Made by a program: the position numbers and the translations under genes
The notes under the pieces: generated by a model
Databases searched by the model: none
What the model was told of the DNA's origin: nothing
The model's input: the letters and a program-made list of their open reading frames with translations, nothing else
Source: Bradyrhizobium sp. CB1717
GTDB taxonomy: Bacteria > Pseudomonadota > Alphaproteobacteria > Rhizobiales > Xanthobacteraceae
DNA: 64,000 bases
Reading direction: 5' to 3'
Assembly: GCF_029714325.1 (NCBI RefSeq)
Contig: NZ_CP121666.1
Location: 3,410,001 to 3,474,000 of the forward strand
Shown: in pieces, positions 1 through 64,000 of the stretch
Layout: the number at the start of each line of letters is the position of its first letter
Position numbering within the stretch: the first letter of the stretch is position 1

Positions 1-882
1 GAGAGGGCGTCGTCCTATCTGGCGATGTCGCAATGCGCGCATGCCGGCCGTCTGTTGCTGGCCGAGTACGGCGGGGACCTCAAGCGTGCGATCCTGAAGC
101 TCGCGAGCGAGCTGGAGTCGTTCGACGCTGACGGCACCAGATATTTGCTGTGCGACGCCAGCGGGCCGCGCTCCGCGGCAACGGACACGCGCGCCGAACG
201 CAGGCGTTTCGTCACCAATGCCTGCGTCTACACGACCTTCGTGTGGGGCGTGCAGCTCGGGATCGTCGGCGAGAACGAGCTGAAGCGGCTGCTCGGACGC
301 GACCTCGCGCAGTACAAGAGGGACCTGCTCCGCCTGTTCGGCAAGGACGGCTATGTCAGGCATGCCCTGGATAGTCCGGCGGGCGCGCCGGTGTCGCTGG
401 TCGCGCTGGATTTCGTCAGCGTGCACCGCGGTTTCTGGGACATGAGCGATGCCAGCGAGCGCGCGCTGTTTGCGGCGACGGCCGACCTGATCATCGCCGA
501 GCCGCGCTTCCGCATCCCCAGCACGTTCCACTTCCTGGTGTCGGTGGATAATCCGCGCAACAAGATGATCCACAAGATCGCGGCGCCGGCCTATCAGGGG
601 CGTTCGTCGTGGCCGACCTTCAATGTCGAGTTTGCGGATCGCATGCTGGACTTCGATGAGGCCTCGGGGAGCAACACCTATCGGGCCTGCGCGCAAGGGA
701 TATTGAAGGACATTCGCACCGCGACCGAGGTCCACGGCGGCTATCAGGAACTGATCTCGGAGCAGGGCCTGAAATATCGCACCTGGGCCTACAAGGGCGC
801 GGTGGCCCACTCCTGGTTTCCGCGCTTCCTGTCGGTCTGGAGGAGGGCGTATGGCACGCCGCTCCTCCGCTGGAATGATTGA
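1..882 (+). CDS. Unrecognised protein, 5' end outside the window
   Basis: The reading frame is open from the first base of the window, so the gene probably begins upstream. The ATG at 25 gives a 285-residue minimum. The protein is soluble, with no signal peptide or membrane segment, rich in Arg, Phe and Trp, and ends in a Trp/Arg-rich segment. I do not recognise a family with confidence; the helical character and the GGYQEL stretch near residue 237 recall alpha/alpha-barrel glycosidase-type proteins, but this is only an impression. It converges on dctA, with the stop codons 10 bases apart, and an inverted repeat (GGCGGG/CCCGCC, 885-901) covers the junction and may end transcription from one or both sides. 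Confidence 0.6.
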   Translation, partial: ERASSYLAMSQCAHAGRLLLAEYGGDLKRAILKLASELESFDADGTRYLLCDASGPRSAATDTRAERRRFVTNACVYTTFVWGVQLGIVGENELKRLLGRDLAQYKRDLLRLFGKDGYVRHALDSPAGAPVSLVALDFVSVHRGFWDMSDASERALFAATADLIIAEPRFRIPSTFHFLVSVDNPRNKMIHKIAAPAYQGRSSWPTFNVEFADRMLDFDEASGSNTYRACAQGILKDIRTATEVHGGYQELISEQGLKYRTWAYKGAVAHSWFPRFLSVWRRAYGTPLLRWND

Positions 883-891
883 TCGGCGGGG

Positions 892-2211
892 TTATCCCGC
901 CGTCACGTCCACGAGTTCGCCGCCTTCGAGCACCTTGGCAGCCTTGGCACGGTCGAGATCGCCTTCCCAGGCCGCCACCACGACCGTCGCCACGCAGTTG
1001 CCGACGAGATTGCCGAGTGCGCGGGCCATGCCGATGAACCAGTCGACCGAGAGCACCAGCACGAGGCCGATCGCGGGGATGCTCGGTACCGCGTTCAGCG
1101 TCGCGGCCAGGATCACGATGGCCGAGCCCGGCACGCCATGCGCTCCCTTCGATGTGATCAGCGAGACGCCGAGCACCAGCAGGAGATCGCCGAACGAGAG
1201 CGGCGTGTTGGTCGCCTGGGCGATGAAGACGACGGCCAGTGTCAGGTAGATCGAGAAGGCGTCGAGATTGAAGGAATAGCCGGTCGGGATGACGAGGCCG
1301 ACCACGGAATCCTTCACGCCCATCCGCTCCAGCTTCTTCATGATCTGTGGCAGCACCGCGTCGGACGAGGCGGTCGCGAGCACGATGGTGAGCTCCTCGC
1401 GCAGGTAGGCGAGGAATTTGAGGATGTTGATGCCGGCGAGCGCCATGACGCCGCCGAGCACGCCCAGCACGAAGATGCCGACCGAGACGTAGAATAGCAT
1501 CACCAGCGACACGAGCTGCTTCAAGGAGCCCACGCCGTATTTGCCGACGGTGTAGGCGACCGCGCCGAGTACGCCGAGCGGCGCGATACGGACGATCAGC
1601 CCCATGACGCGGAACAGAACTGTGGAGGCCGCGTCGATGATGGAGGTGACGAGCGCGCCCTTCTCGCCGCCGACCAGAGCGAGGCCGACGCCGAACAGCA
1701 CGGCGAAGAACAGCACCTGGAGCACGTCGTTGCGCGACAGCGCATCGAACGAGGTGGTCGGGATGACGTTCATCAGGAAGGCGCCGATGCCGCCGCCGGA
1801 CAGCTTGTGAGCGTTGTCGGCATAGGTGTTGAGCGCCTTGGCATCCAGCGTCGAGGGGTCGATGTTCATGCCGTGGCCGGGGCCGAAGAGATAAGCGAGA
1901 AGGAGGCCGACCACGAGGGCCACCGTCGTCATGACCTCGAAATAGACCAGCGCCTTGACGCCGACCCGACCGACCTTCTTGAGGTCGCCGGCACCGGCAA
2001 TGCCGTGGACGACGACGCAGAACACGATCGGCGCCACGATCATCGAGATCAGCTTCAGGAAGGCGTCGCTGAGGATCTTGAGCCCGATCGCGAAATCCGG
2101 GACGGCCATCCCCAGGATGACGCCAAGCACCAGCGCGGCCAGGACCTGGACGAAAAGCGAGGTGTAAAGCGGCTTCGGCTCGACGGCGGATGCCGCGGCG
2201 ATTGTCGACAT
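892..2211 (-). CDS. dctA: C4-dicarboxylate:cation symporter DctA
   Basis: Inner-membrane dicarboxylate/amino acid:cation symporter of 439 residues, normal for DctA, with about eight hydrophobic segments plus re-entrant loops. Family hallmarks seen are the serine-rich hairpin (ASSDAVLPQ) and the following GYSFNLDA cation/substrate segment of TM7. It should import succinate, fumarate and malate. The ATG at 2211 is preferred over an upstream in-frame TTG/GTG-type start because GGGGAG lies five bases ahead of it. That Shine-Dalgarno sits inside a 13-bp hairpin (separate entry), pointing to translational control. It lies 103 bases downstream of the aconitase gene on the same strand, so it may be the last gene of a transporter-aconitase-dctA operon or have its own promoter. 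No dctBD pair is present. Confidence 0.93.
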   Translation of the reverse strand: MSTIAAASAVEPKPLYTSLFVQVLAALVLGVILGMAVPDFAIGLKILSDAFLKLISMIVAPIVFCVVVHGIAGAGDLKKVGRVGVKALVYFEVMTTVALVVGLLLAYLFGPGHGMNIDPSTLDAKALNTYADNAHKLSGGGIGAFLMNVIPTTSFDALSRNDVLQVLFFAVLFGVGLALVGGEKGALVTSIIDAASTVLFRVMGLIVRIAPLGVLGAVAYTVGKYGVGSLKQLVSLVMLFYVSVGIFVLGVLGGVMALAGINILKFLAYLREELTIVLATASSDAVLPQIMKKLERMGVKDSVVGLVIPTGYSFNLDAFSIYLTLAVVFIAQATNTPLSFGDLLLVLGVSLITSKGAHGVPGSAIVILAATLNAVPSIPAIGLVLVLSVDWFIGMARALGNLVGNCVATVVVAAWEGDLDRAKAAKVLEGGELVDVTAG

Positions 2212-2216
2212 GAGAA

Positions 2217-2251
2217 CTCCCCTTTGACGCGTCTTGGACGTCAAAAGGGAG
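2217..2251 (-). promoter_or_regulatory. Hairpin sequestering the dctA ribosome-binding site
   Basis: On the dctA mRNA, CUCCCUUUUGACG (2251-2239) pairs with CGUCAAAGGGGAG (2229-2217) over 13 bp with a single U-G wobble and a 9-nt loop. The 3' arm contains the whole Shine-Dalgarno, and the start codon follows five bases later. The pairing is directly visible. That it blocks translation, and what opens it, is inference. Confidence 0.7.
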
Positions 2252-2314
2252 CAACAACCGTGCCAGAATGTCGCGGTTACCTCCTGGAAACCGGGAATCT
2301 GCCGTTCAGGCGGC

Positions 2315-4975
2315 TCAAACCGGCGCGCCAGCGGGCCGTAAGGAGGTCGGTCTACGCGCTTGGTCGGCCGGTTCAGTCGAATGCCGACGCAGGATCAGCG
2401 GCAGCAGTCCGCCGATGCGCAGCGTCTCGCACTCCAGATTGGTCTCGACTGCGGCGACGGCCGTAAAGCGGTCGATCTCGGCGCCGCCCCGCAGGATGCG
2501 AACGCCGATCGCGGCGCGTGGCGCGACAGCTTCGACGGACGCGTCGATCTCGATCGTGTCATCCTCTTTGAGCCCAAGCGATTGCGGCCGATGATCAGCG
2601 GGGAGGCGCAGCGGCAGGATGCCCATGCCGATCAGATTGGAGCGATGAATGCGCTCGAAGCTCAGCGCCAGCACGGCGCGGATGCCAAGCAGAGCGACGC
2701 CCTTCGCCGCCCAATCGCGTGAGGAGCCCATGCCATAGCGTTCACCGGCCACGATGACGACCGAACGGCCCTCCTGTGCATAGCGGTCGGCCGCAAGACG
2801 TAGTGGCAGGCGTTCGCCGGAGCCTGCGAGGATCGTCTGCCCGGGCGGCAAGTCGGGATCGAGCAGGTTGCGCACGCTCTTGTTGGTGAAGAGCCCGCGC
2901 AGCATCACCTCCCAATTGCCGCGACGCGAGGCGAAGACGTTGAGGTCTTGCGGATCCTCGCGACGCGCGACGAGATAGCGGGCCGCTTCGCTGTTCGCTC
3001 CGATCGCGCCCGCCGGGGAGATGTGGTCCGTCGTGATGTCGTCGCCGAGCACCAGCAACGGCGTTGCCGCATAATGTCCGAGGCGCGTGCCTCGGCCGAA
3101 ATCCGCAAAGGGCGGGCGGCGAATGTAGGTCGAGGCCTCGTCCCAGGGAAACAGCGCCGTGCCGGGGGCCTCGAAGGCGGCCCAGTCGGCGCTCGCTTCT
3201 GCGGCGTCGTAGGCGCGGCTGAAGTCGCCTGCTTCGCGGGCGCGGGCCAGTGCCGCATCGATCTCAGGGCCGGTCGGCCAGAGATCGGCAAGGCGCACGT
3301 CAGCGCCGGCATGATCGCGCCCGATCGGGTCTTGCAGGATGTTGCGGTTGACGTCGCCGGCGAGTGCAAAGGCGATGACGAGCGGGGGCGAGGCGAGAAA
3401 CGCAAGCTCGATCTGCGAATGCACACGGCCCGGAAAGTTGCGGTTTCCCGACAGCACGGCCACCGGCCTTGCCTGCTTCGCGGCGACCGGGCCTGCCATG
3501 GCCGGCGCCAGCGGCCCCGAATTGCCGATGCAGGTCGTGCAGCCATAGCCGACGATGCCAAAGCCCAGCGCTTCGAGATCGTCGAGCAGACCGGCGCGCT
3601 TCAGATAACGCTCAGCAGTCGGCGAGCCCGGTGCGAGGGAAGTCTTGACCCAGCAAGGCGGCTTGAGCCCGCGCAGGCGCGCCTTGCGGGCGAGGAGGCC
3701 GGCGGCAATCAAGAGGCGTGCGTCGGATGTGTTGGTGCAGCTCGTGATCGCGGCGATCGCGACCGCGCCGTCGGCTGGTGGGCTCGTACGATCCGTGTTT
3801 GCGGTCGCAGCGTAGCGCTCCAGGCCGAGTGCCCCGGCTGTCCTGCCGGCCGCAATGCGATCCTGCGGGCGGCGCGGGCCGGCGAGGCTCACCTCGATCT
3901 CATCGAGGTGGATGGTGATCGTCTCGGTGTAGCGGGGCTCGACGGCCGGATCGAACCAGAGCTTCTGGCGGCGCGCATAGGCCTCGACCAGCGCGAGCTG
4001 TTCTCGCGACCGGCCGGTCTGCCCGAGATAATCGAGCGCCCGGGCGTCGATTGGGAAGTAGCCGGAATTGCCGCCGAACTCCGGCGTCATGTTGGCGACA
4101 ACCGCACGGTCGCCGGCCGAGAGCGCGGCTATACCGGGGCCGAAGAATTCGACGAAGCGGTCGGCGAGATCGATCCGGCGCAGGCGTTCGGTGACGGTCA
4201 GCGCGAGATCGGTGGCGAGCACGCCCTCGCGCAGGCGCCCCGTCAGGCGGACGCCGACCACTTCGGGGACTCTCATGGTCACGGGCATGCCGAACATCAC
4301 GCTTTCGGCCTCGAGCCCGCCGACGCCCCAGGCGAGCACGCCGATGCCATTGATCATGGGCGTGTGGCTGTCGGTGCCGATCAGCGTGTCGGGCATGGCC
4401 CAGAGCTGGCCGTCGCGGGGCATGATCGTCACGACACTCGCGAGGCGCTCGAGGTTCAGCGTGTGCATGATGCCGGTGCCCGGCGGATGCACGCGGACTC
4501 CGTCGAGTGCCTGGCTTGCCCATTTCATGAAGCGATAGCGTTCGCCGTTGCGCTTGAGCTCGTGCGCCATGTTCAGCGTCATCGCATCCGGGCGCGCGAA
4601 CACGTCGACGCCGAGCGAGTGATCGGTCGAGACGTCGACGGGAAGGACCGGATTGAGGCGGTTGGGATCGCCGCCGGCTTCCGCGAGCGAGGCGCGCAGG
4701 CCCGCGATATCGACCAGCGCAGGGCCGCAAGTCGTGTCGTGCATGAGAACGCGTGAGGGCTGGAACGCGATCTCGCGGTCGCTGCGCCCGTCGGCGAGCC
4801 AGCCGAGAATGGCGGCGACCGATGCATCCTGTTCTTCGCCGCCGTTGCGCAACACGTTCTCGAGCAGGATCCGCAGGATCATGGGCAGGCGAAGCAGGCT
4901 ATCGCCCGCCACGGCCGCGATGTCGGCGATGCGATAGGTCTGCGATCCACTGAGAAGCGTTGCGAAGGCGGTCAT
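2315..4975 (-). CDS. Aconitase-family hydratase (AcnA-like paralogue)
   Basis: Fe-S hydro-lyase of 886 residues with the complete AcnA architecture. The three [4Fe-4S] ligands are C413 (ITSCTNTS), C479 and C482 (GYGCTTCIGNSG), and a C-terminal swivel domain carries GSSRDWAAKG. The loop that in AcnA reads roughly GATCGFFP is here GGNSGYFP (about residues 301-308), and the N-terminal part is divergent, so this looks like a specialised paralogue rather than the housekeeping TCA enzyme. Candidate substrates are citrate, aconitate or an alkylated homologue. It follows the MFS transporter with a 21-base gap, so the two are almost certainly co-transcribed. The start is the ATG after a GGA/AAG-rich stretch. 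Confidence 0.85.
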   Translation of the reverse strand: MTAFATLLSGSQTYRIADIAAVAGDSLLRLPMILRILLENVLRNGGEEQDASVAAILGWLADGRSDREIAFQPSRVLMHDTTCGPALVDIAGLRASLAEAGGDPNRLNPVLPVDVSTDHSLGVDVFARPDAMTLNMAHELKRNGERYRFMKWASQALDGVRVHPPGTGIMHTLNLERLASVVTIMPRDGQLWAMPDTLIGTDSHTPMINGIGVLAWGVGGLEAESVMFGMPVTMRVPEVVGVRLTGRLREGVLATDLALTVTERLRRIDLADRFVEFFGPGIAALSAGDRAVVANMTPEFGGNSGYFPIDARALDYLGQTGRSREQLALVEAYARRQKLWFDPAVEPRYTETITIHLDEIEVSLAGPRRPQDRIAAGRTAGALGLERYAATANTDRTSPPADGAVAIAAITSCTNTSDARLLIAAGLLARKARLRGLKPPCWVKTSLAPGSPTAERYLKRAGLLDDLEALGFGIVGYGCTTCIGNSGPLAPAMAGPVAAKQARPVAVLSGNRNFPGRVHSQIELAFLASPPLVIAFALAGDVNRNILQDPIGRDHAGADVRLADLWPTGPEIDAALARAREAGDFSRAYDAAEASADWAAFEAPGTALFPWDEASTYIRRPPFADFGRGTRLGHYAATPLLVLGDDITTDHISPAGAIGANSEAARYLVARREDPQDLNVFASRRGNWEVMLRGLFTNKSVRNLLDPDLPPGQTILAGSGERLPLRLAADRYAQEGRSVVIVAGERYGMGSSRDWAAKGVALLGIRAVLALSFERIHRSNLIGMGILPLRLPADHRPQSLGLKEDDTIEIDASVEAVAPRAAIGVRILRGGAEIDRFTAVAAVETNLECETLRIGGLLPLILRRHSTEPADQARRPTSLRPAGAPV

Positions 4976-4996
4976 CTTTCCATCCTGGCTGCGAGA

Positions 4997-6316
4997 TCAG
5001 GCGTGTTGCTCGGCCGGTTGCGTCTGCGTCTCGTCCGCGTTCTCCATCCGCGCGAACCAGGTCATCAGGAACGATACGAACAGCAAGCCACTGAGGAACA
5101 GGAGCCCGCCATAGGTGCTGCCGGTCCAGTCCTTGATGGCGCCGATGGCGTAGGGACCGGCGAAGCCGCCGAGATTGCCGATCGAGTTGATCGCCGCGAT
5201 CGACACCGCCGCCGTCGAGCGCGTCAGGAACAGGCCGGGCAACGACCAGAACGGCGACTTGAAGGCGTAGATGCCCGCAAGCGACAGCGAGATCAGCGTC
5301 ATGGCGATCGCAGGCTGGACCACGAGCCCCGTGAGCCCGAGCGCGACCGCGCCCCAGAGTAGCGGGATCGCCGAATGCTTTTGCCGCTCGCCGGTGCGAT
5401 CGGAGTTGCGCGACCACAGCACCATGACCACGGTGGCAAAGGCGTAGGGCAGCATGGCAATGAGCCCGACCTCGAAATTCGTCAGCGACGACGAGAGGCC
5501 CTTGATGATCTGCGGCATCCACAATCCGATGCCGAGATTGCCGACCTGGTAGATGAAATAGATCACCGACAGGAACAGCACTTTCGGATTGGTGATGGCG
5601 GCGATGACTCCGAGGTGCTGCACGTTGCGCCGGCCGGCCTGGTCCTTGCGCAGCTCGTCGGTCAGCCAGTCGCGCTCCTGCGGCGTGAGCCACTTCGCCT
5701 GCTCGGGGCGATCGGTCATGATGAAGTAGTTGAGGATGCCGGCGACGATGGCGGGGCCGCCTTCGAGCAGCAGCATCCAGCGCCAGCCGCTCAGGCCCAG
5801 GCCTCCGACATGGTCCATGATCCAGGTGCTCAGCGGCGCGCCGATCAGGTAGGACACCGGAATGGCGGCGGTGAACAGTGCAACCGTCGTGGCCTGCTCC
5901 TTGGCGCGGAACCAGTAGGTCAGATAGATGATGATGCCGGGGAAGAAGCCCGCTTCGGCGACGCCGAGCAGAAAGCGGAGAATGTAGAGCTGCGTCGCGC
6001 TCTGCACGAAAGCGGTTGCGGTCGCGACGATGCCCCAGCTGATCAGGATGCGCGAGATCCAGATGCGCGCGCCGTATTTGTTGAGCGCGACGTTGCTCGG
6101 CACCTCGAACATGAAATAGCCGATGAAGAAGATGCCGGCGGCGAACCCGAAGGCTTCGCTCGATAGTGCAAGCTCCTTGTTCATCTGGAGCGCCGCATAG
6201 CCGATATTGGCGCGGTCGAGATAGGAGATGACGTAGAGACCGAAGCAATAGGGCACGATGCGCCAAAGCACCTTGCGCATGGTGGTCTGCTCGATGGTCG
6301 CTGTGCTGGCGGACAT
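4997..6316 (-). CDS. MFS transporter, anion:cation symporter (ACS) type
   Basis: Inner-membrane transporter of 439 residues with twelve hydrophobic segments. The YLDRANIGYA motif after TM1 is the signature of the ACS branch of the major facilitator superfamily (phthalate, tartrate, hexuronate and nicotinate porters). It would import an organic anion. The next gene downstream, the aconitase paralogue, hints at a tricarboxylate-like substrate. Upstream lies a perfect palindrome (6397-6419) that I take as the GntR operator. The GntR gene is next upstream on the same strand, 129 bases away. Confidence 0.85.
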   Translation of the reverse strand: MSASTATIEQTTMRKVLWRIVPYCFGLYVISYLDRANIGYAALQMNKELALSSEAFGFAAGIFFIGYFMFEVPSNVALNKYGARIWISRILISWGIVATATAFVQSATQLYILRFLLGVAEAGFFPGIIIYLTYWFRAKEQATTVALFTAAIPVSYLIGAPLSTWIMDHVGGLGLSGWRWMLLLEGGPAIVAGILNYFIMTDRPEQAKWLTPQERDWLTDELRKDQAGRRNVQHLGVIAAITNPKVLFLSVIYFIYQVGNLGIGLWMPQIIKGLSSSLTNFEVGLIAMLPYAFATVVMVLWSRNSDRTGERQKHSAIPLLWGAVALGLTGLVVQPAIAMTLISLSLAGIYAFKSPFWSLPGLFLTRSTAAVSIAAINSIGNLGGFAGPYAIGAIKDWTGSTYGGLLFLSGLLFVSFLMTWFARMENADETQTQPAEQHA

Positions 6317-6396
6317 TGGCGCGTTCCCTGGTTGCGTTTCTGGGGCTTGTCGGGCAACGCCAACCTCCCCGCAGGCGGGCGCCTTGCAGGCATTAA

Positions 6397-6419
6397 TGCA
6401 TTTTATAATATAAAATGCA
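6397..6419. promoter_or_regulatory. Palindromic operator ahead of the MFS-aconitase operon
   Basis: Perfect inverted repeat with 11-base arms (TGCATTTTATA / TATAAAATGCA) around a single A, 78 bases upstream of the MFS start. The extended half-site ATTGCATTTTA recurs in the repeat upstream of the lactonase gene. This AT-rich island in GC-rich DNA is typical of a GntR/FCD regulator site. Assignment to the neighbouring regulator is inferred from position. Confidence 0.65.
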
Positions 6420-6445
6420 ATACGGTCTGAATCAGACCTTCTGGA

Positions 6446-7330
6446 TCAGACCTTGGGGACCTTGATCAGACCGGCGCCCTCGATGTGGACGCGCAGGAAG
6501 TCGGACGCCTCCTGCCGCAGGCCTTTTTCCAGCAAAGTCAGGATGTTGATGTGCTCGCGGCACTGGATAGGCAGGCGGCTGCGGTCCACCGTGATGCGGT
6601 ACTCCACCAGCCGGCGCAGCCGGTTCACGCGCTTGATCGCGTCGAGAAAGAACGGATTGCGCGCGCAGCCCACCAGCATCTCGTGGAACTCGGCGTTCGC
6701 AGCGAATATCTCTGAGCGTGATGCGCGCTTATAGGCGCCATCGAGCAGCCATTGCTGCTGCTCGCGTGCGGCAGCGAAGGCCGCGCGATCGATCTCGAAG
6801 CTAGGCAGCAGCAAGGCCTGCGGCTCAAGCGCCACGCGCAATTGATAGCCCTGCTGGTAGCTCTCGCGCGAGGTGAGGAGCGGGCCGAATGCCCAGCCGT
6901 TGCCGGGCAGACGCTCGATCCAGCCTTCATCGGCAATTTTCGTGAGGATCTTCAACAGGCGCGTGCGCGAGAGGCCGTAACGGCGCATCAGCTCGTTCTC
7001 GCTGACCTTGTCCGGAAGCTTCCCCACAAGACGATCCTCTGCGATGGCGAAATACCATTCGTCCTCGCGCTCAGGCTCGGTGTCCTCCGCATCGGGCAGA
7101 TCGGGAAGCTCGCCGGCGCCCTTGACCAGGAAGAAGCCGCGGTTGGGCTCGGAGCGCACGATCTTCATGTCTTCGAGGATCTGCAGCGCCGCGTTGATCG
7201 GCGCACGCGATACCCGCAGCGCATCCGCGAGCGTCTGGCTTGGCAGATGCTGTTCGGCCTGCAAGCCGTTGGCACGGATGTAATCGAGAATCCGTGCTGT
7301 CATCTGGGTCGCGAGATTGGGGCGTGGCAT
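6446..7330 (-). CDS. GntR/FCD-type regulator with two winged-helix domains
   Basis: A 294-residue transcription factor. Residues about 5-69 form a GntR winged helix (LADALRVSRAPINAAL recognition region). Residues about 91-150 form a second winged-helix-like unit (SENELMRRYGLSRTRLLKIL, then GWIERLPGNGWAF). Residues about 160-290 are an FCD-type ligand domain with probable metal/ligand histidines H216 (EFHEML), H260 (REHINI) and H282. Ordinary FadR/FCD proteins are about 230 residues with one winged helix. It sits between the two promoters bearing the matching palindromes and probably represses the MFS-aconitase operon and the lactonase until an organic-acid effector binds. Confidence 0.82.
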   Translation of the reverse strand: MPRPNLATQMTARILDYIRANGLQAEQHLPSQTLADALRVSRAPINAALQILEDMKIVRSEPNRGFFLVKGAGELPDLPDAEDTEPEREDEWYFAIAEDRLVGKLPDKVSENELMRRYGLSRTRLLKILTKIADEGWIERLPGNGWAFGPLLTSRESYQQGYQLRVALEPQALLLPSFEIDRAAFAAAREQQQWLLDGAYKRASRSEIFAANAEFHEMLVGCARNPFFLDAIKRVNRLRRLVEYRITVDRSRLPIQCREHINILTLLEKGLRQEASDFLRVHIEGAGLIKVPKV

Positions 7331-7423
7331 TGGCGACTCGGGCTGGTCCTGACAATCGAGATTTCGCCCAACGGCGGGCGCGGCACAAGCGGGCGCGGAG
7401 GTCCTCCTTGCGCTCTCCGGTAA

Positions 7424-7450
7424 ATTGTGTTTTAAAAAATAAAAAGCAAT
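7424..7450. promoter_or_regulatory. Second palindromic operator, ahead of the lactonase
   Basis: Imperfect inverted repeat: ATTGTGTTTTA (7424-7434), five A residues, then TAAAAAGCAAT (7440-7450), whose complement reads ATTGCTTTTTA. It matches the half-site found at 6397-6421. It ends 11 bases before the lactonase start, immediately ahead of the ribosome-binding site, where bound protein would block expression. Confidence 0.55.
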
Positions 7451-7461
7451 ATGGGGAGATC

Positions 7462-8703
7462 ATGACGCCTGGACATTCTGTTGTACACGACGCGTCGTCC
7501 GTCGGCCCCGATGGGGCGAGCCTCTCGCGTCGCGTGTTCACGCAGCTCATTGCCGCCGGCGTCGTGACCACTGCATTGCCCGCTGCACATGCGCAACCAC
7601 TGGGAGCCCACAAGGAGGACACCATGCTCGAAGGCTCTCGCTCTTTCGTCTATGTCGGCGCGCGCACCACGAAGGAGCGCAATGCCCGCGGCGACGGGCT
7701 CAACGTCTATGTGATGGACAATACGACCGGGGCCTGGCGCCACGTCCAGCTGCTCGGTGATCTCGTCAATCCTTCGTTCCTCGCCTTCGACAGGACGCGC
7801 CGGTTTCTCTACACGGTGCATGGCGATCTCAGTGACATCACCGCGATGGCGATCGACCCTGCGAGCGGCAAGCTCAGCGTGATCAACCGCCAGAGTACGG
7901 AGGGAAAGAACCCTGTCCATCTCGCAGTCGACCCGGGCAACCGGTTCGTCGTGGTCGCCAATCACATCACCTCCACCCTCGCGCTATTGCCGCGCCGGGA
8001 CGACGGTTCGCTCGGTGCGGTGATCGATCTCGTCAAGCTGGAAGGGAAGATCGGGCCGCACCGGGTCGAGCAGCCGTTCGCCAAGCCGCATCAGGTCGAG
8101 TTCGACCCGTCGGGCGCATTCATCGTCGTGCCGGACAAGGGTCTCGATCTGGTCTTCACCTATCGAATCGATGCCGGGACCGGAAAGCTCGTGCAGGCAA
8201 CGAAACCGGTGCAGACCCGCGAGGGCGCTGGACCGCGCCACGTCGCGTTTCATCCGGGCGGGCGCCTCGCTTATGTCGTCAACGAACTGGATTCGACCGT
8301 CACGGCTTACCACTTCGACCCCGCAACCGGCGCGCTTGCCCCGTTCCAGATCGTTTCCGCGGTTCCGGATGCCTTCACGGGCAACATCCGCGCCGCCGAG
8401 ATCGCCGTGTCGGCGGATGGACGCTTCGTCTATGCCTCGAATCGCGGTGACGACAGCATCGCGATCTTTGCTGTCGATGCTGCGAGCGGACGATTGAAGC
8501 CCGTTGATTGGACCGCGAGCGGCGGCAAGACACCGCGCTTTTTCGTGTTGGATCCTTCGGGCAGATTCCTGTTTGCGGCGAATGAAGACAGCGATACGGC
8601 CGTTCTCTTCGGCCGCAATGCCGACACTGGCCGTATCGTTCGGGCGGACCAGAGCGTGAAGGTCGGAAGTCCCGTTTGCATCGTCTTCAGGCCGGCTACT
8701 TAG
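7462..8703 (+). CDS. Exported lactonase-family beta-propeller protein
   Basis: Protein of 413 residues. A twin-arginine signal (SRRVFTQL then a hydrophobic stretch ending AHAQ, about residues 22-48) predicts Tat export to the periplasm. The rest is a seven-bladed propeller of the 6-phosphogluconolactonase/muconate-lactonizing type, with repeated blade motifs such as NPSFLAF, KNPVHLAVDP, KPHQVEFDP, GPRHVAFHP and KTPRFFVLDP. It would hydrolyse a sugar or organic-acid lactone in the periplasm, whose acid could then enter through the MFS porter. The ATG at 7462 was chosen because GGGGAG lies just upstream; the open frame extends further upstream but runs through the operator. It diverges from the GntR gene. 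Confidence 0.82.
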   Translation: MTPGHSVVHDASSVGPDGASLSRRVFTQLIAAGVVTTALPAAHAQPLGAHKEDTMLEGSRSFVYVGARTTKERNARGDGLNVYVMDNTTGAWRHVQLLGDLVNPSFLAFDRTRRFLYTVHGDLSDITAMAIDPASGKLSVINRQSTEGKNPVHLAVDPGNRFVVVANHITSTLALLPRRDDGSLGAVIDLVKLEGKIGPHRVEQPFAKPHQVEFDPSGAFIVVPDKGLDLVFTYRIDAGTGKLVQATKPVQTREGAGPRHVAFHPGGRLAYVVNELDSTVTAYHFDPATGALAPFQIVSAVPDAFTGNIRAAEIAVSADGRFVYASNRGDDSIAIFAVDAASGRLKPVDWTASGGKTPRFFVLDPSGRFLFAANEDSDTAVLFGRNADTGRIVRADQSVKVGSPVCIVFRPAT

Positions 8704-8728
8704 GACGCACGGTCCGTCGGGTTCATAG

Positions 8729-9742
8729 TCACTCCGCCGCCTTGGCAGTCCTGCCGAACATCCGCGTCGGGGCAGGGAAGCCGCACGAGGTGCCGTCGGT
8801 GACCTTCACCCGATCTTCCCACGGCAATCGGAAGGTGCCGGCGACCATGTCCTGCATGAAGGTGTAGGGGCAGTCCATCGCGCCGCCCTTCACCGCGACA
8901 TAGCCGCGGTGCCAGAGCTGGTAGATGTTGTTCTCGACGCCCCAGTTGATGCGGGCCTCGCGCACGAGGTCGGGCCGGACCTCGGCGGTGATGATCTCGT
9001 CGGCGCGGCCGGTGGTGCCGTGCGCCAGCACGGTGCCGTCGAAATTGACGATCATGCCTTCGCCCATGGAATCGAACGAGCCGTCCGAGCCGCACATGCA
9101 GACATTCGCCGTGACCATCAGGTTCTGGAACGAATTGGCTTGGTTGGTGAAGCGCCAGGCTTCGCGGATCGGCGCGGTGTAGCCGGCGGTACGGATCATG
9201 ATCTCGGCGCCCTTGTAGGCGCATTCCCGCGCCATCTCCGGGAACATGCCGTCATGGCAGATGATCAGCGCGATCTTGGCGCCCTTCGGTCCCTCGATCA
9301 CGGGAAGGCCGATATCGCCGGGCTCCCAGGGCTCGACAGGTATCCAGGGATGAAGTTTTCGGTAGTAGAGCTTGATCTCACCGTGGTCGTCGATGATCAG
9401 GCCGGAATTGTAGGGATTGCCGTGCGGGTTGAACTCCATGATGGAAAAGCAGCCCCAGATCTTATTGTCGACGCAGGCATTCTTGAAGGCCGCGACCTCC
9501 GGTCCGTCGAGCCGGCACATGATCTCGGGATTGGTGTCCATCGAGAGGCCGTGCAGCGAGTATTCGGGGAACACCACCAGATCCATGGTGGAGAGATTGC
9601 GGCGCGCCTTGCCGACCATCCAGACGATGCGCTCGGCCTGCTTGGCCAGATCGGCCTTGGTCACGACGTTAGGCAACTGCAATTGAACCAGTCCAACGAT
9701 CACGCCCTCAGGCGATTTGTTCAATCCGCCAAGCCCGTTCAT
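8729..9742 (-). CDS. amiF: Formamidase
   Basis: Nitrilase-superfamily amidase of 337 residues, close to AmiF along its length (formamide + H2O to formate + ammonia). The catalytic triad is visible as Glu in VFPEYS, Lys in YYRKLHPW and Cys in ICHDGMFPE. The motif WGVENNIYQLWHRGYVA is typical of formamidase/aliphatic amidase. The ATG at 9742 has AAGGGAG six bases upstream; longer in-frame starts lack this and add low-quality sequence. It is divergent from a TetR gene, adenine deaminase and purine permease, which places it in amide/purine nitrogen salvage. Cytoplasmic. Confidence 0.92.
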   Translation of the reverse strand: MNGLGGLNKSPEGVIVGLVQLQLPNVVTKADLAKQAERIVWMVGKARRNLSTMDLVVFPEYSLHGLSMDTNPEIMCRLDGPEVAAFKNACVDNKIWGCFSIMEFNPHGNPYNSGLIIDDHGEIKLYYRKLHPWIPVEPWEPGDIGLPVIEGPKGAKIALIICHDGMFPEMARECAYKGAEIMIRTAGYTAPIREAWRFTNQANSFQNLMVTANVCMCGSDGSFDSMGEGMIVNFDGTVLAHGTTGRADEIITAEVRPDLVREARINWGVENNIYQLWHRGYVAVKGGAMDCPYTFMQDMVAGTFRLPWEDRVKVTDGTSCGFPAPTRMFGRTAKAAE

Positions 9743-9947
9743 GACCAGCTCCCTTGCCGTCCGCGCGGCGCCGTTGCGCGCGGTTCTCGGCAGAGCAAAA
9801 CCGATTTTGGCGGCGCGCAAAAGTCCATTTTTCAGGCGGCCGGCGATCGATGTGCTTGCGTGGGGCGCCGGCCCCCACGCGCAGGCCGACGCCCATTGTT
9901 GCGGCGCGGCCTGCCTCAACTCTCGGCTTGACCCTCCAATTTGCCTG

Positions 9948-9965
9948 ATGTCAGACTTATGACAT
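9948..9965. promoter_or_regulatory. Palindrome overlapping the TetR start codon
   Basis: ATGTCA, six bases, TGACAT: a perfect inverted repeat whose right arm ends inside the ATG of the TetR gene (9964). It lies in the amiF-TetR divergent region and is the best candidate autoregulatory site. No Shine-Dalgarno precedes the ATG, so the mRNA may be leaderless. Confidence 0.5.
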
Positions 9966-10632
9966 GAGTACAGCAAAGCGACATATCGCCAGTCTTCGCG
10001 ACGAATATGCCGAGATGACGCGGCAGCGCATCGTCGCCGCTTTTGTCCAGACGCTGGAGGACGAGGCGGCCGACGACGTTTCCATGGCCGCGGTGGCCAA
10101 GCGCGCCAAGGTGGCCGAGCGAACCATCTATCGCCACTTCAAGACCCGCGCGGAGCTGTTCGCGGCGGCCGGCGAATGGATCGAGGACAACGTCTTCAGC
10201 TATATTCCCTTCACCTCGCCCGACGAACTGCCGGATATTTTCCGCAAGCTGTGCAGGCGGTTCGACCGTCATCCGCATCTGGCGCGTGCCATTGCGATGA
10301 CGCGGGCGGGCCGGAGGGTGCGCGCCGGCTTTCGGCGGCACCTGATCGACCAGCATCGCAAGGCGATGGCGCCGCTGGTGCGGCATCTTCCCGCCAAGGA
10401 AGTCCGCCAGGCGGAGGCGCTCGCGTCCTATCTCAACAACGTGCTGGCCTGGAATGCGATGCGCGAGGACTTTGACATGTCCAGCGCCGAGATCGCCGAC
10501 GCGATCGAATGGGCGCTCACGACGCTTTTGAAGGATGTCCGTCGGCGCGATGCCGCTGGGGCGCGCGCCGGCAAGGCCGGCAAATCGCCGCGCAAGCGAA
10601 GCACGGCGCGCGAAAGCACTGGCGTAGAGTGA
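9964..10632 (+). CDS. TetR-family repressor
   Basis: A 222-residue regulator. The N-terminal helix-turn-helix spans about residues 18-64, with the classical VSMAAVAKRAKVAERTIYRHF recognition segment. The helical C-terminal ligand domain follows, then a basic tail (GKAGKSPRKR). It is nine bases upstream of the adenine deaminase gene and so is the first gene of that operon, and it faces amiF across 221 bases. A purine or amide ligand is plausible from context but not shown. The start overlaps the palindrome described separately; an alternative is the ATG at 10015. Confidence 0.85.
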   Translation: MSTAKRHIASLRDEYAEMTRQRIVAAFVQTLEDEAADDVSMAAVAKRAKVAERTIYRHFKTRAELFAAAGEWIEDNVFSYIPFTSPDELPDIFRKLCRRFDRHPHLARAIAMTRAGRRVRAGFRRHLIDQHRKAMAPLVRHLPAKEVRQAEALASYLNNVLAWNAMREDFDMSSAEIADAIEWALTTLLKDVRRRDAAGARAGKAGKSPRKRSTARESTGVE

Positions 10633-10641
10633 GGCGAGCCC

Positions 10642-12507
10642 ATGAATGCGATCCCCGATGATCTCCTGATCAACGCGCCCGACGAGGTTCGCATCCGCCA
10701 GGACCTGGTGCTGACGGCGCTCGGCCGCCGCCCGGCCGATCGCTCCTTGCGGGTCGGCAAATTACTCGATGTTCACAGCCGCACCTGGAATGAGGATCAG
10801 GAGATCGTCTTCAAGGGCCGCCGTATCGCCTGGGTTGGACCGGCCGGCAGCTATCCCGGCGAGGTGCGCGAGCGCGTGCACCGGCAGGATCTCGCGGCCG
10901 TCCCAGGCTTCGGCGAAGTGCACAAGCATATTGAAAGCTCGCATCTGACGCCTGAATGGGAGGCGGCGCTGGTGCTGCCGCATGGCAACACCTGGACCTG
11001 CGAGGCGAGCCACGAATTCTCGAATGTCAACGGCGCACGCAATCTCGAATTCTGGTTCGAGGCACGCCGCCGCGGCTCACCGCTAAAAATCTTTCCGCAG
11101 CCGGGCTCGGCGGTGCCGCCGACAGCTTACGAATGGGGTGGCGGTTGGTACGGCCACGACGAGCAGGCGCGCTTCATGGGCGAGAGCATGATGGTCACCG
11201 GGCTCGACGAAGTCATGGACTGGCCGGCTGTTTGGAATCCAGACAATCCCTCCTACAAGCGGCTCTGGGGCATGATCGAGGCGACGTTCGCGGCGCGCGG
11301 AGTTGTCGAAGGCCATGCCTCCGGCCTGCGGGATCTGCCCTCCATCAACGCGTTTGCCGCGGCCGGGCTCGCGTCCGACCACGAAGTGCAGACGCCAGAG
11401 GAGACCTGGGACAAGCTCACCCGCGGCCTGTTCGTCGAGCTGCGCGTCTACGCCATGGACGAGATCGTCAAATGGCTGCTCGCGAAGGGTCTGCAGGACT
11501 GGTCGCAGATCGCGTTCACCACGGACGACCGCAGCGCCAGCCATACGCTCGAGCTCGGCGCCAGCGATCACAATGCGCGGGTCGCGATCGAGGCCGGCCT
11601 TGCACCCGAGATCGCAATCCAGTGCCTCACCATCAACCCGGCGCGGCACATGCGCCTTACGCCGTTCGTCGGCAGCCTGGCTCCTGGGCGTTTCGGCGAC
11701 GTGGTGCTGCTCTCGGATGTTGCCAAGCTCACGATTGCCGAGGTGTGGGCCGATGGCGCGCAGGTTTCCGACGGCAAGCGCTATCTCGGCAAGGTGCCTG
11801 ACATCCAGTGGCCGGATTGGGCAACGAAGACTGTCAACATCAAGCGCTCGATCAAGCCTGAAGATTTCGAGCTGCGGGCCGAGCCCGGCCGCACCACGAT
11901 GAAGGCGGCGGTGATCCGCCCCTTCCATTGGCATCCCGAATTCTACACAATCGAACTGCCGGTGCGTGACGGCGCCGTACAGCGCGACGAGAGCGAGGCC
12001 GTCACCAAGTTTGCCATCGTCGACCGCTTCTCCGGCGACGGGCGCGTCGCAAAGATGTTCTGGCGCGGCTGTGGGCCGCGCACGCCGGAGACGGCGGTTG
12101 CCTGCTCGGTCGCGCACGACAAGCACAACATCTGGGTGGTCGGCTCGTCCGACGCTGCGATGGCCAAGGCGGTGAACGCGCTGATCGAGCTTCAGGGCGG
12201 GTGGGCGCTGGTGCGCGAAGGCGAGCTCGTCGCCACCGTGCGCTTCGAGGTCGGCGGGCTGATGAGCTGTCGTCCGGCGCAGGCGCTCGATGCCGAGATG
12301 CAGGCGCTTTATGCAGAAGGCCGCAAGGTCGACTGGATGTACGAGCCGACGTTCCGTCCGCGCTGGTATCCGGGATTCCCAGAGCGGCTCATGTTTGCAA
12401 CGCTGACCTGTGCGCCCTGGAGCTGGGTGCTGGTGGCGCCGTGCGAGCAGGCGCCGCTCGGCTTCATCAACGTGCAGACCGGCGAAGCGCACCCGGTGGT
12501 CTGGTAG
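10642..12507 (+). CDS. Adenine deaminase-family amidohydrolase
   Basis: A 621-residue amidohydrolase related to adenine deaminase (Ade: adenine to hypoxanthine + ammonia). The metal-binding HxH is present (EVHKHIESSHL, near residue 95), as is the later TTDD Asp region, and the C-terminal Ade domain is complete. The usual GFIDxHxHIES signature is altered to GFGEVHKHIESS, and the sequence is Trp-rich, so it is probably a distant paralogue whose substrate may not be adenine. The following gene is a purine-type permease, only 12 bases away, which supports a purine or related base as substrate. Cytoplasmic. Confidence 0.8.
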   Translation: MNAIPDDLLINAPDEVRIRQDLVLTALGRRPADRSLRVGKLLDVHSRTWNEDQEIVFKGRRIAWVGPAGSYPGEVRERVHRQDLAAVPGFGEVHKHIESSHLTPEWEAALVLPHGNTWTCEASHEFSNVNGARNLEFWFEARRRGSPLKIFPQPGSAVPPTAYEWGGGWYGHDEQARFMGESMMVTGLDEVMDWPAVWNPDNPSYKRLWGMIEATFAARGVVEGHASGLRDLPSINAFAAAGLASDHEVQTPEETWDKLTRGLFVELRVYAMDEIVKWLLAKGLQDWSQIAFTTDDRSASHTLELGASDHNARVAIEAGLAPEIAIQCLTINPARHMRLTPFVGSLAPGRFGDVVLLSDVAKLTIAEVWADGAQVSDGKRYLGKVPDIQWPDWATKTVNIKRSIKPEDFELRAEPGRTTMKAAVIRPFHWHPEFYTIELPVRDGAVQRDESEAVTKFAIVDRFSGDGRVAKMFWRGCGPRTPETAVACSVAHDKHNIWVVGSSDAAMAKAVNALIELQGGWALVREGELVATVRFEVGGLMSCRPAQALDAEMQALYAEGRKVDWMYEPTFRPRWYPGFPERLMFATLTCAPWSWVLVAPCEQAPLGFINVQTGEAHPVVW

Positions 12508-12519
12508 GAGAAGACTGCG

Positions 12520-13911
12520 ATGAACGAGATGACGAAGCCGCAGGCCGCTTCCGCCGAGCCGGCACCGCGTGCAGCCTCGGGGCTGCTCGATCGCACCTTT
12601 GGCCTCACCGAACGTGGCACGAGCATTGGCCGCGAGGTGATGGCCGGAGCAACGACGTTCGCAGCCATGGCCTATATCATCGCCGTCAACCCCGCGATCA
12701 TGTCCAACGCCGGGATGGATCGCGCCGATCTCGTCAGCGCCACGGCGCTCGCCGCGATCTTCGGCTCCGTCATGATGGGGCTGTGGGCCAACCTGCCGCT
12801 CGCGGTTGCGCCCGCGATGGGATCGAACGTCATCTTCACCTATGTCATCGTCAAGCAGATGGGCATGCCCTGGCAGGGCGCGCTCGCGATGGTCGCTTTC
12901 ACCGGCGTTCTGTTCCTGATCCTCAGCCTGTCGAAGCTGCGCGAGAAAGTCGCGAAGGACGTGCCGGAAGCGCTGAAGATCGGCATCCAGGCGGCGGTCG
13001 GTACCCTCATCGTCTTCATTGCGCTGCGGGGCGCCGGGTTCGTCGTCCAGAACCCGTCGACCTACATTGCCATGGGATCCCTGCGCAACCCGCCGGTGCT
13101 GCTGACGTTGTTCGGCCTCCTGCTCACGCCGGTACTGGTGGCGCGCCGGGTGCCGGCGGCGCTGATCCTGTCGATCGCAGTGCTGACCCTGATCGGCTTC
13201 TTCGTTCCGGGTGCCAACGGCAAGATGGTGACCTCGGTGCCATCAGCCATCATGGCGTGGCCGCGCTGGCCGACCAGCACCTTCATGGCGCTCGACATCG
13301 GCTATCTCTTCAGCCACTTCGTCGTGGCGCTGCCGCTGCTGTTCTATTTCCTGTGCGCCGAATTCTTTTCGACGCTGGGCACGCTGATCGGCGTGACGGG
13401 AGCTGCCAACTTACGCAAGCCCGATGGCTCGATCCCGAACGCCACCGCAGCATTTGCGACCGATGCGATGGCTTCGGTGGTGGGACCGCTGCTCGGGACG
13501 TCCGTCGTCACGGCCTACATCGAATCGATCACGGGCGTGCAGGCCGGCGGCCGCACCGGACTGACCTCGCTGACCGTCGCGGGATTCTTCTTTCTCGCAT
13601 TGTTCTTCTGGCCGATCTTCGTCATCATCCCGCCGCAAGCGACCGCGCCCGCGCTGGTGCTCGTGGGCGTGCTGATGATGCAGGGGCTCGCCCGCATCGA
13701 CATGACCGATCTCGTCAATGCGGTTCCGATCGTGCTGACGCTGCTCGTCACCGTGCTGACCAACAACCTTATCAACGGAATGGCCCTGGGCACACTGAGC
13801 TACATCGCCCTGGAAGTGGCCGTCGGCCGGCGGTCGCAGATTCCGGCGATGGTGTGGGGACTTGGGGTGGTGTTCGTTGCTTACGCGATCGTGATCGCGC
13901 AGATCTTTTGA
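12520..13911 (+). CDS. NCS2-family purine permease (AzgA/PbuG-like)
   Basis: Inner-membrane nucleobase:proton symporter of 463 residues, with about 12-14 hydrophobic segments. The N-terminal FGLTERGTSIGREVMAGATTF stretch and NPAIMSNAGM are typical of the AzgA/GhxP branch (adenine, guanine, hypoxanthine), as is the TSVVTAYIESITGVQAGGRTG region. It is third gene of the TetR-deaminase-permease operon and would supply the deaminase with its base. Confidence 0.88.
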   Translation: MNEMTKPQAASAEPAPRAASGLLDRTFGLTERGTSIGREVMAGATTFAAMAYIIAVNPAIMSNAGMDRADLVSATALAAIFGSVMMGLWANLPLAVAPAMGSNVIFTYVIVKQMGMPWQGALAMVAFTGVLFLILSLSKLREKVAKDVPEALKIGIQAAVGTLIVFIALRGAGFVVQNPSTYIAMGSLRNPPVLLTLFGLLLTPVLVARRVPAALILSIAVLTLIGFFVPGANGKMVTSVPSAIMAWPRWPTSTFMALDIGYLFSHFVVALPLLFYFLCAEFFSTLGTLIGVTGAANLRKPDGSIPNATAAFATDAMASVVGPLLGTSVVTAYIESITGVQAGGRTGLTSLTVAGFFFLALFFWPIFVIIPPQATAPALVLVGVLMMQGLARIDMTDLVNAVPIVLTLLVTVLTNNLINGMALGTLSYIALEVAVGRRSQIPAMVWGLGVVFVAYAIVIAQIF

Positions 13912-13919
13912 CGCCTGCG

Positions 13920-14141
13920 TTAAGCGGCGAGGTCCAGCAATCTGCACGATCCGCGCACCAGCGCCCTGCGGCCGGCCGGTGTGATTGCCGGAACGCCGTC
14001 ATTGACCACGACAAGGCCAAGCTCAACCAGGCTTCCGACGACATAGGCCTTCGCGAGGCGACCGTTCGACACCGGGTTGCGAAGCGCCTTCAGCGCTTCC
14101 CACTGGTCGGATGAAAGATCGAAGTCGAAATCGTTGCTCAT
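13920..14141 (-). CDS. Small winged-helix-like hypothetical protein
   Basis: A 73-residue protein, acidic at the start (DFDFDLSSDQWEAL) and basic at the end (GRRALVRGSCRLLDL). The pattern of a helix, SNGRLAKAYVVGSLVELGLV and then GVPAITPAGRRAL resembles a compact winged helix. A weak GAGG lies ahead of the ATG. It converges with the permease gene (8 bases between stops). I see no functional assignment. Confidence 0.55.
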   Translation of the reverse strand: MSNDFDFDLSSDQWEALKALRNPVSNGRLAKAYVVGSLVELGLVVVNDGVPAITPAGRRALVRGSCRLLDLAA

Positions 14142-14488
14142 GTTGCCTCAGGCGATCGTCCGGTTCGCGTGCCCCTGTTAGCGGCGCCACATGAAGACCG
14201 TGCGACGACAATGAGTCGGGAATTCGGTCAGCTGTTTAGAACATCTCTTCACGAATTGCGGCACTTCATTGCGGCCACAGGAGTTAAGATCGTTTGCGCG
14301 CGAATATCGTCCCGACGATCACTAATTGATGATCCGCATTTGATGTTGCGCTGCGAATTGTCGCGGTGCACGGGAAGCATCGCTGTCCCATTCTGCGTCG
14401 CGATATGCACAGAAATCATGAGGCGAGGGCTCGGGACTCTGTTACGTTGATTCGCGGGGAATGGCTTCACACGGCAGGAGTGGAGTGC
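14142..14488. other. Intergenic stretch without a supported gene
   Basis: 347 bases between two divergent small genes. The sequence is less GC-rich than its neighbours. Open frames here have no ribosome-binding site and no recognisable protein. It presumably carries the two promoters. Confidence 0.5.
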
Positions 14489-14671
14489 ATGAACAGGCTG
14501 GTGGAAATTCGCAGTCAGGAATCCTTGTGCCGTGAGCGCGCTGCGCTGGATTCGGAGCGCCGGGTGTTCTGGCTCGCGCAGGCCCAGGAGTGGGAGCAGC
14601 GCGCGCTCGACGAAATCGCGTATCACTTTCGGGAGTGCAATCTCATTCAGGCCGAGCTGACCGCCGCCTGA
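14489..14671 (+). CDS. Small hypothetical protein
   Basis: A 60-residue, charged, mostly helical protein (ERAALDSERRVFWLAQAQEW). The ATG at 14489 is preceded by GGAGTGGAG at good spacing. A longer frame starts upstream but without such a site. No family is recognised; proteins of this size and style are common in bradyrhizobia. Confidence 0.5.
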   Translation: MNRLVEIRSQESLCRERAALDSERRVFWLAQAQEWEQRALDEIAYHFRECNLIQAELTAA

Positions 14672-14693
14672 CGCGAGAGGTCGTCGTCGCCGC

Positions 14694-16079
14694 CTACTGA
14701 TAAGTCGCCACGATGTCGGACACCGCGCGCTCGAGCTGCTGCGCGGTGGCGCATTGGCGCACGACGCTGCAAAAGGTCGCATAGCGCGGCATCTCGGAAT
14801 CGCCAAAGCCCCAGGCAAGCCGCCCCTCGGGATTGAGCCAGACCAGCCGCTTCGAGCGCTCGGAGATGCGGCGCAGGATATCGGCGCGCGGGTCGAGGTT
14901 GTTGCTGCGGGCATCGCCGAGCACGATCACCGTGGTCTGCGGTGTCAGCGTGCTCATGAACTCCTTCTCGAAATCGACCAGCGAGGAGCCGTAGTCCGAC
15001 GAGCCGAAACCGACCTTGGACATGATCTCGGCCATCGCCTCTTCCGGCGAGTTCTTCTCCAGAATGTCGCTGACCTCGATCAGATGCGAGGAGAAGGCGA
15101 AGGAGCGGACGTCGTCGACGACCTCGTGCAGGGAGTGGATCAGCAGCAGGAAGAAATCGGATACCTGCGCAACCGAGCCCGAGACGTCGCAGAGCGCCAC
15201 GATCTTCGGCCGGTCGCGGTGCTTGCGCTTCCACGCCGTGAGGAAAGGCACGCCGCCCCAGGCCGCGTTCCGGCGCAGCGTGCGGCGGACGTCGAGATGG
15301 CCGCGGCGCTGGCGCTTGCGCGGCTTGGAATAGCGTTCCCGCAGCCGGCGCGCGATCTGGCGGATGAGGGCGCGCATTTCCGCGACCTGACGCCGCTCGA
15401 TGCGCGCCAGCGGCGCGTTGCGCAGGATCTCGTTGCGGAGGTTTTCGGCTTCCTCGCGGGCATAGAGTGCAAGCCCCTGCGAGACCGTGTCGCGCACCGC
15501 CTCACGCAAACCATCGAGCGCGGCGCGCAGTCGTTCGGCCAGCGACGGATTGGTCGCGGTGAGCTCGTCGAGCTCGTCGCGCAGGCGCTGCAGGCCCATG
15601 GCGTCGAGGATGCGGCTGGAGAAGATGCCGCGCTGGGTCGAGTAGCGGATGTCGGACAGGGATGCGGCGCCCGCCGCGCTGGCGATTGCGGCCGCGATGG
15701 CATTGCGATCCTGCGACAGCAGCATCTGCGCGAGCGGGCCCAGTTCCTGCTGCGGTGAACCGCCGCCGGCATCACTGGCCGCGCCGGAAGAGGGCGGTTG
15801 ATCCGTATCCTGCGAGGCATCCTGGTCGGCGCTCTCGGGCTGCTCATGCCGGGGTTCCGGCTGGCTGAAGAACAGATCGAAGCAGTCGCCGAGCGCGAGC
15901 TTCTCGTCCTGCGACTTGGCGAGCGTCAAAAGCAGCGCATCGCGCAGAATGGTCCGGTCGGAAAAGCCGACCTGCGAGACCGCGCGCATCGCATCGATGC
16001 TTTCGGCAGGCGAGACGTGGACGCCGACGCCGCGCGCCGCCCGAAAGAAACGATGGAGGTTCTCGCGCATCGGCGTCAA
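14694..16079 (-). CDS. vWA-domain protein, CoxE-like
   Basis: A 461-residue cytoplasmic protein. The N-terminal half is helical with an acidic, Gln/Ser/Asp-rich linker (about 75-110). The C-terminal half is a von Willebrand A domain with MIDAS motif DVSGSV near residue 295 and the later SSDYGSSL and GDARSN ligands. CoxE-type proteins act with a MoxR AAA+ ATPase as chaperones that remodel or insert metal into a partner enzyme. The MoxR gene lies directly upstream and the two overlap by 4 bases. No carbon monoxide dehydrogenase genes are in the window, so the client is unknown. Confidence 0.85.
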   Translation of the reverse strand: MTPMRENLHRFFRAARGVGVHVSPAESIDAMRAVSQVGFSDRTILRDALLLTLAKSQDEKLALGDCFDLFFSQPEPRHEQPESADQDASQDTDQPPSSGAASDAGGGSPQQELGPLAQMLLSQDRNAIAAAIASAAGAASLSDIRYSTQRGIFSSRILDAMGLQRLRDELDELTATNPSLAERLRAALDGLREAVRDTVSQGLALYAREEAENLRNEILRNAPLARIERRQVAEMRALIRQIARRLRERYSKPRKRQRRGHLDVRRTLRRNAAWGGVPFLTAWKRKHRDRPKIVALCDVSGSVAQVSDFFLLLIHSLHEVVDDVRSFAFSSHLIEVSDILEKNSPEEAMAEIMSKVGFGSSDYGSSLVDFEKEFMSTLTPQTTVIVLGDARSNNLDPRADILRRISERSKRLVWLNPEGRLAWGFGDSEMPRYATFCSVVRQCATAQQLERAVSDIVATYQ

Positions 16080-17080
16080 CCGAACACGTTGGACCGGGCC
16101 GCCTTGGCAATGAAGGTCGTCACCTGCGGCGCTGCCGCCTCGATGTCGGCTTCGTATTTCAGGAGCACGTTGAGCGTGTCCTTGACGACATCGGTGTCGA
16201 GCTCGGTCGCCTGCAGCAGCACCAGCACGCGCGCCCAGTCGATGGTCTCGCTGACGGAGGGCAGCTTCTTCAGATCCAGCGAGCGGATTTCGTGGATGAA
16301 GCCGACCATCTGCCGGCGCAGCGTCTGCGAGATGCCGGGCACGCGGCTTTCCACGATGCGCTCCTCCAGCCGCTGCTCGGGGAAGCCGATATGCAGATGC
16401 AGGCAGCGTCGCTTCAGGGCGTCGCCCAGGTCGCGCTCGCTGTTGGAGGTGAGGATCACCGTCGGCGGGGTGATCGCCGAGACGGTGCCGAGCTCGGGGA
16501 TCGTGACCTGGAAGTCGGACAGGATCTCCAGCAGCAGCGACTCGAATTCAGCGTCCGACTTGTCGATTTCGTCGATCAGCAGCACGCAGCCGCCCGGCTG
16601 CTCCAGCGCCTGCAACAGCGGGCGCGGCTCGACGAACTCCTTGGAGAAGAACACGTCGCCGAAATCGTGGAGCTGATCGAGCGCGGCGTGCAGCGTTTGC
16701 GCGCCGCCGAGCACTTCGCCGAGCTTGTCCTTGAGGATCTGCGTGTAGAGAAGCTGCTTGGCGTATTTCCACTCGTAGAGCGCCTTGGCCTCGTCGAGGC
16801 CTTCGTAGCACTGCAGGCGGATCATCTTCATGCCGCGCCAGGCGGCGATCGCCTTGGCGAGCTCGGTCTTGCCGACTCCCGCGGGGCCTTCCACCAGGAT
16901 CGGCTTCTCGATCTGTTGCGACAAATAGACGGCGGTCGCGATCTGCCGGCTCGCGATATAGCCCTGCGCGGCGAGGCCGCTCTCCACTGCCTCGATCGAC
17001 GTCGAGGCCTTCTGATCAGCCACGAAATGGCGCTCCCAAAGATCCTGCTTTGAGGCTTGTTCTGCCTGCGTTCCCGGCAA
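16076..17080 (-). CDS. MoxR-family AAA+ ATPase (CoxD-like)
   Basis: A 334-residue ATPase with Walker A GPAGVGKTE (about residues 65-73), Walker B LLIDEID, sensor-1 LTSNSERD and arginine finger KRRCLH. MoxR proteins work with vWA partners in maturation of large enzymes. The vWA partner follows with a 4-base overlap, so the pair is translationally coupled. Start codon choice is uncertain: no strong ribosome-binding site precedes the ATG at 17080, and the first 25 residues look poorly conserved. Confidence 0.88.
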   Translation of the reverse strand: MPGTQAEQASKQDLWERHFVADQKASTSIEAVESGLAAQGYIASRQIATAVYLSQQIEKPILVEGPAGVGKTELAKAIAAWRGMKMIRLQCYEGLDEAKALYEWKYAKQLLYTQILKDKLGEVLGGAQTLHAALDQLHDFGDVFFSKEFVEPRPLLQALEQPGGCVLLIDEIDKSDAEFESLLLEILSDFQVTIPELGTVSAITPPTVILTSNSERDLGDALKRRCLHLHIGFPEQRLEERIVESRVPGISQTLRRQMVGFIHEIRSLDLKKLPSVSETIDWARVLVLLQATELDTDVVKDTLNVLLKYEADIEAAAPQVTTFIAKAARSNVFG

Positions 17081-17169
17081 AGAACAAGCCTCGTTTGGGA
17101 GACATCAGATCCGCGTGAGCGGCGTTTTTTCCGTTCAGCGCAAATAGTTGAGCGGTTCTTCGGTCGCGC

Positions 17170-17370
17170 TCAGTGCCGCAACAGCTCCGGCTTGCAGATC
17201 GTCTGCCGGACCTCGGCGCCGCAATCGGCGCACTCGTAGACGAAATCGATCTTGGCAAGGCTCCAATGCGGCTCGACCTCGCGCACATACATCGGAAGGA
17301 ACCCCATGCACGTCGGGCAAATTACAGGCGCGATTTCGATGTCCTGATGATGCTGTACATAAGCTGGCAT
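17170..17370 (-). CDS. Small zinc-ribbon-like protein
   Basis: 66 residues with two Cys pairs (CPTC near residue 18 and CADC near 48) spaced as in a zinc ribbon, plus a further Cys near the end. AAGGAGAG lies just before the ATG. Function unknown; it may bind metal or nucleic acid. Confidence 0.6.
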   Translation of the reverse strand: MPAYVQHHQDIEIAPVICPTCMGFLPMYVREVEPHWSLAKIDFVYECADCGAEVRQTICKPELLRH

Positions 17371-17562
17371 CTCGGCTCTCCTTCGCAGGCGACCACCAAT
17401 CCCCGCGCAAAAGGTACTGCCGGTTGCCCCAAGGCCGTCATCAACTCTTTCGAACAGAGGCGGAACGGCGGGTGTTTGTCGTTCGCTGTGACATTCTTGT
17501 TACGGCTCTGTACTGTAACGGGCGGACCAAATGCCTATTTCACAGGCCGATCCGGTTCTCGG

Positions 17563-17598
17563 ACCATCACTGCAACGATAACCATCACTGCAACGATA
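17563..17598. repeat. Tandem duplication of 18 bases upstream of the quinone reductase
   Basis: ACCATCACTGCAACGATA occurs twice head to tail (17563-17580 and 17581-17598), ending directly at the AAGGGAG ribosome-binding site of the quinone oxidoreductase. It may be a recent slippage duplication in the 5' leader or a doubled regulator site. Confidence 0.8.
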
Positions 17599-17611
17599 AG
17601 GGAGCAACCCC

Positions 17612-18586
17612 ATGACGCATGCCATTCGCTTTCACAAGACCGGCGGCCCTGAGGTCCTGGTCTGGGAAGAGGTCAGTGTCGGCAAGCCTGGACCTGGCGG
17701 GGCGCGCATTCGCCACACGGCCGTCGGCCTCAACTTCGTCGACATCTACAACCGATCCGGTCTCTATCCCGCGCAATTGCCGAGCGGGCTCGGCAGCGAG
17801 GCGGCCGGTGTGGTTGAGGAGGTCGGTCCTGATGTCACCGATCTAAAGCCGGGCGATCGCGTCGCTTATGGCGCCTCGCCGCTCGGTGCCTATTCCGAGG
17901 CGCGGCTGATCCCCGCCGACCGTCTTTTGAAGCTGCCCGATGGCGTCGATGACAAGACCGCGGCGGCGATGATGCTGAAGGGACTGACGACGCAGTACCT
18001 GATCCGGCAGACCTATCGGGTGAAGGCCGGTGACACCATCCTGCTCCATGCCGCGGCCGGTGGTGTCGGCCTCATCCTCAGCCAGTGGGCCAAGCATCTC
18101 GGCGCGACCGTGATCGGCACGGTCAGCAACGACGAAAAGGCGAAGCTCGCCAAGGCGCATGGCTGCGAGCACGTGATCATCTACACGCGCGAGGATTTCG
18201 TGAAGCGGGTTGACGAGATCACCGGCGGCAAGAAGGTGCCGGTGGTGTATGATTCCGTCGGCAAGGACACATTCCTGAAATCGCTGGATTGTCTCGCGCC
18301 GCTCGGCGTCGCTGCGCTGTTCGGCCAGTCCTCAGGCGCGGTCGAGCCGCTCAATCTCGGCCTGCTCGCCCAGAAGGGCTCGCTCTACGTCACCCGGCCG
18401 ACGTTGTTCACCTATGCCGCCAAGCGCGAGAACCTTGTGGCGATGGCGGGCGAGCTGTTCGACGTCGTCAAGTCCGGCGCTGTGAAGATCGAGGTGCACC
18501 AGACCTATCCGCTGAAGGACGCGGCCAAGGCGCATGCCGATCTCGCCGCGCGCAAGACGACGGGATCGACCGTTCTCCTGGTGTAA
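17612..18586 (+). CDS. NADPH:quinone oxidoreductase
   Basis: A 324-residue zinc-independent medium-chain dehydrogenase/reductase of the Qor type, which reduces quinones with NADPH. Motifs seen are GLNFVDIYNRSGLYP in the substrate domain, GSEAAGVVEEVG, and the NADPH fold AAAGGVGLILSQWAKHLGATVIG. It has the usual family length. The ribosome-binding site AAGGGAG lies just before the ATG, directly after an 18-base tandem repeat. No operon partners; the next gene converges. Confidence 0.9.
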   Translation: MTHAIRFHKTGGPEVLVWEEVSVGKPGPGGARIRHTAVGLNFVDIYNRSGLYPAQLPSGLGSEAAGVVEEVGPDVTDLKPGDRVAYGASPLGAYSEARLIPADRLLKLPDGVDDKTAAAMMLKGLTTQYLIRQTYRVKAGDTILLHAAAGGVGLILSQWAKHLGATVIGTVSNDEKAKLAKAHGCEHVIIYTREDFVKRVDEITGGKKVPVVYDSVGKDTFLKSLDCLAPLGVAALFGQSSGAVEPLNLGLLAQKGSLYVTRPTLFTYAAKRENLVAMAGELFDVVKSGAVKIEVHQTYPLKDAAKAHADLAARKTTGSTVLLV

Positions 18587-18623
18587 TATTCGTCCAGACG
18601 TGATGCAGGCCGGCGCGGCCGCA

Positions 18624-18899
18624 TCACGTCCGTTCGTGCTTGCGCAGGTCGCGGGCGTGGTCGAGGCGGATCGCCTGGAGGTCGACGTCCTCAGGCTCGA
18701 CCTGGGGGAGGGCCGCCTCGGCCAGGATGGCCTCGGTCACGTCCTCGACCGAGTTCTCCGCGATCTCGTGGATGAATGAGACGTTCCGATACTCACCCGA
18801 GGCGAGGCGGGAGATGACCTCGCGCCTGGTGATTTCAGGGTCGACGACCGCCTCGCGGCCGCGCCGCCCGTAGTCGATCATCACGACGAAATACTGCAT
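18624..18899 (-). CDS. Hypothetical 91-residue protein downstream of the S24 repressor
   Basis: Acidic, largely helical protein starting MQYFVVMIDYGRRG with no membrane segment; no family recognised. Two adjacent ATGs are possible (18902 and 18899); the second has better spacing from AGGA. It follows the S24 repressor on the same strand but has its own promoter-like sequence (TTGACA, 17 bases, AATACT, on the minus strand at 18968-18940). A palindrome lies just upstream of that promoter, so it is a likely repressor target. Confidence 0.6.
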   Translation of the reverse strand: MQYFVVMIDYGRRGREAVVDPEITRREVISRLASGEYRNVSFIHEIAENSVEDVTEAILAEAALPQVEPEDVDLQAIRLDHARDLRKHERT

Positions 18900-18939
18900 C
18901 ATGCAATCCTGCCGCACCCCGTGGTCGGGTGCGCGGCAG

Positions 18940-18994
18940 AGTATTTCTAAAAAACAGAATAATGTCAAGGTGGATTTCCAGAAATCGGAAATCC
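18940..18994 (-). promoter_or_regulatory. Promoter and palindromic operator of the 91-aa gene
   Basis: On the minus strand the -35 is TTGACA (18968-18963), followed by a 17-base spacer and -10 AATACT (18945-18940). Immediately upstream GGATTTCC, seven bases, GGAAATCC (18972-18994) is a perfect 8-base-arm inverted repeat. A weaker ATTTCT/AGAAT pair lies in the spacer. These resemble operators of a CI/LexA-like dimeric repressor, and such a gene lies next door. Confidence 0.55.
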
Positions 18995-19002
18995 CGGGGC
19001 GC

Positions 19003-19611
19003 CTACTTGCCCTTCTTGCGGGGACGCGCCGACTTGGCGCGCAGCCGTTCGAGTTGCCCCTTGGGCATCGACAGGCAGATCTCGCCGACCCAGTCGAGCT
19101 TGACGCCGACGATCGGCTTGGCGTTGAAGCTGGTGAGATTGACGACGGAGGGGGATTTACCCCGCTCGATGGTCTTCAAATAGCGTTCGCCGGTCTTGAG
19201 CCGGACCACTGCCTCTTCGCCGTAGAAGCTCGACAGCGGATGGCGCTGATCCTTGTAGACCACGATCACGTCGCCGCTCTCGTATTTGGGCAGCATCGAA
19301 TCGCCCACGATCTCGAAGGCAACGGTCTCTTCCATGATCGGGAAGGGCAGCGCGATGTCACCGAGGCCTTCCGGGGGAACCTGCTCATAGTCCGGCTCGA
19401 TCACCGCGCCGGCGCCGACGCGGCCCATGATCGGCGCGAGATTGAGCTCGAGATATTCCATGATCGGAATGATTTCCGACGCCTTCACGAGGCGCTCGCC
19501 ACCGAGGATCTCCGACACCGCGCCGGGCCGCACGCCCATGGCAGCTGCCAGGCCGCCCTTGCTCTTGCCCGTCTTCTCCAGGCCCCGCTCGATCATTGCA
19601 ACGTCCAACAT
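19003..19611 (-). CDS. CI/LexA-like repressor with S24 autopeptidase domain
   Basis: A 202-residue protein. An N-terminal helix-turn-helix (about residues 5-60, AAAMGVRPGAVSEILGG) is joined to an S24 peptidase domain with catalytic Ser105 (VGDSMLPKYESGDVI) and a Lys near 146 (RYLKTIERG). An Ala-Gly pair at 67-68 (RVGAGA) is placed like the self-cleavage site. The tail is basic. Such proteins repress prophage or stress genes and cleave themselves when RecA is activated. Flanking palindromes suggest it regulates itself, the 91-aa gene and the divergent GcrA-like gene. It may be a domesticated phage repressor. Confidence 0.85.
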   Translation of the reverse strand: MLDVAMIERGLEKTGKSKGGLAAAMGVRPGAVSEILGGERLVKASEIIPIMEYLELNLAPIMGRVGAGAVIEPDYEQVPPEGLGDIALPFPIMEETVAFEIVGDSMLPKYESGDVIVVYKDQRHPLSSFYGEEAVVRLKTGERYLKTIERGKSPSVVNLTSFNAKPIVGVKLDWVGEICLSMPKGQLERLRAKSARPRKKGK

Positions 19612-19650
19612 GGTGATTCCCTCGATTGCCCATCGTGTCGCCTCTTGTAA

Positions 19651-19725
19651 TCCGAAATTCGGAATTGATGCAATTATGAATATCAGAATTTCAGCTTGAC
19701 ACTAACTTCGGAATACCGGAATGTG
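19651..19725. promoter_or_regulatory. Operator-bearing divergent promoter of repressor and GcrA-like genes
   Basis: TCCGAA-A-TTCGGA (19651-19663) is a 13-base palindrome. Further right, TTGACA (19696-19701) can serve as -35 for the plus-strand gene, and TTCGGAATACCGGAA (19707-19721), an imperfect repeat of the same half-site, fills its spacer. The arrangement fits binding by the S24 repressor. Confidence 0.5.
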
Positions 19726-19777
19726 TGTCCCGCCTCCGGATCGTGCGGTCGGAGGAGGCGCATCACAGGACAGCATC

Positions 19778-20308
19778 ATGGAACCGGGCCATTGGCCGTC
19801 GGAACACTCCGACGCGCTTCGCGACTTTTTTCTCAAGGGAATGTCTTATGCGGAGATCGGAAGGCAGATTAACGCAAGATTCGGAACGGCTTACACACGC
19901 AACGCGGTGATCGGCCGCGCCAAGCGGCTCGGACTCGTCGTGCCGGAATGGATGACGAGCCCCTCGATCGTTCCGCCTTTGCCGGGCGAGGCTCTGGTTT
20001 CGCCACGCCGCTCGGCACTGCCGAACCTGAACCTGCCGCCGAAGTCCGCAATGAAGCCCGCCGCACGGGTCAAGTTGCGCTGCGTCGGCGTCCGGCCGCG
20101 CCTGATCGAGCTGGTCGAGCTCGAGGCGGCCGACTGCCGCTATCCCTACGGCGGCGACAAGGATGGGGAGGAGATCACCTTCTGCGGCCATCCGCGCCAG
20201 CCGGGCTCCAGCTATTGCGCACCGCATGCGCGCCTGACGCGCCGTTCCGGAGCTGCGTCAGCTCGCATCGCAACTCCGGCCGCGCTGAGGCTGGTCTCCC
20301 CCGCCTGA
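19778..20308 (+). CDS. GcrA-family regulator
   Basis: A 176-residue protein with the GcrA hallmarks. The N-terminal DNA-binding region has FFLKGMSYAEIGRQIN then YTRNAVIGRAKRLGL. A C-terminal element (CRYPYGGDKDG, FCGHP, SYCAPH) has the Cys/His layout expected of the sigma70-binding region. GcrA proteins bind methylated GANTC promoters with RNA polymerase and control cell-cycle genes in alphaproteobacteria. This copy is divergent in its linker and sits beside a phage-like repressor, so it may be a paralogue of mobile origin rather than the main GcrA. The ATG at 19778 removes an unconserved 19-residue extension. Confidence 0.8.
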   Translation: MEPGHWPSEHSDALRDFFLKGMSYAEIGRQINARFGTAYTRNAVIGRAKRLGLVVPEWMTSPSIVPPLPGEALVSPRRSALPNLNLPPKSAMKPAARVKLRCVGVRPRLIELVELEAADCRYPYGGDKDGEEITFCGHPRQPGSSYCAPHARLTRRSGAASARIATPAALRLVSPA

Positions 20309-20353
20309 AGCCGCGCCGTCCATTCAATCGTCAGTCTTGCAAGGAGCATCCGA

Positions 20354-20929
20354 GTGGCACGTCCCCGACGCAACAAGTCCTACAAATTGGCGCAGATCTA
20401 CGACCGGCGGTCCCGGGAGGTGCCGTTCAATGCCGAGGTGGCGGAGGTGGAGGTCGACAATCCGCTGGCGCTCGATTCTGGCGAGAAGATTCTGGCCCTT
20501 CGGTCGATCCGCAGCGATCCGCTCGGCCGGCTGCACGCACATCACCAGATCGATGAAGCACAATACCGCGGCGGGCGCGCCTTCCAGAACGATTGGGAGC
20601 GGGCGGAGCGGGGACCTCAGGCGGTGGATACGACCCGCGAATATGTCGATGGGACCGGCACGCGCGAGCCTGTCACGGAGAGCCAGCGCCAGGCGGTGCT
20701 GCGACTGAACCGGGTCGAGCGGGAACTCGGCGCCGACGGCAGCGCGCTGGTGCACGATGTGCTGGTGCTGGGTTTGACCATGGACCAAATCGGGCAGCGT
20801 CGTGCCGTTCGTACCCAGCGCTGGAATGATTATTTCGGGCGGCGCTTTCGCGAATGCCTGGACCGGCTGGCGCTGATCTACGGCTTTGCGACCGAGACGG
20901 GGACAGAGCGTGGGGACCGGCGCAGGTGA
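20354..20929 (+). CDS. DUF6456-like putative regulator
   Basis: A 191-residue protein starting at GTG, with AAGGAG eight bases upstream. A basic N-terminus (RPRRNKSYK) is followed by a helical region (residues about 70-175) with the layout I know from DUF6456: a DEAQYRGGRAFQNDWERAE helix, then a long helical pair and a helix-turn-helix-like TMDQIGQRRAVRTQRW segment. It is 45 bases downstream of the GcrA-like gene, likely the same transcript. Probably DNA-binding; phage-associated homologues are common as far as I know. Confidence 0.55.
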   Translation: MARPRRNKSYKLAQIYDRRSREVPFNAEVAEVEVDNPLALDSGEKILALRSIRSDPLGRLHAHHQIDEAQYRGGRAFQNDWERAERGPQAVDTTREYVDGTGTREPVTESQRQAVLRLNRVERELGADGSALVHDVLVLGLTMDQIGQRRAVRTQRWNDYFGRRFRECLDRLALIYGFATETGTERGDRRR

Positions 20930-20974
20930 CCGCGGCGCTCCGGCGGTCCGACCGCCGGGGCGCCGTTCTGTTCC

Positions 20975-21331
20975 TTAGGGGTGAGGTACGATCTGGTAAG
21001 GCGTGGTGTAGGGCTCGACCCGCAGCGAGGCGTTGGCCAAAAGCCCAATTTTGGCGGTCGGCGCCTGCTGCAATTCGCCATTCGGGCCGCGATGCACGTT
21101 GTATTGCCAGACGGTGAGGTCGCCCTTCCGTGCGAGCGCATGTGCAACGGCGCTCGCGTCATTGCCGCCGAGTGCCTGCAGCTCTTCCGCCGACAATCCG
21201 ACGACGATTTCGTCCTTGATGGTGACGATCTTGAACAGGTTCATCTTGGTCTCCTGCGCCCGTGCGCCTTGTATCGAGAAGGTGAGAAGCGCGACCGCGG
21301 CGCCCTTGATGAGATCGCAGCGAGAAAGCAT
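20975..21331 (-). CDS. Small exported hypothetical protein
   Basis: 118 residues. A signal peptide (LIKGAAVALLTFSIQGARAQ) precedes a mature part of about 90 residues with alternating beta and helix (FKIVTIKDEIVVGLSAEELQAL, DLTVWQYNVHRG). Residues 27 upstream in the open frame were excluded because the ATG at 21331 has AAGGA ahead of it and begins the signal sequence. Periplasmic; function unknown. Confidence 0.6.
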   Translation of the reverse strand: MLSRCDLIKGAAVALLTFSIQGARAQETKMNLFKIVTIKDEIVVGLSAEELQALGGNDASAVAHALARKGDLTVWQYNVHRGPNGELQQAPTAKIGLLANASLRVEPYTTPYQIVPHP

Positions 21332-21526
21332 GCCGTCGTCCTTGTGCTGAGGCGCGCCCGAATCGATCAGTTCATCAGCCATGGCGCCCGTGATCGCGTG
21401 GCCGTTTCGCAAACGCTTGGTCGTTCGATCTTGAACAACGGTTCACGGGGCGGAGATATCGCCGGGAGCGATGAACCTCGATGCGAAGAGGCGAGTCCAA
21501 GCCGAAGGCTCAAGGGGATACGTTGG

Positions 21527-21991
21527 ATGAAATTCGCCGGAACTGTTTACCTTCTCGTCTGTGTCGGCGCCGCGGGCACTGCTGCGGCCGCAGATCCCTT
21601 CTACGTCGGCACCTGGACATTCACGGCCGCCGTGGTCGCGCCGTGGGCCGATTCGCAGCGCAAGCCTGACGGCACCGAGCGGGAGCGGCTGTTGGGCAAG
21701 GCGGTCGTTCTGAAGGCGAAAGAGATCTCGGGACCGCGCCCCTTTGCCTGTGCCAAGCCGCGGTACAAGGTCACCGATTATGGCCCCGACATGATCTTCC
21801 AGGGCGCATTCGACGAGATGCAGCGTGTCGACAAGATGGCCGATCCGAAGGCGCTTGCTGCCTCGCTCGGCTTTGCCGGCGCGTCAATCAAGACTTTGGA
21901 AACCGGCTGTGAGATCGACGTTCATTTCGTCGACGATACAACCGCCGAGGTGGGACTCAACAATTACGTGTATACGCTGAAGAAGCGCTAG
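21527..21991 (+). CDS. Exported hypothetical protein
   Basis: 154 residues with a signal peptide cut after AAAA-D (about residue 22). The mature protein starts FYVGTWTFTAAVVAPW and has two Cys (near 75 and 128) that could form a disulfide. It looks like a lipocalin-sized beta protein. AAGGGGAT lies seven bases before the ATG. It is divergent from the preceding small exported protein. Function unknown. Confidence 0.65.
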   Translation: MKFAGTVYLLVCVGAAGTAAAADPFYVGTWTFTAAVVAPWADSQRKPDGTERERLLGKAVVLKAKEISGPRPFACAKPRYKVTDYGPDMIFQGAFDEMQRVDKMADPKALAASLGFAGASIKTLETGCEIDVHFVDDTTAEVGLNNYVYTLKKR

Positions 21992-22370
21992 GCGCCTCCA
22001 CCAATGCCCATTCACACCTGAAACAAGGCGAAACGCAGTGCGGTTGACAGCAATTGGTGCTGCGCGCGTGATTTAATGCAGCTTCTTGACGCAGGTGGGT
22101 GACGACGGCCCATATTCCTGTTATCCGGAATTGCGGTGGAGCGATGCAGGCAAAGCATCGCCACGCCGGTGGTTGGGCTTGCCGGATGGGTTGTTCCTTG
22201 GCATAATTGCAACCTCCTCGGTTGAGCCCGGATGCGTCGTTGAGGGTGCTAACCTGTCGGGCCCTCCGGCCGAGAGTTCGAACTGGCCACGGTGTCTGGT
22301 TGTGGTGTTCAGCGCTCGCGTGGAGCCCGATGTCAGTTTCAGGATGGCCGATGCTTGTCATAGGTGCGAG
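21992..22370. other. Intergenic stretch with an inverted repeat
   Basis: 379 bases without a convincing gene. GCGATGC (22141-22147), seven bases, GCATCGC (22155-22161) is a perfect inverted repeat extendable by GTGG/CCAC around a bulge. No T-run follows, so it is not a clear terminator. Confidence 0.45.
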
Positions 22371-22556
22371 ATGAAGAACCTCAACTTCGCGGCTGAACTG
22401 CACCTCAAGCTCGGCGCGCCTGCGACCGGCACGGTCGAAAGCCTGCGCCTGCTCCGCGCTTTCCTGAAGCTTGCGCCTCGACAGCGTTTCGAGGTGATCA
22501 AACTCGTTGAAGACCTCGCCACCGAAGAAGCCCTTCCCGAACACCCCTTGTCCTGA
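22371..22556 (+). CDS. Small helical hypothetical protein
   Basis: 61 residues starting MKNLNFAAELHLKLG; mostly helix (ESLRLLRAFLKLAPRQRFEVIKLVEDLA). An AGGTG lies upstream of the ATG. The longer open frame upstream has no coding character. Function unknown. Confidence 0.5.
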   Translation: MKNLNFAAELHLKLGAPATGTVESLRLLRAFLKLAPRQRFEVIKLVEDLATEEALPEHPLS

Positions 22557-22695
22557 GCCGGACCGCGCATCTCACGCCTTTTTCTCTCCGTTTCCTGCCC
22601 AAGCCAGCCTCCCGGGGGTGTTTGCCCCGGCGTTCGCTGCTGGAAGGCGGTCAGGCAAATGTGGTAACAGTCAATAAAAAGGGAGGAGTGCGACC

Positions 22696-23037
22696 ATGAT
22701 CGAACCGAAGCTCGAAGTTCCGGCCGAACTGCGCGACCTGGCCGAGAAGACAATTGACCAGGCAGAGAAAGCGTTCGGCATGTTTTTCGAAGCCGCCACG
22801 AAATCGATGACGTCCGTTCCGGGAGCCGGGACGGAGGTGTCGAAACAGGCGCTTGCTTTCACCGAGCAGAACATGAAGTCGGCATTCGAGCATGCACGCA
22901 AGCTCGTGCATGCCACCGACCTTCAGGAAGCCATGCGGATCCAGTCCGATTTCCTGCGCAGCCAGTTCACCAGCGCCGGAGATCACATGCGGCAGATGAC
23001 CGGCAGTCTCATGCAGTCAGGCAAGGGCAAATCCTGA
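22696..23037 (+). CDS. Phasin-family protein
   Basis: A 113-residue amphipathic helical protein with the phasin-type layout (AEKAFGMFFEAATKSM, then SKQALAFTEQNMKSAFEHARKLVHA, then QSDFLRSQF). Phasins coat polyhydroxyalkanoate granules and control their size. GGGAGGAG lies ahead of the ATG. Stand-alone gene; no PHA synthase nearby. Confidence 0.85.
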   Translation: MIEPKLEVPAELRDLAEKTIDQAEKAFGMFFEAATKSMTSVPGAGTEVSKQALAFTEQNMKSAFEHARKLVHATDLQEAMRIQSDFLRSQFTSAGDHMRQMTGSLMQSGKGKS

Positions 23038-23168
23038 TTCCTGGACTGTGTGCCGGCTGCCTACAAATTGATCTTGCGCGGCATGAAGATCCGCATTTCG
23101 ATGCTGGCGCAGGTCCATGATGGGCCACCGAATGATGTCTCATTCGCCGTCCATCATCCTTTCTGCTG

Positions 23169-23194
23169 ATCCCTGTCGGTTCTCCGGCAGGGAT
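23169..23194. terminator. Bidirectional terminator-like hairpin
   Basis: ATCCCTGTCGG (23169-23179), TTCT, CCGGCAGGGAT (23184-23194): an 11-bp stem with one T-G wobble, followed by TTGCATTTG. It lies between the convergent phasin and cytochrome genes. Confidence 0.55.
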
Positions 23195-23229
23195 TTGCAT
23201 TTGCGGCAGGTATCGCGGTCGGCACGCCT

Positions 23230-23550
23230 CTAAGGACGCAGTGATCCGATGTAGGCCGCGATGTCGCCGGCTTCGCTTCGGCTCAGGGGAAAGTTCGGCA
23301 TCTTCGGATGCGGGTCGAGCAGGAAGAAGGCGAGCTTCTCCGAACTGAACTCCGCTCGCCGCGCAACGGATGCAAAAGATGGGACGTCGGCGCTGGCTTC
23401 CGCCTGGCCACTGGCCACGACGTGGCAGCTTGCACACCAGCGCTTGGCGAGGTCGGCACCGTGACCGGCGTCGGCGGCCAGAGCAGAGGACGCGCTCAAG
23501 CTCGAGGTCGCGACGAGCAGCAGGCAAATTCGTCTCAAATGCTGGTGCAT
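23230..23550 (-). CDS. Small c-type cytochrome
   Basis: 106 residues: a signal peptide ending ALA (about residue 25), then a single haem site CASCH (residues 38-42) and an axial Met in KMPNF. This is a soluble periplasmic class I cytochrome c that would carry electrons to an oxidase. The ATG at 23550 has AAGG eight bases upstream. No redox partner gene is adjacent. Confidence 0.85.
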   Translation of the reverse strand: MHQHLRRICLLLVATSSLSASSALAADAGHGADLAKRWCASCHVVASGQAEASADVPSFASVARRAEFSSEKLAFFLLDPHPKMPNFPLSRSEAGDIAAYIGSLRP

Positions 23551-23820
23551 GGGGCAACCTTCATGCATTCGCCGGCGGCCGTGCTCATCCACAGCATGAT
23601 CCCGGAAATTGCGAGAGATCGATGCGGGCGATGATCGACCGCAGCAGCCTGCGGGTCGCACGATAGAGATGCCGCACGAATGACGGCGTTCTCGTTGCCG
23701 GCAGGCCTAGGCCCTTCGTATCAAGACTTTCGGTATAGTGCGACACGTGCCTCTCCGACGCTGCATGGCCTTTCTAGCCTGCCGGCCCGGAGCTGCCTTG
23801 ATCTGCCGCAAAGGTGCCGG

Positions 23821-24651
23821 CTAATAGTCGCCGGGGTTCATGATCATCGGACTTTTGGTGTCAGCCGGAGCGAGTGCGCTGCTGGCGCTGTCACGCAGGA
23901 AGCGGTCGAGCGTCGCCTGGATCTTCTCCTTGACCGCATCGGGACCGCGGTCGCTCATTTCGTTGTGCTGCGCACCGGTGTGGACGATGTCGATGCCGCG
24001 CGCCTTGGCCTCTTCCGGGGTCGGCAGCACGCCCGAGTCGGTGAGGAAATGCGGATCCTTCGAGCGGAACGAGAGGATCTTCATGTTGTCGCTGAGGACG
24101 AAAGGGACCCGCAGATTATCGAGCGTGATGACTTTCGACACCAGCTCCGGGTGCTGATGGGCGACATACATCGAGACGTCGCCGCCGTTGGAATGGCCGA
24201 CGAGGGTGATGTGGTCGTAGTCGACGTTCTCTTGCCGTTTCTTGAGTTGGCCCAGGGTGAAGAGGATGTTGGCCTCGCAACGAATATAGACTTCACGCCG
24301 GCCGACATATTGCTGACCGACTTGGGTCATCAGCGGCGGGTCGCTCGGCAGGTCCTGCTGGACGCTGGCAACGAGATAGCCGCGCGCGGCGAGCGCGTTG
24401 GCGAGGAAGGAATATTCGGTGGCCTTGACGGTATTGCCGTTGCTGATGATGGCAAGCGGCAGCTTCCAGAGACCGAGATTGGCCTTGGTCTCGTAGTCGC
24501 GTCGCACCGCGATCTCGACCGAGATCGGCCGCTGGCGCGAGGCGTCGAACAGGGTCAAAGCCTCGTGGCGAATCGCGAACCGGCTGACGATGAAATATTC
24601 GCCGACCCCGAGGAGGCAAAAAAACGCCAGGATTGCAAACACCCTCTTCAT
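23821..24651 (-). CDS. Membrane-anchored or exported alpha/beta hydrolase
   Basis: 276 residues. The N-terminal hydrophobic segment (residues 3-20) is a signal peptide or anchor. The hydrolase fold has the nucleophile elbow GHSNGG (Ser near 152), a strand-loop acid candidate and a catalytic His candidate in GAQHNEMSD. A PLAIISNGN oxyanion-type strand precedes it. Substrate unknown. Single gene between the cytochrome and the TpsB operon. Confidence 0.75.
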   Translation of the reverse strand: MKRVFAILAFFCLLGVGEYFIVSRFAIRHEALTLFDASRQRPISVEIAVRRDYETKANLGLWKLPLAIISNGNTVKATEYSFLANALAARGYLVASVQQDLPSDPPLMTQVGQQYVGRREVYIRCEANILFTLGQLKKRQENVDYDHITLVGHSNGGDVSMYVAHQHPELVSKVITLDNLRVPFVLSDNMKILSFRSKDPHFLTDSGVLPTPEEAKARGIDIVHTGAQHNEMSDRGPDAVKEKIQATLDRFLRDSASSALAPADTKSPMIMNPGDY

Positions 24652-24802
24652 GATTCCGTCCCAATCACTTTCGACTGAAAATGGTCATTTGAGCCCCCCG
24701 GATCGAGCGATCGTGAGCAGGCTACGGGATTAAATTCAGGCAAGTCTGTACGCAAGTCCGCAAAACGGTCATGTGCCGGGTCAGCTGCACGAAGGAAACG
24801 AG

Positions 24803-26599
24803 CTACAGGCAGCCGCCCCTGTTACGCTCGGGGCAGAGCCGAAACGCGCTCGACAGCGTGAACAGGAAGCGCGGGCTGCGGCGTTCATTGTCCGGCGCCC
24901 GGTAGCTCAAGGGGACGGCCACGCCGAGATCGGCCTGGAGGTCGTCCCACAGGAAGAAGCGCACACCGGCTCCGGCTGACGTCAGCGACAGGCCGTCGCT
25001 CAGCCTGTAACCGTCGTTCCAGACTGCGCCAGCGTCGCCGAAGGCGTAGAGCTGGTAGCCGCTCCAGTAGCGGAAATTGAGCTTCTGGTCGAACCGCAGC
25101 TCGAGCGAGCCGGCAAGACCGTTGTCGCCGCTGATCTCGGCTGCGCCATAGCCCCGGCCGAAGGCGGCGCCGCCGAGGTAGAATTGCTGCGAGGTGAACA
25201 GCGGCCGCGATGCCGTCTGGCTCGCCGCGGAAAGCTTGAGCGACCAGACGTCGTTGAGCACCTGATAGCGCGTGAACCAAAGGTTCAGCACCGAAAAGTT
25301 CGACGAGGCGCCGTCGCGCGATAGCAGATCGTCGTCGAAATGTGAGGCGCCGAAGACGTCGAGGCCCTGGCGGTAGGTCAGCGTCGCGAAGTTGGTGCCG
25401 CCGAAGCGATCCTGGAGCCGGTAGTCGGCGGTCAGGCTCGCGGTCCTGATGTGGTCGTTGTACCAGGGGCCGTACAGGTCATGCTCCGACACGTTGCTGA
25501 AGGTCCCGGCCAGGGTCAGCGTCAGCGCCGAGGATTGCGACATGAAGGGCACCGTGCTCGCCCGCACCTCGAAAGCTTCGGTCGTGGTGATGTCGCTGTC
25601 GAGGCGGCGGGCGTCGCCCGGCCGGACCGCGCTGTAGAGGACGGACGCGCCGAGCCGCACGCCGTCGACGCCGACGGGCGCGTCATAGGACAGCCGGGCA
25701 AAGCCGAGCTCGCGCGGGTCGTTGGCAATGGTCGACAGGTTGACCGCCAGCGTATCGCCGGGCGCAAGGTAGGAGTTGAACGCGCCCGTCGCGTAGGTCT
25801 GCCATGGACCGACCGAGGACGAGCCGAGATTGTCCAGGCCAAACGACGAGAAGACGTGCCATGTCTTCAAATAAACGATGAGGCGGAAACGGCCGGTCGT
25901 ACCGCCGATCTCCTCCAGCGCGGTATCGGTGATCCGGACGCCGGGCCTGCCGTTGATGAGGAAGAGCTGGCGTTCGAGCGTTGCCAGCTGCGACGGCTGC
26001 TCGGCCAGAACCGGCCCAAGCATCGGCCTCACGCCGAACTGCTCGGCGCCGTCGCCTTTCAGCTCGGCCTGCACGATGGCGCCTTCGATCACCTGGATCC
26101 GGACGCGGCCATCGGCAATGTCTTGCGGCGGCACGATGGCCCGGCTCAGATGGAAACCATCGGCCCGATAGAGGTCGCTGATCGCGCCGGCGATCGCGGC
26201 GAGGTCGGCCTGCGAGACCTTCTTGCCGAGATAGGGTTGATAGACCGCGGCGATACGATCGCGAGGGATGGCATGAGCACCGGTGACGCTGATGTCGCGC
26301 AGGACAAATTGGGGCTTGGTGTCGCCGCCGGTGTTGGTTTGGCCGACGGTCGGAAGCTTGACCGGGGGACGGTTCAGCGTTTCCCGCTCGGTTTGGTTTT
26401 CAAAGTATTTCTCGGGCTGGCGAGGATCGAAACCCGGCTGGTTCGCCTGTTGTGCGAAGGCTTGCGGAACTCCCGCAAAAATCGGTACCAGCAACGCCAA
26501 TGCGGTAACGAAATGCCGCTTCTCAACGCGCGCAACAAACCTGTCTCCGTAGTTTGACGGAGTGGTTGCCGCGGGGCGGTAAAGGTTCGTTAGCCGCAT
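24803..26599 (-). CDS. TpsB outer-membrane transporter (ShlB/FhaC/HecB family)
   Basis: 598 residues. A long signal peptide is cut after AFA (residue 49). A POTRA_2 region follows (about 97-180, FVLRDISVTGAHAI to VIEGAIVQ), then a beta-barrel to the end with the family GRGYG motif at 481 (ISGDNGLAGSLELRF after it). TpsB proteins export one TpsA partner across the outer membrane. No TpsA-like giant adhesin is in the window; the divergent neighbour is an exported FecR-domain protein with a low-complexity tail. The C-terminus is odd: after LSSAF, where a barrel normally ends in an aromatic residue, there are 12 more residues with two Cys. Confidence 0.85.
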   Translation of the reverse strand: MRLTNLYRPAATTPSNYGDRFVARVEKRHFVTALALLVPIFAGVPQAFAQQANQPGFDPRQPEKYFENQTERETLNRPPVKLPTVGQTNTGGDTKPQFVLRDISVTGAHAIPRDRIAAVYQPYLGKKVSQADLAAIAGAISDLYRADGFHLSRAIVPPQDIADGRVRIQVIEGAIVQAELKGDGAEQFGVRPMLGPVLAEQPSQLATLERQLFLINGRPGVRITDTALEEIGGTTGRFRLIVYLKTWHVFSSFGLDNLGSSSVGPWQTYATGAFNSYLAPGDTLAVNLSTIANDPRELGFARLSYDAPVGVDGVRLGASVLYSAVRPGDARRLDSDITTTEAFEVRASTVPFMSQSSALTLTLAGTFSNVSEHDLYGPWYNDHIRTASLTADYRLQDRFGGTNFATLTYRQGLDVFGASHFDDDLLSRDGASSNFSVLNLWFTRYQVLNDVWSLKLSAASQTASRPLFTSQQFYLGGAAFGRGYGAAEISGDNGLAGSLELRFDQKLNFRYWSGYQLYAFGDAGAVWNDGYRLSDGLSLTSAGAGVRFFLWDDLQADLGVAVPLSYRAPDNERRSPRFLFTLSSAFRLCPERNRGGCL

Positions 26600-26729
26600 G
26601 ATTTTTCATAGGTTTTTATGGTCAATGAATGGTTAATGCGGCAGTTCCACTGACCTCTTCCTGCTAATCCTCTCTTGAGTCATTTTGGATACGCCTCAGG
26701 TCCGGCTGTCACGGGGACTGAGGATCGTC
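26600..26729. promoter_or_regulatory. Divergent promoter region of TpsB and FecR genes
   Basis: 130 bases, AT-rich compared with both genes, holding both promoters. Nothing more specific can be assigned. Confidence 0.4.
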
Positions 26730-27971
26730 ATGCTCGGCAGAATTGGAATGCGGTGCGCCTTCATGGCGGCGCTGACCCTGGGAATGGCTTCCGGTGCGTT
26801 CGCCGCGGACGATGGCGTCTGGTCGGTCAGCAAGGCCACCGGTGAGGTCTGGGTTGCGACCGACGGTGCGCAACAGGTCTCGCTGAACCAGGAAAGGACC
26901 CTCAAGCCCGGCAACACTATCCGCACCGGACGCAATGGCCGGGTGCTGCTCGTCCGCGGCGAGGAGACGATCCTGATCTCGCCCAATTCCGTTGTGGGCT
27001 TACCTGCCGAGAAGAAGGACGGGCTTTCGACCACCATCATCCAGCAGGCGGGTTCGATCCTGCTCGAAGTCGAGAAGCGCAACGTCAAGCATTTCGAGGT
27101 CGAGACGCCTTATCTCGCCGCCGTCGTCAAGGGAACGCAGTTCAGCGTCACGGTGGGTGCGGGCAGCACCAAGGTCGGCGTGCTCCGCGGCCAGGTCGAG
27201 GTCTCCGACTTCAAGACCGGACAGATCGCACAAGTCATGCCGGGACAATCGGCTACCGCCTTCGAGCATGGCAAGCCCGGGCTCAGCCTGGGCGGCAGCG
27301 GCACCTTCAATCCGATCGAGCATGGCAAGCCGCGCGCCTCGACGATCGAGCGACTCCCAGTCCCGAAATCGGGATTGTCGGCGCCGCGCAACGCGGCGAA
27401 CGGCCAGGCGATCCACGCGCTCGGTCCGATCGACAAGGGGACCAAGGCAGCGGGCGCGTCGATGCAATCGCATCAGGCGGCCGGAGGCCAGGCGCCCAGG
27501 GCTGGCGTCGTGCGGATCTCGAGCTCGCTCGGCGAGGTCAAGCTGAATGTCCACAAGGTGACGAAGGGCCTTGCCCACGGAGCGGTGGCAACGGGGCGCG
27601 TGCGCAACGCAAATTCCAGCACAGGTACCAGCACAGCTACGGTGTGGAGCGACAGCTCGTCGAACACCACCACCACAGCCTCCAACAGCTCCACCGTGAC
27701 GGCGGTCGTCGCGAGCAGCAGCGCGTCAACGGCCAGCGCCACGTCGACGTCGTCGGGTGCGACGACGACCGTTGCGACCACTGCCGGGTCGAGCGGCAAC
27801 GTGTCCACCGGAACTTCCGGGACCGGAAGCAGTGGGACGGGTGCGACCGGCAACGGAAGCGGCGGCACCGGCAACAATGGCAACAACGGTAACAGTGGCA
27901 ACAACGGCCACAACGGAAATGGCAATAACGGCCACCACTACGGTTGGTACTGGGGCAGAGGCCACCACTAG
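26730..27971 (+). CDS. Exported FecR-domain protein with low-complexity tail
   Basis: 413 residues. A signal peptide ends SGAFA (residue 25). A FecR domain follows (about 28-190; WSVSKATGEVWV, LKPGNTIRTGRNGRVLLV, FEVETPYLAAVVKGTQFSV). Then a spacer with a twice-repeated EHGKP motif, and from about 290 a tail of Ser/Thr then Gly/Asn repeats ending in a His/Trp/Tyr/Arg segment (HHYGWYWGRGHH). Its domain is periplasmic or extracellular, not the cytoplasmic FecR signal transducer. The ATG at 26730 follows TGAGGATCGTC. The next gene is the CHASE2 protein, 62 bases on. Confidence 0.8.
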   Translation: MLGRIGMRCAFMAALTLGMASGAFAADDGVWSVSKATGEVWVATDGAQQVSLNQERTLKPGNTIRTGRNGRVLLVRGEETILISPNSVVGLPAEKKDGLSTTIIQQAGSILLEVEKRNVKHFEVETPYLAAVVKGTQFSVTVGAGSTKVGVLRGQVEVSDFKTGQIAQVMPGQSATAFEHGKPGLSLGGSGTFNPIEHGKPRASTIERLPVPKSGLSAPRNAANGQAIHALGPIDKGTKAAGASMQSHQAAGGQAPRAGVVRISSSLGEVKLNVHKVTKGLAHGAVATGRVRNANSSTGTSTATVWSDSSSNTTTTASNSSTVTAVVASSSASTASATSTSSGATTTVATTAGSSGNVSTGTSGTGSSGTGATGNGSGGTGNNGNNGNSGNNGHNGNGNNGHHYGWYWGRGHH

Positions 27972-28033
27972 GACCGTACAGTCGGCACAGGGGGAGCACT
28001 CGGCGGCAAGTGCCGTCGGTGCAGGGGAGCAAA

Positions 28034-30772
28034 GTGAAACGCTATCGACCGCATATTCTCGTCGTGATCGCGCTTGCGGTCGTGCTGTCCACGGGGTGGC
28101 ATGCTTCGCTTCGCAATGCGCTCACCGATCTGCGGTTCGCCTGGCAGTCGCGTGCGGCGAGCGGCAATGTCGTCGTGGTCGCCATCGACGCGCCGTCGAT
28201 CGACCAGGTCGGGGTGTGGCCCTGGCCGCGCCGGCTGCACGCCGAGCTGTTGCACAGGCTCGAGGCGGCGGGAGTGCAAGACGTCGCCTTCGACGTTGAC
28301 TTCAGCACGCCATCGGATCCGGTCTCCGACGAGGCCTTCGTCAAGGCGCTTCGGGACGTCGGCGGTTCGACGATCCTGCCGTCCTTCAGGCAACCGACGG
28401 CACATGGTGGCGCGGTTCACCTCAATCGCCCCCTCAAGCCGTTCAGCAACCAGTCGTGGCCGGCCCTCGTCAATGTTGCGGTCGAATCCGACGGGTTGGT
28501 TCGTCGTTATCCGTTCGGTGAGAAATTCGGCGATGCCCTGATGCCGTCCATGGCCGTCGTGTTGGCAGGACAGGACGCCAGCCGGAGACCGCCTTTCCTG
28601 ATCGACTTCAGTATTCAGGCGGCGTCCATTCCGCGCGTCTCCTATGTCGAGGTGATCCGCGGCGATACTGCGACTCTCGACAAGCTCAGGGACAAGAAGA
28701 TCATCGTCGGCGCCACGGCGCTCGAGCTCGGCGACCGGTTCAGCGTTCCAAATGGCGGCATTGTCTCGGGGCCCGTGCTTCAGGCATTGGCGGCGGAATC
28801 GATCCTCCAGAACCGGACGCTGCGCTGGACCTCCGACATCGGTATGATCCTGGGCCTCGGCGCAATCTGCCTGATGATGATGTATTCGTGGCGCCGCTTC
28901 GCACCGGGCGTTCGCGTCGCAATCCTCGTCACGGCCGGGGCGGCCGTCGAGCTGACCGCGGTTCTCGTGCAGGCAAGATGGCCCCTCGTCATCGACACGT
29001 CGCTGTTCCACATTGCGATCATCGCCTATCTGACCGCGATCGCGCTCGACGAGATCGATTTCCGCAGCCTGTTGGGGCGCATCGCCGAAAGCCGCTTTCA
29101 TCGCATCGCGATGTCGCTCGGCGATGGTCTCGTCTGCACCGACGCGGAGCACCGGATCACGGTCTGGAATCCCGGCGCGAGCGCGATCTTCGGCTACATG
29201 CCGGCCGAGATCATTGGCCGGCCGTTCGAAACCCTTTGTGCTGTGCCGGCGAACGGCGCGGCGAGGCCGTCGATGGGCGATGCCGCCCGTCAGGCGCTAC
29301 TGGTTCCGGGCGGGGCCGTCGTCGTCGAGTTCGAAGGCCGGCGCAAGAATGGCGAGACCTTCGCCGTCGAGGCGAGCTTCTCCGGCTGGCAGGGAACGGA
29401 TGGCTTCCAGTACGGCGCGATCCTGCGCGACATTTCGGTCCGCAAGCGCGAGGCCGAACGCGTCAGATATCTGGCCGAGCATGACGCGCTGACGGGGCTG
29501 GCCAATCGCAACATGCTGCACGCGGGCCTCACCGGTCTGATCACGGCGGCGGAGCGGCGGTCTTCCGACGTCGCGCTGCTCGTGCTCGGGCTCGACGGCT
29601 TCCAGCAGATCAACGACATGCTCGGACATTCGGCCGGCGACCTCGTGCTGCGGGCCGTTGCCGAGCGTCTCAGCAACGAAGTCGATGGCAAGGCGATCGT
29701 CGCCCGGCTGAGCGGGGACGAATTCGCCATCGCGCTCGACTGTGCGGAAGTCGGCGAGCCGATTGCTGCATTCGCCGAGCGGATCGCGCGCGCGTTCGAA
29801 GCGCCGCTCGTCACGGGCACACGACAGCACCGCGTTCGGATCAGCATCGGCGTTGCCGTCTATCCCGACGGTGGACACACTGCGGACGACCTCCTGGGCA
29901 ACGGCCATCTGGCGCTGAGCCGCGCGAAGGCGACGCGGCGCGGCAGTCACGTGATCTTCGAAAGCACGATCAGGCAGGAGCTCGAGAACCGGCTGACGCT
30001 GGAGAGCGAATTGGCGCTCGCCGCGGATCGCGGCGAGTTCGAGCTGTTCTACCAGCCCCAGGTTCGTTTGGTCGACGGCAGCCTGCTCGGAGCCGAAGCG
30101 CTCATCCGCTGGCGGCATCCCGTGCGCGGTTACGTCTCGCCCGGCGAGTTCATGCCGGTGGTCAATACCTCGGCGCTATCAGAGCGGATCGCGAGCTGGG
30201 TCATGGAAACCGCCTGTCGGCAGGCGCGTGCGTGGGAATTGTCCGGCAACAGCGTACGCGTTGCGATCAATCTCTCGCCCTCTCAGCTCGACTCCGGCGA
30301 CCTCGCGCATTCGGTTGCGGAGCTGCTCAAGGCGACGGGGCTCACGCCCTCGCTGCTCGAACTCGAGGTCACCGAAGATATCCTGCTGCATGACGAAGGC
30401 CGCGTGCTCGACATGTTCAAGCGGATCCAGCAGCTCGGCGTCCGCGTGCTGTTCGACGATTTCGGCACCGGTTACGCGAGCTTGAGCTATCTGAAGAAGT
30501 TTCCGCTCGACGGGCTCAAGATCGACCGCTCATTCGTGCTCGATCTGCTTGCCGATTCCGACGACGCCGCGATCGTCGGCTCGACCATCGGCCTCAGCAA
30601 GCAGCTCGGGCTCACGGTCGTGGCCGAAGGCATCGAGAACCGGGCCACGGCTGATTTCCTCGTCAGCATGGGGTGCGAGGAAGGACAGGGCTATTTCTTC
30701 GGCCGTCCGGTGCCTGTTGCGGCATTCGAGAAGCAATTCCAGCCTGGGTACGAAGCCGTCAGCGCTGCCTGA
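28034..30772 (+). CDS. CHASE2-PAS-GGDEF-EAL membrane signalling protein
   Basis: 912 residues starting at GTG with GGGGAG upstream; the frame upstream of it overlaps the FecR gene and is not used. TM1 is about 8-22, the periplasmic CHASE2 domain 30-265, and three further TM segments lie at about 268-338. A PAS domain spans 350-470. The GGDEF domain (475-640) has active-site SGDEF at 560-564 and no RxxD inhibitory site at the usual position. The EAL domain (655-900) has EAL at 688-690, DDFGTG 808-813, KID 829-831, E865 and Q885, all catalytic positions kept. It should hydrolyse, and perhaps also make, c-di-GMP in response to a periplasmic signal. Confidence 0.9.
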   Translation: MKRYRPHILVVIALAVVLSTGWHASLRNALTDLRFAWQSRAASGNVVVVAIDAPSIDQVGVWPWPRRLHAELLHRLEAAGVQDVAFDVDFSTPSDPVSDEAFVKALRDVGGSTILPSFRQPTAHGGAVHLNRPLKPFSNQSWPALVNVAVESDGLVRRYPFGEKFGDALMPSMAVVLAGQDASRRPPFLIDFSIQAASIPRVSYVEVIRGDTATLDKLRDKKIIVGATALELGDRFSVPNGGIVSGPVLQALAAESILQNRTLRWTSDIGMILGLGAICLMMMYSWRRFAPGVRVAILVTAGAAVELTAVLVQARWPLVIDTSLFHIAIIAYLTAIALDEIDFRSLLGRIAESRFHRIAMSLGDGLVCTDAEHRITVWNPGASAIFGYMPAEIIGRPFETLCAVPANGAARPSMGDAARQALLVPGGAVVVEFEGRRKNGETFAVEASFSGWQGTDGFQYGAILRDISVRKREAERVRYLAEHDALTGLANRNMLHAGLTGLITAAERRSSDVALLVLGLDGFQQINDMLGHSAGDLVLRAVAERLSNEVDGKAIVARLSGDEFAIALDCAEVGEPIAAFAERIARAFEAPLVTGTRQHRVRISIGVAVYPDGGHTADDLLGNGHLALSRAKATRRGSHVIFESTIRQELENRLTLESELALAADRGEFELFYQPQVRLVDGSLLGAEALIRWRHPVRGYVSPGEFMPVVNTSALSERIASWVMETACRQARAWELSGNSVRVAINLSPSQLDSGDLAHSVAELLKATGLTPSLLELEVTEDILLHDEGRVLDMFKRIQQLGVRVLFDDFGTGYASLSYLKKFPLDGLKIDRSFVLDLLADSDDAAIVGSTIGLSKQLGLTVVAEGIENRATADFLVSMGCEEGQGYFFGRPVPVAAFEKQFQPGYEAVSAA

Positions 30773-30788
30773 ACGGGCTCTTTCGATT

Positions 30789-31049
30789 TCAACGCCGGCG
30801 CGCGACGGCAATGCCAAACAGGAAAGCGATGAACAGGCTGGCCAACGGTGCCTCGCGCGTGATGGCCGCAACCGTCGCGAGGGGCCGGCCGGGCTTTCGA
30901 GCTTCGTCAATTGCAGCGGTGAGGCGATCGACCGCGGCGTGCAGGCCGCCCGCAACCTCGCCGATCGTACGCGATACGTCGGTTGCGGCATCGATGGCGC
31001 GCTCGGCCACGCCGGGCTGGGAATCGGGATGCGGTATCTCCGTGCTCAA
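30789..31049 (-). CDS. Small membrane-anchored helical protein (DUF883-like)
   Basis: 86 residues from a TTG start with GGAGGT seven bases upstream. A long amphipathic helix (VAERAIDAATDVSRTIGEVAGGLHAA) is followed by a C-terminal membrane segment (APLASLFIAFLFGIAVARRR). This is the layout of ElaB/YgaM/YqjD (DUF883) inner-membrane proteins that tether ribosomes in E. coli; the match is by architecture only. Confidence 0.55.
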   Translation of the reverse strand: MSTEIPHPDSQPGVAERAIDAATDVSRTIGEVAGGLHAAVDRLTAAIDEARKPGRPLATVAAITREAPLASLFIAFLFGIAVARRR

Positions 31050-31090
31050 GCTTGCGACCTCCAAAACCCGACGAAGCGATGGAGGCCGGC

Positions 31091-31155
31091 ACCTTTGGCT
31101 ATCCGCGCGAGCGCTCGTTCTGAACAGCGGGTCTGACGACCTTTGGCTATCCGCG
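31091..31155. repeat. Pair of 17-base direct repeats
   Basis: ACCTTTGGCTATCCGCG at 31091-31107 and again at 31139-31155, 48 bases apart, in the intergenic region between the DUF883-like gene and arginase. Purpose unknown. Confidence 0.75.
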
Positions 31156-31307
31156 ACAGGCGCCGTAATTGACGGCGGGTACCGGCCTTGGATGGGCAAT
31201 TCGGCGCGCGGGATTTTGTTCCCGTCGACAGGCGGCGATCCCCGTGAAACGACGGATGCGAATCTCTGTTAGGCTGGCACCAGCCTTGCTGTTCTCGGGA
31301 GACGGCC

Positions 31308-32285
31308 GTGACCGATCGGACGATGACGGATCGAGCCCGGCGCATCGCCTTGCTCGGTGCTCCCATCGACATGGGAGCTTCGCAGCGTGGTACGCTGATG
31401 GGCCCCGCTGCGCTGCGCACCGCGGGCCTTGCGACACTGCTCGAAAGCCTGGATCTTGAAGTCGTCGATTACGGCGATCTCTCCGTGGCGGAGGTCGGCG
31501 ACCTCGCTGACAGGCCGCCGGAAAAAGCCAATCACTACCGCGAAATCCAGCGCTGGACGCGCGTGCTGAGCCGCAGAGGCTATGACATCGCGAAAACCGG
31601 TGCGCTGCCGATCTTCCTCGGCGGCGATCACACGCTGTCGATGGGCTCGGTCAATGCCATGGCGCGCCACTGGCAAGAGCGCGGACGGGAGCTTTTCGTG
31701 CTCTGGCTGGACGCGCATGCCGACTACAATACGCCGGAGACGACGATCACGGCGAACATGCACGGCATGTCGGCGGCGTTTCTGTGCGGTGAGCCGGGTC
31801 TCGATGGCCTGCTCGGCGATGACCCGCGCGCGTCGATCGATCCTGATAGACTCGATCTGTTCGGCGCGCGTTCGATCGACAAGCTCGAAAAGGAGCTGAT
31901 GCGCTCGCGCCGGATCAGGGTTGTCGACATGCGACAGATCGACGAATTCGGTGTTGCGGTGCTGATCCGGCGTGTCATCGAACGCGTCAGGGCCTGCAAC
32001 GGCGTGCTGCATGTCAGTTTCGACGTCGACTTCCTCGACCCCTGCGTAGCGCCGGGCGTCGGCACGACGGTGCCGGGCGGGGCGACCTATCGGGAGGCAC
32101 ATCTGATCATGGAGCTGTTGCACGATTCCGGCGTGGTGGGATCGGTCGACATCGTTGAGCTCAATCCTTTCCTCGACGAACGTGGCCGGACCGCGCGCAC
32201 TGCGGTCGAGCTGATCGGCAGCCTGTTCGGTCAGCAGATCACTGATCGGCCCACGCCGAGCAATGCGATTGCTCCGGGCGAGTAA
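31308..32285 (+). CDS. rocF: Arginase
   Basis: 325-residue ureohydrolase converting arginine to ornithine and urea. The binuclear Mn ligands are all present: GGDHTLS, DAHADYN and FDVDFLDP; the substrate segment NMHGMS is also kept. GTG at 31308 follows GGGAG; an ATG five codons later is an alternative. Single gene, cytoplasmic, arginine catabolism for nitrogen. Confidence 0.92.
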   Translation: MTDRTMTDRARRIALLGAPIDMGASQRGTLMGPAALRTAGLATLLESLDLEVVDYGDLSVAEVGDLADRPPEKANHYREIQRWTRVLSRRGYDIAKTGALPIFLGGDHTLSMGSVNAMARHWQERGRELFVLWLDAHADYNTPETTITANMHGMSAAFLCGEPGLDGLLGDDPRASIDPDRLDLFGARSIDKLEKELMRSRRIRVVDMRQIDEFGVAVLIRRVIERVRACNGVLHVSFDVDFLDPCVAPGVGTTVPGGATYREAHLIMELLHDSGVVGSVDIVELNPFLDERGRTARTAVELIGSLFGQQITDRPTPSNAIAPGE

Positions 32286-32449
32286 ATCGAGCCGGGCAGC
32301 GTTTGTGCGCTGCGAGGAAGGAACTGCTCTCGCTGCCGTCCGATTTAGATCAGCTCTGATCGAAATCGCCTGCTTTTGAAACGGCCGCGAATTGCAAATG
32401 CGGCCGTCGGACTGTTTGATGCGGGCTCAGCGCCAGCCGAGGGGCCGCA

Positions 32450-33721
32450 ATGAGCAGCACGACACCTCCCGACGACGATTCCGTGACGACCACGCGCCGT
32501 CGATTTCTGACAGCCGCCACCGCAGCAGCGGGAGGCGCCGTTCTTGGAGCGAACGCTTCCGTTGCCGCAGAGACAGGCAACCTTCCACCCAACGTTCCCG
32601 AATGGATGAAAGCGCCGGGGGAGCCGACGGGAGGTCAGCCCTATGGCGCGCCATCGCCGTTCGAGAAGGGCGTCGTCAGGAACATCTCGAAGTCCCTCAA
32701 GCAATACATCTCCGCGTCCAGCCGGACGCCCTTGCAGGAGCTCGACGGCATCATCACGCCGAACGGGCTGTTCTATGAGCGGCATCATGGCGGCGTTCCG
32801 GCCATCGACCCCGCGCAGCATCGGCTGATGCTGCATGGGCTGGTCGAACGTCCCCTGGTCTTCACGATGGACGATCTCCGGCGCTTTCCGTCGGAGTCGC
32901 GCATCCACTTCCTCGAATGCTCCGGCAATCCCGGCTACACCAGGCCCTATGGCAAGACAGCTTCGGACCTCGTGGGTCTCGTGAGTTGTGCCGAATGGAC
33001 CGGCGTGAGCCTGAAGCTGGTGCTTCAGGAGGCCGGGCTGAAGGCAGAAGCCAAATGGGTGGTCGCGGAAGGGGCGGATGCGGCTGCGCTGACGCGAAGC
33101 ATCCCGATCGAGAAATGTCTCGAGGATGCGATGCTGGTCTACAGCCAGAACGGCGAGCGGCTGCGCCCGCAACAAGGCTATCCGCTGCGGCTGCTCCTGC
33201 CGGGATTCGAAGGCAATATGAGCGTGAAATGGCTGCGCCGTCTGCATGTGACCGCGGAGCCGGTTTATTCGCGCGAGGAAACGTCGAAGTATACCGACCT
33301 GCTGCCCGACGGCACGGCGCGAGAATTCTCCTTCTACATGGAAGCCAAATCGATCATCACCCGTCCCTCCGGCGGTCAGCGCCTGAGCGCCCCGGGCTTT
33401 CACGAGATCACGGGTATCGCCTGGAGCGGGCACGGCAAGATCGCGCGCGTCGAGGTGTCCGTCGACGAGGGGAAGAGCTGGCAGGAGGCTCGTTTGCAGG
33501 AGCCGGTGCTGACGCGCGCCCTGACACGCTTTCGTCTGCCGTGGCGATGGGACGGCCAGCGCGCCGTGATCCAGAGCCGCGCCATTGACGAGACCGGTTA
33601 TGTGCAGCCGACGCTGGCCGAGTTGCTCGCCGTGCGCGGAGAAAACTACTTCTACCACAACAACGCGATCTGGCCCTGGCGCATCGCGGCCGACGGCGAG
33701 GTGACCAATGCGCTGGCGTAA
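32450..33721 (+). CDS. soxC: SoxC-like sulfite/sulfane dehydrogenase, Moco subunit
   Basis: 423 residues. The Tat signal RRRFL (16-20) with a hydrophobic stretch to about residue 40 predicts folded export to the periplasm. The sulfite-oxidase fold has the molybdopterin-coordinating Cys157 (FLECSGNP), and the C-terminal Mo-co dimerisation domain (GIAWSGHGKIARVEVSVDEGKSW) is complete. SoxC with SoxD oxidises sulfane sulfur; close relatives oxidise sulfite. The cytochrome gene overlaps its 3' end by 14 bases. No soxXYZAB genes are nearby, so direct sulfite oxidation is at least as likely as a Sox role. Confidence 0.85.
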   Translation: MSSTTPPDDDSVTTTRRRFLTAATAAAGGAVLGANASVAAETGNLPPNVPEWMKAPGEPTGGQPYGAPSPFEKGVVRNISKSLKQYISASSRTPLQELDGIITPNGLFYERHHGGVPAIDPAQHRLMLHGLVERPLVFTMDDLRRFPSESRIHFLECSGNPGYTRPYGKTASDLVGLVSCAEWTGVSLKLVLQEAGLKAEAKWVVAEGADAAALTRSIPIEKCLEDAMLVYSQNGERLRPQQGYPLRLLLPGFEGNMSVKWLRRLHVTAEPVYSREETSKYTDLLPDGTAREFSFYMEAKSIITRPSGGQRLSAPGFHEITGIAWSGHGKIARVEVSVDEGKSWQEARLQEPVLTRALTRFRLPWRWDGQRAVIQSRAIDETGYVQPTLAELLAVRGENYFYHNNAIWPWRIAADGEVTNALA

Positions 33722-34250
33722 GATTTGCGGAATCGGCTTCGCAATCGGCCTGGGTGCCTTCTCGAGCGGAGCGCAGGCGCAGAGCCCGTACGGCATCGGC
33801 CGACCAGCAACAGCCGCCGAGGTTGCGGGGTGGAATATCGATATCGGACGCGACGGCAGCAATCTTCCTGAGGGAAGCGGCTCGGTCAGCCACGGACGCG
33901 AGGTGTTTGCTCAACAATGTGCCTCGTGCCACGGCGAGAAGGGCGAGGGCGGTTTGGGCGATCGGCTCACCGGCGGGCAGGGCACGATCGGCACGGCCAA
34001 GCCGATCCGCACCGTCGGCAGCTATTGGCCCTATGCCCCGACATTGTTCGACTACATCCGTCGCGCCATGCCGCAGAACGCGCCGCAGTCGCTAAGCGAT
34101 GAGGATGTCTATGCGGTGTCCGCCTTTATCCTGAACCTGAACGGACTGGTGGGAGCGGATGCGATCCTCGATGCGAAATCGCTGGCGGCCGTGAAGATGC
34201 CGAACCGCGACGGATTCGTCGGCGATGCTCGCCCGGATGTGAAACGATGA
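33708..34250 (+). CDS. Monohaem cytochrome c partner (SoxD/SorB-like)
   Basis: 180 residues with a signal peptide ending AQAQ (about residue 25). There is one haem site, C71-C74-H75 (QQCASCHG), and a Met ligand in RRAMPQNAP. It overlaps the SoxC-like gene by 14 bases, so the two products form the electron-accepting pair in the periplasm. Classical SoxD is roughly twice as long with two haems, so this short monohaem form resembles sulfite dehydrogenase partners. Confidence 0.85.
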   Translation: MRWRKICGIGFAIGLGAFSSGAQAQSPYGIGRPATAAEVAGWNIDIGRDGSNLPEGSGSVSHGREVFAQQCASCHGEKGEGGLGDRLTGGQGTIGTAKPIRTVGSYWPYAPTLFDYIRRAMPQNAPQSLSDEDVYAVSAFILNLNGLVGADAILDAKSLAAVKMPNRDGFVGDARPDVKR

Positions 34251-34355
34251 ACGGATCAAGTTCCGAAGGCTGGCGCGGAACTTGCTTAGACCGAATGGGG
34301 AACTCCGAGGGGCACAATTGAATTAACCTGCGATAGGAAAATAGCGGACCCCTCA

Positions 34356-34637
34356 ATGACTGATCGTTTCGCGAACTCCATCTCCACGGCGCTCCGTCAT
34401 CCCGGCGTGATCGCGCTGATCGTGGCTGGTTTGACGATTGCGGCCATGCTGATCGTCGACCACGGACCGTGGAGCCGTGCCAAGACCCAGCCGGCCCATG
34501 TCGCGATGTATGCGACGACGGGCGAAGCCGCTCGCGCCGCGGGCGCTGCAGTGCTTCCGACCGAACCGAAGTCGCCGATCGAGCCGGCGCGGCCGGGGCC
34601 GAAGACATCCCCGACCGTCAATCCCGTGACGCCGTAA
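34356..34637 (+). CDS. Single-pass membrane hypothetical protein
   Basis: 93 residues with one membrane segment (about 17-34, VIALIVAGLTIAAMLIV) and a Pro/Ala/Thr-rich tail ending TSPTVNPVTP that would lie in the periplasm. No clear Shine-Dalgarno. It converges with the enolase-superfamily gene. Function unknown. Confidence 0.5.
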   Translation: MTDRFANSISTALRHPGVIALIVAGLTIAAMLIVDHGPWSRAKTQPAHVAMYATTGEAARAAGAAVLPTEPKSPIEPARPGPKTSPTVNPVTP

Positions 34638-34643
34638 TCCGCG

Positions 34644-35858
34644 TCAGCTCTTGCGGCCATAGTTGAGGAGCCCGCCGCTCGTTCTCGGCGGGTGCGCGCG
34701 CAATGCGTCCTCATTCGGTTCGGTGCCCCAGCCGGGCCGGTCCGGAATGACGAGATGGCCGTTCTGGATCTCCGGCTCCTGTGTGAAGAGCTCGCGGTCC
34801 CAGGACAGGCGATCGATGTCGATCTCCATGATGCGCAGGTTCGGTACGGCTGCGCAGAAATGCGCGTTCATCATCGAGCAGAGGTGGCCGTAGAAATTGT
34901 GCGGGGCGACGTTGACCTCGAACGCTTCGGCCGCCGCAGCGATCTTCATCGATTGCCAGACGCCGTTCCAGGGCGTGTCGATGATCGCGACATCCATCGC
35001 CTGCTCGTGGAAATAGCGCAGGAATTCTCGCAAGCCCAGCAGCGTCTCGCAGGACGAGATCGGATGCGGGCTTTGCCTGCGGATGTAGCCGAGCGCCTCC
35101 GGATTGAAACTGTCGATCTCGATCCAGAACATGTCGAGGTCGGCGATGGTGCGCAGGATCTTCAGATAGCCCTCGGTCTTGGCGTTGAAGTTGCAGTCGA
35201 GCAGGATGTCGACATCGGGGCCGGCGCCGTCGCGAATCGCTTCGAGATGCATGCGCAGGTCGCGCAGGATTTTCCGGTCGACATTGATTTCCGGCGCAAA
35301 CGGTGAGCCGAAGCCGGGACGCCAGCCGGTCGGCTTGCCGTCGTCATAGGAGAAGATGTTGGTCTTGAGCGCGGTGAACTTTTTCTCGCGCACCTCGCGG
35401 CCCATTGCTTTGACGCCATCGAGGCTTTCGATCGGCGGCTTGTACCAGGAGGGATGATTGATCCGCCACGTCGCGCAATGCGACCAGTACACCCGGACAC
35501 GATCGCGGATCTTGCCGCCGAGCAGCTCGTAGCAGGGCACGCCGAGACACTTCGCCTTGGCGTCGAGCAGCGCGTTCTCGATCGCTCCGAGCGCCTGCGC
35601 CACGACGCCGCCGGCAGCGGGACGGGTCGCAGCGAACAGTTCGGCATAGATGCGCTCGTGCTGGAAGACGTTCTGCCCGATCACGCGGGCGGACAGGCGC
35701 TGGATGGCAGCGCCGACCCCGGGCGAGCCAAAACCCTCGTCGAACTCGCTCCAGCCGACGATGCCGTCTTCGGTCGTCAGCTTGACGAAATGGTAATTTC
35801 TCCAGCCGGCATCGCAGGCGAGGATTTCGATGTTTGTTGTTTTTGATGATTTGGTCAT
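34644..35858 (-). CDS. Mandelate racemase/muconate lactonizing enzyme family protein
   Basis: 404-residue enolase-superfamily enzyme. The N-terminal capping domain (residues about 1-125) is followed by a barrel with the general-base Lys strand (LKTN), three metal carboxylates (LLDCN, WIEID, SSCETL) and a catalytic His candidate in APHNFYGH. These enzymes abstract the proton alpha to a carboxylate; sugar-acid dehydratases are the commonest type. Substrate not assignable. Single gene. Confidence 0.85.
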   Translation of the reverse strand: MTKSSKTTNIEILACDAGWRNYHFVKLTTEDGIVGWSEFDEGFGSPGVGAAIQRLSARVIGQNVFQHERIYAELFAATRPAAGGVVAQALGAIENALLDAKAKCLGVPCYELLGGKIRDRVRVYWSHCATWRINHPSWYKPPIESLDGVKAMGREVREKKFTALKTNIFSYDDGKPTGWRPGFGSPFAPEINVDRKILRDLRMHLEAIRDGAGPDVDILLDCNFNAKTEGYLKILRTIADLDMFWIEIDSFNPEALGYIRRQSPHPISSCETLLGLREFLRYFHEQAMDVAIIDTPWNGVWQSMKIAAAAEAFEVNVAPHNFYGHLCSMMNAHFCAAVPNLRIMEIDIDRLSWDRELFTQEPEIQNGHLVIPDRPGWGTEPNEDALRAHPPRTSGGLLNYGRKS

Positions 35859-36032
35859 GTCGCTCCCTGTCGCCCGGTGGGGCTTTTTGTTTGTTGTGGC
35901 GAGCTCGAAAGGGCCCAGGTTGCAACTGTTAGGCTAACAACGGACCGGCGTGAAGCCCGCTGTAGCGCGCCGGGCGCCTTACGCCCACCTCGGCAGGGAG
36001 GCCTGTAGACAGCGGCATTGTCGCAAGGTTAG

Positions 36033-37319
36033 TCAGCCGATCACTGAGGAGCCGAGCAGCGCGAGGACGGCCAGCGCCATCAGGGCGGTGCCGAGCCAGC
36101 CCAGCGCGATCAGCCACGACCGGGCCCTGAAACGGCCCATGATCGTGCGGCTCGAGACGATGAGCATCATCATCGCCATGATCGGAACGGCGACGATGCC
36201 GTTGAGCACAGCGCTCCAGACCAGCATGTGCATGGAATCGATGCCGGTGAATCCCAGCCCGAAGCCGATCGCGGTCGCGGTCGCGATGATGGTGTAGAAG
36301 CCGATGGCCTCGTCGGGTTTCGCCTCGAGCGTGGCGTGCCAGCCGAAAATCTCGGCAACGCCATAGGCAGCCGAGCCGGCCAGCACCGGGATCGCGAGCA
36401 GGCCCGTGCCGATGATGCCGAGCGCGAACAGGGCAAAGGTGAAATCGCCGGCAAGCGGCCGCAGCGCCTCGGCGGCGTCGGTTGCCGAACTGACGTTGGT
36501 GACGCCGTTGGCGTGCAGCACCGACGCCGTGGTGAGGATGATGAAGAAGGCGATGCCATTGGAGAGCAGCATCCCGGCGATGGTGTCGGCCCTGATGCGC
36601 GCGAGCTCCGGACTGCCGCCGCGCTTCAGTTCGCGAAGCGGCTTGTCGCGCTCGCCCTGGTTCATCTCCTCGACCTCCTGCGAGGCCTGCCAGAAGAACA
36701 GATAGGGGCTGATGGTGGTGCCGAGCACGGCCACCACCATCATGAAATAGCCGGCACTGACATTCGCCTCCGGCCACACTGCGGCGAGCAGCGCCGTGCT
36801 CCACGGAATCTTCACGGTGAAGGCGGTCGCGACATAGGCGAACAGCGCGAGCGTGAGAAACTTCAGCACCGGTGAATAGCGGCGATAGGGCACGAACACC
36901 TGGAGCAGGGTCGAGCCGGCCGCGAAGATCAGGGCGTGCTCGTGGTTGAGGCCGCCGATGACGAGCGAGAGCGCTTCGGCCATCGCGGCGATGTCGGCGG
37001 CGATGTTGAAGGTGTTCGCGGCGACGAGCATGAAGATGAGCGCCAGCACCGCCCAGCGCGGCGCGACCTGCGTCACGTTGGCGGCCAGCCCCTTGCCCGT
37101 CACCCGGCCGATCCGCGCGCTGACGAGCTGAATGGCGATCATGAACGGGGTGGTCAGAAATACCGTCCACAACAGTCCGTAGCCGAATTGCGCGCCGGCC
37201 TGCGAATATGTGGCAATGCCTGAAGGATCGTCGTCGGCCGCCCCGGTGATGAGACCCGGCCCCAGCCGCTTCAGCACTGTCGAGGCGGATTTCGGCGGGG
37301 CGAGGGCGCTGTCGCTCAT
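36033..37319 (-). CDS. NRAMP-related divalent metal transporter, divergent motifs
   Basis: 428 residues with 11-12 hydrophobic segments and the overall NRAMP fold. The TM1 metal motif, DPGN in true NRAMPs, is DPSG here (GAADDDPSGIATYS), and the TM6 MPH motif appears to be replaced by SPY (LGTTISPYLFFW). Metal specificity is therefore uncertain: Mg or another hard ion, or a non-metal substrate, is possible. The open frame runs far upstream, but that part has no coding character; ATG at 37319 begins the conserved N-terminus (VLKRLGPGLITGA). Confidence 0.82.
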   Translation of the reverse strand: MSDSALAPPKSASTVLKRLGPGLITGAADDDPSGIATYSQAGAQFGYGLLWTVFLTTPFMIAIQLVSARIGRVTGKGLAANVTQVAPRWAVLALIFMLVAANTFNIAADIAAMAEALSLVIGGLNHEHALIFAAGSTLLQVFVPYRRYSPVLKFLTLALFAYVATAFTVKIPWSTALLAAVWPEANVSAGYFMMVVAVLGTTISPYLFFWQASQEVEEMNQGERDKPLRELKRGGSPELARIRADTIAGMLLSNGIAFFIILTTASVLHANGVTNVSSATDAAEALRPLAGDFTFALFALGIIGTGLLAIPVLAGSAAYGVAEIFGWHATLEAKPDEAIGFYTIIATATAIGFGLGFTGIDSMHMLVWSAVLNGIVAVPIMAMMMLIVSSRTIMGRFRARSWLIALGWLGTALMALAVLALLGSSVIG

Positions 37320-37438
37320 GTAGGATCTCGGGTCTTTCCGGCGTTCCGTTTGCGAAAGGGGAAGCCCGGAAGAAATGCCGCGGGGGAACGATGGTTCCTT
37401 GACCGGGAAAAGCGGATTCCGATTAAGCGAATCCCGAT

Positions 37439-37468
37439 TTGATCCGTCGGGCAAAACACCTGTATAAA
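37439..37468 (+). promoter_or_regulatory. Promoter module related to the small-RNA repeats
   Basis: TTGATC (37439-37444), then an 18-base spacer beginning CGTCGGGCAAAACACC, then TATAAA (37463-37468). The spacer core is identical to that of the five promoter-terminator units at 42.7 and 44.9-45.4 kb, with the same spacing. No terminator of that family follows; a 28-codon ORF lies 54 bases downstream. Confidence 0.65.
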
Positions 37469-37521
37469 GGCACCATCGCAACCGCTCCGGCGCACGGCGA
37501 CGTTCGCTCCTGCTCAGCTTC

Positions 37522-37608
37522 ATGCCGATGTGCAACCGCGCGACCATGCACGCCAGTCGCGCCATCCGCAACGTGCGCATGGACACCGGCAAGGTGTTCG
37601 CGCCGTGA
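37522..37608 (+). CDS. Possible micro-ORF downstream of the promoter module
   Basis: 28 codons (MPMCNRATMHASRAIRNVRM then DTGKVFAP). It lies within the predicted transcript of the promoter at 37439. There is no strong Shine-Dalgarno, so it is only a candidate. Confidence 0.25.
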   Translation: MPMCNRATMHASRAIRNVRMDTGKVFAP

Positions 37609-37953
37609 GCGCTTGATGACGCACGCTCAGGACAAATGCAGGTAGCGCCCGTCGAACTGCGCCAGCTCCTGGACCTTGTGGGCCGCCGAGGCTTCGCAAC
37701 ACTGGACAATGCGTTTCCAGATCGGGCGCACCTAACAAATGTTAAGTCGCAGCCCGCCCACCGGCAACTTGGCCTGAGCATTCCGCAGGGTGCGCACTGG
37801 AAGTTAGGAACCAAACGGCGATGGAGCCGTTGCGCTGCCGTTTCATGGTCGTGACCAAAGCGTGTCACGCCGCTTGCTGTCCTTCCGAAACGCCAAAGAC
37901 TGGGACCACCCGTGTTTCGGGCGCGGACGTTGGACGTGAAAAGGGGGCTCGCT

Positions 37954-38043
37954 TTGGCAGCCGATCTGATTTTCAAAATCGCCATCATCGCCTTGTTTAC
38001 GTTCTCGGCGGTGCTCGCCTCGATGCTGTGGCTGAGCGTGTGA
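37954..38043 (+). CDS. Possible 29-residue hydrophobic peptide
   Basis: Starts at TTG with AGGGGG about six bases upstream. Residues 4-28 form one membrane segment (LIFKIAIIALFTFSAVLASM). It may be a small membrane protein. The GTG 18 bases earlier is an alternative start. Confidence 0.45.
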   Translation: MAADLIFKIAIIALFTFSAVLASMLWLSV

Positions 38044-38136
38044 AGCACGCGCTGCCGGCGCGAAAGCTTGCATGATCGGCGCTCGGGAACGGCAGCTCCG
38101 TTGCCGCGTTTTCCTGGCGACAAGGAGGATCAGCGC

Positions 38137-38346
38137 ATGGACAACCTGACGAAGCGCGCACAGCCGGACCGCAGCAAGATCAACATGCACGAGGCGTTCG
38201 AGGTCAAGTACTGGACCCATGCGCTCGGCGTGTCGAAGGAAGAGCTGCAGAAGGCCGTCGACAAGGTCGGTAATTCCGCCGCGGCCGTCCGCAAAGAGTT
38301 GGCGGCGACCGGCGCACGCGAGCCTGAGACGCGGTCCTCTACTTGA
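38137..38346 (+). CDS. DUF3606 family protein
   Basis: 69 residues matching the DUF3606 pattern (DRSKINMHEAFEVKYWTHALGVSKEELQ, then AVDKVGNSAAAVRKEL). These small basic-acidic helical proteins are common in rhizobia and have no known function. AAGGAGG lies ahead of the ATG. It overlaps the convergent membrane-protein gene by 8 bases at their 3' ends. Confidence 0.75.
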   Translation: MDNLTKRAQPDRSKINMHEAFEVKYWTHALGVSKEELQKAVDKVGNSAAAVRKELAATGAREPETRSST

Positions 38347-38524
38347 TGCTGACGAACATGCCCCAGGCGGCGGCCAGCGCCGCGCCGGTGAAGACGACCA
38401 CCGGGTTGTCGCAGAACGTGCCGCCATAGCGGCACACGTCCGCGCCGAACTGGCCGAGCTCGTGATGGCCCGCGGAGTAGAACAGTCCCGACAGCACCAG
38501 CAATGCGGCGGCGACGTAATACAT
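38339..38524 (-). CDS. Small two-pass membrane protein
   Basis: 61 residues with two hydrophobic segments (YYVAAALLVLSGLFYSAGHH and NPVVVFTGAALAAAWGMFV) joined by a loop with two Cys (VCRYGGTFC). GGAGAG lies eight bases before the ATG. Function unknown. Confidence 0.6.
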   Translation of the reverse strand: MYYVAAALLVLSGLFYSAGHHELGQFGADVCRYGGTFCDNPVVVFTGAALAAAWGMFVSIK

Positions 38525-38635
38525 CGATAGTCTCTCCGAAGCTCTTCGACCTGTGCCCCTCGCGGGCGACATGTCCCAGCTTGGCGCGAACAGATTTTGT
38601 TTCGCCGAATCTGATTTGCCGGATTTAAGTAAAAT

Positions 38636-38665
38636 TTGCGCCGTCGGGTAAAACACCGGCAGTAT
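38636..38665 (+). promoter_or_regulatory. Second solitary promoter module of the repeat family
   Basis: TTGCGC (38636-38641), an 18-base spacer beginning CGTCGGGTAAAACACC, then CAGTAT (38660-38665). It is one base different from the family core, with the same spacing. It points toward the 3' end of a convergent gene, so any transcript would be short or antisense. Confidence 0.5.
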
Positions 38666-38697
38666 ACATGTGCGACTTCCCAAAACTATTTCGCTTC

Positions 38698-38913
38698 CTA
38701 AGGCAGCATCAATGAGAGAAGCCGTTGCCGGTCTTGCTGACGCTGGCGATGGTCCTCGCGCATGATTGCAAGCTCGGCCTCGGCGTCACTCGGATCTTGA
38801 TGTTGCCGTTTCAGGTCGACGATCATCGCCTCCTGCTGGGCCAGCCGCCGCTCCCCTTCAATCACCTCACGTTCCAGCTGCCTCAGCTGGTCCAGGATGG
38901 CATCGTTGAACAT
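38698..38913 (-). CDS. Small coiled-coil hypothetical protein
   Basis: 71 residues, nearly all a heptad-rich helix (LDQLRQLEREVIEGERRLAQ, then EAELAIMREDHRQRQQDRQR). No clear ribosome-binding site. Function unknown. Confidence 0.5.
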   Translation of the reverse strand: MFNDAILDQLRQLEREVIEGERRLAQQEAMIVDLKRQHQDPSDAEAELAIMREDHRQRQQDRQRLLSLMLP

Positions 38914-39287
38914 CGTCAAACGCCGCGCGGTCGCACAGTTAGAAACGGCCCCAGCACAACCCTAAATGCCGGGGCCGTTGGAGGTTGCCTGGCTAAGCGC
39001 ACCAGGCGGATCAAGCTTAAAATAGTCCCGGACTCTTTTTATGTTCACTTTTGAACAGAGGCATTACCTATTTTTCCCAACTGAATTCACATAAGCGAAT
39101 GCAGCCCCTGCGTCGATTTCGGGAAAACGCCCCAGCTTGGATCAACATCTACAGGGGCGCGGATCACCCATTGGTCTGCTGCTGTCCCGTCGCGGACGAC
39201 GAAACAGTCCTGAAACAATCCCGAAACCCGATTGTCCTGAACGCCCTTTCCGCTCGTCTCGACCAACCAAGCGAAAGGGAGATCATC
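38914..39287. other. Intergenic stretch with two consecutive hairpins
   Basis: AACGGCCCCAGC/GCCGGGGCCGTT (38944-38979, 12-base arms, one mismatch) is followed by GCCTGG/CCAGGC (38987-39007). They could be a structured RNA or terminators; there is no T-run directly after either. No gene is supported here. Confidence 0.45.
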
Positions 39288-39386
39288 ATGATCCAGGTCG
39301 GTTCGAAGGAAGAAGTCGCGTTTCTGCTGATGCTGTTCGGCACCCACACCCAGCCGGTCGAGCGGCCGAAGTCGCGGCAAGGCTGA
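39288..39386 (+). CDS. Micro-protein of 32 residues
   Basis: Starts with ATG seven bases after AAGGGAG. Short sequence MIQVGSKEEVAFLLMLFG with a basic end. It is followed after 11 bases by an 82-residue gene, so it may be a leader or coupled partner. Confidence 0.45.
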   Translation: MIQVGSKEEVAFLLMLFGTHTQPVERPKSRQG

Positions 39387-39397
39387 GGCAAAAACCC

Positions 39398-39646
39398 ATG
39401 CCCGGCTTGGCCGAATGCCAGAGCCTCTTGCGTCTTCTGATCGCAAGGGGCGATCCGAAGGCGATCCCGCAAGCCAAGGGCGCCATCGACCAATATCTGA
39501 ACACGGCGCCGGTCAGCGCCCGCGGGCGCGGCCTGCGCGTGCTGCAGCGCGATGCCCTCGACCTGCATGTTGCCGCGGTCGGCGTTCAGCGCTCCTTTGC
39601 CGAAACGGTGGATGCCTATATCGAGCGGAAGCTCGCGGAGGAGTGA
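39398..39646 (+). CDS. Small hypothetical protein
   Basis: 82 residues, mixed helix, no motif recognised (AECQSLLRLLIARGDPKAIP). The GAGG at the previous stop codon can serve as ribosome-binding site. The 3' end overlaps the convergent gene by 31 bases. Confidence 0.5.
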   Translation: MPGLAECQSLLRLLIARGDPKAIPQAKGAIDQYLNTAPVSARGRGLRVLQRDALDLHVAAVGVQRSFAETVDAYIERKLAEE

Positions 39647-39873
39647 GGCGGCTGCTTGCCGGGGCCTGTGTCTTCGGGCGAGGCTGCGACGGGCAATGTC
39701 GCCTGTTTCAGCAGGCCGACCCTGCGGTCGAGCTGCCAGACCTCGACGTCGCCCCGGCGCGTGAAACGCCGCGCGAACAGAAGCGCGGACGCATCGGACC
39801 GTGCCTCGAAAGCTTCGGCGGACTGAAACACCCCGTTCTCCCCGACAAGATAGGCGCGGTATTGCTGCATCAT
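39616..39873 (-). CDS. Small hypothetical protein, second of a coupled pair
   Basis: 85 residues (RAYLVGENGVFQSAEAFEAR, then RRGDVEVWQLDRRVGLL), a compact alpha/beta fold I know only as a recurring bradyrhizobial hypothetical. Its ATG overlaps the stop of the upstream gene (ATGA). Confidence 0.6.
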   Translation of the reverse strand: MMQQYRAYLVGENGVFQSAEAFEARSDASALLFARRFTRRGDVEVWQLDRRVGLLKQATLPVAASPEDTGPGKQPPHSSASFRSI

Positions 39874-40070
39874 ATCGGCGCCCTCAGGCCGGGCGAGCGA
39901 AGCCAGGCTTCGATCTGCAACGCCGTCTCGTCCTGCCGCGCCCTGCGCAGCAATATCTCGCGCTCGCGCCCGGGCGGCAGCGCGCGCGCCTTGTCGCGAA
40001 GGCGCGCCGCTTCCTCGGCAAGCCGCTGATCGAGAGTTCTGGTCTGCTTGAAACGCCGCCGCGTCAGCAT
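39870..40070 (-). CDS. Small basic helical protein, first of a coupled pair
   Basis: 66 residues, very Arg-rich (MLTRRRFKQTRTLDQRLAEE, then LPPGREREILLRRARQDE), probably one long helix. It overlaps the next gene by 4 bases. The ATG at 40070 was chosen over an upstream start that lacks a ribosome-binding site. Function unknown. Confidence 0.55.
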   Translation of the reverse strand: MLTRRRFKQTRTLDQRLAEEAARLRDKARALPPGREREILLRRARQDETALQIEAWLRSPGLRAPI

Positions 40071-40400
40071 GTTCTGCTCCCTTGCTGGAGTGGGACGGGA
40101 GCGCAATTGGCGTTCTCATCACCGATCGTTGCCACGGGCCTTGCGGTGATGGGTTAACGCTACGCTTGTGGCGGAGTGGGTGTCACAACATTTGATATGC
40201 TGCAGGGCGTTTATTTTCGCGCATATGTTGTGCGTTTTGAGCGACTTACTCATTTGGCGCGAAGGACGCTTTCAAGGTTCAGTTTTCAACAAAGCAATCT
40301 CCGGTAGTTTGCACAAAATCGCCGGCCGAGAATTCGTCCATAGGCGCCTGTGGCTGAGAGACCGATTGCGTTTCAGGTCGGCTGGCCGCGGCAACGGTGT
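40071..40400. other. AT-richer intergenic stretch
   Basis: 330 bases of lower GC content than the surroundings. A 78-codon open frame is present on the plus strand but lacks a ribosome-binding site and any recognisable feature. Nothing else seen. Confidence 0.4.
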
Positions 40401-40643
40401 TTAGCGCCGCACATAGCGGTAGGGAGGTTCAAAAACGTATGTCGAGCCGAAGCGGTATGGTAGTGGGTCGTAGCCAATCAAATACGCAGTTCTCACCCTG
40501 TAGAGCCTGTGTCGCACGACGGCAGTGTGCCGGTGCCACGTAGTGCTGCAGGCACACTTGGCACGAGAAGTGAACTCGGTGGCAGTCGCATTCTGAGGTA
40601 GAACAAAAATAGCAAATGCCCAAACCGCCAACGGCCGATACAT
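40401..40643 (-). CDS. Small exported hypothetical protein
   Basis: 80 residues with a signal peptide (LAVWAFAIFVLPQNATA) and a basic, Tyr-rich mature part with two Cys (KCACSTTW) ending FEPPYRYVRR. GGAGGAC lies six bases upstream of the ATG. Function unknown. Confidence 0.55.
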   Translation of the reverse strand: MYRPLAVWAFAIFVLPQNATATEFTSRAKCACSTTWHRHTAVVRHRLYRVRTAYLIGYDPLPYRFGSTYVFEPPYRYVRR

Positions 40644-40997
40644 GAGCGTCCTCCATACGCGCTTGCTGTCGTCCCTTAAAAGTTGGCGGGGGCTTCCAAA
40701 GTTCCCCAGCGTTGGTGCTGCGTGCGGTTCACCGGAACCCGTCCCAGCCGCGCAACGCATCACTGTACTAGCGGAGCGGCCCCGAGCCGATCCGGGGCGA
40801 CGTCTACGTTCGAAAATAAAAATGGCCCCGGCTCGCGGGCATGTGTGCCAAAATGGGAATAGCGGCCAGGCAACCTCCGGGCGCATTAACCCGTGCTGCT
40901 TGCAATAGATTGCTACCGGGCGGTACAATCTCCCTGTGCTGATATTTGACCATTCGATTTTCGAGAACTCATTTTTACAAACGCATTTGGAACGCCC
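40644..40997. other. Intergenic stretch
   Basis: 354 bases between divergent small genes. GCCCCG/CGGGGC (40779-40798) is a small inverted repeat. No gene is supported. Confidence 0.4.
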
Positions 40998-41204
40998 ATG
41001 TCGTGTAGACCAATCGTCTCAGCTTATGTACGCTTGAGGAACCAGCAGGCACTCGAAGATATGAGAGATCTTCGTCGCCAATTATTGAGGTCCGCGTCCG
41101 GTTCCGCAATCAAGCACGTTCACGATGATCTCCGATTGATTGAAGATGGGTTGGAACAGCTCCGCCGAAGTTGGCAAGCGGACAGGACCGGATCCTGTCG
41201 TTAG
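40998..41204 (+). CDS. Small hypothetical protein
   Basis: 68 residues, charged and helical (QALEDMRDLRRQLLRSASGS, DDLRLIEDGLEQLRRSW). Weak ribosome-binding site (GGAA). Base composition is lower in GC than the core. Function unknown. Confidence 0.45.
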   Translation: MSCRPIVSAYVRLRNQQALEDMRDLRRQLLRSASGSAIKHVHDDLRLIEDGLEQLRRSWQADRTGSCR

Positions 41205-41270
41205 CGCCCGCAGCTAGGGCACTGCAGATCCGAGGTACCCGGTTGCCCCGTCGCTACTTCCTCGCCTCAT

Positions 41271-41747
41271 TTACCGTGCTCTCGTGCGCAGACCGTCAAT
41301 GTTGTTGACCAAAGTCTGCGCGGTGCCGGCCTCTCTATTCGAGTTTCGCGGCAAGACGGCATAGTATGTGCGTCCGTTGTGCCTCGGATCGCTGCCATCG
41401 CTCGCCTTGAAATCAACAGCGCGCCATGTGTTCTTCGGGTTGAACCGCGCGAAGGCGTAGCGGTCGGCCGGCAGTGGTGTGGCGCCTTCGTAGACTACAA
41501 GGGATGCTGCTTCTTCGCCGATGGCGCTCTGCTTGAAACCGTAGTAGCGAACGGAATTCCCGTGGTCATCACTGCTGCCAGCGGGCAGAATCAGGGCGAC
41601 GTGTTCGCCGTCCGGTGCAGCGATATGGTGTGTTTCCAGAAGGAAGTAAGTCGGCGTCCAAACCGCGTACATTGCGGCGGCAATCAGCACGATCTCCCGT
41701 AGTCGGATGCCGCGGTCGAGCCAACCTGTAACCTTGCTCGAATGCAT
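41271..41747 (-). CDS. Single-pass membrane hypothetical protein
   Basis: 158 residues with one membrane segment (about 19-36, IVLIAAAMYAVWTPTYFLL) and a periplasmic-type domain rich in Asn, Asp and Tyr. No family recognised; GC content is lower than the core. Function unknown. Confidence 0.55.
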   Translation of the reverse strand: MHSSKVTGWLDRGIRLREIVLIAAAMYAVWTPTYFLLETHHIAAPDGEHVALILPAGSSDDHGNSVRYYGFKQSAIGEEAASLVVYEGATPLPADRYAFARFNPKNTWRAVDFKASDGSDPRHNGRTYYAVLPRNSNREAGTAQTLVNNIDGLRTRAR

Positions 41748-41885
41748 TTTACTTACTCAACGCCCCGCGAGAATTTTACTGCGGCACCCTTAACAAAACA
41801 GCCAATGGTTGTTCAAGTTACTCCGAGGATAATGTGGCACAAACTGCATAACCGCCCTGGCCTAACGTAGGTTAGGATCGGAGGC

Positions 41886-41975
41886 ATGGGCAGAGAACAA
41901 CTAGTGCTCGTGCTTGCTATTAGCGCTGGTGTGTTCACTGTTGGCGCTGCAGCGGCGCTAGTCTTTGGCCTTTGA
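41886..41975 (+). CDS. Possible 29-residue hydrophobic peptide
   Basis: MGREQ followed by a 23-residue membrane segment (VLVLAISAGVFTVGAAAALV). AGGA lies eight bases before the ATG. A candidate small membrane protein or type I toxin-like peptide. Confidence 0.4.
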   Translation: MGREQLVLVLAISAGVFTVGAAAALVFGL

Positions 41976-42034
41976 TCTGTCTCAATTAGCGCACGCGAGC
42001 CGCCCCGCATCTTTCCCTCCTATGGGAGGAGACA

Positions 42035-42115
42035 ATGCGGCCCTGGATGTTGCATGCGCTTGCTTGGGGTGCAGCCGCCGTGGGCTTGGCAGCCATCATC
42101 TCCATGAGCATGTAG
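42035..42115 (+). CDS. Possible 26-residue hydrophobic peptide with strong ribosome-binding site
   Basis: GGAGGAG lies four bases ahead of the ATG, the strongest ribosome-binding site in this stretch. The peptide is one membrane segment (MLHALAWGAAAVGLAAIISM). It is 59 bases downstream of the previous micro-ORF. Confidence 0.45.
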   Translation: MRPWMLHALAWGAAAVGLAAIISMSM

Positions 42116-42221
42116 AGGCCTGCACCGATCGCTTGCTCCAGCGCGCGAATGGTGTCGATCTACAGATCCAAGAGGTCGCTGCGGGCGGTACCGTTGATGT
42201 TGAGTTGGGGGCAGCTGCATA

Positions 42222-42443
42222 TCAAGGTTGCTTCTGAGCGTGCTCGGCCTCGACGGCGCGCAGCAGGGCGGCAAGGCTGGGATATTCCACGCCATTGCGC
42301 GCGTAGCGGTTGACAGGCTCGACATAGCGGGCCGATCCGTCGGGCTTGCCGCGCCAGCTGAATCGCAGCACGGCACTGTTGTGATGGCGCAGAACGTGGC
42401 CGGCGCCACTACCGAAATACAAGCTCATGGCGTGGGGCTTCAT
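42222..42443 (-). CDS. Small hypothetical protein
   Basis: 73 residues, His/Arg-rich (SLYFGSGAGHVLRHHNSAVL, then PVNRYARNGVEYPSLAALLR). GGAGG lies eight bases before the ATG. Function unknown. Confidence 0.5.
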   Translation of the reverse strand: MKPHAMSLYFGSGAGHVLRHHNSAVLRFSWRGKPDGSARYVEPVNRYARNGVEYPSLAALLRAVEAEHAQKQP

Positions 42444-42542
42444 GGCCGCGCCTCCAGCTTCGCCAGCTCCGACTCGTCCATTCCCGGATAAGCATCCGGA
42501 ACGGAGACGTTCCTATTGTAGGCCAGGAGAGATTCGGCGGGG

Positions 42543-42737
42543 GTGAACAGCTTCACACTTCTCGGCTTTCAGGCGGGATGGAATAGGCTGACAGTGCGCA
42601 GCGCAGAGTGCGAAATCATTCGCGACCTAGCGGCAGACCCCGAAAAGCGAGACTTGTTCGGTCGCCTTGCCGAGCACCACAGAGTCTTAGCGGAGGAGTT
42701 GCAGAAGGCTATTGCTACCAAATTGCGGGCGAACTAA
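42543..42737 (+). CDS. Small hypothetical protein
   Basis: 64 residues from GTG with GGAGAG about nine bases upstream. A central helical stretch (SAECEIIRDLAADPEKRDLF, then GRLAEHHRVLAEELQKAI) recalls other short rhizobial helical proteins. It ends 9 bases before the solitary copy of the promoter-terminator repeat. Confidence 0.5.
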   Translation: MNSFTLLGFQAGWNRLTVRSAECEIIRDLAADPEKRDLFGRLAEHHRVLAEELQKAIATKLRAN

Positions 42738-42745
42738 TTCGTCCG

Positions 42746-42833
42746 TTTGACACGTCGGGCAAAACACTGGCAGAATGACATCATCGACAAAGGTCGGTTC
42801 AGCCCGCGCGGAGCAATCCGCAGCGGGTTTTTT
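42746..42833 (+). ncRNA. Predicted small RNA, solitary copy of the repeat unit
   Basis: -35 TTGACA (42747-42752), 18-base spacer, -10 CAGAAT (42771-42776), predicted start near 42783. The terminator is GCCCGC+GCGGA (42802-42812), loop GCAA, TCCGC, bulge A, GCGGGT (to 42828), then T6. The transcript would be about 50 nt. It matches the four tandem copies at 44.9-45.4 kb in promoter and terminator but diverges between them and downstream. Feature span includes the promoter. Confidence 0.65.
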
Positions 42834-42871
42834 GTTTATTGAGATTTATTGCGGATTTTGGAGATTGCGGA

Positions 42872-43219
42872 ATGACTAGCAAGGTGAACAGACGAGTTGA
42901 GCTATATCAGCCGATTGCTCAGCGTGTGGCCAGCGCAGATATTAGAGCTCCCACGACGGTGGATATTGAGTTGTTGGCGAGAACCAAGACTGAAGCCGCG
43001 CTCAATGTGCTTGTTTCAATCATGCAGAGAGAGACTACGAATGCGTTTGCGCGGGTAGCCGCCGCAAACGCTATTCTCGACAGGGGGTGGGGTAGGCCGG
43101 TGCAGCCCTTGGCCACTGACAAGGCCCCGCTCGAGTTGTTGCATCGAATCGAACGCGCCATCGTGCATCCCGATCATCCAACATTGACCGCAGCCTCAAT
43201 CGAGGCCGCGCGAGACTGA
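42872..43219 (+). CDS. Hypothetical protein of phage type
   Basis: 115 residues. The central segment (ALNVLVSIMQRETTNAFARV, then AAANAILDRGWGRPVQ) is a pattern I know from small DNA-packaging-region proteins next to terminases in rhizobial prophages. GGAG lies about nine bases before the ATG. No terminase is present, so it is probably a phage remnant. Base composition is lower in GC than the core. Confidence 0.5.
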   Translation: MTSKVNRRVELYQPIAQRVASADIRAPTTVDIELLARTKTEAALNVLVSIMQRETTNAFARVAAANAILDRGWGRPVQPLATDKAPLELLHRIERAIVHPDHPTLTAASIEAARD

Positions 43220-43228
43220 GACGAGATC

Positions 43229-43252
43229 AAGCCCGCGGGATGCCGCGGGCTT
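43229..43252. terminator. Strong bidirectional terminator
   Basis: AAGCCCGCGG, loop GATG, CCGCGGGCTT: a perfect 10-bp stem followed by GTTTGTTT, between two convergent genes. Confidence 0.8.
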
Positions 43253-43285
43253 GTTTGTTTCGACGGCGAGTGAGAGGTGCGTCCG

Positions 43286-44803
43286 CTACGCCCCCGCCGG
43301 TCCAAACCAAGTCGTCAGCGCATCGGCAAGTCCGCTCCGGCTCTCGTCGCCGATCCACGCCACGTGCCCGTCGGGTCGCACCAGCACGGTTTTTGGCGCG
43401 AGGACTTGCCCGACAGCCGGAAGCTCCCACGCGCCGTCGTAACCGGCGCGCACGAGACTGACGCGATCCGCCCAGGGCGCGATGTCGGGATCCGGCGCCT
43501 CGCCGAAATTCAGCAGCAGGCCGCGCCCACCGTGCAGCAGCGTGAACAATCGCAGCGAGCGGCCTTCGATCGTCAGGTCGAGATCGGGCATGCGGCGTCC
43601 GAGCAGCGCGTGGCCTTCGCCGAGATCGTAGCTTATGTCGAGCCCGCTCATCATCGCGCCGAAGCGTTTTCGTGGTTCGTCCATGGCGAGCAGCTCGGTC
43701 ACGATTTCGCGCGCGGCGATGAGTCCGTCATCCGCGCGGCGGAGCAGGGCGATCTGCGCCCTGGTGTTGCGCAGCACGCGCGCAGCCACGGGATGACGCT
43801 CAGTGTGGTAAGTGTCGAGCAGGGCTTCGGGCGAGATGCCCTTGACCACCTGCGCCAGCTTCCAGCCGAGATTGACCGCGTCCTGCAGGCCGGTGTTGAG
43901 GCCTTGCCCGCCCACGGAGTGATGGATATGCGCGGCATCGCCGGCGAGCAGCACGCGTCCCCTGCGATAGGAGGCGGCCTGCCGCGCCGCATCGGTGAAG
44001 CGGGAGACCCAGGCGGGACTGTGCGCGCCGAAATCGGTGCCGTACACGGCGACGAGCGCGTCGCTGAGATCACGCAAGCCGGGCTCGCCGCTGCGCTCGC
44101 GCGTTGTTTCGGTCACGACGACCAGCACGCGTCCGCTCTCCGTCTTGCTGAGGCCGTGAAAGCCCAGCGCGTCGTGACGCAGACCCCACGCGGGCTCTTG
44201 CGCCATCTCGACCTCGGCCATGAGGTTGCTCAGCGTCGGATCGGAGCCGACGAAGTCGATGCCGGCCGTCTTGCGCACCAGGCTGCGGCCGCCGTCGCAA
44301 CCGACGAGATAGTTTGCGCGTAACGTGTCACCGCCGGACAGCGCGACGTCGACGCCGGTCTCGACTTGTGCGAAGCCCGTCACCTCGCGATTCCCATAGA
44401 TCGGCACCGCGAGCTCTCTGGCCCAGTCGGCCAGGATGCGCTCGATGTGGCTCTGCCGCAGTGCGAGCCCGTAAGCGTGGCGGGTGGGGAGGTCACCGAT
44501 GTCGAGCCTCGTCCAGGCGAAGCCGGCAAGCTGGACGATCTGTCCTTCGCGCAGGAAGCGCTCCGCGACGCCGCGCTGATCGAGGATCTCGATGCTGCGC
44601 GCGTGCAAGCCGCCGGCGCGCGTGCCGACGAGATCCTGGGCCGCGCGCCGCTCGACGATTGCGACGTCGACCTGTGCGAGCGCGAGTTCCGCCGCCAGCA
44701 TCAGCCCGGTCGGGCCGCCGCCGGCGATGACGACCGCATGGCCGGCGGCCGCCGCGCGCCTGTCGCTCGTTCGTGAACGGGATGTCGGAAGCAATACAGG
44801 CAT
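43286..44803 (-). CDS. FAD-dependent aromatic monooxygenase
   Basis: 505-residue flavoprotein of the p-hydroxybenzoate hydroxylase fold, in the RdmE/PgaE-like branch that also contains phenol-type hydroxylases. It has the FAD-binding GGGPTGLMLA (about residues 28-37), a DG-type motif (VGCDGGRSLVRK), GDAAHIHHSVGGQGLN, and a C-terminal thioredoxin-like domain to the end. It hydroxylates an aromatic ring with NAD(P)H and O2. ATG at 44803 follows GAGGGG. It is an isolated gene in the accessory zone, with no dioxygenase or transporter beside it. Confidence 0.88.
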   Translation of the reverse strand: MPVLLPTSRSRTSDRRAAAAGHAVVIAGGGPTGLMLAAELALAQVDVAIVERRAAQDLVGTRAGGLHARSIEILDQRGVAERFLREGQIVQLAGFAWTRLDIGDLPTRHAYGLALRQSHIERILADWARELAVPIYGNREVTGFAQVETGVDVALSGGDTLRANYLVGCDGGRSLVRKTAGIDFVGSDPTLSNLMAEVEMAQEPAWGLRHDALGFHGLSKTESGRVLVVVTETTRERSGEPGLRDLSDALVAVYGTDFGAHSPAWVSRFTDAARQAASYRRGRVLLAGDAAHIHHSVGGQGLNTGLQDAVNLGWKLAQVVKGISPEALLDTYHTERHPVAARVLRNTRAQIALLRRADDGLIAAREIVTELLAMDEPRKRFGAMMSGLDISYDLGEGHALLGRRMPDLDLTIEGRSLRLFTLLHGGRGLLLNFGEAPDPDIAPWADRVSLVRAGYDGAWELPAVGQVLAPKTVLVRPDGHVAWIGDESRSGLADALTTWFGPAGA

Positions 44804-44962
44804 GTCGTGACCCCTCGACTTGTTGTTCGGGTCGAGGCTTCTACGCGATGTCAGGGGGCTTGAAGCAAGCCCCTTGCGCACCACATATTGAGCTGGGAGG
44901 AGGGACTTCCTGCTTCGCGCGCCGATTTGACACGTCGGGCAAAACACCGGCAGAATGGCATC

Positions 44963-45014
44963 ATCGCGACGAGTTTGGTTCGGCCCGCGCGGAGCAATCT
45001 GTGGCGGGCTTTTT
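44963..45014 (+). ncRNA. Predicted small RNA, tandem copy 1
   Basis: -35 TTGACA 44927-44932, 18-base spacer, -10 CAGAAT 44951-44956. The terminator stem starts at 44983 (GCCCGC, GCGGA, GCAA loop, TCTGT, bulge G, GCGGGC) and is followed by T5 (45010-45014). The TCTGT arm pairs with GCGGA through two G-U wobbles, keeping the fold. Confidence 0.6.
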
Positions 45015-45092
45015 CATGTCCGCTTGGCGTGATGACAATCGCGCTCAACACTGGGTTTGACACGTCGGGCAAAACACTGGCAGAATGGCATC

Positions 45093-45144
45093 ATCGAAAC
45101 GAGTATGGTTCGGCCCGCGCGGAGCAATCCGCGGCGGGCTTTTT
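45093..45144 (+). ncRNA. Predicted small RNA, tandem copy 2
   Basis: -35 TTGACA 45057-45062, -10 CAGAAT 45081-45086. The terminator stem GCCCGC+GCGGA (45113-45123), GCAA loop, TCCGC, bulge G, GCGGGC (to 45139) has 11 bp of perfect pairing and is followed by T5. A GNRA loop on a GC stem is very stable. Confidence 0.65.
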
Positions 45145-45222
45145 CATGTCCGGTTGGCGTGACGACAATCGCGCGCAACACTGGGTTTGACACGTCGGGC
45201 AAAACACTGGCAGAATGGCATC

Positions 45223-45274
45223 ATCGAAACGAGTACGGTTCGGCCCGCGCGGAGCAATCTGTGGCGGGCTTTTT
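45223..45274 (+). ncRNA. Predicted small RNA, tandem copy 3
   Basis: -35 TTGACA 45187-45192, -10 CAGAAT 45211-45216. The terminator stem begins at 45243 with the TCTGT variant of copy 1, followed by T5 (45270-45274). Confidence 0.6.
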
Positions 45275-45352
45275 CTTGTCCGCTTGGCGTGACGACAATC
45301 GCGCGCAACACGGGGTTTGACACGTCGGGCAAAACACCGGCAGAATGACATC

Positions 45353-45405
45353 ATCGAGACGAGTTTGGTTCACCCGCGCGGGGGAAATCCGCTGCGGGTT
45401 TTTTT
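45353..45405 (+). ncRNA. Predicted small RNA, tandem copy 4 (variant)
   Basis: -35 TTGACA 45317-45322, -10 CAGAAT 45341-45346. The outer stem changed from GCCCGC/GCGGGC to ACCCGC/GCGGGT (45372-45399), a compensated base-pair change, and is followed by T7. The loop is one base longer. Sequence after the terminator is unrelated to the other units. Confidence 0.6.
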
Positions 45406-45617
45406 CGTCTCGATTCCAGAATCGGACGGCGGCCCACGCATCACGGCCACGCACTCGCTTGATACGCGTTCTTGGAGCGCCGATCGGCGTGCCGCCGTCC
45501 GAACCATTGCTGGCCGTGCACGCGCGAACGTGCCGGCCCGCGGCGCCGGGCCCGTTGCCCGCGCCGCTGCGGTCTCCGGGAGCGGAGATCGGGCACTGGT
45601 ATGAGCCGGACAAACTG

Positions 45618-45791
45618 ATGGGGTACTGCGTCGCTCTCTATTTTGCGAAACTCCTCGTCTTCGACAAGGTTTTCGGCCTCGGATCCACTGATCCTTTGGC
45701 GGGGTTCGCGTCGATTACGGCCAATCTCATCGTCTCCTTCTATTTCGCCAAGCGCGGTTTCGAAAATGTTGCGAGGATCATCAAGCGGTGA
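45618..45791 (+). CDS. Small holin-like membrane protein
   Basis: 57 residues with two hydrophobic stretches (VALYFAKLLVFDKVFGLG and FASITANLIVSFYFAK) and a basic end (RIIKR). The size and layout, and overlap with the next phage-type gene by 4 bases, suggest a phage lysis-region membrane protein. No endolysin is present. The frame is open back into the repeat array, but there is no start signal there. Confidence 0.5.
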   Translation: MGYCVALYFAKLLVFDKVFGLGSTDPLAGFASITANLIVSFYFAKRGFENVARIIKR

Positions 45792-46087
45792 AGATGCCAG
45801 ATGATGAAATCAGAGCGATAGTCGCAGAGACGTTGATCGAGCAGCACAGGCTGCAGCAGGACAACATCGATGCGATCGTATTGAAGGCGGTGGCGTCGGT
45901 GCTGGCTTCTTTCGGAATCGAGGATGACGATCGGAAAGAGCTGAGAGCTGACTTTCAGCATCTGCGAAGGTGGCGAAAGAGCGTGGAGCAGGCACAGAGC
46001 TATACCTTCAAGGCCGTAATTACAGTGCTTGCCACCGGCCTGATGGGAGCCGTCTGGCTCGGGGTCAAGGTCGTGCTGAGCAAGTGA
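45788..46087 (+). CDS. Phage-type membrane protein (DUF6127-like)
   Basis: 99 residues from GTG (or 97 from the ATG at 45794). The N-terminal helical region has LRADFQHLRRWRKSVEQAQS; one C-terminal membrane segment follows (AVITVLATGLMGAVWLGVKV). This arrangement is common in rhizobial and rhodobacterial prophages as far as I know. It overlaps the preceding small membrane gene. Confidence 0.55.
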   Translation: MKMPDDEIRAIVAETLIEQHRLQQDNIDAIVLKAVASVLASFGIEDDDRKELRADFQHLRRWRKSVEQAQSYTFKAVITVLATGLMGAVWLGVKVVLSK

Positions 46088-46139
46088 ACCCTCAGGTGGT
46101 CGCGCCAGCATCCGCCATTCCCGGCGAATAGGTCGTCTC

Positions 46140-46568
46140 ATGTACAGAATTCGCATTGTCGATACATCCGACGACGACATCGTCGATACATTGTCCGATC
46201 TGCATCGTTTGACGTTCTTCGATGCCGCTGTAATGCCTCAGTTTGAGTTGGGGGTGTGGTGGTTGGCCTATCACGGCGATGATGCCGTCGCCTTCGCCGG
46301 TGTGCTTCCGTCGACGCACGTCAGAAATGGCGGCTACTTCTCCAGGGTCGGGGTGCTACAGCGACACTGGGGACGAGGCCTCCAGCGCAGGATGATGCGT
46401 GTGGTCGAGGCGAGGGGACGGCGTATCGGATGGGGCAGCATCGTCTCTGATACGACCGACAATCCCGTTTCTGCGAACAACTTCATCCAGGCGGGCTATC
46501 GACTGTTTGAACCAGAGGTGCCCTGGGCCTGGTCTCATTCGCTTTATTGGCGAAAGTTGCTTCGCTGA
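46140..46568 (+). CDS. GNAT-family acetyltransferase
   Basis: 142-residue GNAT fold. The acetyl-CoA segment is FSRVGVLQRHWGRGLQRRMM (R/Q-x-x-G-x-G/A-like) and later strands are SDTTDNPVSANNFIQAGYRLF. Substrate unknown; it could be a small molecule or protein. It sits with phage-type genes, where such GNATs often occur. A strong hairpin terminator follows. Confidence 0.8.
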   Translation: MYRIRIVDTSDDDIVDTLSDLHRLTFFDAAVMPQFELGVWWLAYHGDDAVAFAGVLPSTHVRNGGYFSRVGVLQRHWGRGLQRRMMRVVEARGRRIGWGSIVSDTTDNPVSANNFIQAGYRLFEPEVPWAWSHSLYWRKLLR

Positions 46569-46654
46569 GCAGGGTTTCCCGCGGTGCGGAACGTAGCCGT
46601 CATGCGTGGCAGCTCAAAGTTGCGGCACAGCGTCGTACGCGCGCAATGTCGAAC

Positions 46655-46682
46655 GGCCCGGCAGCTTGACGGCTGCCGGGCC
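46655..46682. terminator. Strong hairpin terminator
   Basis: GGCCCGGCAGC (46655-46665), loop TTGACG, GCTGCCGGGCC (46672-46682): a perfect 11-bp stem followed by CTCTTTG. It closes the GNAT transcription unit. Confidence 0.75.
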
Positions 46683-46798
46683 CTCTTTGCGTTTTCAGGT
46701 ATGTGGTTGAAGCACTTGCGTAGTTGGTTGCGCCGCGCTTTAAGTTTGCTCTTGCAGGAAATTCGGCGACCATAAGCCGATGTAAGGGAGCGTCATCG

Positions 46799-48061
46799 AT
46801 GTCCACCAAGCCTCAATTGCCGGAACGTTCGTCGCGGGTCACGGAAGGGCCTGCGGCGCTCGATGGTCTGCTGGTCGTCGATTTTACACGCGTGGTTGCT
46901 GGCCCGGCCTGCACGCAGACGCTGGCTGATTTCGGTGCACGCGTCATCAAGATCGAGAACCCGGATGGCGGTGACGATACACGCGCATATGAGCATGCCG
47001 AGATCGGCGGCGAGACTGCTGCTTATCTTAGCCTCAACCGCAACAAGCGTGGCATCGCACTGGATCTCGCTGTCCCTGAGGCTCGCGAGATCGCCCTGGA
47101 TCTGATTCGCAAGGCTGACGTGGTCGTCGAGAATTTTTCGAGCGGGGTCATGAAGAAATTCGGACTCGACTACGACGCGGTCGCGCCACTCAACCCTCGG
47201 CTGGTCTATTGCTCGATATCTGCCTATGGGCGCTCCGGGCCGTTTGCCTGGCGCCCCGGCTTCGATCCCATCACCCAGGCGGAAAGCGGCTTCATGTCGC
47301 TCAACGGCTTTGCCGACGGTCCTCCGGTGCGCACCGGCCCACCCATCGTGGACATTGCGACGGGAATGACGGCTTGTAACGCCATTCTTCTCGCTCTGCT
47401 GGCGCGGGATCGGCTGGGCCGCGGCCAGCACGTCGAGGTTGCCTTGTTCGACATAGCAATGGCGATGACGGGTTTCTACGGTATGGCCTATCTGATCAAT
47501 GGTCAAAATCCCGGCCGGTTCGGAAATTCGCCGAGCGGATCTCCCACCGTCGGCGTCTATGAGGCTTCCGATGGGCCACTCTACATGGCCTGCGCCAACG
47601 ACCGGCTCTATCGCCGGCTGGTCGTCGAGGTGCTGAATCGGCCTGATCTCATCACCGATCCGCAATTCGCAACGCGTAAAGCGCGTTCCGAGAACAAGGA
47701 GCTGTTGCGGGCAACCATCGCGGAAGTCTTCGCAAGCGATACCCTCGAGAACTGGATGGCGAAGATGAAGTTGGCAAAGATCCCGGTCGGCTATCTCCGC
47801 ACCGTCGAAGAGGGCTTTAACGCACCCGAGGCCCGCGACCGCCATCGCCTGAGCCGGATTCCGCATCCTACCGCCGACTGGGTCCCGAACATCGAGACGC
47901 CGATTACCATGAGTTTAACCGCCGCGATCGATCCCGTGGCCGCACCTTTGTTGGGCGAGCATACCCTGGACGTCTTGCGTGACACGCTTGGTTACGACCA
48001 GCGCCGGATTGCGGAATTCGTCCAGAGGGGAGTCTTCGGATCAGGTAAACCCTCGGTTTGA
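46799..48061 (+). CDS. CaiB/BaiF (class III) CoA transferase
   Basis: 420-residue type III CoA transferase: LDGLLVVDFTRVVAGPACTQ near the N-terminus, the FDPITQAESGF region, and a catalytic Asp candidate in PPIVDIATGMTA. It moves CoA between acyl donors and a carboxylic acid, activating the acid for beta-oxidation-type breakdown. The ATG at 46799 follows AGGGAG. First gene of the catabolic island, followed by the monooxygenase 165 bases later. Confidence 0.88.
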   Translation: MSTKPQLPERSSRVTEGPAALDGLLVVDFTRVVAGPACTQTLADFGARVIKIENPDGGDDTRAYEHAEIGGETAAYLSLNRNKRGIALDLAVPEAREIALDLIRKADVVVENFSSGVMKKFGLDYDAVAPLNPRLVYCSISAYGRSGPFAWRPGFDPITQAESGFMSLNGFADGPPVRTGPPIVDIATGMTACNAILLALLARDRLGRGQHVEVALFDIAMAMTGFYGMAYLINGQNPGRFGNSPSGSPTVGVYEASDGPLYMACANDRLYRRLVVEVLNRPDLITDPQFATRKARSENKELLRATIAEVFASDTLENWMAKMKLAKIPVGYLRTVEEGFNAPEARDRHRLSRIPHPTADWVPNIETPITMSLTAAIDPVAAPLLGEHTLDVLRDTLGYDQRRIAEFVQRGVFGSGKPSV

Positions 48062-48226
48062 GCCCCGAGCGGTTGACCTCGTGGGCTGGCATCGCGCGGC
48101 TTGCAGAGCGTTGCTTCACGATGCCGGGCCGCGATATCGCCCCCTTTCCGACGGCCGGGTTCGGAGCGATCGGCTTGATTTGGCGATATTCCCGCCGCAT
48201 AAATGTGGGAAAGTGAGGGATGCGGA

Positions 48227-49456
48227 ATGGCGCCTGGTCAAGAGCCGAGCGTGGGCCAGCCTGAGGGGCCGGGATCCGGCGAGCGCGCTTACGCCGCAAT
48301 GATCGCGAACGCTCGGGCGCTCCTGCCACGACTGCGAGAGAGAGCTGCCCGAACCGAAGAGCTCCGGTACCTTCCGCCCGAGACCGAACGGGATCTGCAC
48401 GAAGCCGGTCTGTTCCGGATGCTCCAGCCCAGGCGCATTGGCGGTGCCGAGCTCGACTATGTCGCCCTGATTGACTGCGCCGATCTGCTTGGACAGGCGG
48501 ATGCGTCGGTGGCCTGGAATCTCGCCAATCTGGCGAGCCATCACTGGATGCTCGGCATGTTCGAGCAGAGGGCGCAAGATCTGGTCTGGGGCCGTGATCC
48601 GGATACGCTGATTGCCTCCTCATTCATCTTTCCAGCCGGCCGCGCCACGAGGGTCAAGGGCGGATACCGGTTGCACGGAAGTTGGCCCTTCTCTTCCGGC
48701 GTCGCGTCCTGCGAATGGAATATGCTCGCAAGCGTGGTCTCCTCTGAAGATGAGGCAGATGGCATCGAGTACCGGATATTTCTGCTGCCGAAGGGCGACT
48801 ATAGGGTCCTCGACACTTGGAATGTCGCCGGGCTGCGCGGGACCGGTTCTTGCGACGTGGAAGTTCGGGACGCCTTCGTGGCCGACGATATGACGGTGGC
48901 CGTTGGGGAGCTTACCGGCGGCCGGCCGCCGGGGGCCAGGGTCAATCCCAATCCGTTATATACGTTACCTGTGTTCTCGCTATTTCCTTACGTCTTGTCC
49001 GGTGTTGCGCTGGGAAACGCCCAGGCGTGCCTGAACGATTATATCGAGGTCGTGCGTCACCGCATTTCCACCTACAACCGTGCCAAGCTGAGCGACTTTC
49101 AGAGCACGCAGATCAAGATTGCGGAGGCTTCCGCCAAGATCGACGCTGCGCGCCTGATCATGCGTTCGGCTTGCATCGATGCCATGGAGAACGCAAGGCG
49201 TGGCCATATTTCAGATATGTCAGCCAAGACCCGATATCGGCGCGACGGGGCCTTCTCGGTGAACTTGTGTACAGATGCGGTCTCGATGCTGTTTGCGGCG
49301 AGCGGAGCGCGCGGCTTGTTCACGACGGGGGTGTTGCAGCGGCAATTCCGCGATGCACACGCGATCAACTCACATCTCGCCTTCAATTTTGATGCAGCTG
49401 GAACCAACTATGGACGCGTGGCGCTAGGCCTGCCGTCCGAGAATCTCACGCTGTGA
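48227..49456 (+). CDS. Flavin-dependent monooxygenase, acyl-CoA dehydrogenase fold
   Basis: 409-residue member of the HsaA/HpaB-C2/DszC group: acyl-CoA dehydrogenase fold but using reduced flavin from a partner. Seen are ADASVAWNLANLASHHWMLG, the flavin-region WPFSSGVASCEWNML and a C-terminal helical bundle ending GRVALGLP. The flavin reductase gene follows after 9 bases, confirming a two-component monooxygenase. It would hydroxylate an aromatic or heteroaromatic ring. ATG at 48227 is preferred because GAGG lies upstream; an ATG eight codons earlier is possible. Confidence 0.85.
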   Translation: MAPGQEPSVGQPEGPGSGERAYAAMIANARALLPRLRERAARTEELRYLPPETERDLHEAGLFRMLQPRRIGGAELDYVALIDCADLLGQADASVAWNLANLASHHWMLGMFEQRAQDLVWGRDPDTLIASSFIFPAGRATRVKGGYRLHGSWPFSSGVASCEWNMLASVVSSEDEADGIEYRIFLLPKGDYRVLDTWNVAGLRGTGSCDVEVRDAFVADDMTVAVGELTGGRPPGARVNPNPLYTLPVFSLFPYVLSGVALGNAQACLNDYIEVVRHRISTYNRAKLSDFQSTQIKIAEASAKIDAARLIMRSACIDAMENARRGHISDMSAKTRYRRDGAFSVNLCTDAVSMLFAASGARGLFTTGVLQRQFRDAHAINSHLAFNFDAAGTNYGRVALGLPSENLTL

Positions 49457-49465
49457 GGCCGGCCG

Positions 49466-50029
49466 ATGAATGATCTGCCGAAGCAGCCGGCCGTTCCCGA
49501 TCCAGCCAACGAACTTGCGAGCGACAGCTCGCCGATCGATCCCCGCGATTTTCGAAATGCGCTGGGCACATACGGAACGGGCGTAACGATCATCACCGCC
49601 ACGGCAGCAGATGGAAAGCCGTATGGCATCACCTGCAATTCGTTTGCATCGGTCTCCTTGAATCCGCCTCTGGTCCTCTGGAGCCTCGGGGTCTATTCCT
49701 CAAGCCTGCCTGTGTTCCAGAACGCCAGCCACTTCGTCGTCCATGTCCTCGGTACGTCGCAACAGGCGCTTGCGAACAAGTTTGCAAAATCGTCCGAAGA
49801 CAAGTTCGCTGGTGTCGATTGGGCGCCGGGCCTCGGCAATGCTCCGGTGCTCGCCGAGAGCGTCGCCAGTTTTCAATGTCGTTCCGTCAACCGCTATTAT
49901 GGCGGCGATCACGTGATCTTTCTCGGAGCAGTCGAGGCCTATATCTATAATGCCAGGGAACCTCTGCTGTTTGCGCAGGGGACATATGGCCGGTTCCTGG
50001 CCGATGATGAGCGCAAGAAATCGCCGTAA
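49466..50029 (+). CDS. NAD(P)H:flavin reductase of the two-component monooxygenase
   Basis: 187-residue HpaC-type reductase: RDFRNALGTYGTGVTIITA, GITCNSFASVSLNPPLVLW and the VEAYIYNAREPLLFAQGTYG end. It supplies reduced FMN/FAD to the monooxygenase encoded 9 bases upstream. It converges with the HIBADH-family gene. Confidence 0.9.
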   Translation: MNDLPKQPAVPDPANELASDSSPIDPRDFRNALGTYGTGVTIITATAADGKPYGITCNSFASVSLNPPLVLWSLGVYSSSLPVFQNASHFVVHVLGTSQQALANKFAKSSEDKFAGVDWAPGLGNAPVLAESVASFQCRSVNRYYGGDHVIFLGAVEAYIYNAREPLLFAQGTYGRFLADDERKKSP

Positions 50030-50054
50030 GGGACCTCTGGTCGTATTCGGAAGC

Positions 50055-50963
50055 TCAATGTTCTGTAGCTGAGAGCTTATAGATCTCCAGCGCGTCCGCA
50101 TCCGCGCCGCGCGCGGCCTTGGCCAGCCTGAAAAGTTGTCCGGCAAGCGATGCCATCGGCACCGGCGTTGACGTCGTCTGCGCGAGCGCGGCGACCGTAT
50201 CGAGGTCCTTGAGCATCGTGGCGATGTGACCGAGCGGCGGGGAGTGAATGCCCTGGACCATCCGTGGCACGAAAAGCTGAAGCGGAATGGAATCCGCAAA
50301 GCCACCGGCGAGCGCTTCGGGCAATCGATTGGCATCAATTCCTGCGTTCACCGCAAGGCGGGTTGCTTCAGCGAGGACGGCCATCGCGCATCCGACGATC
50401 ACCTGATTGCACAGCTTTGTCGTCTGACCTGCGCCGGTAGGCCCCATATGGGTGAACCTGCGTGCCATGGCGAAGACGTAAGAGCGCACCCTCTCGACGT
50501 CGGCAATGTCTCCGCCTGCCATGATTGCAAGCGTGCCTTCCTCGGCGCCCTTGGTACCGCCGGACACGGGTGCATCGATCCAGCCTGCGCCGTTGGTATC
50601 CCTCAATCGGCTCGCGAGGTCGCGCGCAGCGTCGGGATGGATCGACGAGAAGTCCACGACGAGCTTGCCCGCACCGGCGGCGGCCGAAAGGCCTTCAACT
50701 CCGAATATCACCTCTTCAACCGCCGCGGCGTCCGTCACACACATGAAGACGATGTCCGCGTTCGTCATAACGTCGCGGGGGCTAGTCGCGCGCCGTGCAC
50801 CAGCTTCGACGAGCGGAGCGACCTTACTCTCCGAACGGTTCCACACGGTGACCTGATAGCCAGCCTTGAGCAGGCGGCGGGTCATGGGCGTTCCCATCAG
50901 CCCGAGGCCGACATAGCCAAGCCGCTCGGCCCCCTGCGGGTTTGTCTTGCTCGTATCAGCCAT
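50055..50963 (-). CDS. 3-hydroxyisobutyrate dehydrogenase-family reductase
   Basis: 302 residues. The Rossmann motif GLGLMGTPM near residue 19, the signature WIDAPVSGGTKGAEEGTL and the catalytic Lys in GQTTKLCNQ are the beta-hydroxyacid dehydrogenase hallmarks. It oxidises a 3-hydroxy acid, or reduces a tartronate-type semialdehyde, with NAD(P). AGGAGGAAGC lies ahead of the ATG at 50963. Divergent from the ABC-importer operon; the 178-base gap carries an inverted repeat. Confidence 0.88.
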   Translation of the reverse strand: MADTSKTNPQGAERLGYVGLGLMGTPMTRRLLKAGYQVTVWNRSESKVAPLVEAGARRATSPRDVMTNADIVFMCVTDAAAVEEVIFGVEGLSAAAGAGKLVVDFSSIHPDAARDLASRLRDTNGAGWIDAPVSGGTKGAEEGTLAIMAGGDIADVERVRSYVFAMARRFTHMGPTGAGQTTKLCNQVIVGCAMAVLAEATRLAVNAGIDANRLPEALAGGFADSIPLQLFVPRMVQGIHSPPLGHIATMLKDLDTVAALAQTTSTPVPMASLAGQLFRLAKAARGADADALEIYKLSATEH

Positions 50964-51066
50964 AGGTTGCTTCCTCCTGTCGCGGCGCAATGGCGCACGA
51001 CCGCCGCCATACCATAGATTGCGCGCTCTCGGACGAAACTGGGCCGACTTGCATGGCTTGCCTGAT

Positions 51067-51084
51067 TGTTTGAACCATGAAACA
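51067..51084. promoter_or_regulatory. Possible regulator site in the divergent promoter
   Basis: TGTTT (51067-51071), eight bases, AAACA (51080-51084). Short but placed midway between the two divergent genes; possibly a LysR- or GntR-type half-site pair. No regulator gene is adjacent. Confidence 0.3.
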
Positions 51085-51141
51085 TTTGGGTCGGTCGGGT
51101 TGGGTGGCGCCGGTCGGCGCCGGAGCAACGGAGTGGGCGCG

Positions 51142-52125
51142 ATGCGAACGGTTTCGAGGTTGATGCTGGCAACAGGGGCGGTAGCGGCCGCGATTGCGGT
51201 CGCGGCTCCCTCACGGGCGCAGCAGACAATCCGCGTCGGTTGGACGATCCCGGCCGAGGAGTCCAAGTACTGGATGATGCGCCGCCCGGCTGAATTCCCC
51301 GATATTGGCAAGACCTACAACATCGAATGGACCCAGTTTCAGGGCACCGCGCCAATGACGCAGGCATTGGCGGCGGGCGCTCTGGATTGCGCGACGCAGG
51401 CACCGTTGTCGCTTTCCAACGGCGTGGTTGGCGGCAATCTCAAGGCCTACATCGTGGCGCAGCATGTCTTCGAGAAGCCCGGCGGCTTTTCGGTCTATTG
51501 GGCGGTGATGGATGACTCGCCGATCAAGACCATCGCCGACCTCAAGGGCAAGACTGTCGGCATTTCCGTGATCGGCGGCGGCACGCAGGGGCCGTTCAAC
51601 CTGCTCCTGAAGCAGAATGGCATCGATCCGGCCAAGGATATCAAGCTGGTCGAGGTCGGCTTTGCTGTTTCTGAAGATGCGCTGCGTCAGGGCCGTGTCG
51701 ACGCGGTCAACATGAACCAGCCGTTTGCCGCGCGCGCAGAAGCGAAGGGCGGGACAAGGAAACTGTTCTCGCTGTCGCAGGCCATGCCGAACATCGTGCA
51801 CATTTTGGAAGCCTGCCGTGCCGATTTCGTCGACAAGAACCCGGAACTGGTCAAAGCCTATGTCCGTGACATCACGTCGGGCATGAAGAAGGCTCTTGCG
51901 AACCGCGAAGAGACCTTGAAGGTCGTGTCCGAGGTACTGAAGGCTCCCGTTCCGGTTCTCGAGACGTACCTGCTCAAGGAGAACGACTTCGGCCGTGACC
52001 CGGGAGCTGCGCCGAACTTCCCCGCCATTCAGAAGATGCTCGACATCTACGCAGAGACGGGAATGCTGCCGAAGCTCGACGTCGCTCAGTTCAAGCATTC
52101 GACGATCGTTGCACCGCTGCAATAG
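51142..52125 (+). CDS. ABC importer substrate-binding protein (NrtA/TauA/SsuA type)
   Basis: 327 residues with a signal peptide ending SRAQQ (about residue 26). The mature protein is of the SsuA/THI5/NMT1 type ([17 protein letters not shown], then [18 protein letters not shown] and [16 protein letters not shown]). It captures the substrate in the periplasm for the importer whose ATPase and two permeases lie 2 kb downstream, with an IlvD-type gene between. Ligands of this family include sulfonates, aromatic acids and pyrimidine precursors. Confidence 0.85.
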
Positions 52126-52202
52126 GTGGTCGAACGAACTATCTGGAGAGTGAGATCGCAACGTCCCGGTCGCCCGGGACATTGCATGAAGAAGATGCAC
52201 GC

Positions 52203-53897
52203 ATGAAGAAGTTGCGATCACGGGTGACGACGGACGGGCTCGACCGGGCTCCGCACCGCGCTTTCATGCGCGCGATGGGCCTCGACGACACTGCAATTGC
52301 CAGGCCGATGGTCGGCGTCGTCAGCATGAAGGGCGAGCAGACGCCCTGCAACATGACTCACGATTTCCAGGTGGCCGCAGCCAAGACGGGAATCGAGGAG
52401 GCCGGCGGGACGCCGCGCGAATTCTCGACCGTGTCGGTCTCCGATGGCATCAGCATGAATCATGAGGGGATGAAGTTTTCCCTGTTTTCGCGCGAGCTGA
52501 TTGCCGACTCGATCGAAGCGGTCGTCCATGGCCTCGCCTACGATGCGTTGATCGGATACGGCGGATGCGACAAGACGCTTCCCGGCGTGATCATGGGCAT
52601 GGTTCGTTGTAATGTGCCGTCCATCTTCATCTATGGTGGCAGCTCGCTGCCGGGGCGCGTTGATGGACGGACTCTCACGGTGCTCGACTCCTACGAGGCT
52701 GTCGGTAGTTTCATGACCGGTGAGATCGACGCGGCCACGCTCGAGCGGATCGAGCGGGCTTGCCTGCCAACTATCGGTGCGTGCGCGGGCCAATTCACGG
52801 CGAACACCATGGGGATGGTGTCGGAGGCAATGGGCCTGACCATCCCCAACGTGTCGATGGTGCCTGGTATCTACGCCGAACGTGCGCAGATCTCGCGCCG
52901 CGCCGGACGCCTGATCATGGAGATGCTGGAGCGCGGCGGACCGCTCCCGCGCGACATCGTGACGCGGAAATCCCTTGAGAACGGCGCGGCGATCGTTGCA
53001 GCGACGGGCGGCTCGACCAACGCTGCGTTACATCTGCCCGCCATCGCCAACGAGGCCGGCATCGCATTCACGATCGATGATGTCGGCGAGGTTTTTGCCA
53101 GGACACCGTTGATCGGAAATCTGCGGCCAGGCGGCAAATACACGGCAAAGGATGTCTACGATATCGGCGGTGCTGCCGTGGTGATCCGCGAGTTGATCCA
53201 GAGTGGCCATGTCGATGGTAGCTGCCTGACCATCACAGGCCGAACGCTCGCGGAGGAATATGGCGCTGCCAATGCGCCTGATGGAGAAGTCGTTTACGCC
53301 TCGCGCACCCCGATCATGCCGGATGGCGGTGTGGCGGTGCTGAAGGGTAATCTCTGCCCGGACGGTGCGGTCATCAAGGTCGCAGGGCTGAAGAGCCAGT
53401 TCTTCGAGGGCGTTGCGCGCGTATTCGAAGACGAGGAAGCCTGTGTCAAAGCGGTTCGTGACCGCAGCTACAGGGCGGGCGAGGTTCTCGTTATCCGCAA
53501 TGAAGGGCCTGTCGGTGGCCCCGGCATGCGCGAGATGCTCGGGGTCACTGCGTTGATCTACGGCCAAGGCATGGGCGAGAAGGTGGCCCTGATCACCGAT
53601 GGCCGGTTCTCCGGTGCCACCCGCGGCATGTGCATCGGCTATGTCTCCCCCGAAGCGTTCGTGGGCGGTCCGCTGGCGCTCGTGCGGGGCGGTGACAAGA
53701 TCCGGATTGACGCTGCAAACCGGCGGATGGATCTGTTGGTCGACGAGCAGGAACTCTCCGGACGCCGACGTGATTGGAAGCAACGTCCGCCGCGTCACCG
53801 TGCGGGTGCACTCGCAAAATATGCGCGGCTGGTCGGGCAGGCGCCAGGCGGGGCGGTTACGCATGAAGGCCCGGCAGAATGGCCCTGGTTCGAATGA
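52203..53897 (+). CDS. IlvD/Edd-family dehydratase (dihydroxy-acid dehydratase-like)
   Basis: 564 residues, normal length. Fe-S cysteines are in [17 protein letters not shown] and [14 protein letters not shown], and the C-terminal [19 protein letters not shown] is complete. True IlvD dehydrates 2,3-dihydroxy acids in branched-chain amino-acid synthesis. Its placement between the binding protein and the other importer genes implies a catabolic paralogue acting on a hydroxylated acid. An upstream ATG seven codons earlier is possible. Confidence 0.85.
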
Positions 53898-54018
53898 CGG
53901 GCCGCGTGGGCGACGGAAATGGCCGCAGTCTGGCAAGTTTCTTGCTAAGCTCGGGCCGCTGATGGAGGACATTCAGCAAACTGGTTGTGCGATGTTGCAC
54001 GCGTGAGGTGAGAGCGGG

Positions 54019-54864
54019 ATGAATGTCGTGCCTTCGAGATCGAGCGAATGGGTGAGACCGGTGACGTCACAAAAGCCGGCTTCTGCGATCATCGAGATCG
54101 AGAGCGTCTCACAGGTTTTCCAGACCTCGGCGCGCAAGGACCATTTGGCGCTGTCGGACATCTCACTGACGATCGACGAAGGAGCTTTCGTTTCCATTCT
54201 CGGACCGTCCGGCTGCGGCAAGTCGACACTGCTCTACATCGTCGGAGGCTTTGTCAGCCCAACCAGTGGCGCGGCGAAGATCAGGGGGCAGGCGATCACA
54301 GGACCCGGTCCGGATCGCGGACCGGTCTTTCAGGAGTTTGCGCTGTTTCCCTGGAAGACGGTGCTCGGCAATGTGATGTACGGGCCCCGCCAGCAGGGTG
54401 TGCGGGCCGCGGAAGCAGATGCGCAGAGCCGGGCGCTGATCGAGATGGTCGGCCTCAAGGGTTACGAGAACTTCTATCCCAAGGAGCTGTCGGGCGGCAT
54501 GAAGCAGCGCGTCGCGCTCGCCCGGACACTCGCCTACCATCCCGAAGTCCTGTTGATGGACGAGCCATTTGGTGCCCTCGACGCTCATACCCGGACGCGT
54601 TTGCAGAACGACCTCCTGAACATCTGGGAGCGCGATCGCAAGACGGTGTTGTTTGTCACCCATTCGGTCGACGAAGCCGTCTTTCTGTCCGACAGGGTGG
54701 TGATGATGTCGAAGTCTCCCGGTCGCATCCGGCAGGTCATCGACATCGATCTGCCGCGACCGCGACGCCGTAACGAGCTGCTGCTCGACCCGCGCTACCA
54801 GAAATACGTCGTGGACATCGAGCGAATGTTCGATGAGAGCGACGGAGCCGCGGGACCCTCATGA
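54019..54864 (+). CDS. ABC importer ATP-binding protein
   Basis: 281-residue ATPase of the nitrate/sulfonate/taurine importer class: Walker A GPSGCGKST at 62-70, Q-loop VFQEFALFPWKTV, signature LSGGMKQR and Walker B LLMDEPFGALDAHT. It overlaps the first permease gene by 4 bases. It powers uptake with the binding protein at 51142. Confidence 0.92.
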   Translation: MNVVPSRSSEWVRPVTSQKPASAIIEIESVSQVFQTSARKDHLALSDISLTIDEGAFVSILGPSGCGKSTLLYIVGGFVSPTSGAAKIRGQAITGPGPDRGPVFQEFALFPWKTVLGNVMYGPRQQGVRAAEADAQSRALIEMVGLKGYENFYPKELSGGMKQRVALARTLAYHPEVLLMDEPFGALDAHTRTRLQNDLLNIWERDRKTVLFVTHSVDEAVFLSDRVVMMSKSPGRIRQVIDIDLPRPRRRNELLLDPRYQKYVVDIERMFDESDGAAGPS

Positions 54865-55646
54865 TGTCGCCGGCCGCCGTGCTCAAGCGTGCCGCCCCGG
54901 TGCTGGCCTGCATCGGGCTATTGGCAATATGGCAGGCCGCCGCGCTGGTGCTGAAGAACGACAGCTTTCCAACGGCGATCGAGGCGATCCGCGCGATCCC
55001 GGATATCCTTGGCGACAAGGAATCTCTGGTCAACATCCTGGCCTCGCTTCGTCGCATGGCGATGGGGTTCGGTGTCGCCGTGCTCTTTTCGATTCCACTT
55101 GGCTTGTTGATGGGGCGCAGCCGGGCCGTCGCAGCCTTTTTCAATCCGCTCCTGATGGTGATCTATCCGGTTCCGAAGGCAGCCTTGATGCCCATCATCA
55201 TGCTGTGGCTGGGCGTCGGCGACGTCACAAAGACGCTGGTGATCTTTCTCGGCGTCAGCCTGCCTGTGATCTATCACAGCTTCGAGGGTGCCAAGGCGGT
55301 GGAAGAGAAGATGCTGTGGTCAGGCGCGGCGATGGGTCTCTCACCCCTGCAGCGCTTGGTCCGGATCGTGCTGCCTGCCGCACTGCCGGAGATCCTGACC
55401 GGATGCCGCACGGGATTGGTGCTGGCGCTGATCACGATGATCACTAGCGAGATGATCGCCCGTCAGTCGGGTGCCGGCAACATCCTGTTCAATGCGCTCG
55501 ACATGGGGCAATACGACACCGTCTTCGCGATGATCATCATCGTGGGAGCAATGGGCATCTGCCTCGATGCGATCTTCGAGCGGATCCGCGCCAGGCTGGT
55601 ACGCTGGTCCGAGCCTCAGTTCGACATGCCGCTGAGCTTCTCATGA
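54861..55646 (+). CDS. ABC importer permease, first subunit
   Basis: 261 residues with five to six membrane segments and the EAA-type coupling loop (AAMGLSPLQRLVRIVLPAALPEI). Class SsuC/TauC. Coupled by 4-base overlaps to the ATPase before and the second permease after. Confidence 0.9.
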   Translation: MMSPAAVLKRAAPVLACIGLLAIWQAAALVLKNDSFPTAIEAIRAIPDILGDKESLVNILASLRRMAMGFGVAVLFSIPLGLLMGRSRAVAAFFNPLLMVIYPVPKAALMPIIMLWLGVGDVTKTLVIFLGVSLPVIYHSFEGAKAVEEKMLWSGAAMGLSPLQRLVRIVLPAALPEILTGCRTGLVLALITMITSEMIARQSGAGNILFNALDMGQYDTVFAMIIIVGAMGICLDAIFERIRARLVRWSEPQFDMPLSFS

Positions 55647-56410
55647 GATCGCGCATTCTCCCCACAAACGTCATCTTCGGGCTCGCGCCGATCGTGCTGG
55701 TGATCGCGTTGTGGCAAGGTCTGGTGTCGTTCGGCTTCGCGCCTGCAGTCTTGCTGCCGCCGCCGGGTTATGTCTTCGGCCGGTTGCTCCAACAGCTCGT
55801 GACGTGGACGTTTCAGCAGGAGATCGCGGCGACCCTGATCCGGCTGTTTGCCGGCTTTGCGATCGCGGTTGTGCTCGGCGTCAGTATCGGCATCGCCGCT
55901 GCCGCCAGTCCGGCAATCAACGCCGTGGTTCGGCCGATCGTGCGGGTACTGGCGCCGTTGCCCAAGGTGGCGCTCTATCCTGCACTCCTGCTACTGCTCG
56001 GTTTCGGCCACGGATCGAAGATCACGTTGGTGACTGCGGACGCACTTTTCCCCATTCTTTTGTCTACCTATTACGGCGCGTCGACTGTCGAGCAGAAGCT
56101 GATCTGGTCGGCTATGGCGGCGGGGACGCCGCGCTACGAAATCCTGTTCAAGGTGGTATTGCCCGCGGCGATGCCGTCGATCCTGACCGGCTGCAGGATC
56201 GGCCTTGTCATTTCCTGCATCGTGGTGTTTCTGGCCGAGATGATCACGTCGACGGACGGGTTGGGCCATGCCCTCGTTACGGCGGCCCGGACGTTCCAGG
56301 CCGTCGACATGTTCGTGCCGTTGATCACGATCTCGCTGCTGGGGTTGATTTTGAACGCCCTGCTGGGCGCCTTGCGATCGTACCTCTTGCGGGGCTTTCC
56401 CGAAGCGTGA
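55643..56410 (+). CDS. ABC importer permease, second subunit
   Basis: 255 residues with six membrane segments and a coupling loop (AAGTPRYEILFKVVLPAAMPSI). It differs clearly from the first permease, so the importer has a heterodimeric membrane domain, whereas SsuC/TauC importers usually use one permease gene. It precedes the NicX-like gene by 38 bases. Confidence 0.9.
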   Translation: MRSRILPTNVIFGLAPIVLVIALWQGLVSFGFAPAVLLPPPGYVFGRLLQQLVTWTFQQEIAATLIRLFAGFAIAVVLGVSIGIAAAASPAINAVVRPIVRVLAPLPKVALYPALLLLLGFGHGSKITLVTADALFPILLSTYYGASTVEQKLIWSAMAAGTPRYEILFKVVLPAAMPSILTGCRIGLVISCIVVFLAEMITSTDGLGHALVTAARTFQAVDMFVPLITISLLGLILNALLGALRSYLLRGFPEA

Positions 56411-56448
56411 TCTGACTGAACAAGAAACCACGATACCGGGAGTGAAGC

Positions 56449-57495
56449 ATGTTGGCCGATCGCATCGAGGCAAAATGGATCGACGCATTTTGCGAGATTT
56501 TTGAGCGATGCGCCGTGAAGGCCGGTGATATCGCGGCGATCCTTTCGGAAACCCAGTCGCGCGCGTTGAATGTTCATCTGGCCGAGCTAGCGCTGCTGCG
56601 CATGGGCGCACGGCCGTTCCATGTGGTAATGCCGACGCCGCGCAACCGGAACATCGTTCCGGTCCGCTCGACCGGAGCGAGCGAGGCGATCCAAAAGCTT
56701 GGTCCGGTCATTACCGCACTTCAACAGGCCGGCTTTGTCGTGGATTGTACCATCGAAGGCCTGATGCACGCGGTGGAGACGCCTGAAATCCTCAGGGCCG
56801 GCGCGCGAATCCTAGTGATCTCCAACGAGCATCCCGAGGCGCTGGAACGGATGGTGCCTGACACGGCGCTCGAAAAGCGCGTGCGCGCCGCGGCGAAGAT
56901 GCTGCGCGGAACCAAGCGCATGCGGGTCACCTCGAAGGCCGGTACGGCGCTCGACGTTGATATGGTTGGGGCTTCAACAGTCGGTGTGTGGGGCTGGACC
57001 GACAAGCCCGGCACGCTGGCCCATTGGCCCGGTGGCATCGTCGTCAGCTTTCCCAAGAGCGGGACGATCAACGGCACGCTGGTGATGGCACCTGGCGACA
57101 TCAATCTGACCTTCAAGCGCTACCTGACCTCGCCGGTGAAGATGACGTTGAAGGACGACTATGTCGTCGAACTGGAAGGCGAGGGTACGGATGCCGCGAT
57201 GATGCGCGCCTATCTCGCCGCCTGGGGCGACCGCGAGGCCTACGCCGTGTCGCATGTCGGCTTCGGCATGAATCCGGGCGCGCGTTACGAGGCGCTGTCG
57301 ATGTATGACCAGCGCGACACCAACGGCACGGAGATCCGCGCCGTCTCCGGTAATTTCCTGTTCTCTACCGGCGCGAATGAATTCGCCGGCCGCTACACAG
57401 CGGGCCATTTCGATCTGCCGATGATGGGAACGACCATCGAGCTCGATGGCGTCGCGGTGGTCCGGGAAGGCGTGCTCCAGGACGTCTTCGGCTAG
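56449..57495 (+). CDS. NicX-like ring-cleaving Fe dioxygenase
   Basis: 348 residues, co-linear with 2,5-dihydroxypyridine 5,6-dioxygenase (NicX, about 350 residues), which opens 2,5-dihydroxypyridine to N-formylmaleamate. The metal ligands I recall for NicX (His265, His318, Asp320) have counterparts H269 (VSHVGFG), H320 and D322 (GHFDLP). Shared stretches include TSKAGT, GWTDKPGTLAHWPGG, APGDINL and GNFLFSTGAN. The fold is shared with M29 aminopeptidases, so a peptidase role cannot be wholly excluded. Last gene of the importer operon; its 3' end overlaps the convergent operon by 4 bases. Confidence 0.75.
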   Translation: MLADRIEAKWIDAFCEIFERCAVKAGDIAAILSETQSRALNVHLAELALLRMGARPFHVVMPTPRNRNIVPVRSTGASEAIQKLGPVITALQQAGFVVDCTIEGLMHAVETPEILRAGARILVISNEHPEALERMVPDTALEKRVRAAAKMLRGTKRMRVTSKAGTALDVDMVGASTVGVWGWTDKPGTLAHWPGGIVVSFPKSGTINGTLVMAPGDINLTFKRYLTSPVKMTLKDDYVVELEGEGTDAAMMRAYLAAWGDREAYAVSHVGFGMNPGARYEALSMYDQRDTNGTEIRAVSGNFLFSTGANEFAGRYTAGHFDLPMMGTTIELDGVAVVREGVLQDVFG

Positions 57496-58484
57496 CCGCG
57501 ATCAAGCACAGGCGGGCGAGCCAGGTCGAAATGCCGGAGCAGGTCCACCATGGCCTGAAGCCGCTTGACGCGATAGGCATCGACGTCCATGCCTGAATAA
57601 TCGAGGAAGCCGGCGCCCGTGCGGAGACCGATCCGGCCCTCGTGCATGTTCTTTGAAATCACTTCCGGCGCGCGATAGCGATCGCTGCCGAGTGCGCCTT
57701 CGAGGTAACGGCTCGCGTAGTACAAAATGTCGCCGCCGCCCCAGTCGATGAATTCGAGCAGCCCGAGCACGGCGTAGCGGAAGCCGAAGCCGTAGCGGAT
57801 CGCCTTGTCAATCTCTTCGGCGCTGGCGACACCTTCCTCGACCATGCGCGCGGCCTCGTTCATCGCCAGCGCCTGGATGCGCGGGACGATAAAGCCCGGC
57901 GTTGCCGCGCAGACCACCGGGACCTTGCCGATGCCCTCCAGCAGCTTCTTGACCTCATCAATGATCGCGGGATCGGTGGCTTTGCCGGGCGAAACCTCGA
58001 CCAGCGGGATCAGATAGGCCGGGTTGAGCCAATGCACGTTGAGAAAGCGACGAGGGTTCACGATCGCGCCGGAGAGATCGTCGACGAGAATTGTGGACGT
58101 CGTCGATGCGATGATCGTGTCCGGACCGACTTGCGTCGAGGCTGATCCCAGCACCTCTCGCTTGAGCTCAACGATTTCTGGAACACCTTCGAAGACCATT
58201 CCGGCTTCGGTCAGCGCTGCGCCACTTTGGCTGGTCGGCACCACCGACACACGAGCGATGAGTGGATCGACATCTGCCTCGGTCAGCAAGCCCAGCTTCG
58301 AGAGGCTGGCAAAGGTCTTCCTGACTTCGCCGAGTGCGTCTGCTTCCAGTTTGGCAAAATCCTCTGCGGAGCGAGGCTTGACATCGATCATCGTGACCGT
58401 GTGGCCGGCATAGGCGAACGCGACGGCGATACCGCGCCCCATGCGGCCGGCCCCGAGACAGGCGATGTTGGCGCGACCGGTCAT
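57492..58484 (-). CDS. 3-hydroxyacyl-CoA dehydrogenase
   Basis: 330 residues. The NAD-binding GAGRMGRGIAVAFA is at residues 11-24, the 3HCDH signature region is HWLNPAYLIPLVEVSPG, and a C-terminal domain follows. It oxidises a 3-hydroxyacyl-CoA (or a related hydroxy acid) with NAD. Last gene of a five-gene minus-strand operon, 3 bases after the octopine-dehydrogenase-like gene. Confidence 0.85.
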   Translation of the reverse strand: MTGRANIACLGAGRMGRGIAVAFAYAGHTVTMIDVKPRSAEDFAKLEADALGEVRKTFASLSKLGLLTEADVDPLIARVSVVPTSQSGAALTEAGMVFEGVPEIVELKREVLGSASTQVGPDTIIASTTSTILVDDLSGAIVNPRRFLNVHWLNPAYLIPLVEVSPGKATDPAIIDEVKKLLEGIGKVPVVCAATPGFIVPRIQALAMNEAARMVEEGVASAEEIDKAIRYGFGFRYAVLGLLEFIDWGGGDILYYASRYLEGALGSDRYRAPEVISKNMHEGRIGLRTGAGFLDYSGMDVDAYRVKRLQAMVDLLRHFDLARPPVLDRG

Positions 58485-58487
58485 CGA

Positions 58488-59576
58488 TCAGAATCCATTG
58501 CGAAGCAGCGTCTGCAATTCGGCCCTGCTGAAGCTACCAAGGCCAAGCGTATCCAGCGTTCGGCCGCCATGTGCAAAATCCTCGCCGCAGACCGCGCCAC
58601 CGATGGCCAGGAAAGCCTTGGCCAACGGCGTGGCTACGCCCGCCAGACCGGCGACGGAGACAAGCAGCGACAGCCCAAGCCGCAGATCCTCACGCATGTA
58701 GCGGTGCTCGGTCAGCACGATGCGTTCGCGCCAGTCGCCGGAATCGGTCAGCCGGTCATGCGAGCCGCGGCCGTACATCCAGATCTCGCCTTCCCTAGCG
58801 TAGTGGTGGGCGAGCGGGAAATGCGGCGCGCCGTAGCCGAGCGCCTCGCGCACCGCGATGCGTTCGGCGTCGAGCGCGTCGGTCACCCGGCGGATCGCAA
58901 CTTGCGTACCTTCCTTATGGATATCCCACCTCTCGAAGTGCTCGATCGGGCCCGCATTCATTATGATGAGCGGCGGGTGGATGATCGGCCCCGCGTTCAT
59001 CAGTGCGCCTGACAACGCATCGCCGCATGGCTCGATCGCATCGGGGAAGGCGCGCCCGATCACTTCGAGCGCGTGCGGCGCCTGATCCAGCGGAAAGACG
59101 CCGACCGGCAGCCGCTTGGCGCGGATGGTGATTGCGACCTCGAATGGCCCGTGCTTGCGGGTGAGCCAGGGCAGTGTGCCGGTCTCCGCAAAGCTCGCAG
59201 AAGCCTGGTTGCCGGCCTCCCGCGCGGCCTGCGCGAAGATCATCGAGCCGAATGTTGCCGGCGGCAGAAACACGACCTGGCCGTCCCGCAAATGCGGGGC
59301 GAGCAGGCGGGCAATGTCAGGCTGCGCGAAGGCCGGGGCCGGGCAGAGGATCAGTTCAGCGCCACTGATGGCTTCGGCGATATCGGTCGTGACCATCGTC
59401 AGTTTCACGTCGTGGCGGCCGTTATGGTCCTTCACCACGATGCGCGAGCCGGCGTCACGATGTGCCGCCACCTGGTCTGCGTCACGGCGCCAAAGCCGGA
59501 CCTGGTGCCCCGACAGCGCAAGATCGCCGGCGGCCGCGAAAGAGCCGTTTCCCCCACCCAGAACCGCAATCTTCAA
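58488..59576 (-). CDS. Octopine/nopaline dehydrogenase-family protein
   Basis: 362 residues. The N-terminal NAD(P)-binding GGGNGSFAAAGDLALSGH fold is joined to the octopine-dehydrogenase C-terminal domain (GYGAPHFPLAHHY, then HRYMREDLRLGLSLLVS). This family forms or oxidises N-substituted amino acids (opines) by reductive condensation of an amino acid with a keto acid. In a CoA-dependent catabolic operon it may release an amino acid or act on a 2-hydroxy acid. 4-base overlap with the CoA ligase gene. Confidence 0.8.
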   Translation of the reverse strand: MKIAVLGGGNGSFAAAGDLALSGHQVRLWRRDADQVAAHRDAGSRIVVKDHNGRHDVKLTMVTTDIAEAISGAELILCPAPAFAQPDIARLLAPHLRDGQVVFLPPATFGSMIFAQAAREAGNQASASFAETGTLPWLTRKHGPFEVAITIRAKRLPVGVFPLDQAPHALEVIGRAFPDAIEPCGDALSGALMNAGPIIHPPLIIMNAGPIEHFERWDIHKEGTQVAIRRVTDALDAERIAVREALGYGAPHFPLAHHYAREGEIWMYGRGSHDRLTDSGDWRERIVLTEHRYMREDLRLGLSLLVSVAGLAGVATPLAKAFLAIGGAVCGEDFAHGGRTLDTLGLGSFSRAELQTLLRNGF

Positions 59577-61099
59577 GATGCTTCTCCTTGCGCGCGCGAC
59601 TGCGCATCAAGCTGCTTGAGCAGGAAATGCTGGACCTTGCCCAGCGCCGTACGCGGCAGGTCGGTGACGAAGACGATGTCACGCGGAACCTTGTAACGCG
59701 CGAGCTGCGCCTGAACATGCACTCTCAGTTCGTCCGCTTCGAGCCGGCATCCGGACCGCCGGATGACATAAGCGATCGGCACCTCGTCCCAGCGCGGGTC
59801 TGGCCGGCCGATCACGGCGCATTCGCTGACATAGGGATGCTCGAGCAGAACGCGTTCGACCTCGGCCGGATAGATGTTCTCGCCGCCCGAAATGATCATG
59901 TTCTTCTTGCGGTCACGGACCCAGAAATAGCCCTCCGCGTCACACAGGCCGATATCGCCGGTGCGATACCAGCCGTCGTGTATCGCGTCTCGCGTGGCGT
60001 CCGCATTGCCCCAATACTCGAAGAACACGTTGGGGCCGCGCACCGCGATTTCGCCGGGCGTGCCGGCCGGCACTTCGGCGCCGGATTGGTCGATCACCTT
60101 TGCCTCGCAGCACAGGCCGGCAAGTCCAGTCGATCCCGCACGCGAGAGATCGCCGCCAAGCCGCGTGTAGACCGCGATGGGGCAGGTTTCCGTCGAGCCG
60201 TAGACCTGAAGGACCGGCACGCTGCGCTCAACAAAGCGGTCGATCAGGTGAGGCGGCACGATGGTCGAGCCCGTCGCGACGGCCTTGAGTGAAGATACGT
60301 CGGACGTAGGCCAAGCCGGATGTTCGCTCACAGCCTGGATGATCGCCGGCACCATCACCGTCAGTGTCGGCCGTTCGTTTTCGATAGCGGCAAGCGCCGT
60401 ATCTGGCGCAAACCGCGCATGGATCGTGACGGTCGCGCCGAGCTGAAGCGCTGGCGTCGTCTGGATGTTGAGGCCGCCGACGTGAAAGAACGGCAGCACG
60501 GTCAGCACATGATCGTCAGACGTCATGTTGTGCATGTGCTGGCTCATGACGCCGTTCCAGAACAACGCTTCCTGGCGCAGTACGGCGCCTTTCGGTCGTC
60601 CGGTCGTTCCTGACGTGTAAACGATCAGGAGTGGGCAGGAGAGATCGGTGTGCGGGTTGTGGCCGCTGCCCTCGCTGCGGGCCAGCAGGCCTTCGAAGGA
60701 CGTGCCGCGTGGTGGCGTAAAGTCGAGGCCGACGATAGATGTCGCTGGTGCAAGTTCGGAAAGAACTCCGTCAAAGGCCTGCTCGAGCATCAGCACCTTG
60801 GCACCAGCATCGGTGAGAATGAAGAGCTGCTCGGCGACCGCCAGCCGCCAGTTCAGCGGCACCAGCATCGCGCCGAGCCGCGCGCAGGCATAGAGCAGAA
60901 CCAGGTAGTCCGGCCGGTTCAGGCTCAGGATCGCTACGCGGTCGCCGCGGCCGACGCCGAGCTCCTGCTTCAAGGCCATGGCCGTTCGCTCGATGCGCGC
61001 GGCGAATGCCGCGTAGCTCAGCCGCTCGCCTTCGAAGGCAATCGCCGTCTTGTCTGGCGCGAATGCCGCGTTGCGGTCGATCAGACTACAGAGGTCCAC
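59573..61099 (-). CDS. Acyl-CoA ligase (AMP-forming)
   Basis: 508 residues from GTG, 2 bases after the previous stop. AMP-binding motifs are YTSGTTGRPKG (about 161-171), YGSTETCP, WYRTGDIG, RDRKKNMIISGGENIYP and the catalytic Lys region PRTALGKVQ near the end. It activates a carboxylic acid to its CoA thioester. Acts downstream of import in the operon with acyl-CoA dehydrogenase and hydroxyacyl-CoA dehydrogenase. Confidence 0.88.
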   Translation of the reverse strand: MDLCSLIDRNAAFAPDKTAIAFEGERLSYAAFAARIERTAMALKQELGVGRGDRVAILSLNRPDYLVLLYACARLGAMLVPLNWRLAVAEQLFILTDAGAKVLMLEQAFDGVLSELAPATSIVGLDFTPPRGTSFEGLLARSEGSGHNPHTDLSCPLLIVYTSGTTGRPKGAVLRQEALFWNGVMSQHMHNMTSDDHVLTVLPFFHVGGLNIQTTPALQLGATVTIHARFAPDTALAAIENERPTLTVMVPAIIQAVSEHPAWPTSDVSSLKAVATGSTIVPPHLIDRFVERSVPVLQVYGSTETCPIAVYTRLGGDLSRAGSTGLAGLCCEAKVIDQSGAEVPAGTPGEIAVRGPNVFFEYWGNADATRDAIHDGWYRTGDIGLCDAEGYFWVRDRKKNMIISGGENIYPAEVERVLLEHPYVSECAVIGRPDPRWDEVPIAYVIRRSGCRLEADELRVHVQAQLARYKVPRDIVFVTDLPRTALGKVQHFLLKQLDAQSRAQGEAS

Positions 61100-61101
61100 T
61101 G

Positions 61102-62391
61102 TCAGTCGTCCGTTTCGCCGGCCTCGTACAACGCCTCGCGCCCGATCCGGTCGAGGCAAAGCTCGGCCGTCCAGGGCAGCATCAGGGAGCCGCACCGGCT
61201 ATCGCGGTAAATGCGCTCCAGCGGCAATGAGCGAAGCATGGCCTGGCCGCCGCAGGTGCGGATCGCGAGCGCCGCGAGCTCATTTGCTCCCTCCATCACG
61301 GAATATTGCGCAGCATAGGCCCGCAACACCTGCTCCTTGCTCGGATTGGCGCGTGCTTCGGTCACAGCCTGGAACCAAATCGACTTGATCTGCTCGAGCT
61401 TGATCTGCATCTGCGCCACCGCGATCTGCTTGGTCGGGTACATTCGGCGCTTGACCGGCGGCATGCCCGGGACCTCGCCGCGCAGATAGCGCACCGTAAA
61501 ATCATAGGCCGCTTGCGCGAGGCCCATGTAGGTCGGCGACAGCGTCAGGAACATGTGCGGCCAGCGCATTGCAGCCTGGAAATAGACGCCGCGCGGCATC
61601 AGCGCCGAATCGTCCGGGACGAACACATCCTTGAACAGCAGCGTTCGCGAGACCGTCCCGCGCATGCCGAGCGGATCCCAGTCGCCGACAACGGAGACGC
61701 CTTCCGATTTTGCGGAGATCGCGAGGTAAAGCGTGTTGCGGCGCGAGGCCTTCTCGCCTTCCTCGATCTCGGTGCAAAGCACGCCGTAATAGTCGGCGTG
61801 GCCGGAGAGCGATGCAAAGATCTTCTTGCCATTGACGATCCAGCCGCCCTCGACGGGCCTCGCTTCCGTGCCGAAGGCGACACCGCCCGCAGCCGCCGCG
61901 CCACCCTCGGAGAAAGGCTGCGAGTAGATCGCGCCGTCCTCGACGATGCGCTTGTAGTGGACCGCGCGCCGCCGCTCGTGCTCCGCGCGAGTTTCCGTAT
62001 CCATGTCGAGATCGTCGGCGAGGGGCCCAGACCACAGGGTCGAGCAGACATGCATGTTCCAGGTCAACGCGGTGGCGCCGCAATAGCGGCCGATCTCGGC
62101 GGCTGCGAGCGCATAAGTCTGGTAGTTCGCGCCAAGCCCGCCATGCTTCTTGGGGATGGCAATACCGAGCAGACCGACGCGGTGCAGATCGCGATAGTTC
62201 TCCGTCGGGAAGACCGCATCCCGATCGTAGATCGCCGCGCGGCCGGCGAACACACTCTGACCGATCTCCCGCGCGCGTGCAATGATGCCGGCCTGTTCGT
62301 CGCTAAGGCGGAATGCGACGGGGTCGAAGATCGGCGCATCCAGCGCGACCTTGTTACTCGCGCCGATAGTCTTGCTGACTTGCATGGTCAT
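61102..62391 (-). CDS. Acyl-CoA dehydrogenase family protein
   Basis: 429 residues with the complete fold: FPTENYRDLHRVGLLGIAIP, flavin-region YSQPFSEGGAAAAGG and the DPLGMRGTVSR beta-domain. A catalytic Glu position is probably in the C-terminal VMEGANELA region. It introduces a double bond into a CoA thioester, or acts as a flavin monooxygenase of the same fold. 12 bases after the hydrolase gene. Confidence 0.85.
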   Translation of the reverse strand: MTMQVSKTIGASNKVALDAPIFDPVAFRLSDEQAGIIARAREIGQSVFAGRAAIYDRDAVFPTENYRDLHRVGLLGIAIPKKHGGLGANYQTYALAAAEIGRYCGATALTWNMHVCSTLWSGPLADDLDMDTETRAEHERRRAVHYKRIVEDGAIYSQPFSEGGAAAAGGVAFGTEARPVEGGWIVNGKKIFASLSGHADYYGVLCTEIEEGEKASRRNTLYLAISAKSEGVSVVGDWDPLGMRGTVSRTLLFKDVFVPDDSALMPRGVYFQAAMRWPHMFLTLSPTYMGLAQAAYDFTVRYLRGEVPGMPPVKRRMYPTKQIAVAQMQIKLEQIKSIWFQAVTEARANPSKEQVLRAYAAQYSVMEGANELAALAIRTCGGQAMLRSLPLERIYRDSRCGSLMLPWTAELCLDRIGREALYEAGETDD

Positions 62392-62403
62392 TGCGTAGTC
62401 ACC

Positions 62404-63219
62404 TTACGCGTTGGTCGCGACGGAATTCAGGAACCAGCCGAGCGCCTCGTCAAAGGCGTCGGGCCGCTCGAGGTTGGCGAGATGGCCGACGCCGGCGAGT
62501 TCGACATATTTGGCAGAAGGGACATAGGTCGCTGTCTTCGCCATCATTGGTGCGGGCGCATTGTTGTCCTTGGAGCCGGACAGCAGCAGCGTCGGAACGG
62601 AAATATCCTTGAGCGTGCTGCGCTGATCAAAGCCGATCAGGGCCAGCATCATGGCGCGATAGCTCGCCTCCGGCACGCTCGCCATGCACTCGCGCGCAAG
62701 CTCCATGCCGTTCGGATCAGGACCGTCGCCGACAAGTTCCTTCACCAGCGAGGGCGCCAGCGATTTCATCGTCTCGCCGCGATCGAGCGGCCCGAGCCGC
62801 GCGGCGATGAACGATTTCTGCCAGTCGCCGTCGGCCTTCCCGAATGCGGGGCTGGTTTGTGCAAGAACGACCGCGCGCGCCAGTTTCGGCGATTGCACCA
62901 GCCATTTCTGGACGATCATGCCGCCGATGGAATGGCCGACCAGAATAGGCTTGGCCGCACCTAGCTGCTCGATGAATTGCTGGAGCGCATCCGCCAGGGC
63001 AGCGATACTGACGCTGGCGAGCGGTTCGGACCCGCCATAACCCGGCATGTCCCATGCGATCGCGCGGAAGCGGTTGCCGAATGTGGCAAGCTGGCGCCGC
63101 CAGGCGCGCGCCGCACCGCCGATGCCATGCAGGAAAACCAAGGGTATTGCGCCGGGATCGCCCGCAGCTTCATAGGCGAAGCGCCCATCCTTTGTTATCA
63201 TTGGCGCAGGCTGCGACAC
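62404..63219 (-). CDS. Alpha/beta hydrolase
   Basis: 271 residues: HGIGG oxyanion loop, nucleophile GHSIGG (Ser near 95), an acid in the LLSGSKDNNAP segment and catalytic His in GVGHLANLE. The type is that of 3-oxoadipate enol-lactonases and the NicD deformylase that follows NicX in nicotinate degradation. With a NicX-like gene in the same island, a ring-fission-product hydrolase is the natural reading. First gene of the minus-strand operon. Confidence 0.85.
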   Translation of the reverse strand: MSQPAPMITKDGRFAYEAAGDPGAIPLVFLHGIGGAARAWRRQLATFGNRFRAIAWDMPGYGGSEPLASVSIAALADALQQFIEQLGAAKPILVGHSIGGMIVQKWLVQSPKLARAVVLAQTSPAFGKADGDWQKSFIAARLGPLDRGETMKSLAPSLVKELVGDGPDPNGMELARECMASVPEASYRAMMLALIGFDQRSTLKDISVPTLLLSGSKDNNAPAPMMAKTATYVPSAKYVELAGVGHLANLERPDAFDEALGWFLNSVATNA

Positions 63220-63279
63220 GCGACATCCTTTTGCTTGGCCCCGTGATGCTAACAGGCCTGTGGGGGATGGAAAGAGATA

Positions 63280-63375
63280 ATTTTATACTTAAAGCAATTT
63301 CCGGGCCGATCTCTGGCGCGCGGCTGTTCACGGCGACGATCGGCGCTTTCGTTGCAATAATTTGAAGTTTAAAAT
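63280..63375. promoter_or_regulatory. Divergent promoter with two inverted operator-like sites
   Basis: ATTTTATACTTAAAG (63280-63294) and, on the other strand, ATTTTAAACTTCAAA (63375-63361) agree at 12 of 15 bases. One lies upstream of each divergent gene. An AT-rich motif in GC-rich DNA; no regulator gene is inside the window. Confidence 0.45.
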
Positions 63376-63416
63376 ATATCCGAAAGAGCGATCAACAGAT
63401 CCCGAGGAGCCAGCGC

Positions 63417-64000
63417 ATGTCCGCATTGCCGCAATCGCCGCACGCGCTGGTGACCGGTGGCGGCCGCGGCATCGGCCGCGCGATCGCAGCCGCTCTCGTC
63501 GGGGCCGGCGCAACCGTGACGGTGCTCGGCCGGAATGCCGCAACTCTTGAAGAGGCGATCAAGGCGGGAGCTGCGCATTTCGCAGCCGTCGCCGATGTTT
63601 CAGACGAGGTGTCGCTCAACGCCGCCATCGCCGAGGCCCATGCGCGAAAGCCGATCGATATCCTGATCGCCAATGCGGGGAGCGCCGAATCCGCGTCATT
63701 CGTGAAATCGGATAGTGCCCTTTTCGCGCGCATGATGGACGTCAATTTTATGGGCGTGGTTCATGCCATCCGCGCGGTCTTGCCGGGCATGAAGGGCCGC
63801 CCCTATGGACGCATCGTGGCGGTCGCGTCGACAGCCGGGCTCAAAGGCTATGCCTATGTCAGCGCATACACTGCAGCCAAGCATGCGGTGGTCGGTCTGG
63901 TGCGGTCGCTCGCGCTCGAAATGGCCGGCAGCAATGTCACTGTGAATGCCGTGTGTCCGGGCTTCACCGACACGGATCTCGTCGCCGGCAGCATCGAGAA
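63417..64000 (+). CDS. Short-chain dehydrogenase/reductase, 3' end outside the window
   Basis: At least 194 residues; the gene runs off the edge. The cofactor motif is TGGGRGIGRA, NAG is at about residue 85, the catalytic Ser is in VASTAG and the YxxxK is YTAAK. It oxidises or reduces a hydroxy/keto group with NAD(P). GAGGAG lies ahead of the ATG. It diverges from the hydrolase operon and probably belongs to the same pathway. Confidence 0.85.
   Translation, partial: MSALPQSPHALVTGGGRGIGRAIAAALVGAGATVTVLGRNAATLEEAIKAGAAHFAAVADVSDEVSLNAAIAEAHARKPIDILIANAGSAESASFVKSDSALFARMMDVNFMGVVHAIRAVLPGMKGRPYGRIVAVASTAGLKGYAYVSAYTAAKHAVVGLVRSLALEMAGSNVTVNAVCPGFTDTDLVAGSIE

Follow-up and report, generated by a model that had tools for sequence, protein, structure and literature searches.

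Organization of the locus

The window, that is, the whole stretch of 64,000 nucleotides from Bradyrhizobium sp. CB1717 that was analyzed, carries a tandem array of four 130-bp units, a solo unit of the same kind and, 22 to 24 kb upstream of these cassettes and on their strand, a gene for a DUF6456-like protein, which lies beside genes for a GcrA-family protein and a repressor (Table 1).

Table 1. Coordinates of the features in the window
Feature	Position	Strand	Description
CI/LexA-like repressor	19003-19611	-	HTH and peptidase S24 domains; RogA-like layout, divergent from gcrA/DUF6456
GcrA-family protein	19778-20308	+	Pfam GcrA 7.5e-51; core-GcrA equivalog score 49.7 bits (cut-off 280 bits)
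DUF6456-like protein, proposed antiterminator	20354-20929	+	47% identical to the DUF6456 protein of ppBeUSDA76-2
Dispersed promoter-like site without terminator	37438-37469	+	Pattern match
Solo cassette (fifth unit)	42746-42837	+	Just upstream of terS-like gene
terS-like phage gene	42872-43219	+	phrog_15261 (unknown function); weak terminase small subunit family match in one longer relative
Tandem array, four 130-bp units	44926-45408	+	Promoter, ~50-nt leader and terminator in each
Array unit 1	44926-45055	+	-35 TTGACA 44927-44932; spacer 44933-44950; -10 CAGAAT 44951-44956; hairpin 44983-45009; U-run 45010-45014
Array unit 2	45056-45185	+	-35 45057-45062; hairpin 45113-45139; U-run 45140-45144
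Array unit 3	45186-45315	+	-35 45187-45192; hairpin 45243-45269; U-run 45270-45274
Array unit 4 (anchor unit)	45316-45408	+	-35 45317-45322; hairpin 45372-45399; U-run to 45405; orthologues in other species
Conserved non-coding region	45421-45593	+	Several hairpins; directly after array; truncated here
Small membrane-protein ORF	45618-45791	+	MGYCVALYFAKLL..; now joined behind the non-coding region
99-aa phage-type protein	45788-46087	+	phrog_6420 (1.1e-19)

In every array unit TTGACA is followed by an 18-bp spacer (CGTCGGGCAAAACACYGG), CAGAAT, a leader of about 50 nt and then a GC hairpin plus U-run, the hairpins having predicted energies of -17.4 to -21.5 kcal/mol, and unit 4 stops after its own terminator. 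Tandem Repeats Finder placed the array at 44926-45404 with a period of 130, 3.7 copies, 91% matches and 0 indels, which together with the sequence confirmed the four 130-bp units of promoter, about 50 nt and terminator claimed in a preliminary description of this DNA. Some details of that description needed correction: the GC hairpin is present, but instead of a clean 11-bp stem it has 10 pairs with a one-base bulge and, in units 1-3, an apical A-U pair; the GNRA loop is found in units 1-3 but not in unit 4; and the spacer is constant in length but not in sequence, one base varying between C and T. The pairing-preserving changes that had been described, TCCGC/TCTGT and GC to AU at the base of the stem, are both present. 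The 20-base promoter core occurs at 7 sites in the window with up to 3 mismatches (the 5 exact sites being those of the array and the one at 42747) and at none in 100 shuffles, while a search of the 9.23-Mb genome for a 32-base promoter pattern gave 41 sites with up to 3 mismatches and none for its reversed control, so that the array is not due to chance. A terminator shortly downstream of the promoter distinguishes 6 cassettes of the genome, the sixth being located at genome position 6683957. A conserved open reading frame in the unit was rejected, given the one-base leader indels between copies and the overlap of the sole shared start with the -10 element, and a tRNA/tmRNA search of positions 40000-50000 gave no hit. 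The units are non-coding cassettes of promoter, leader and terminator.

The DUF6456-like protein scored 21.7 bits against Pfam PF20057 and the corresponding protein of the phage ppBeUSDA76-2 25.9 bits, with a cut-off of 26.3 bits; many of the listed relatives of the latter carry PF20057. The best alignment of the predicted fold of the window protein was to the antiterminator Q21, and it was weak (rmsd 6.8, 6% identity). The neighboring HTH-S24 repressor was 97-100% identical over 30 loci, an unusually tight constraint compared with the adjacent GcrA, for which identity went down to 78%.

Phage genes around the cassettes

The phage or GTA-type genes within the window comprise the terS-like gene, the phrog_6420 gene and otherwise only fragments, those behind the array having mostly been lost in the CB1717 genome. 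In relatives (20 loci, six of them annotated) the cassettes adjoin a terS-like gene, a terminase large subunit gene (Terminase_3, 2.5e-22) and a short piece of an SU10-type portal gene (1.1e-54), and the terminase is 73% identical to TerL of ppBeUSDA76-2. The non-coding region after the array leads in many relatives to a 23-aa hydrophobic ORF and the terS-like gene; in L095 and other relatives this ORF (MTAYLISLALAGLVAIVLWETFS-like) has a Shine-Dalgarno-like site and overlaps the terS-like gene. This hairpin region of about 170 bp, in which 5 of 53 pairs show double changes, persists longer than the phage genes behind it. The folding z-score of 45400-45605 was -3.5, and -1.7 in a relative; no blastn match to the region was found in phages, and an exact 34-mer from it was absent from the viral contigs. 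The best reading of the window is that of a decayed, domesticated SU10-like prophage in which the module has been copied, here four times in tandem.

Distribution and occurrence in viral sequences

The unit was matched in 95 of 146 Bradyrhizobium genomes (E<=1e-12), often in several copies within a few kilobases, and arrays of two to four units also occur in other species. A covariance model built from 72 cassettes had matches in 12 of the 198 family genomes searched, namely the 11 Bradyrhizobium genomes in the sample and, weakly, one genome of another genus, under stricter filters by which weak matches were lost; the spread through the genus for which the preliminary description had proposed a genome search was borne out. 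A match to the DUF6456 regulator gene was found in 141 of the 146 genomes sampled, and the genes compared are under purifying selection; at least 10 of the matched genes carry an in-frame stop within the matching part, and that of G103 is in two pieces. In 47 genomes the DUF6456 gene was present and the cassette absent at 1e-12, and one genome (G128) had a cassette match and no DUF6456 match.

Blastn of the cassette against phage and plasmid collections gave no match. To compare the cassettes with viral DNA, a matrix built from chromosomal copies only was scanned over 73 IMG/VR loci encoding relatives of the window DUF6456 protein, with a zone of -50 to +250 of the end of the DUF6456 gene, same strand, under examination. 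The results showed that the best promoter site of the whole locus fell within the zone in 27 of the 73 loci, and one of the top three sites did so in 35, in comparison to a mean of 2.35 and a maximum of 6 for 40 column-permuted matrices and to 1 for the opposite strand; in the other 46 loci the best site lay outside the zone. One of the 27 first-rank matches (L303) is inside the terS coding sequence and probably false. Hairpin terminators were found in the zone in 32 of 73 loci in comparison to 28 of 365 random windows, and where terL was found (29 of 73 loci) it was always downstream on the same strand, 0.5 to 3.1 kb away.

In ppBeUSDA76-2, the DUF6456-like gene lies shortly before terS and terL, and a promoter-like stretch with a U-run hairpin is found at its end. 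With a matrix of 148 chromosomal sites this stretch ranked first over both strands, ungapped as well as with a one-base gap, at a low absolute score (-7.6 against a mean of 58); with a matrix of the 8 variant sites only, it ranked third ungapped and first with the gap. The annotated portal-like CDS of this phage ends early and is followed by 1.7 kb without annotated CDS (L210:19031-21243).

The reverse search with a phage-derived promoter pattern gave 34 sites in 32 viral contigs, 29 of them with a terminator and 15 with terL behind. DUF6456 was close upstream at 11 of the 30 sites with at least 450 bp of upstream sequence, plus 2 of the 4 others, while at the remaining 19 of 30 the 600 bp upstream contained no DUF6456. 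Seven sites in 5 viral contigs carry the host form of the promoter, with a terminator at all 7 and terL downstream in all 5; no DUF6456 was found in the available sequence of these contigs. In one of the viral loci (L342) the order is cassette, terS, terL, portal and SU10 major capsid, the portal gene being split into two pieces about 1.5 kb apart (L342:5711-9399). A 40.5-kb IMG/VR contig (L358, IMGVR_UViG_2546825533_000001) combines terL with three cassettes of the host form and, like the window, a FAD-monooxygenase-like gene; given these cassettes and this gene it is probably the chromosomal locus of the window called as a provirus. Taken over all these contigs, which overlap in origin and are not independent, the promoter-terminator module occurs in viral sequences and is linked there to DUF6456 genes.

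Conservation between copies

The 72 cassettes were aligned to determine which parts are kept, with sites chosen by their first 21 bases, a choice that biases the values toward that part. Information content per position was 1.90 bits for the spacer, 1.71 for the -35, 1.70 for the -10, 1.76 for the stretch behind the -10, 1.71 and 1.49 for the two sides of the stem, and lowest, 0.90, for the leader. The stem was paired in 96.9% of 714 cells, 21 of them double-changed, which exceeded all 500 shuffles, while the counts of double-changed pairs (2) and pair types were not unusual. This pattern of a best-kept spacer, a paired stem and a variable leader indicates that termination is preserved, that the RNA sequence is not preserved between copies, and that the spacer is read by something. 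Moreover, all the listed sites of three genomes (7 in G103, 3 in G110 and 10 in G138), cassettes included, have GGGCAAATCA where most other genomes have GGGCAAAACA, which is most simply explained by a trans-acting factor common to them. A sequence-specific element between -35 and -10 is thus predicted from the spacer conservation and the joint change in one lineage. A dyad of the spacer element with an inverted copy after the start was perfect or had a single mismatch in 6 of 13 viral sites; it is not general, and it is weak in 98 cassettes (5.42 versus 4.97 of 9).

These values bear directly on the main reading of the preliminary description, a multicopy small-RNA locus in which the RNAs of about 50 nt would themselves function, as a regulator or a sponge. 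The autonomous promoter with its strong terminator and the covariation in the stem would suit such a product, as would the placement of cassettes regardless of the strand of the next gene: among 78 cassettes, a number that omits 24 whose next feature is another cassette, the next gene was co-oriented in 48, opposite in 26 and missing in 4, no enrichment over the background of 300:178, so that a role of the cassettes in serving the next gene is also unsupported. Among orthologues of the anchor copy the leader is conserved (1.34 bits in comparison to 0.45 for the upstream flank), but no better than the DNA behind the terminator (1.47). Since the leader is the worst-kept part between copies, the well-conserved spacer is untranscribed and the same modules precede terminase genes in viral sequences, we consider a small-RNA family unlikely; the proposed Rfam search also matched no family, either at gathering threshold in the window or up to E 5 in two relatives.

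Dispersed promoter sites

Thirty-five of the 41 chromosomal sites examined have no cassette-type terminator and do not precede recognizable phage genes. Motif A (AACAACCCCATGCACAGTAG) was found within 400 bp upstream of 22 of 24 terminator-less sites, mostly at 3' ends of ordinary genes. Of 30 orthologous intergenic sites (L151-L180, the site of L017), 18 carry the A-B element, which shares its promoter part with the cassettes, and 12 lack it.

Motif A itself has 65 exact copies in the genome (e.g., L017:1045-2044), often at 3' ends of genes, and none in the viral contigs. Between 0.21 and 2.30 Mb all 19 exact copies are on the minus strand, and past 5.5 Mb the plus strand holds 18 of 23, so that, with dnaA at position 25, the motif may point toward the origin; the GC skew of the sampled loci was too noisy for placing the origin. 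At nearly all listed sites of G103, G110 and G138, the lineage with the changed promoter motif, motif A reads ..ATGCAAAGTAG, and the two motifs are altered together as if both readers had changed.

The number of sites also invites the suggestion that the units are decoys which soak up a spacer-binding protein, with terminators that merely insulate idle promoters. Tandem amplification, the 41 genome sites and the immediate halt of transcription would all fit, but a decoy has no need of a good promoter, and promoters account better for the cassettes that stand singly ahead of terminase genes in viral contigs and in other genomes, which makes this explanation improbable. Less probable still is a dispersed mobile repeat with a chance promoter-like end, the array being a tandem insertion or slippage product, as might be read from the promoter part common to the variably present A-B elements: promoter and hairpin are retained next to upstream flanks and, from copy to copy, leaders that have diverged, the module is linked to DUF6456 genes in viral loci, and the unit is unlike, by eye, the Br-REP1/2 and GTAG/CGTC palindromes in the portions available of PMC5082802 and PMC3733652. 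Known repeat classes were likewise rejected as candidates, as the REP/MITE consensus sequences given in those portions differ from the unit, and the GTAG/CGTC REP, defined there by an 8-9 bp palindrome behind a CGTC tag (PMC3733652), is not matched by the unit, which has CGTC without such a palindrome after it by eye. A FixK/FNR-type operator in the -35 was discarded by eye, as its spacing does not agree with the consensus.

Proposed function

We favor, with a probability of roughly 70%, the explanation that the units are phage late promoters of the Q/GafZ type, domesticated and amplified, with a terminator that would be crossed only by antiterminator-loaded polymerase. Each unit would provide a sigma70 promoter, a recognition element in the spacer and an intrinsic terminator about 50 nt on, where polymerase would start and then stop when the regulator is absent, a short terminated RNA being the expected by-product. 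The DUF6456 protein, probably controlled by the divergent CI/RogA-like repressor, would upon its production bind the spacer, load on polymerase there and antiterminate, and read-through of the terminator or terminators would yield the non-coding leader and the phage genes; the tandem units may act as serial start sites or gates. The late genes behind and the regulator before the cassette are seen in viral loci, while the window retains only remnants, and two findings fit a late promoter poorly, namely the 35 terminator-less promoter copies and the lack of enrichment of co-oriented downstream genes.

A more extended version, in which a host regulon has arisen from the phage switch and one conserved DUF6456 antiterminator, repressed by the CI/RogA-like protein, acts on the cassettes and on about 35 scattered promoters, most of which lie in A-B elements that are strongly strand-biased along the chromosome, is put forward tentatively, as we think it somewhat doubtful. 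The occurrence of the regulator gene in nearly all sampled genomes and its purifying selection suggest that a phage late-gene switch has been retained by root-nodule bacteria.

The motif strings of the cassette were not found in the literature searched, and the module is undescribed in the literature found on Bradyrhizobium sRNA, GTA/GafA and late promoters. With it the poorly known DUF6456 proteins, which the 73 viral loci encode and which published work connects with gene transfer agents, gain a predicted DNA target, which offers a simple route to ask whether they are promoter-loaded antiterminators.

Comparison with known systems

The Q-dependent late promoter region PR'-tR' of lambda and phage 21 comprises a sigma70 promoter whose spacer between -35 and -10 holds the factor element, a close terminator and, behind it, the late (terminase) genes. 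The cassettes share with it the sigma70 promoter, a predicted factor element between -35 and -10, the nearby terminator and the terminase genes behind, and differ in the DUF6456-like regulator and in the many tandem copies in a host chromosome.

The short intergenic transcripts BjsR1-10 of B. japonicum USDA 110, some of which are present in 2-4 copies, are similar in being short, intergenic and partly multicopy, but no sequence match to them was made and none is described in the portion of the paper cited as a tandem promoter-terminator array (PMC5082802).

A parallel in layout is the control of gene transfer agents by GafA/GafYZ, from which, by analogy with the element position, the repressor and the repeat terminator, the cassettes would be antiterminator-loading late promoters. 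In the excerpts available of PMC11150451, the Caulobacter antiterminator GafZ uses an element between -10 and -35 located like those of lambda Q and AlpA, the repressor RogA stands above it, three 150-bp direct repeats form the terminator that is crossed, and the predicted structure of GafZ resembles neither Q nor AlpA; RogA is called LexA-like (PMC9632790, in part) and the name DUF6456 is tied to GafA (PMC9638019 and PMC9765227, in part). Common to both systems are thus the DUF6456 name, a LexA/CI-like repressor, a -10/-35 element and tandem repeats, with antitermination presumed for ours; the promoter sequence differs from the one given in those excerpts, and the repeats here bear promoters as well.

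A related phage is ppBeUSDA76-2 (OP596614), a temperate phage of B. elkanii according to the portion available of its description (PMC10127595). It differs in having one copy, a poor -10 and one base less between the -35 and the core, and it resembles the chromosomal system in its TerL (73% identical), in its DUF6456 protein (47%) and in a promoter-like stretch with a terminator at the same place.
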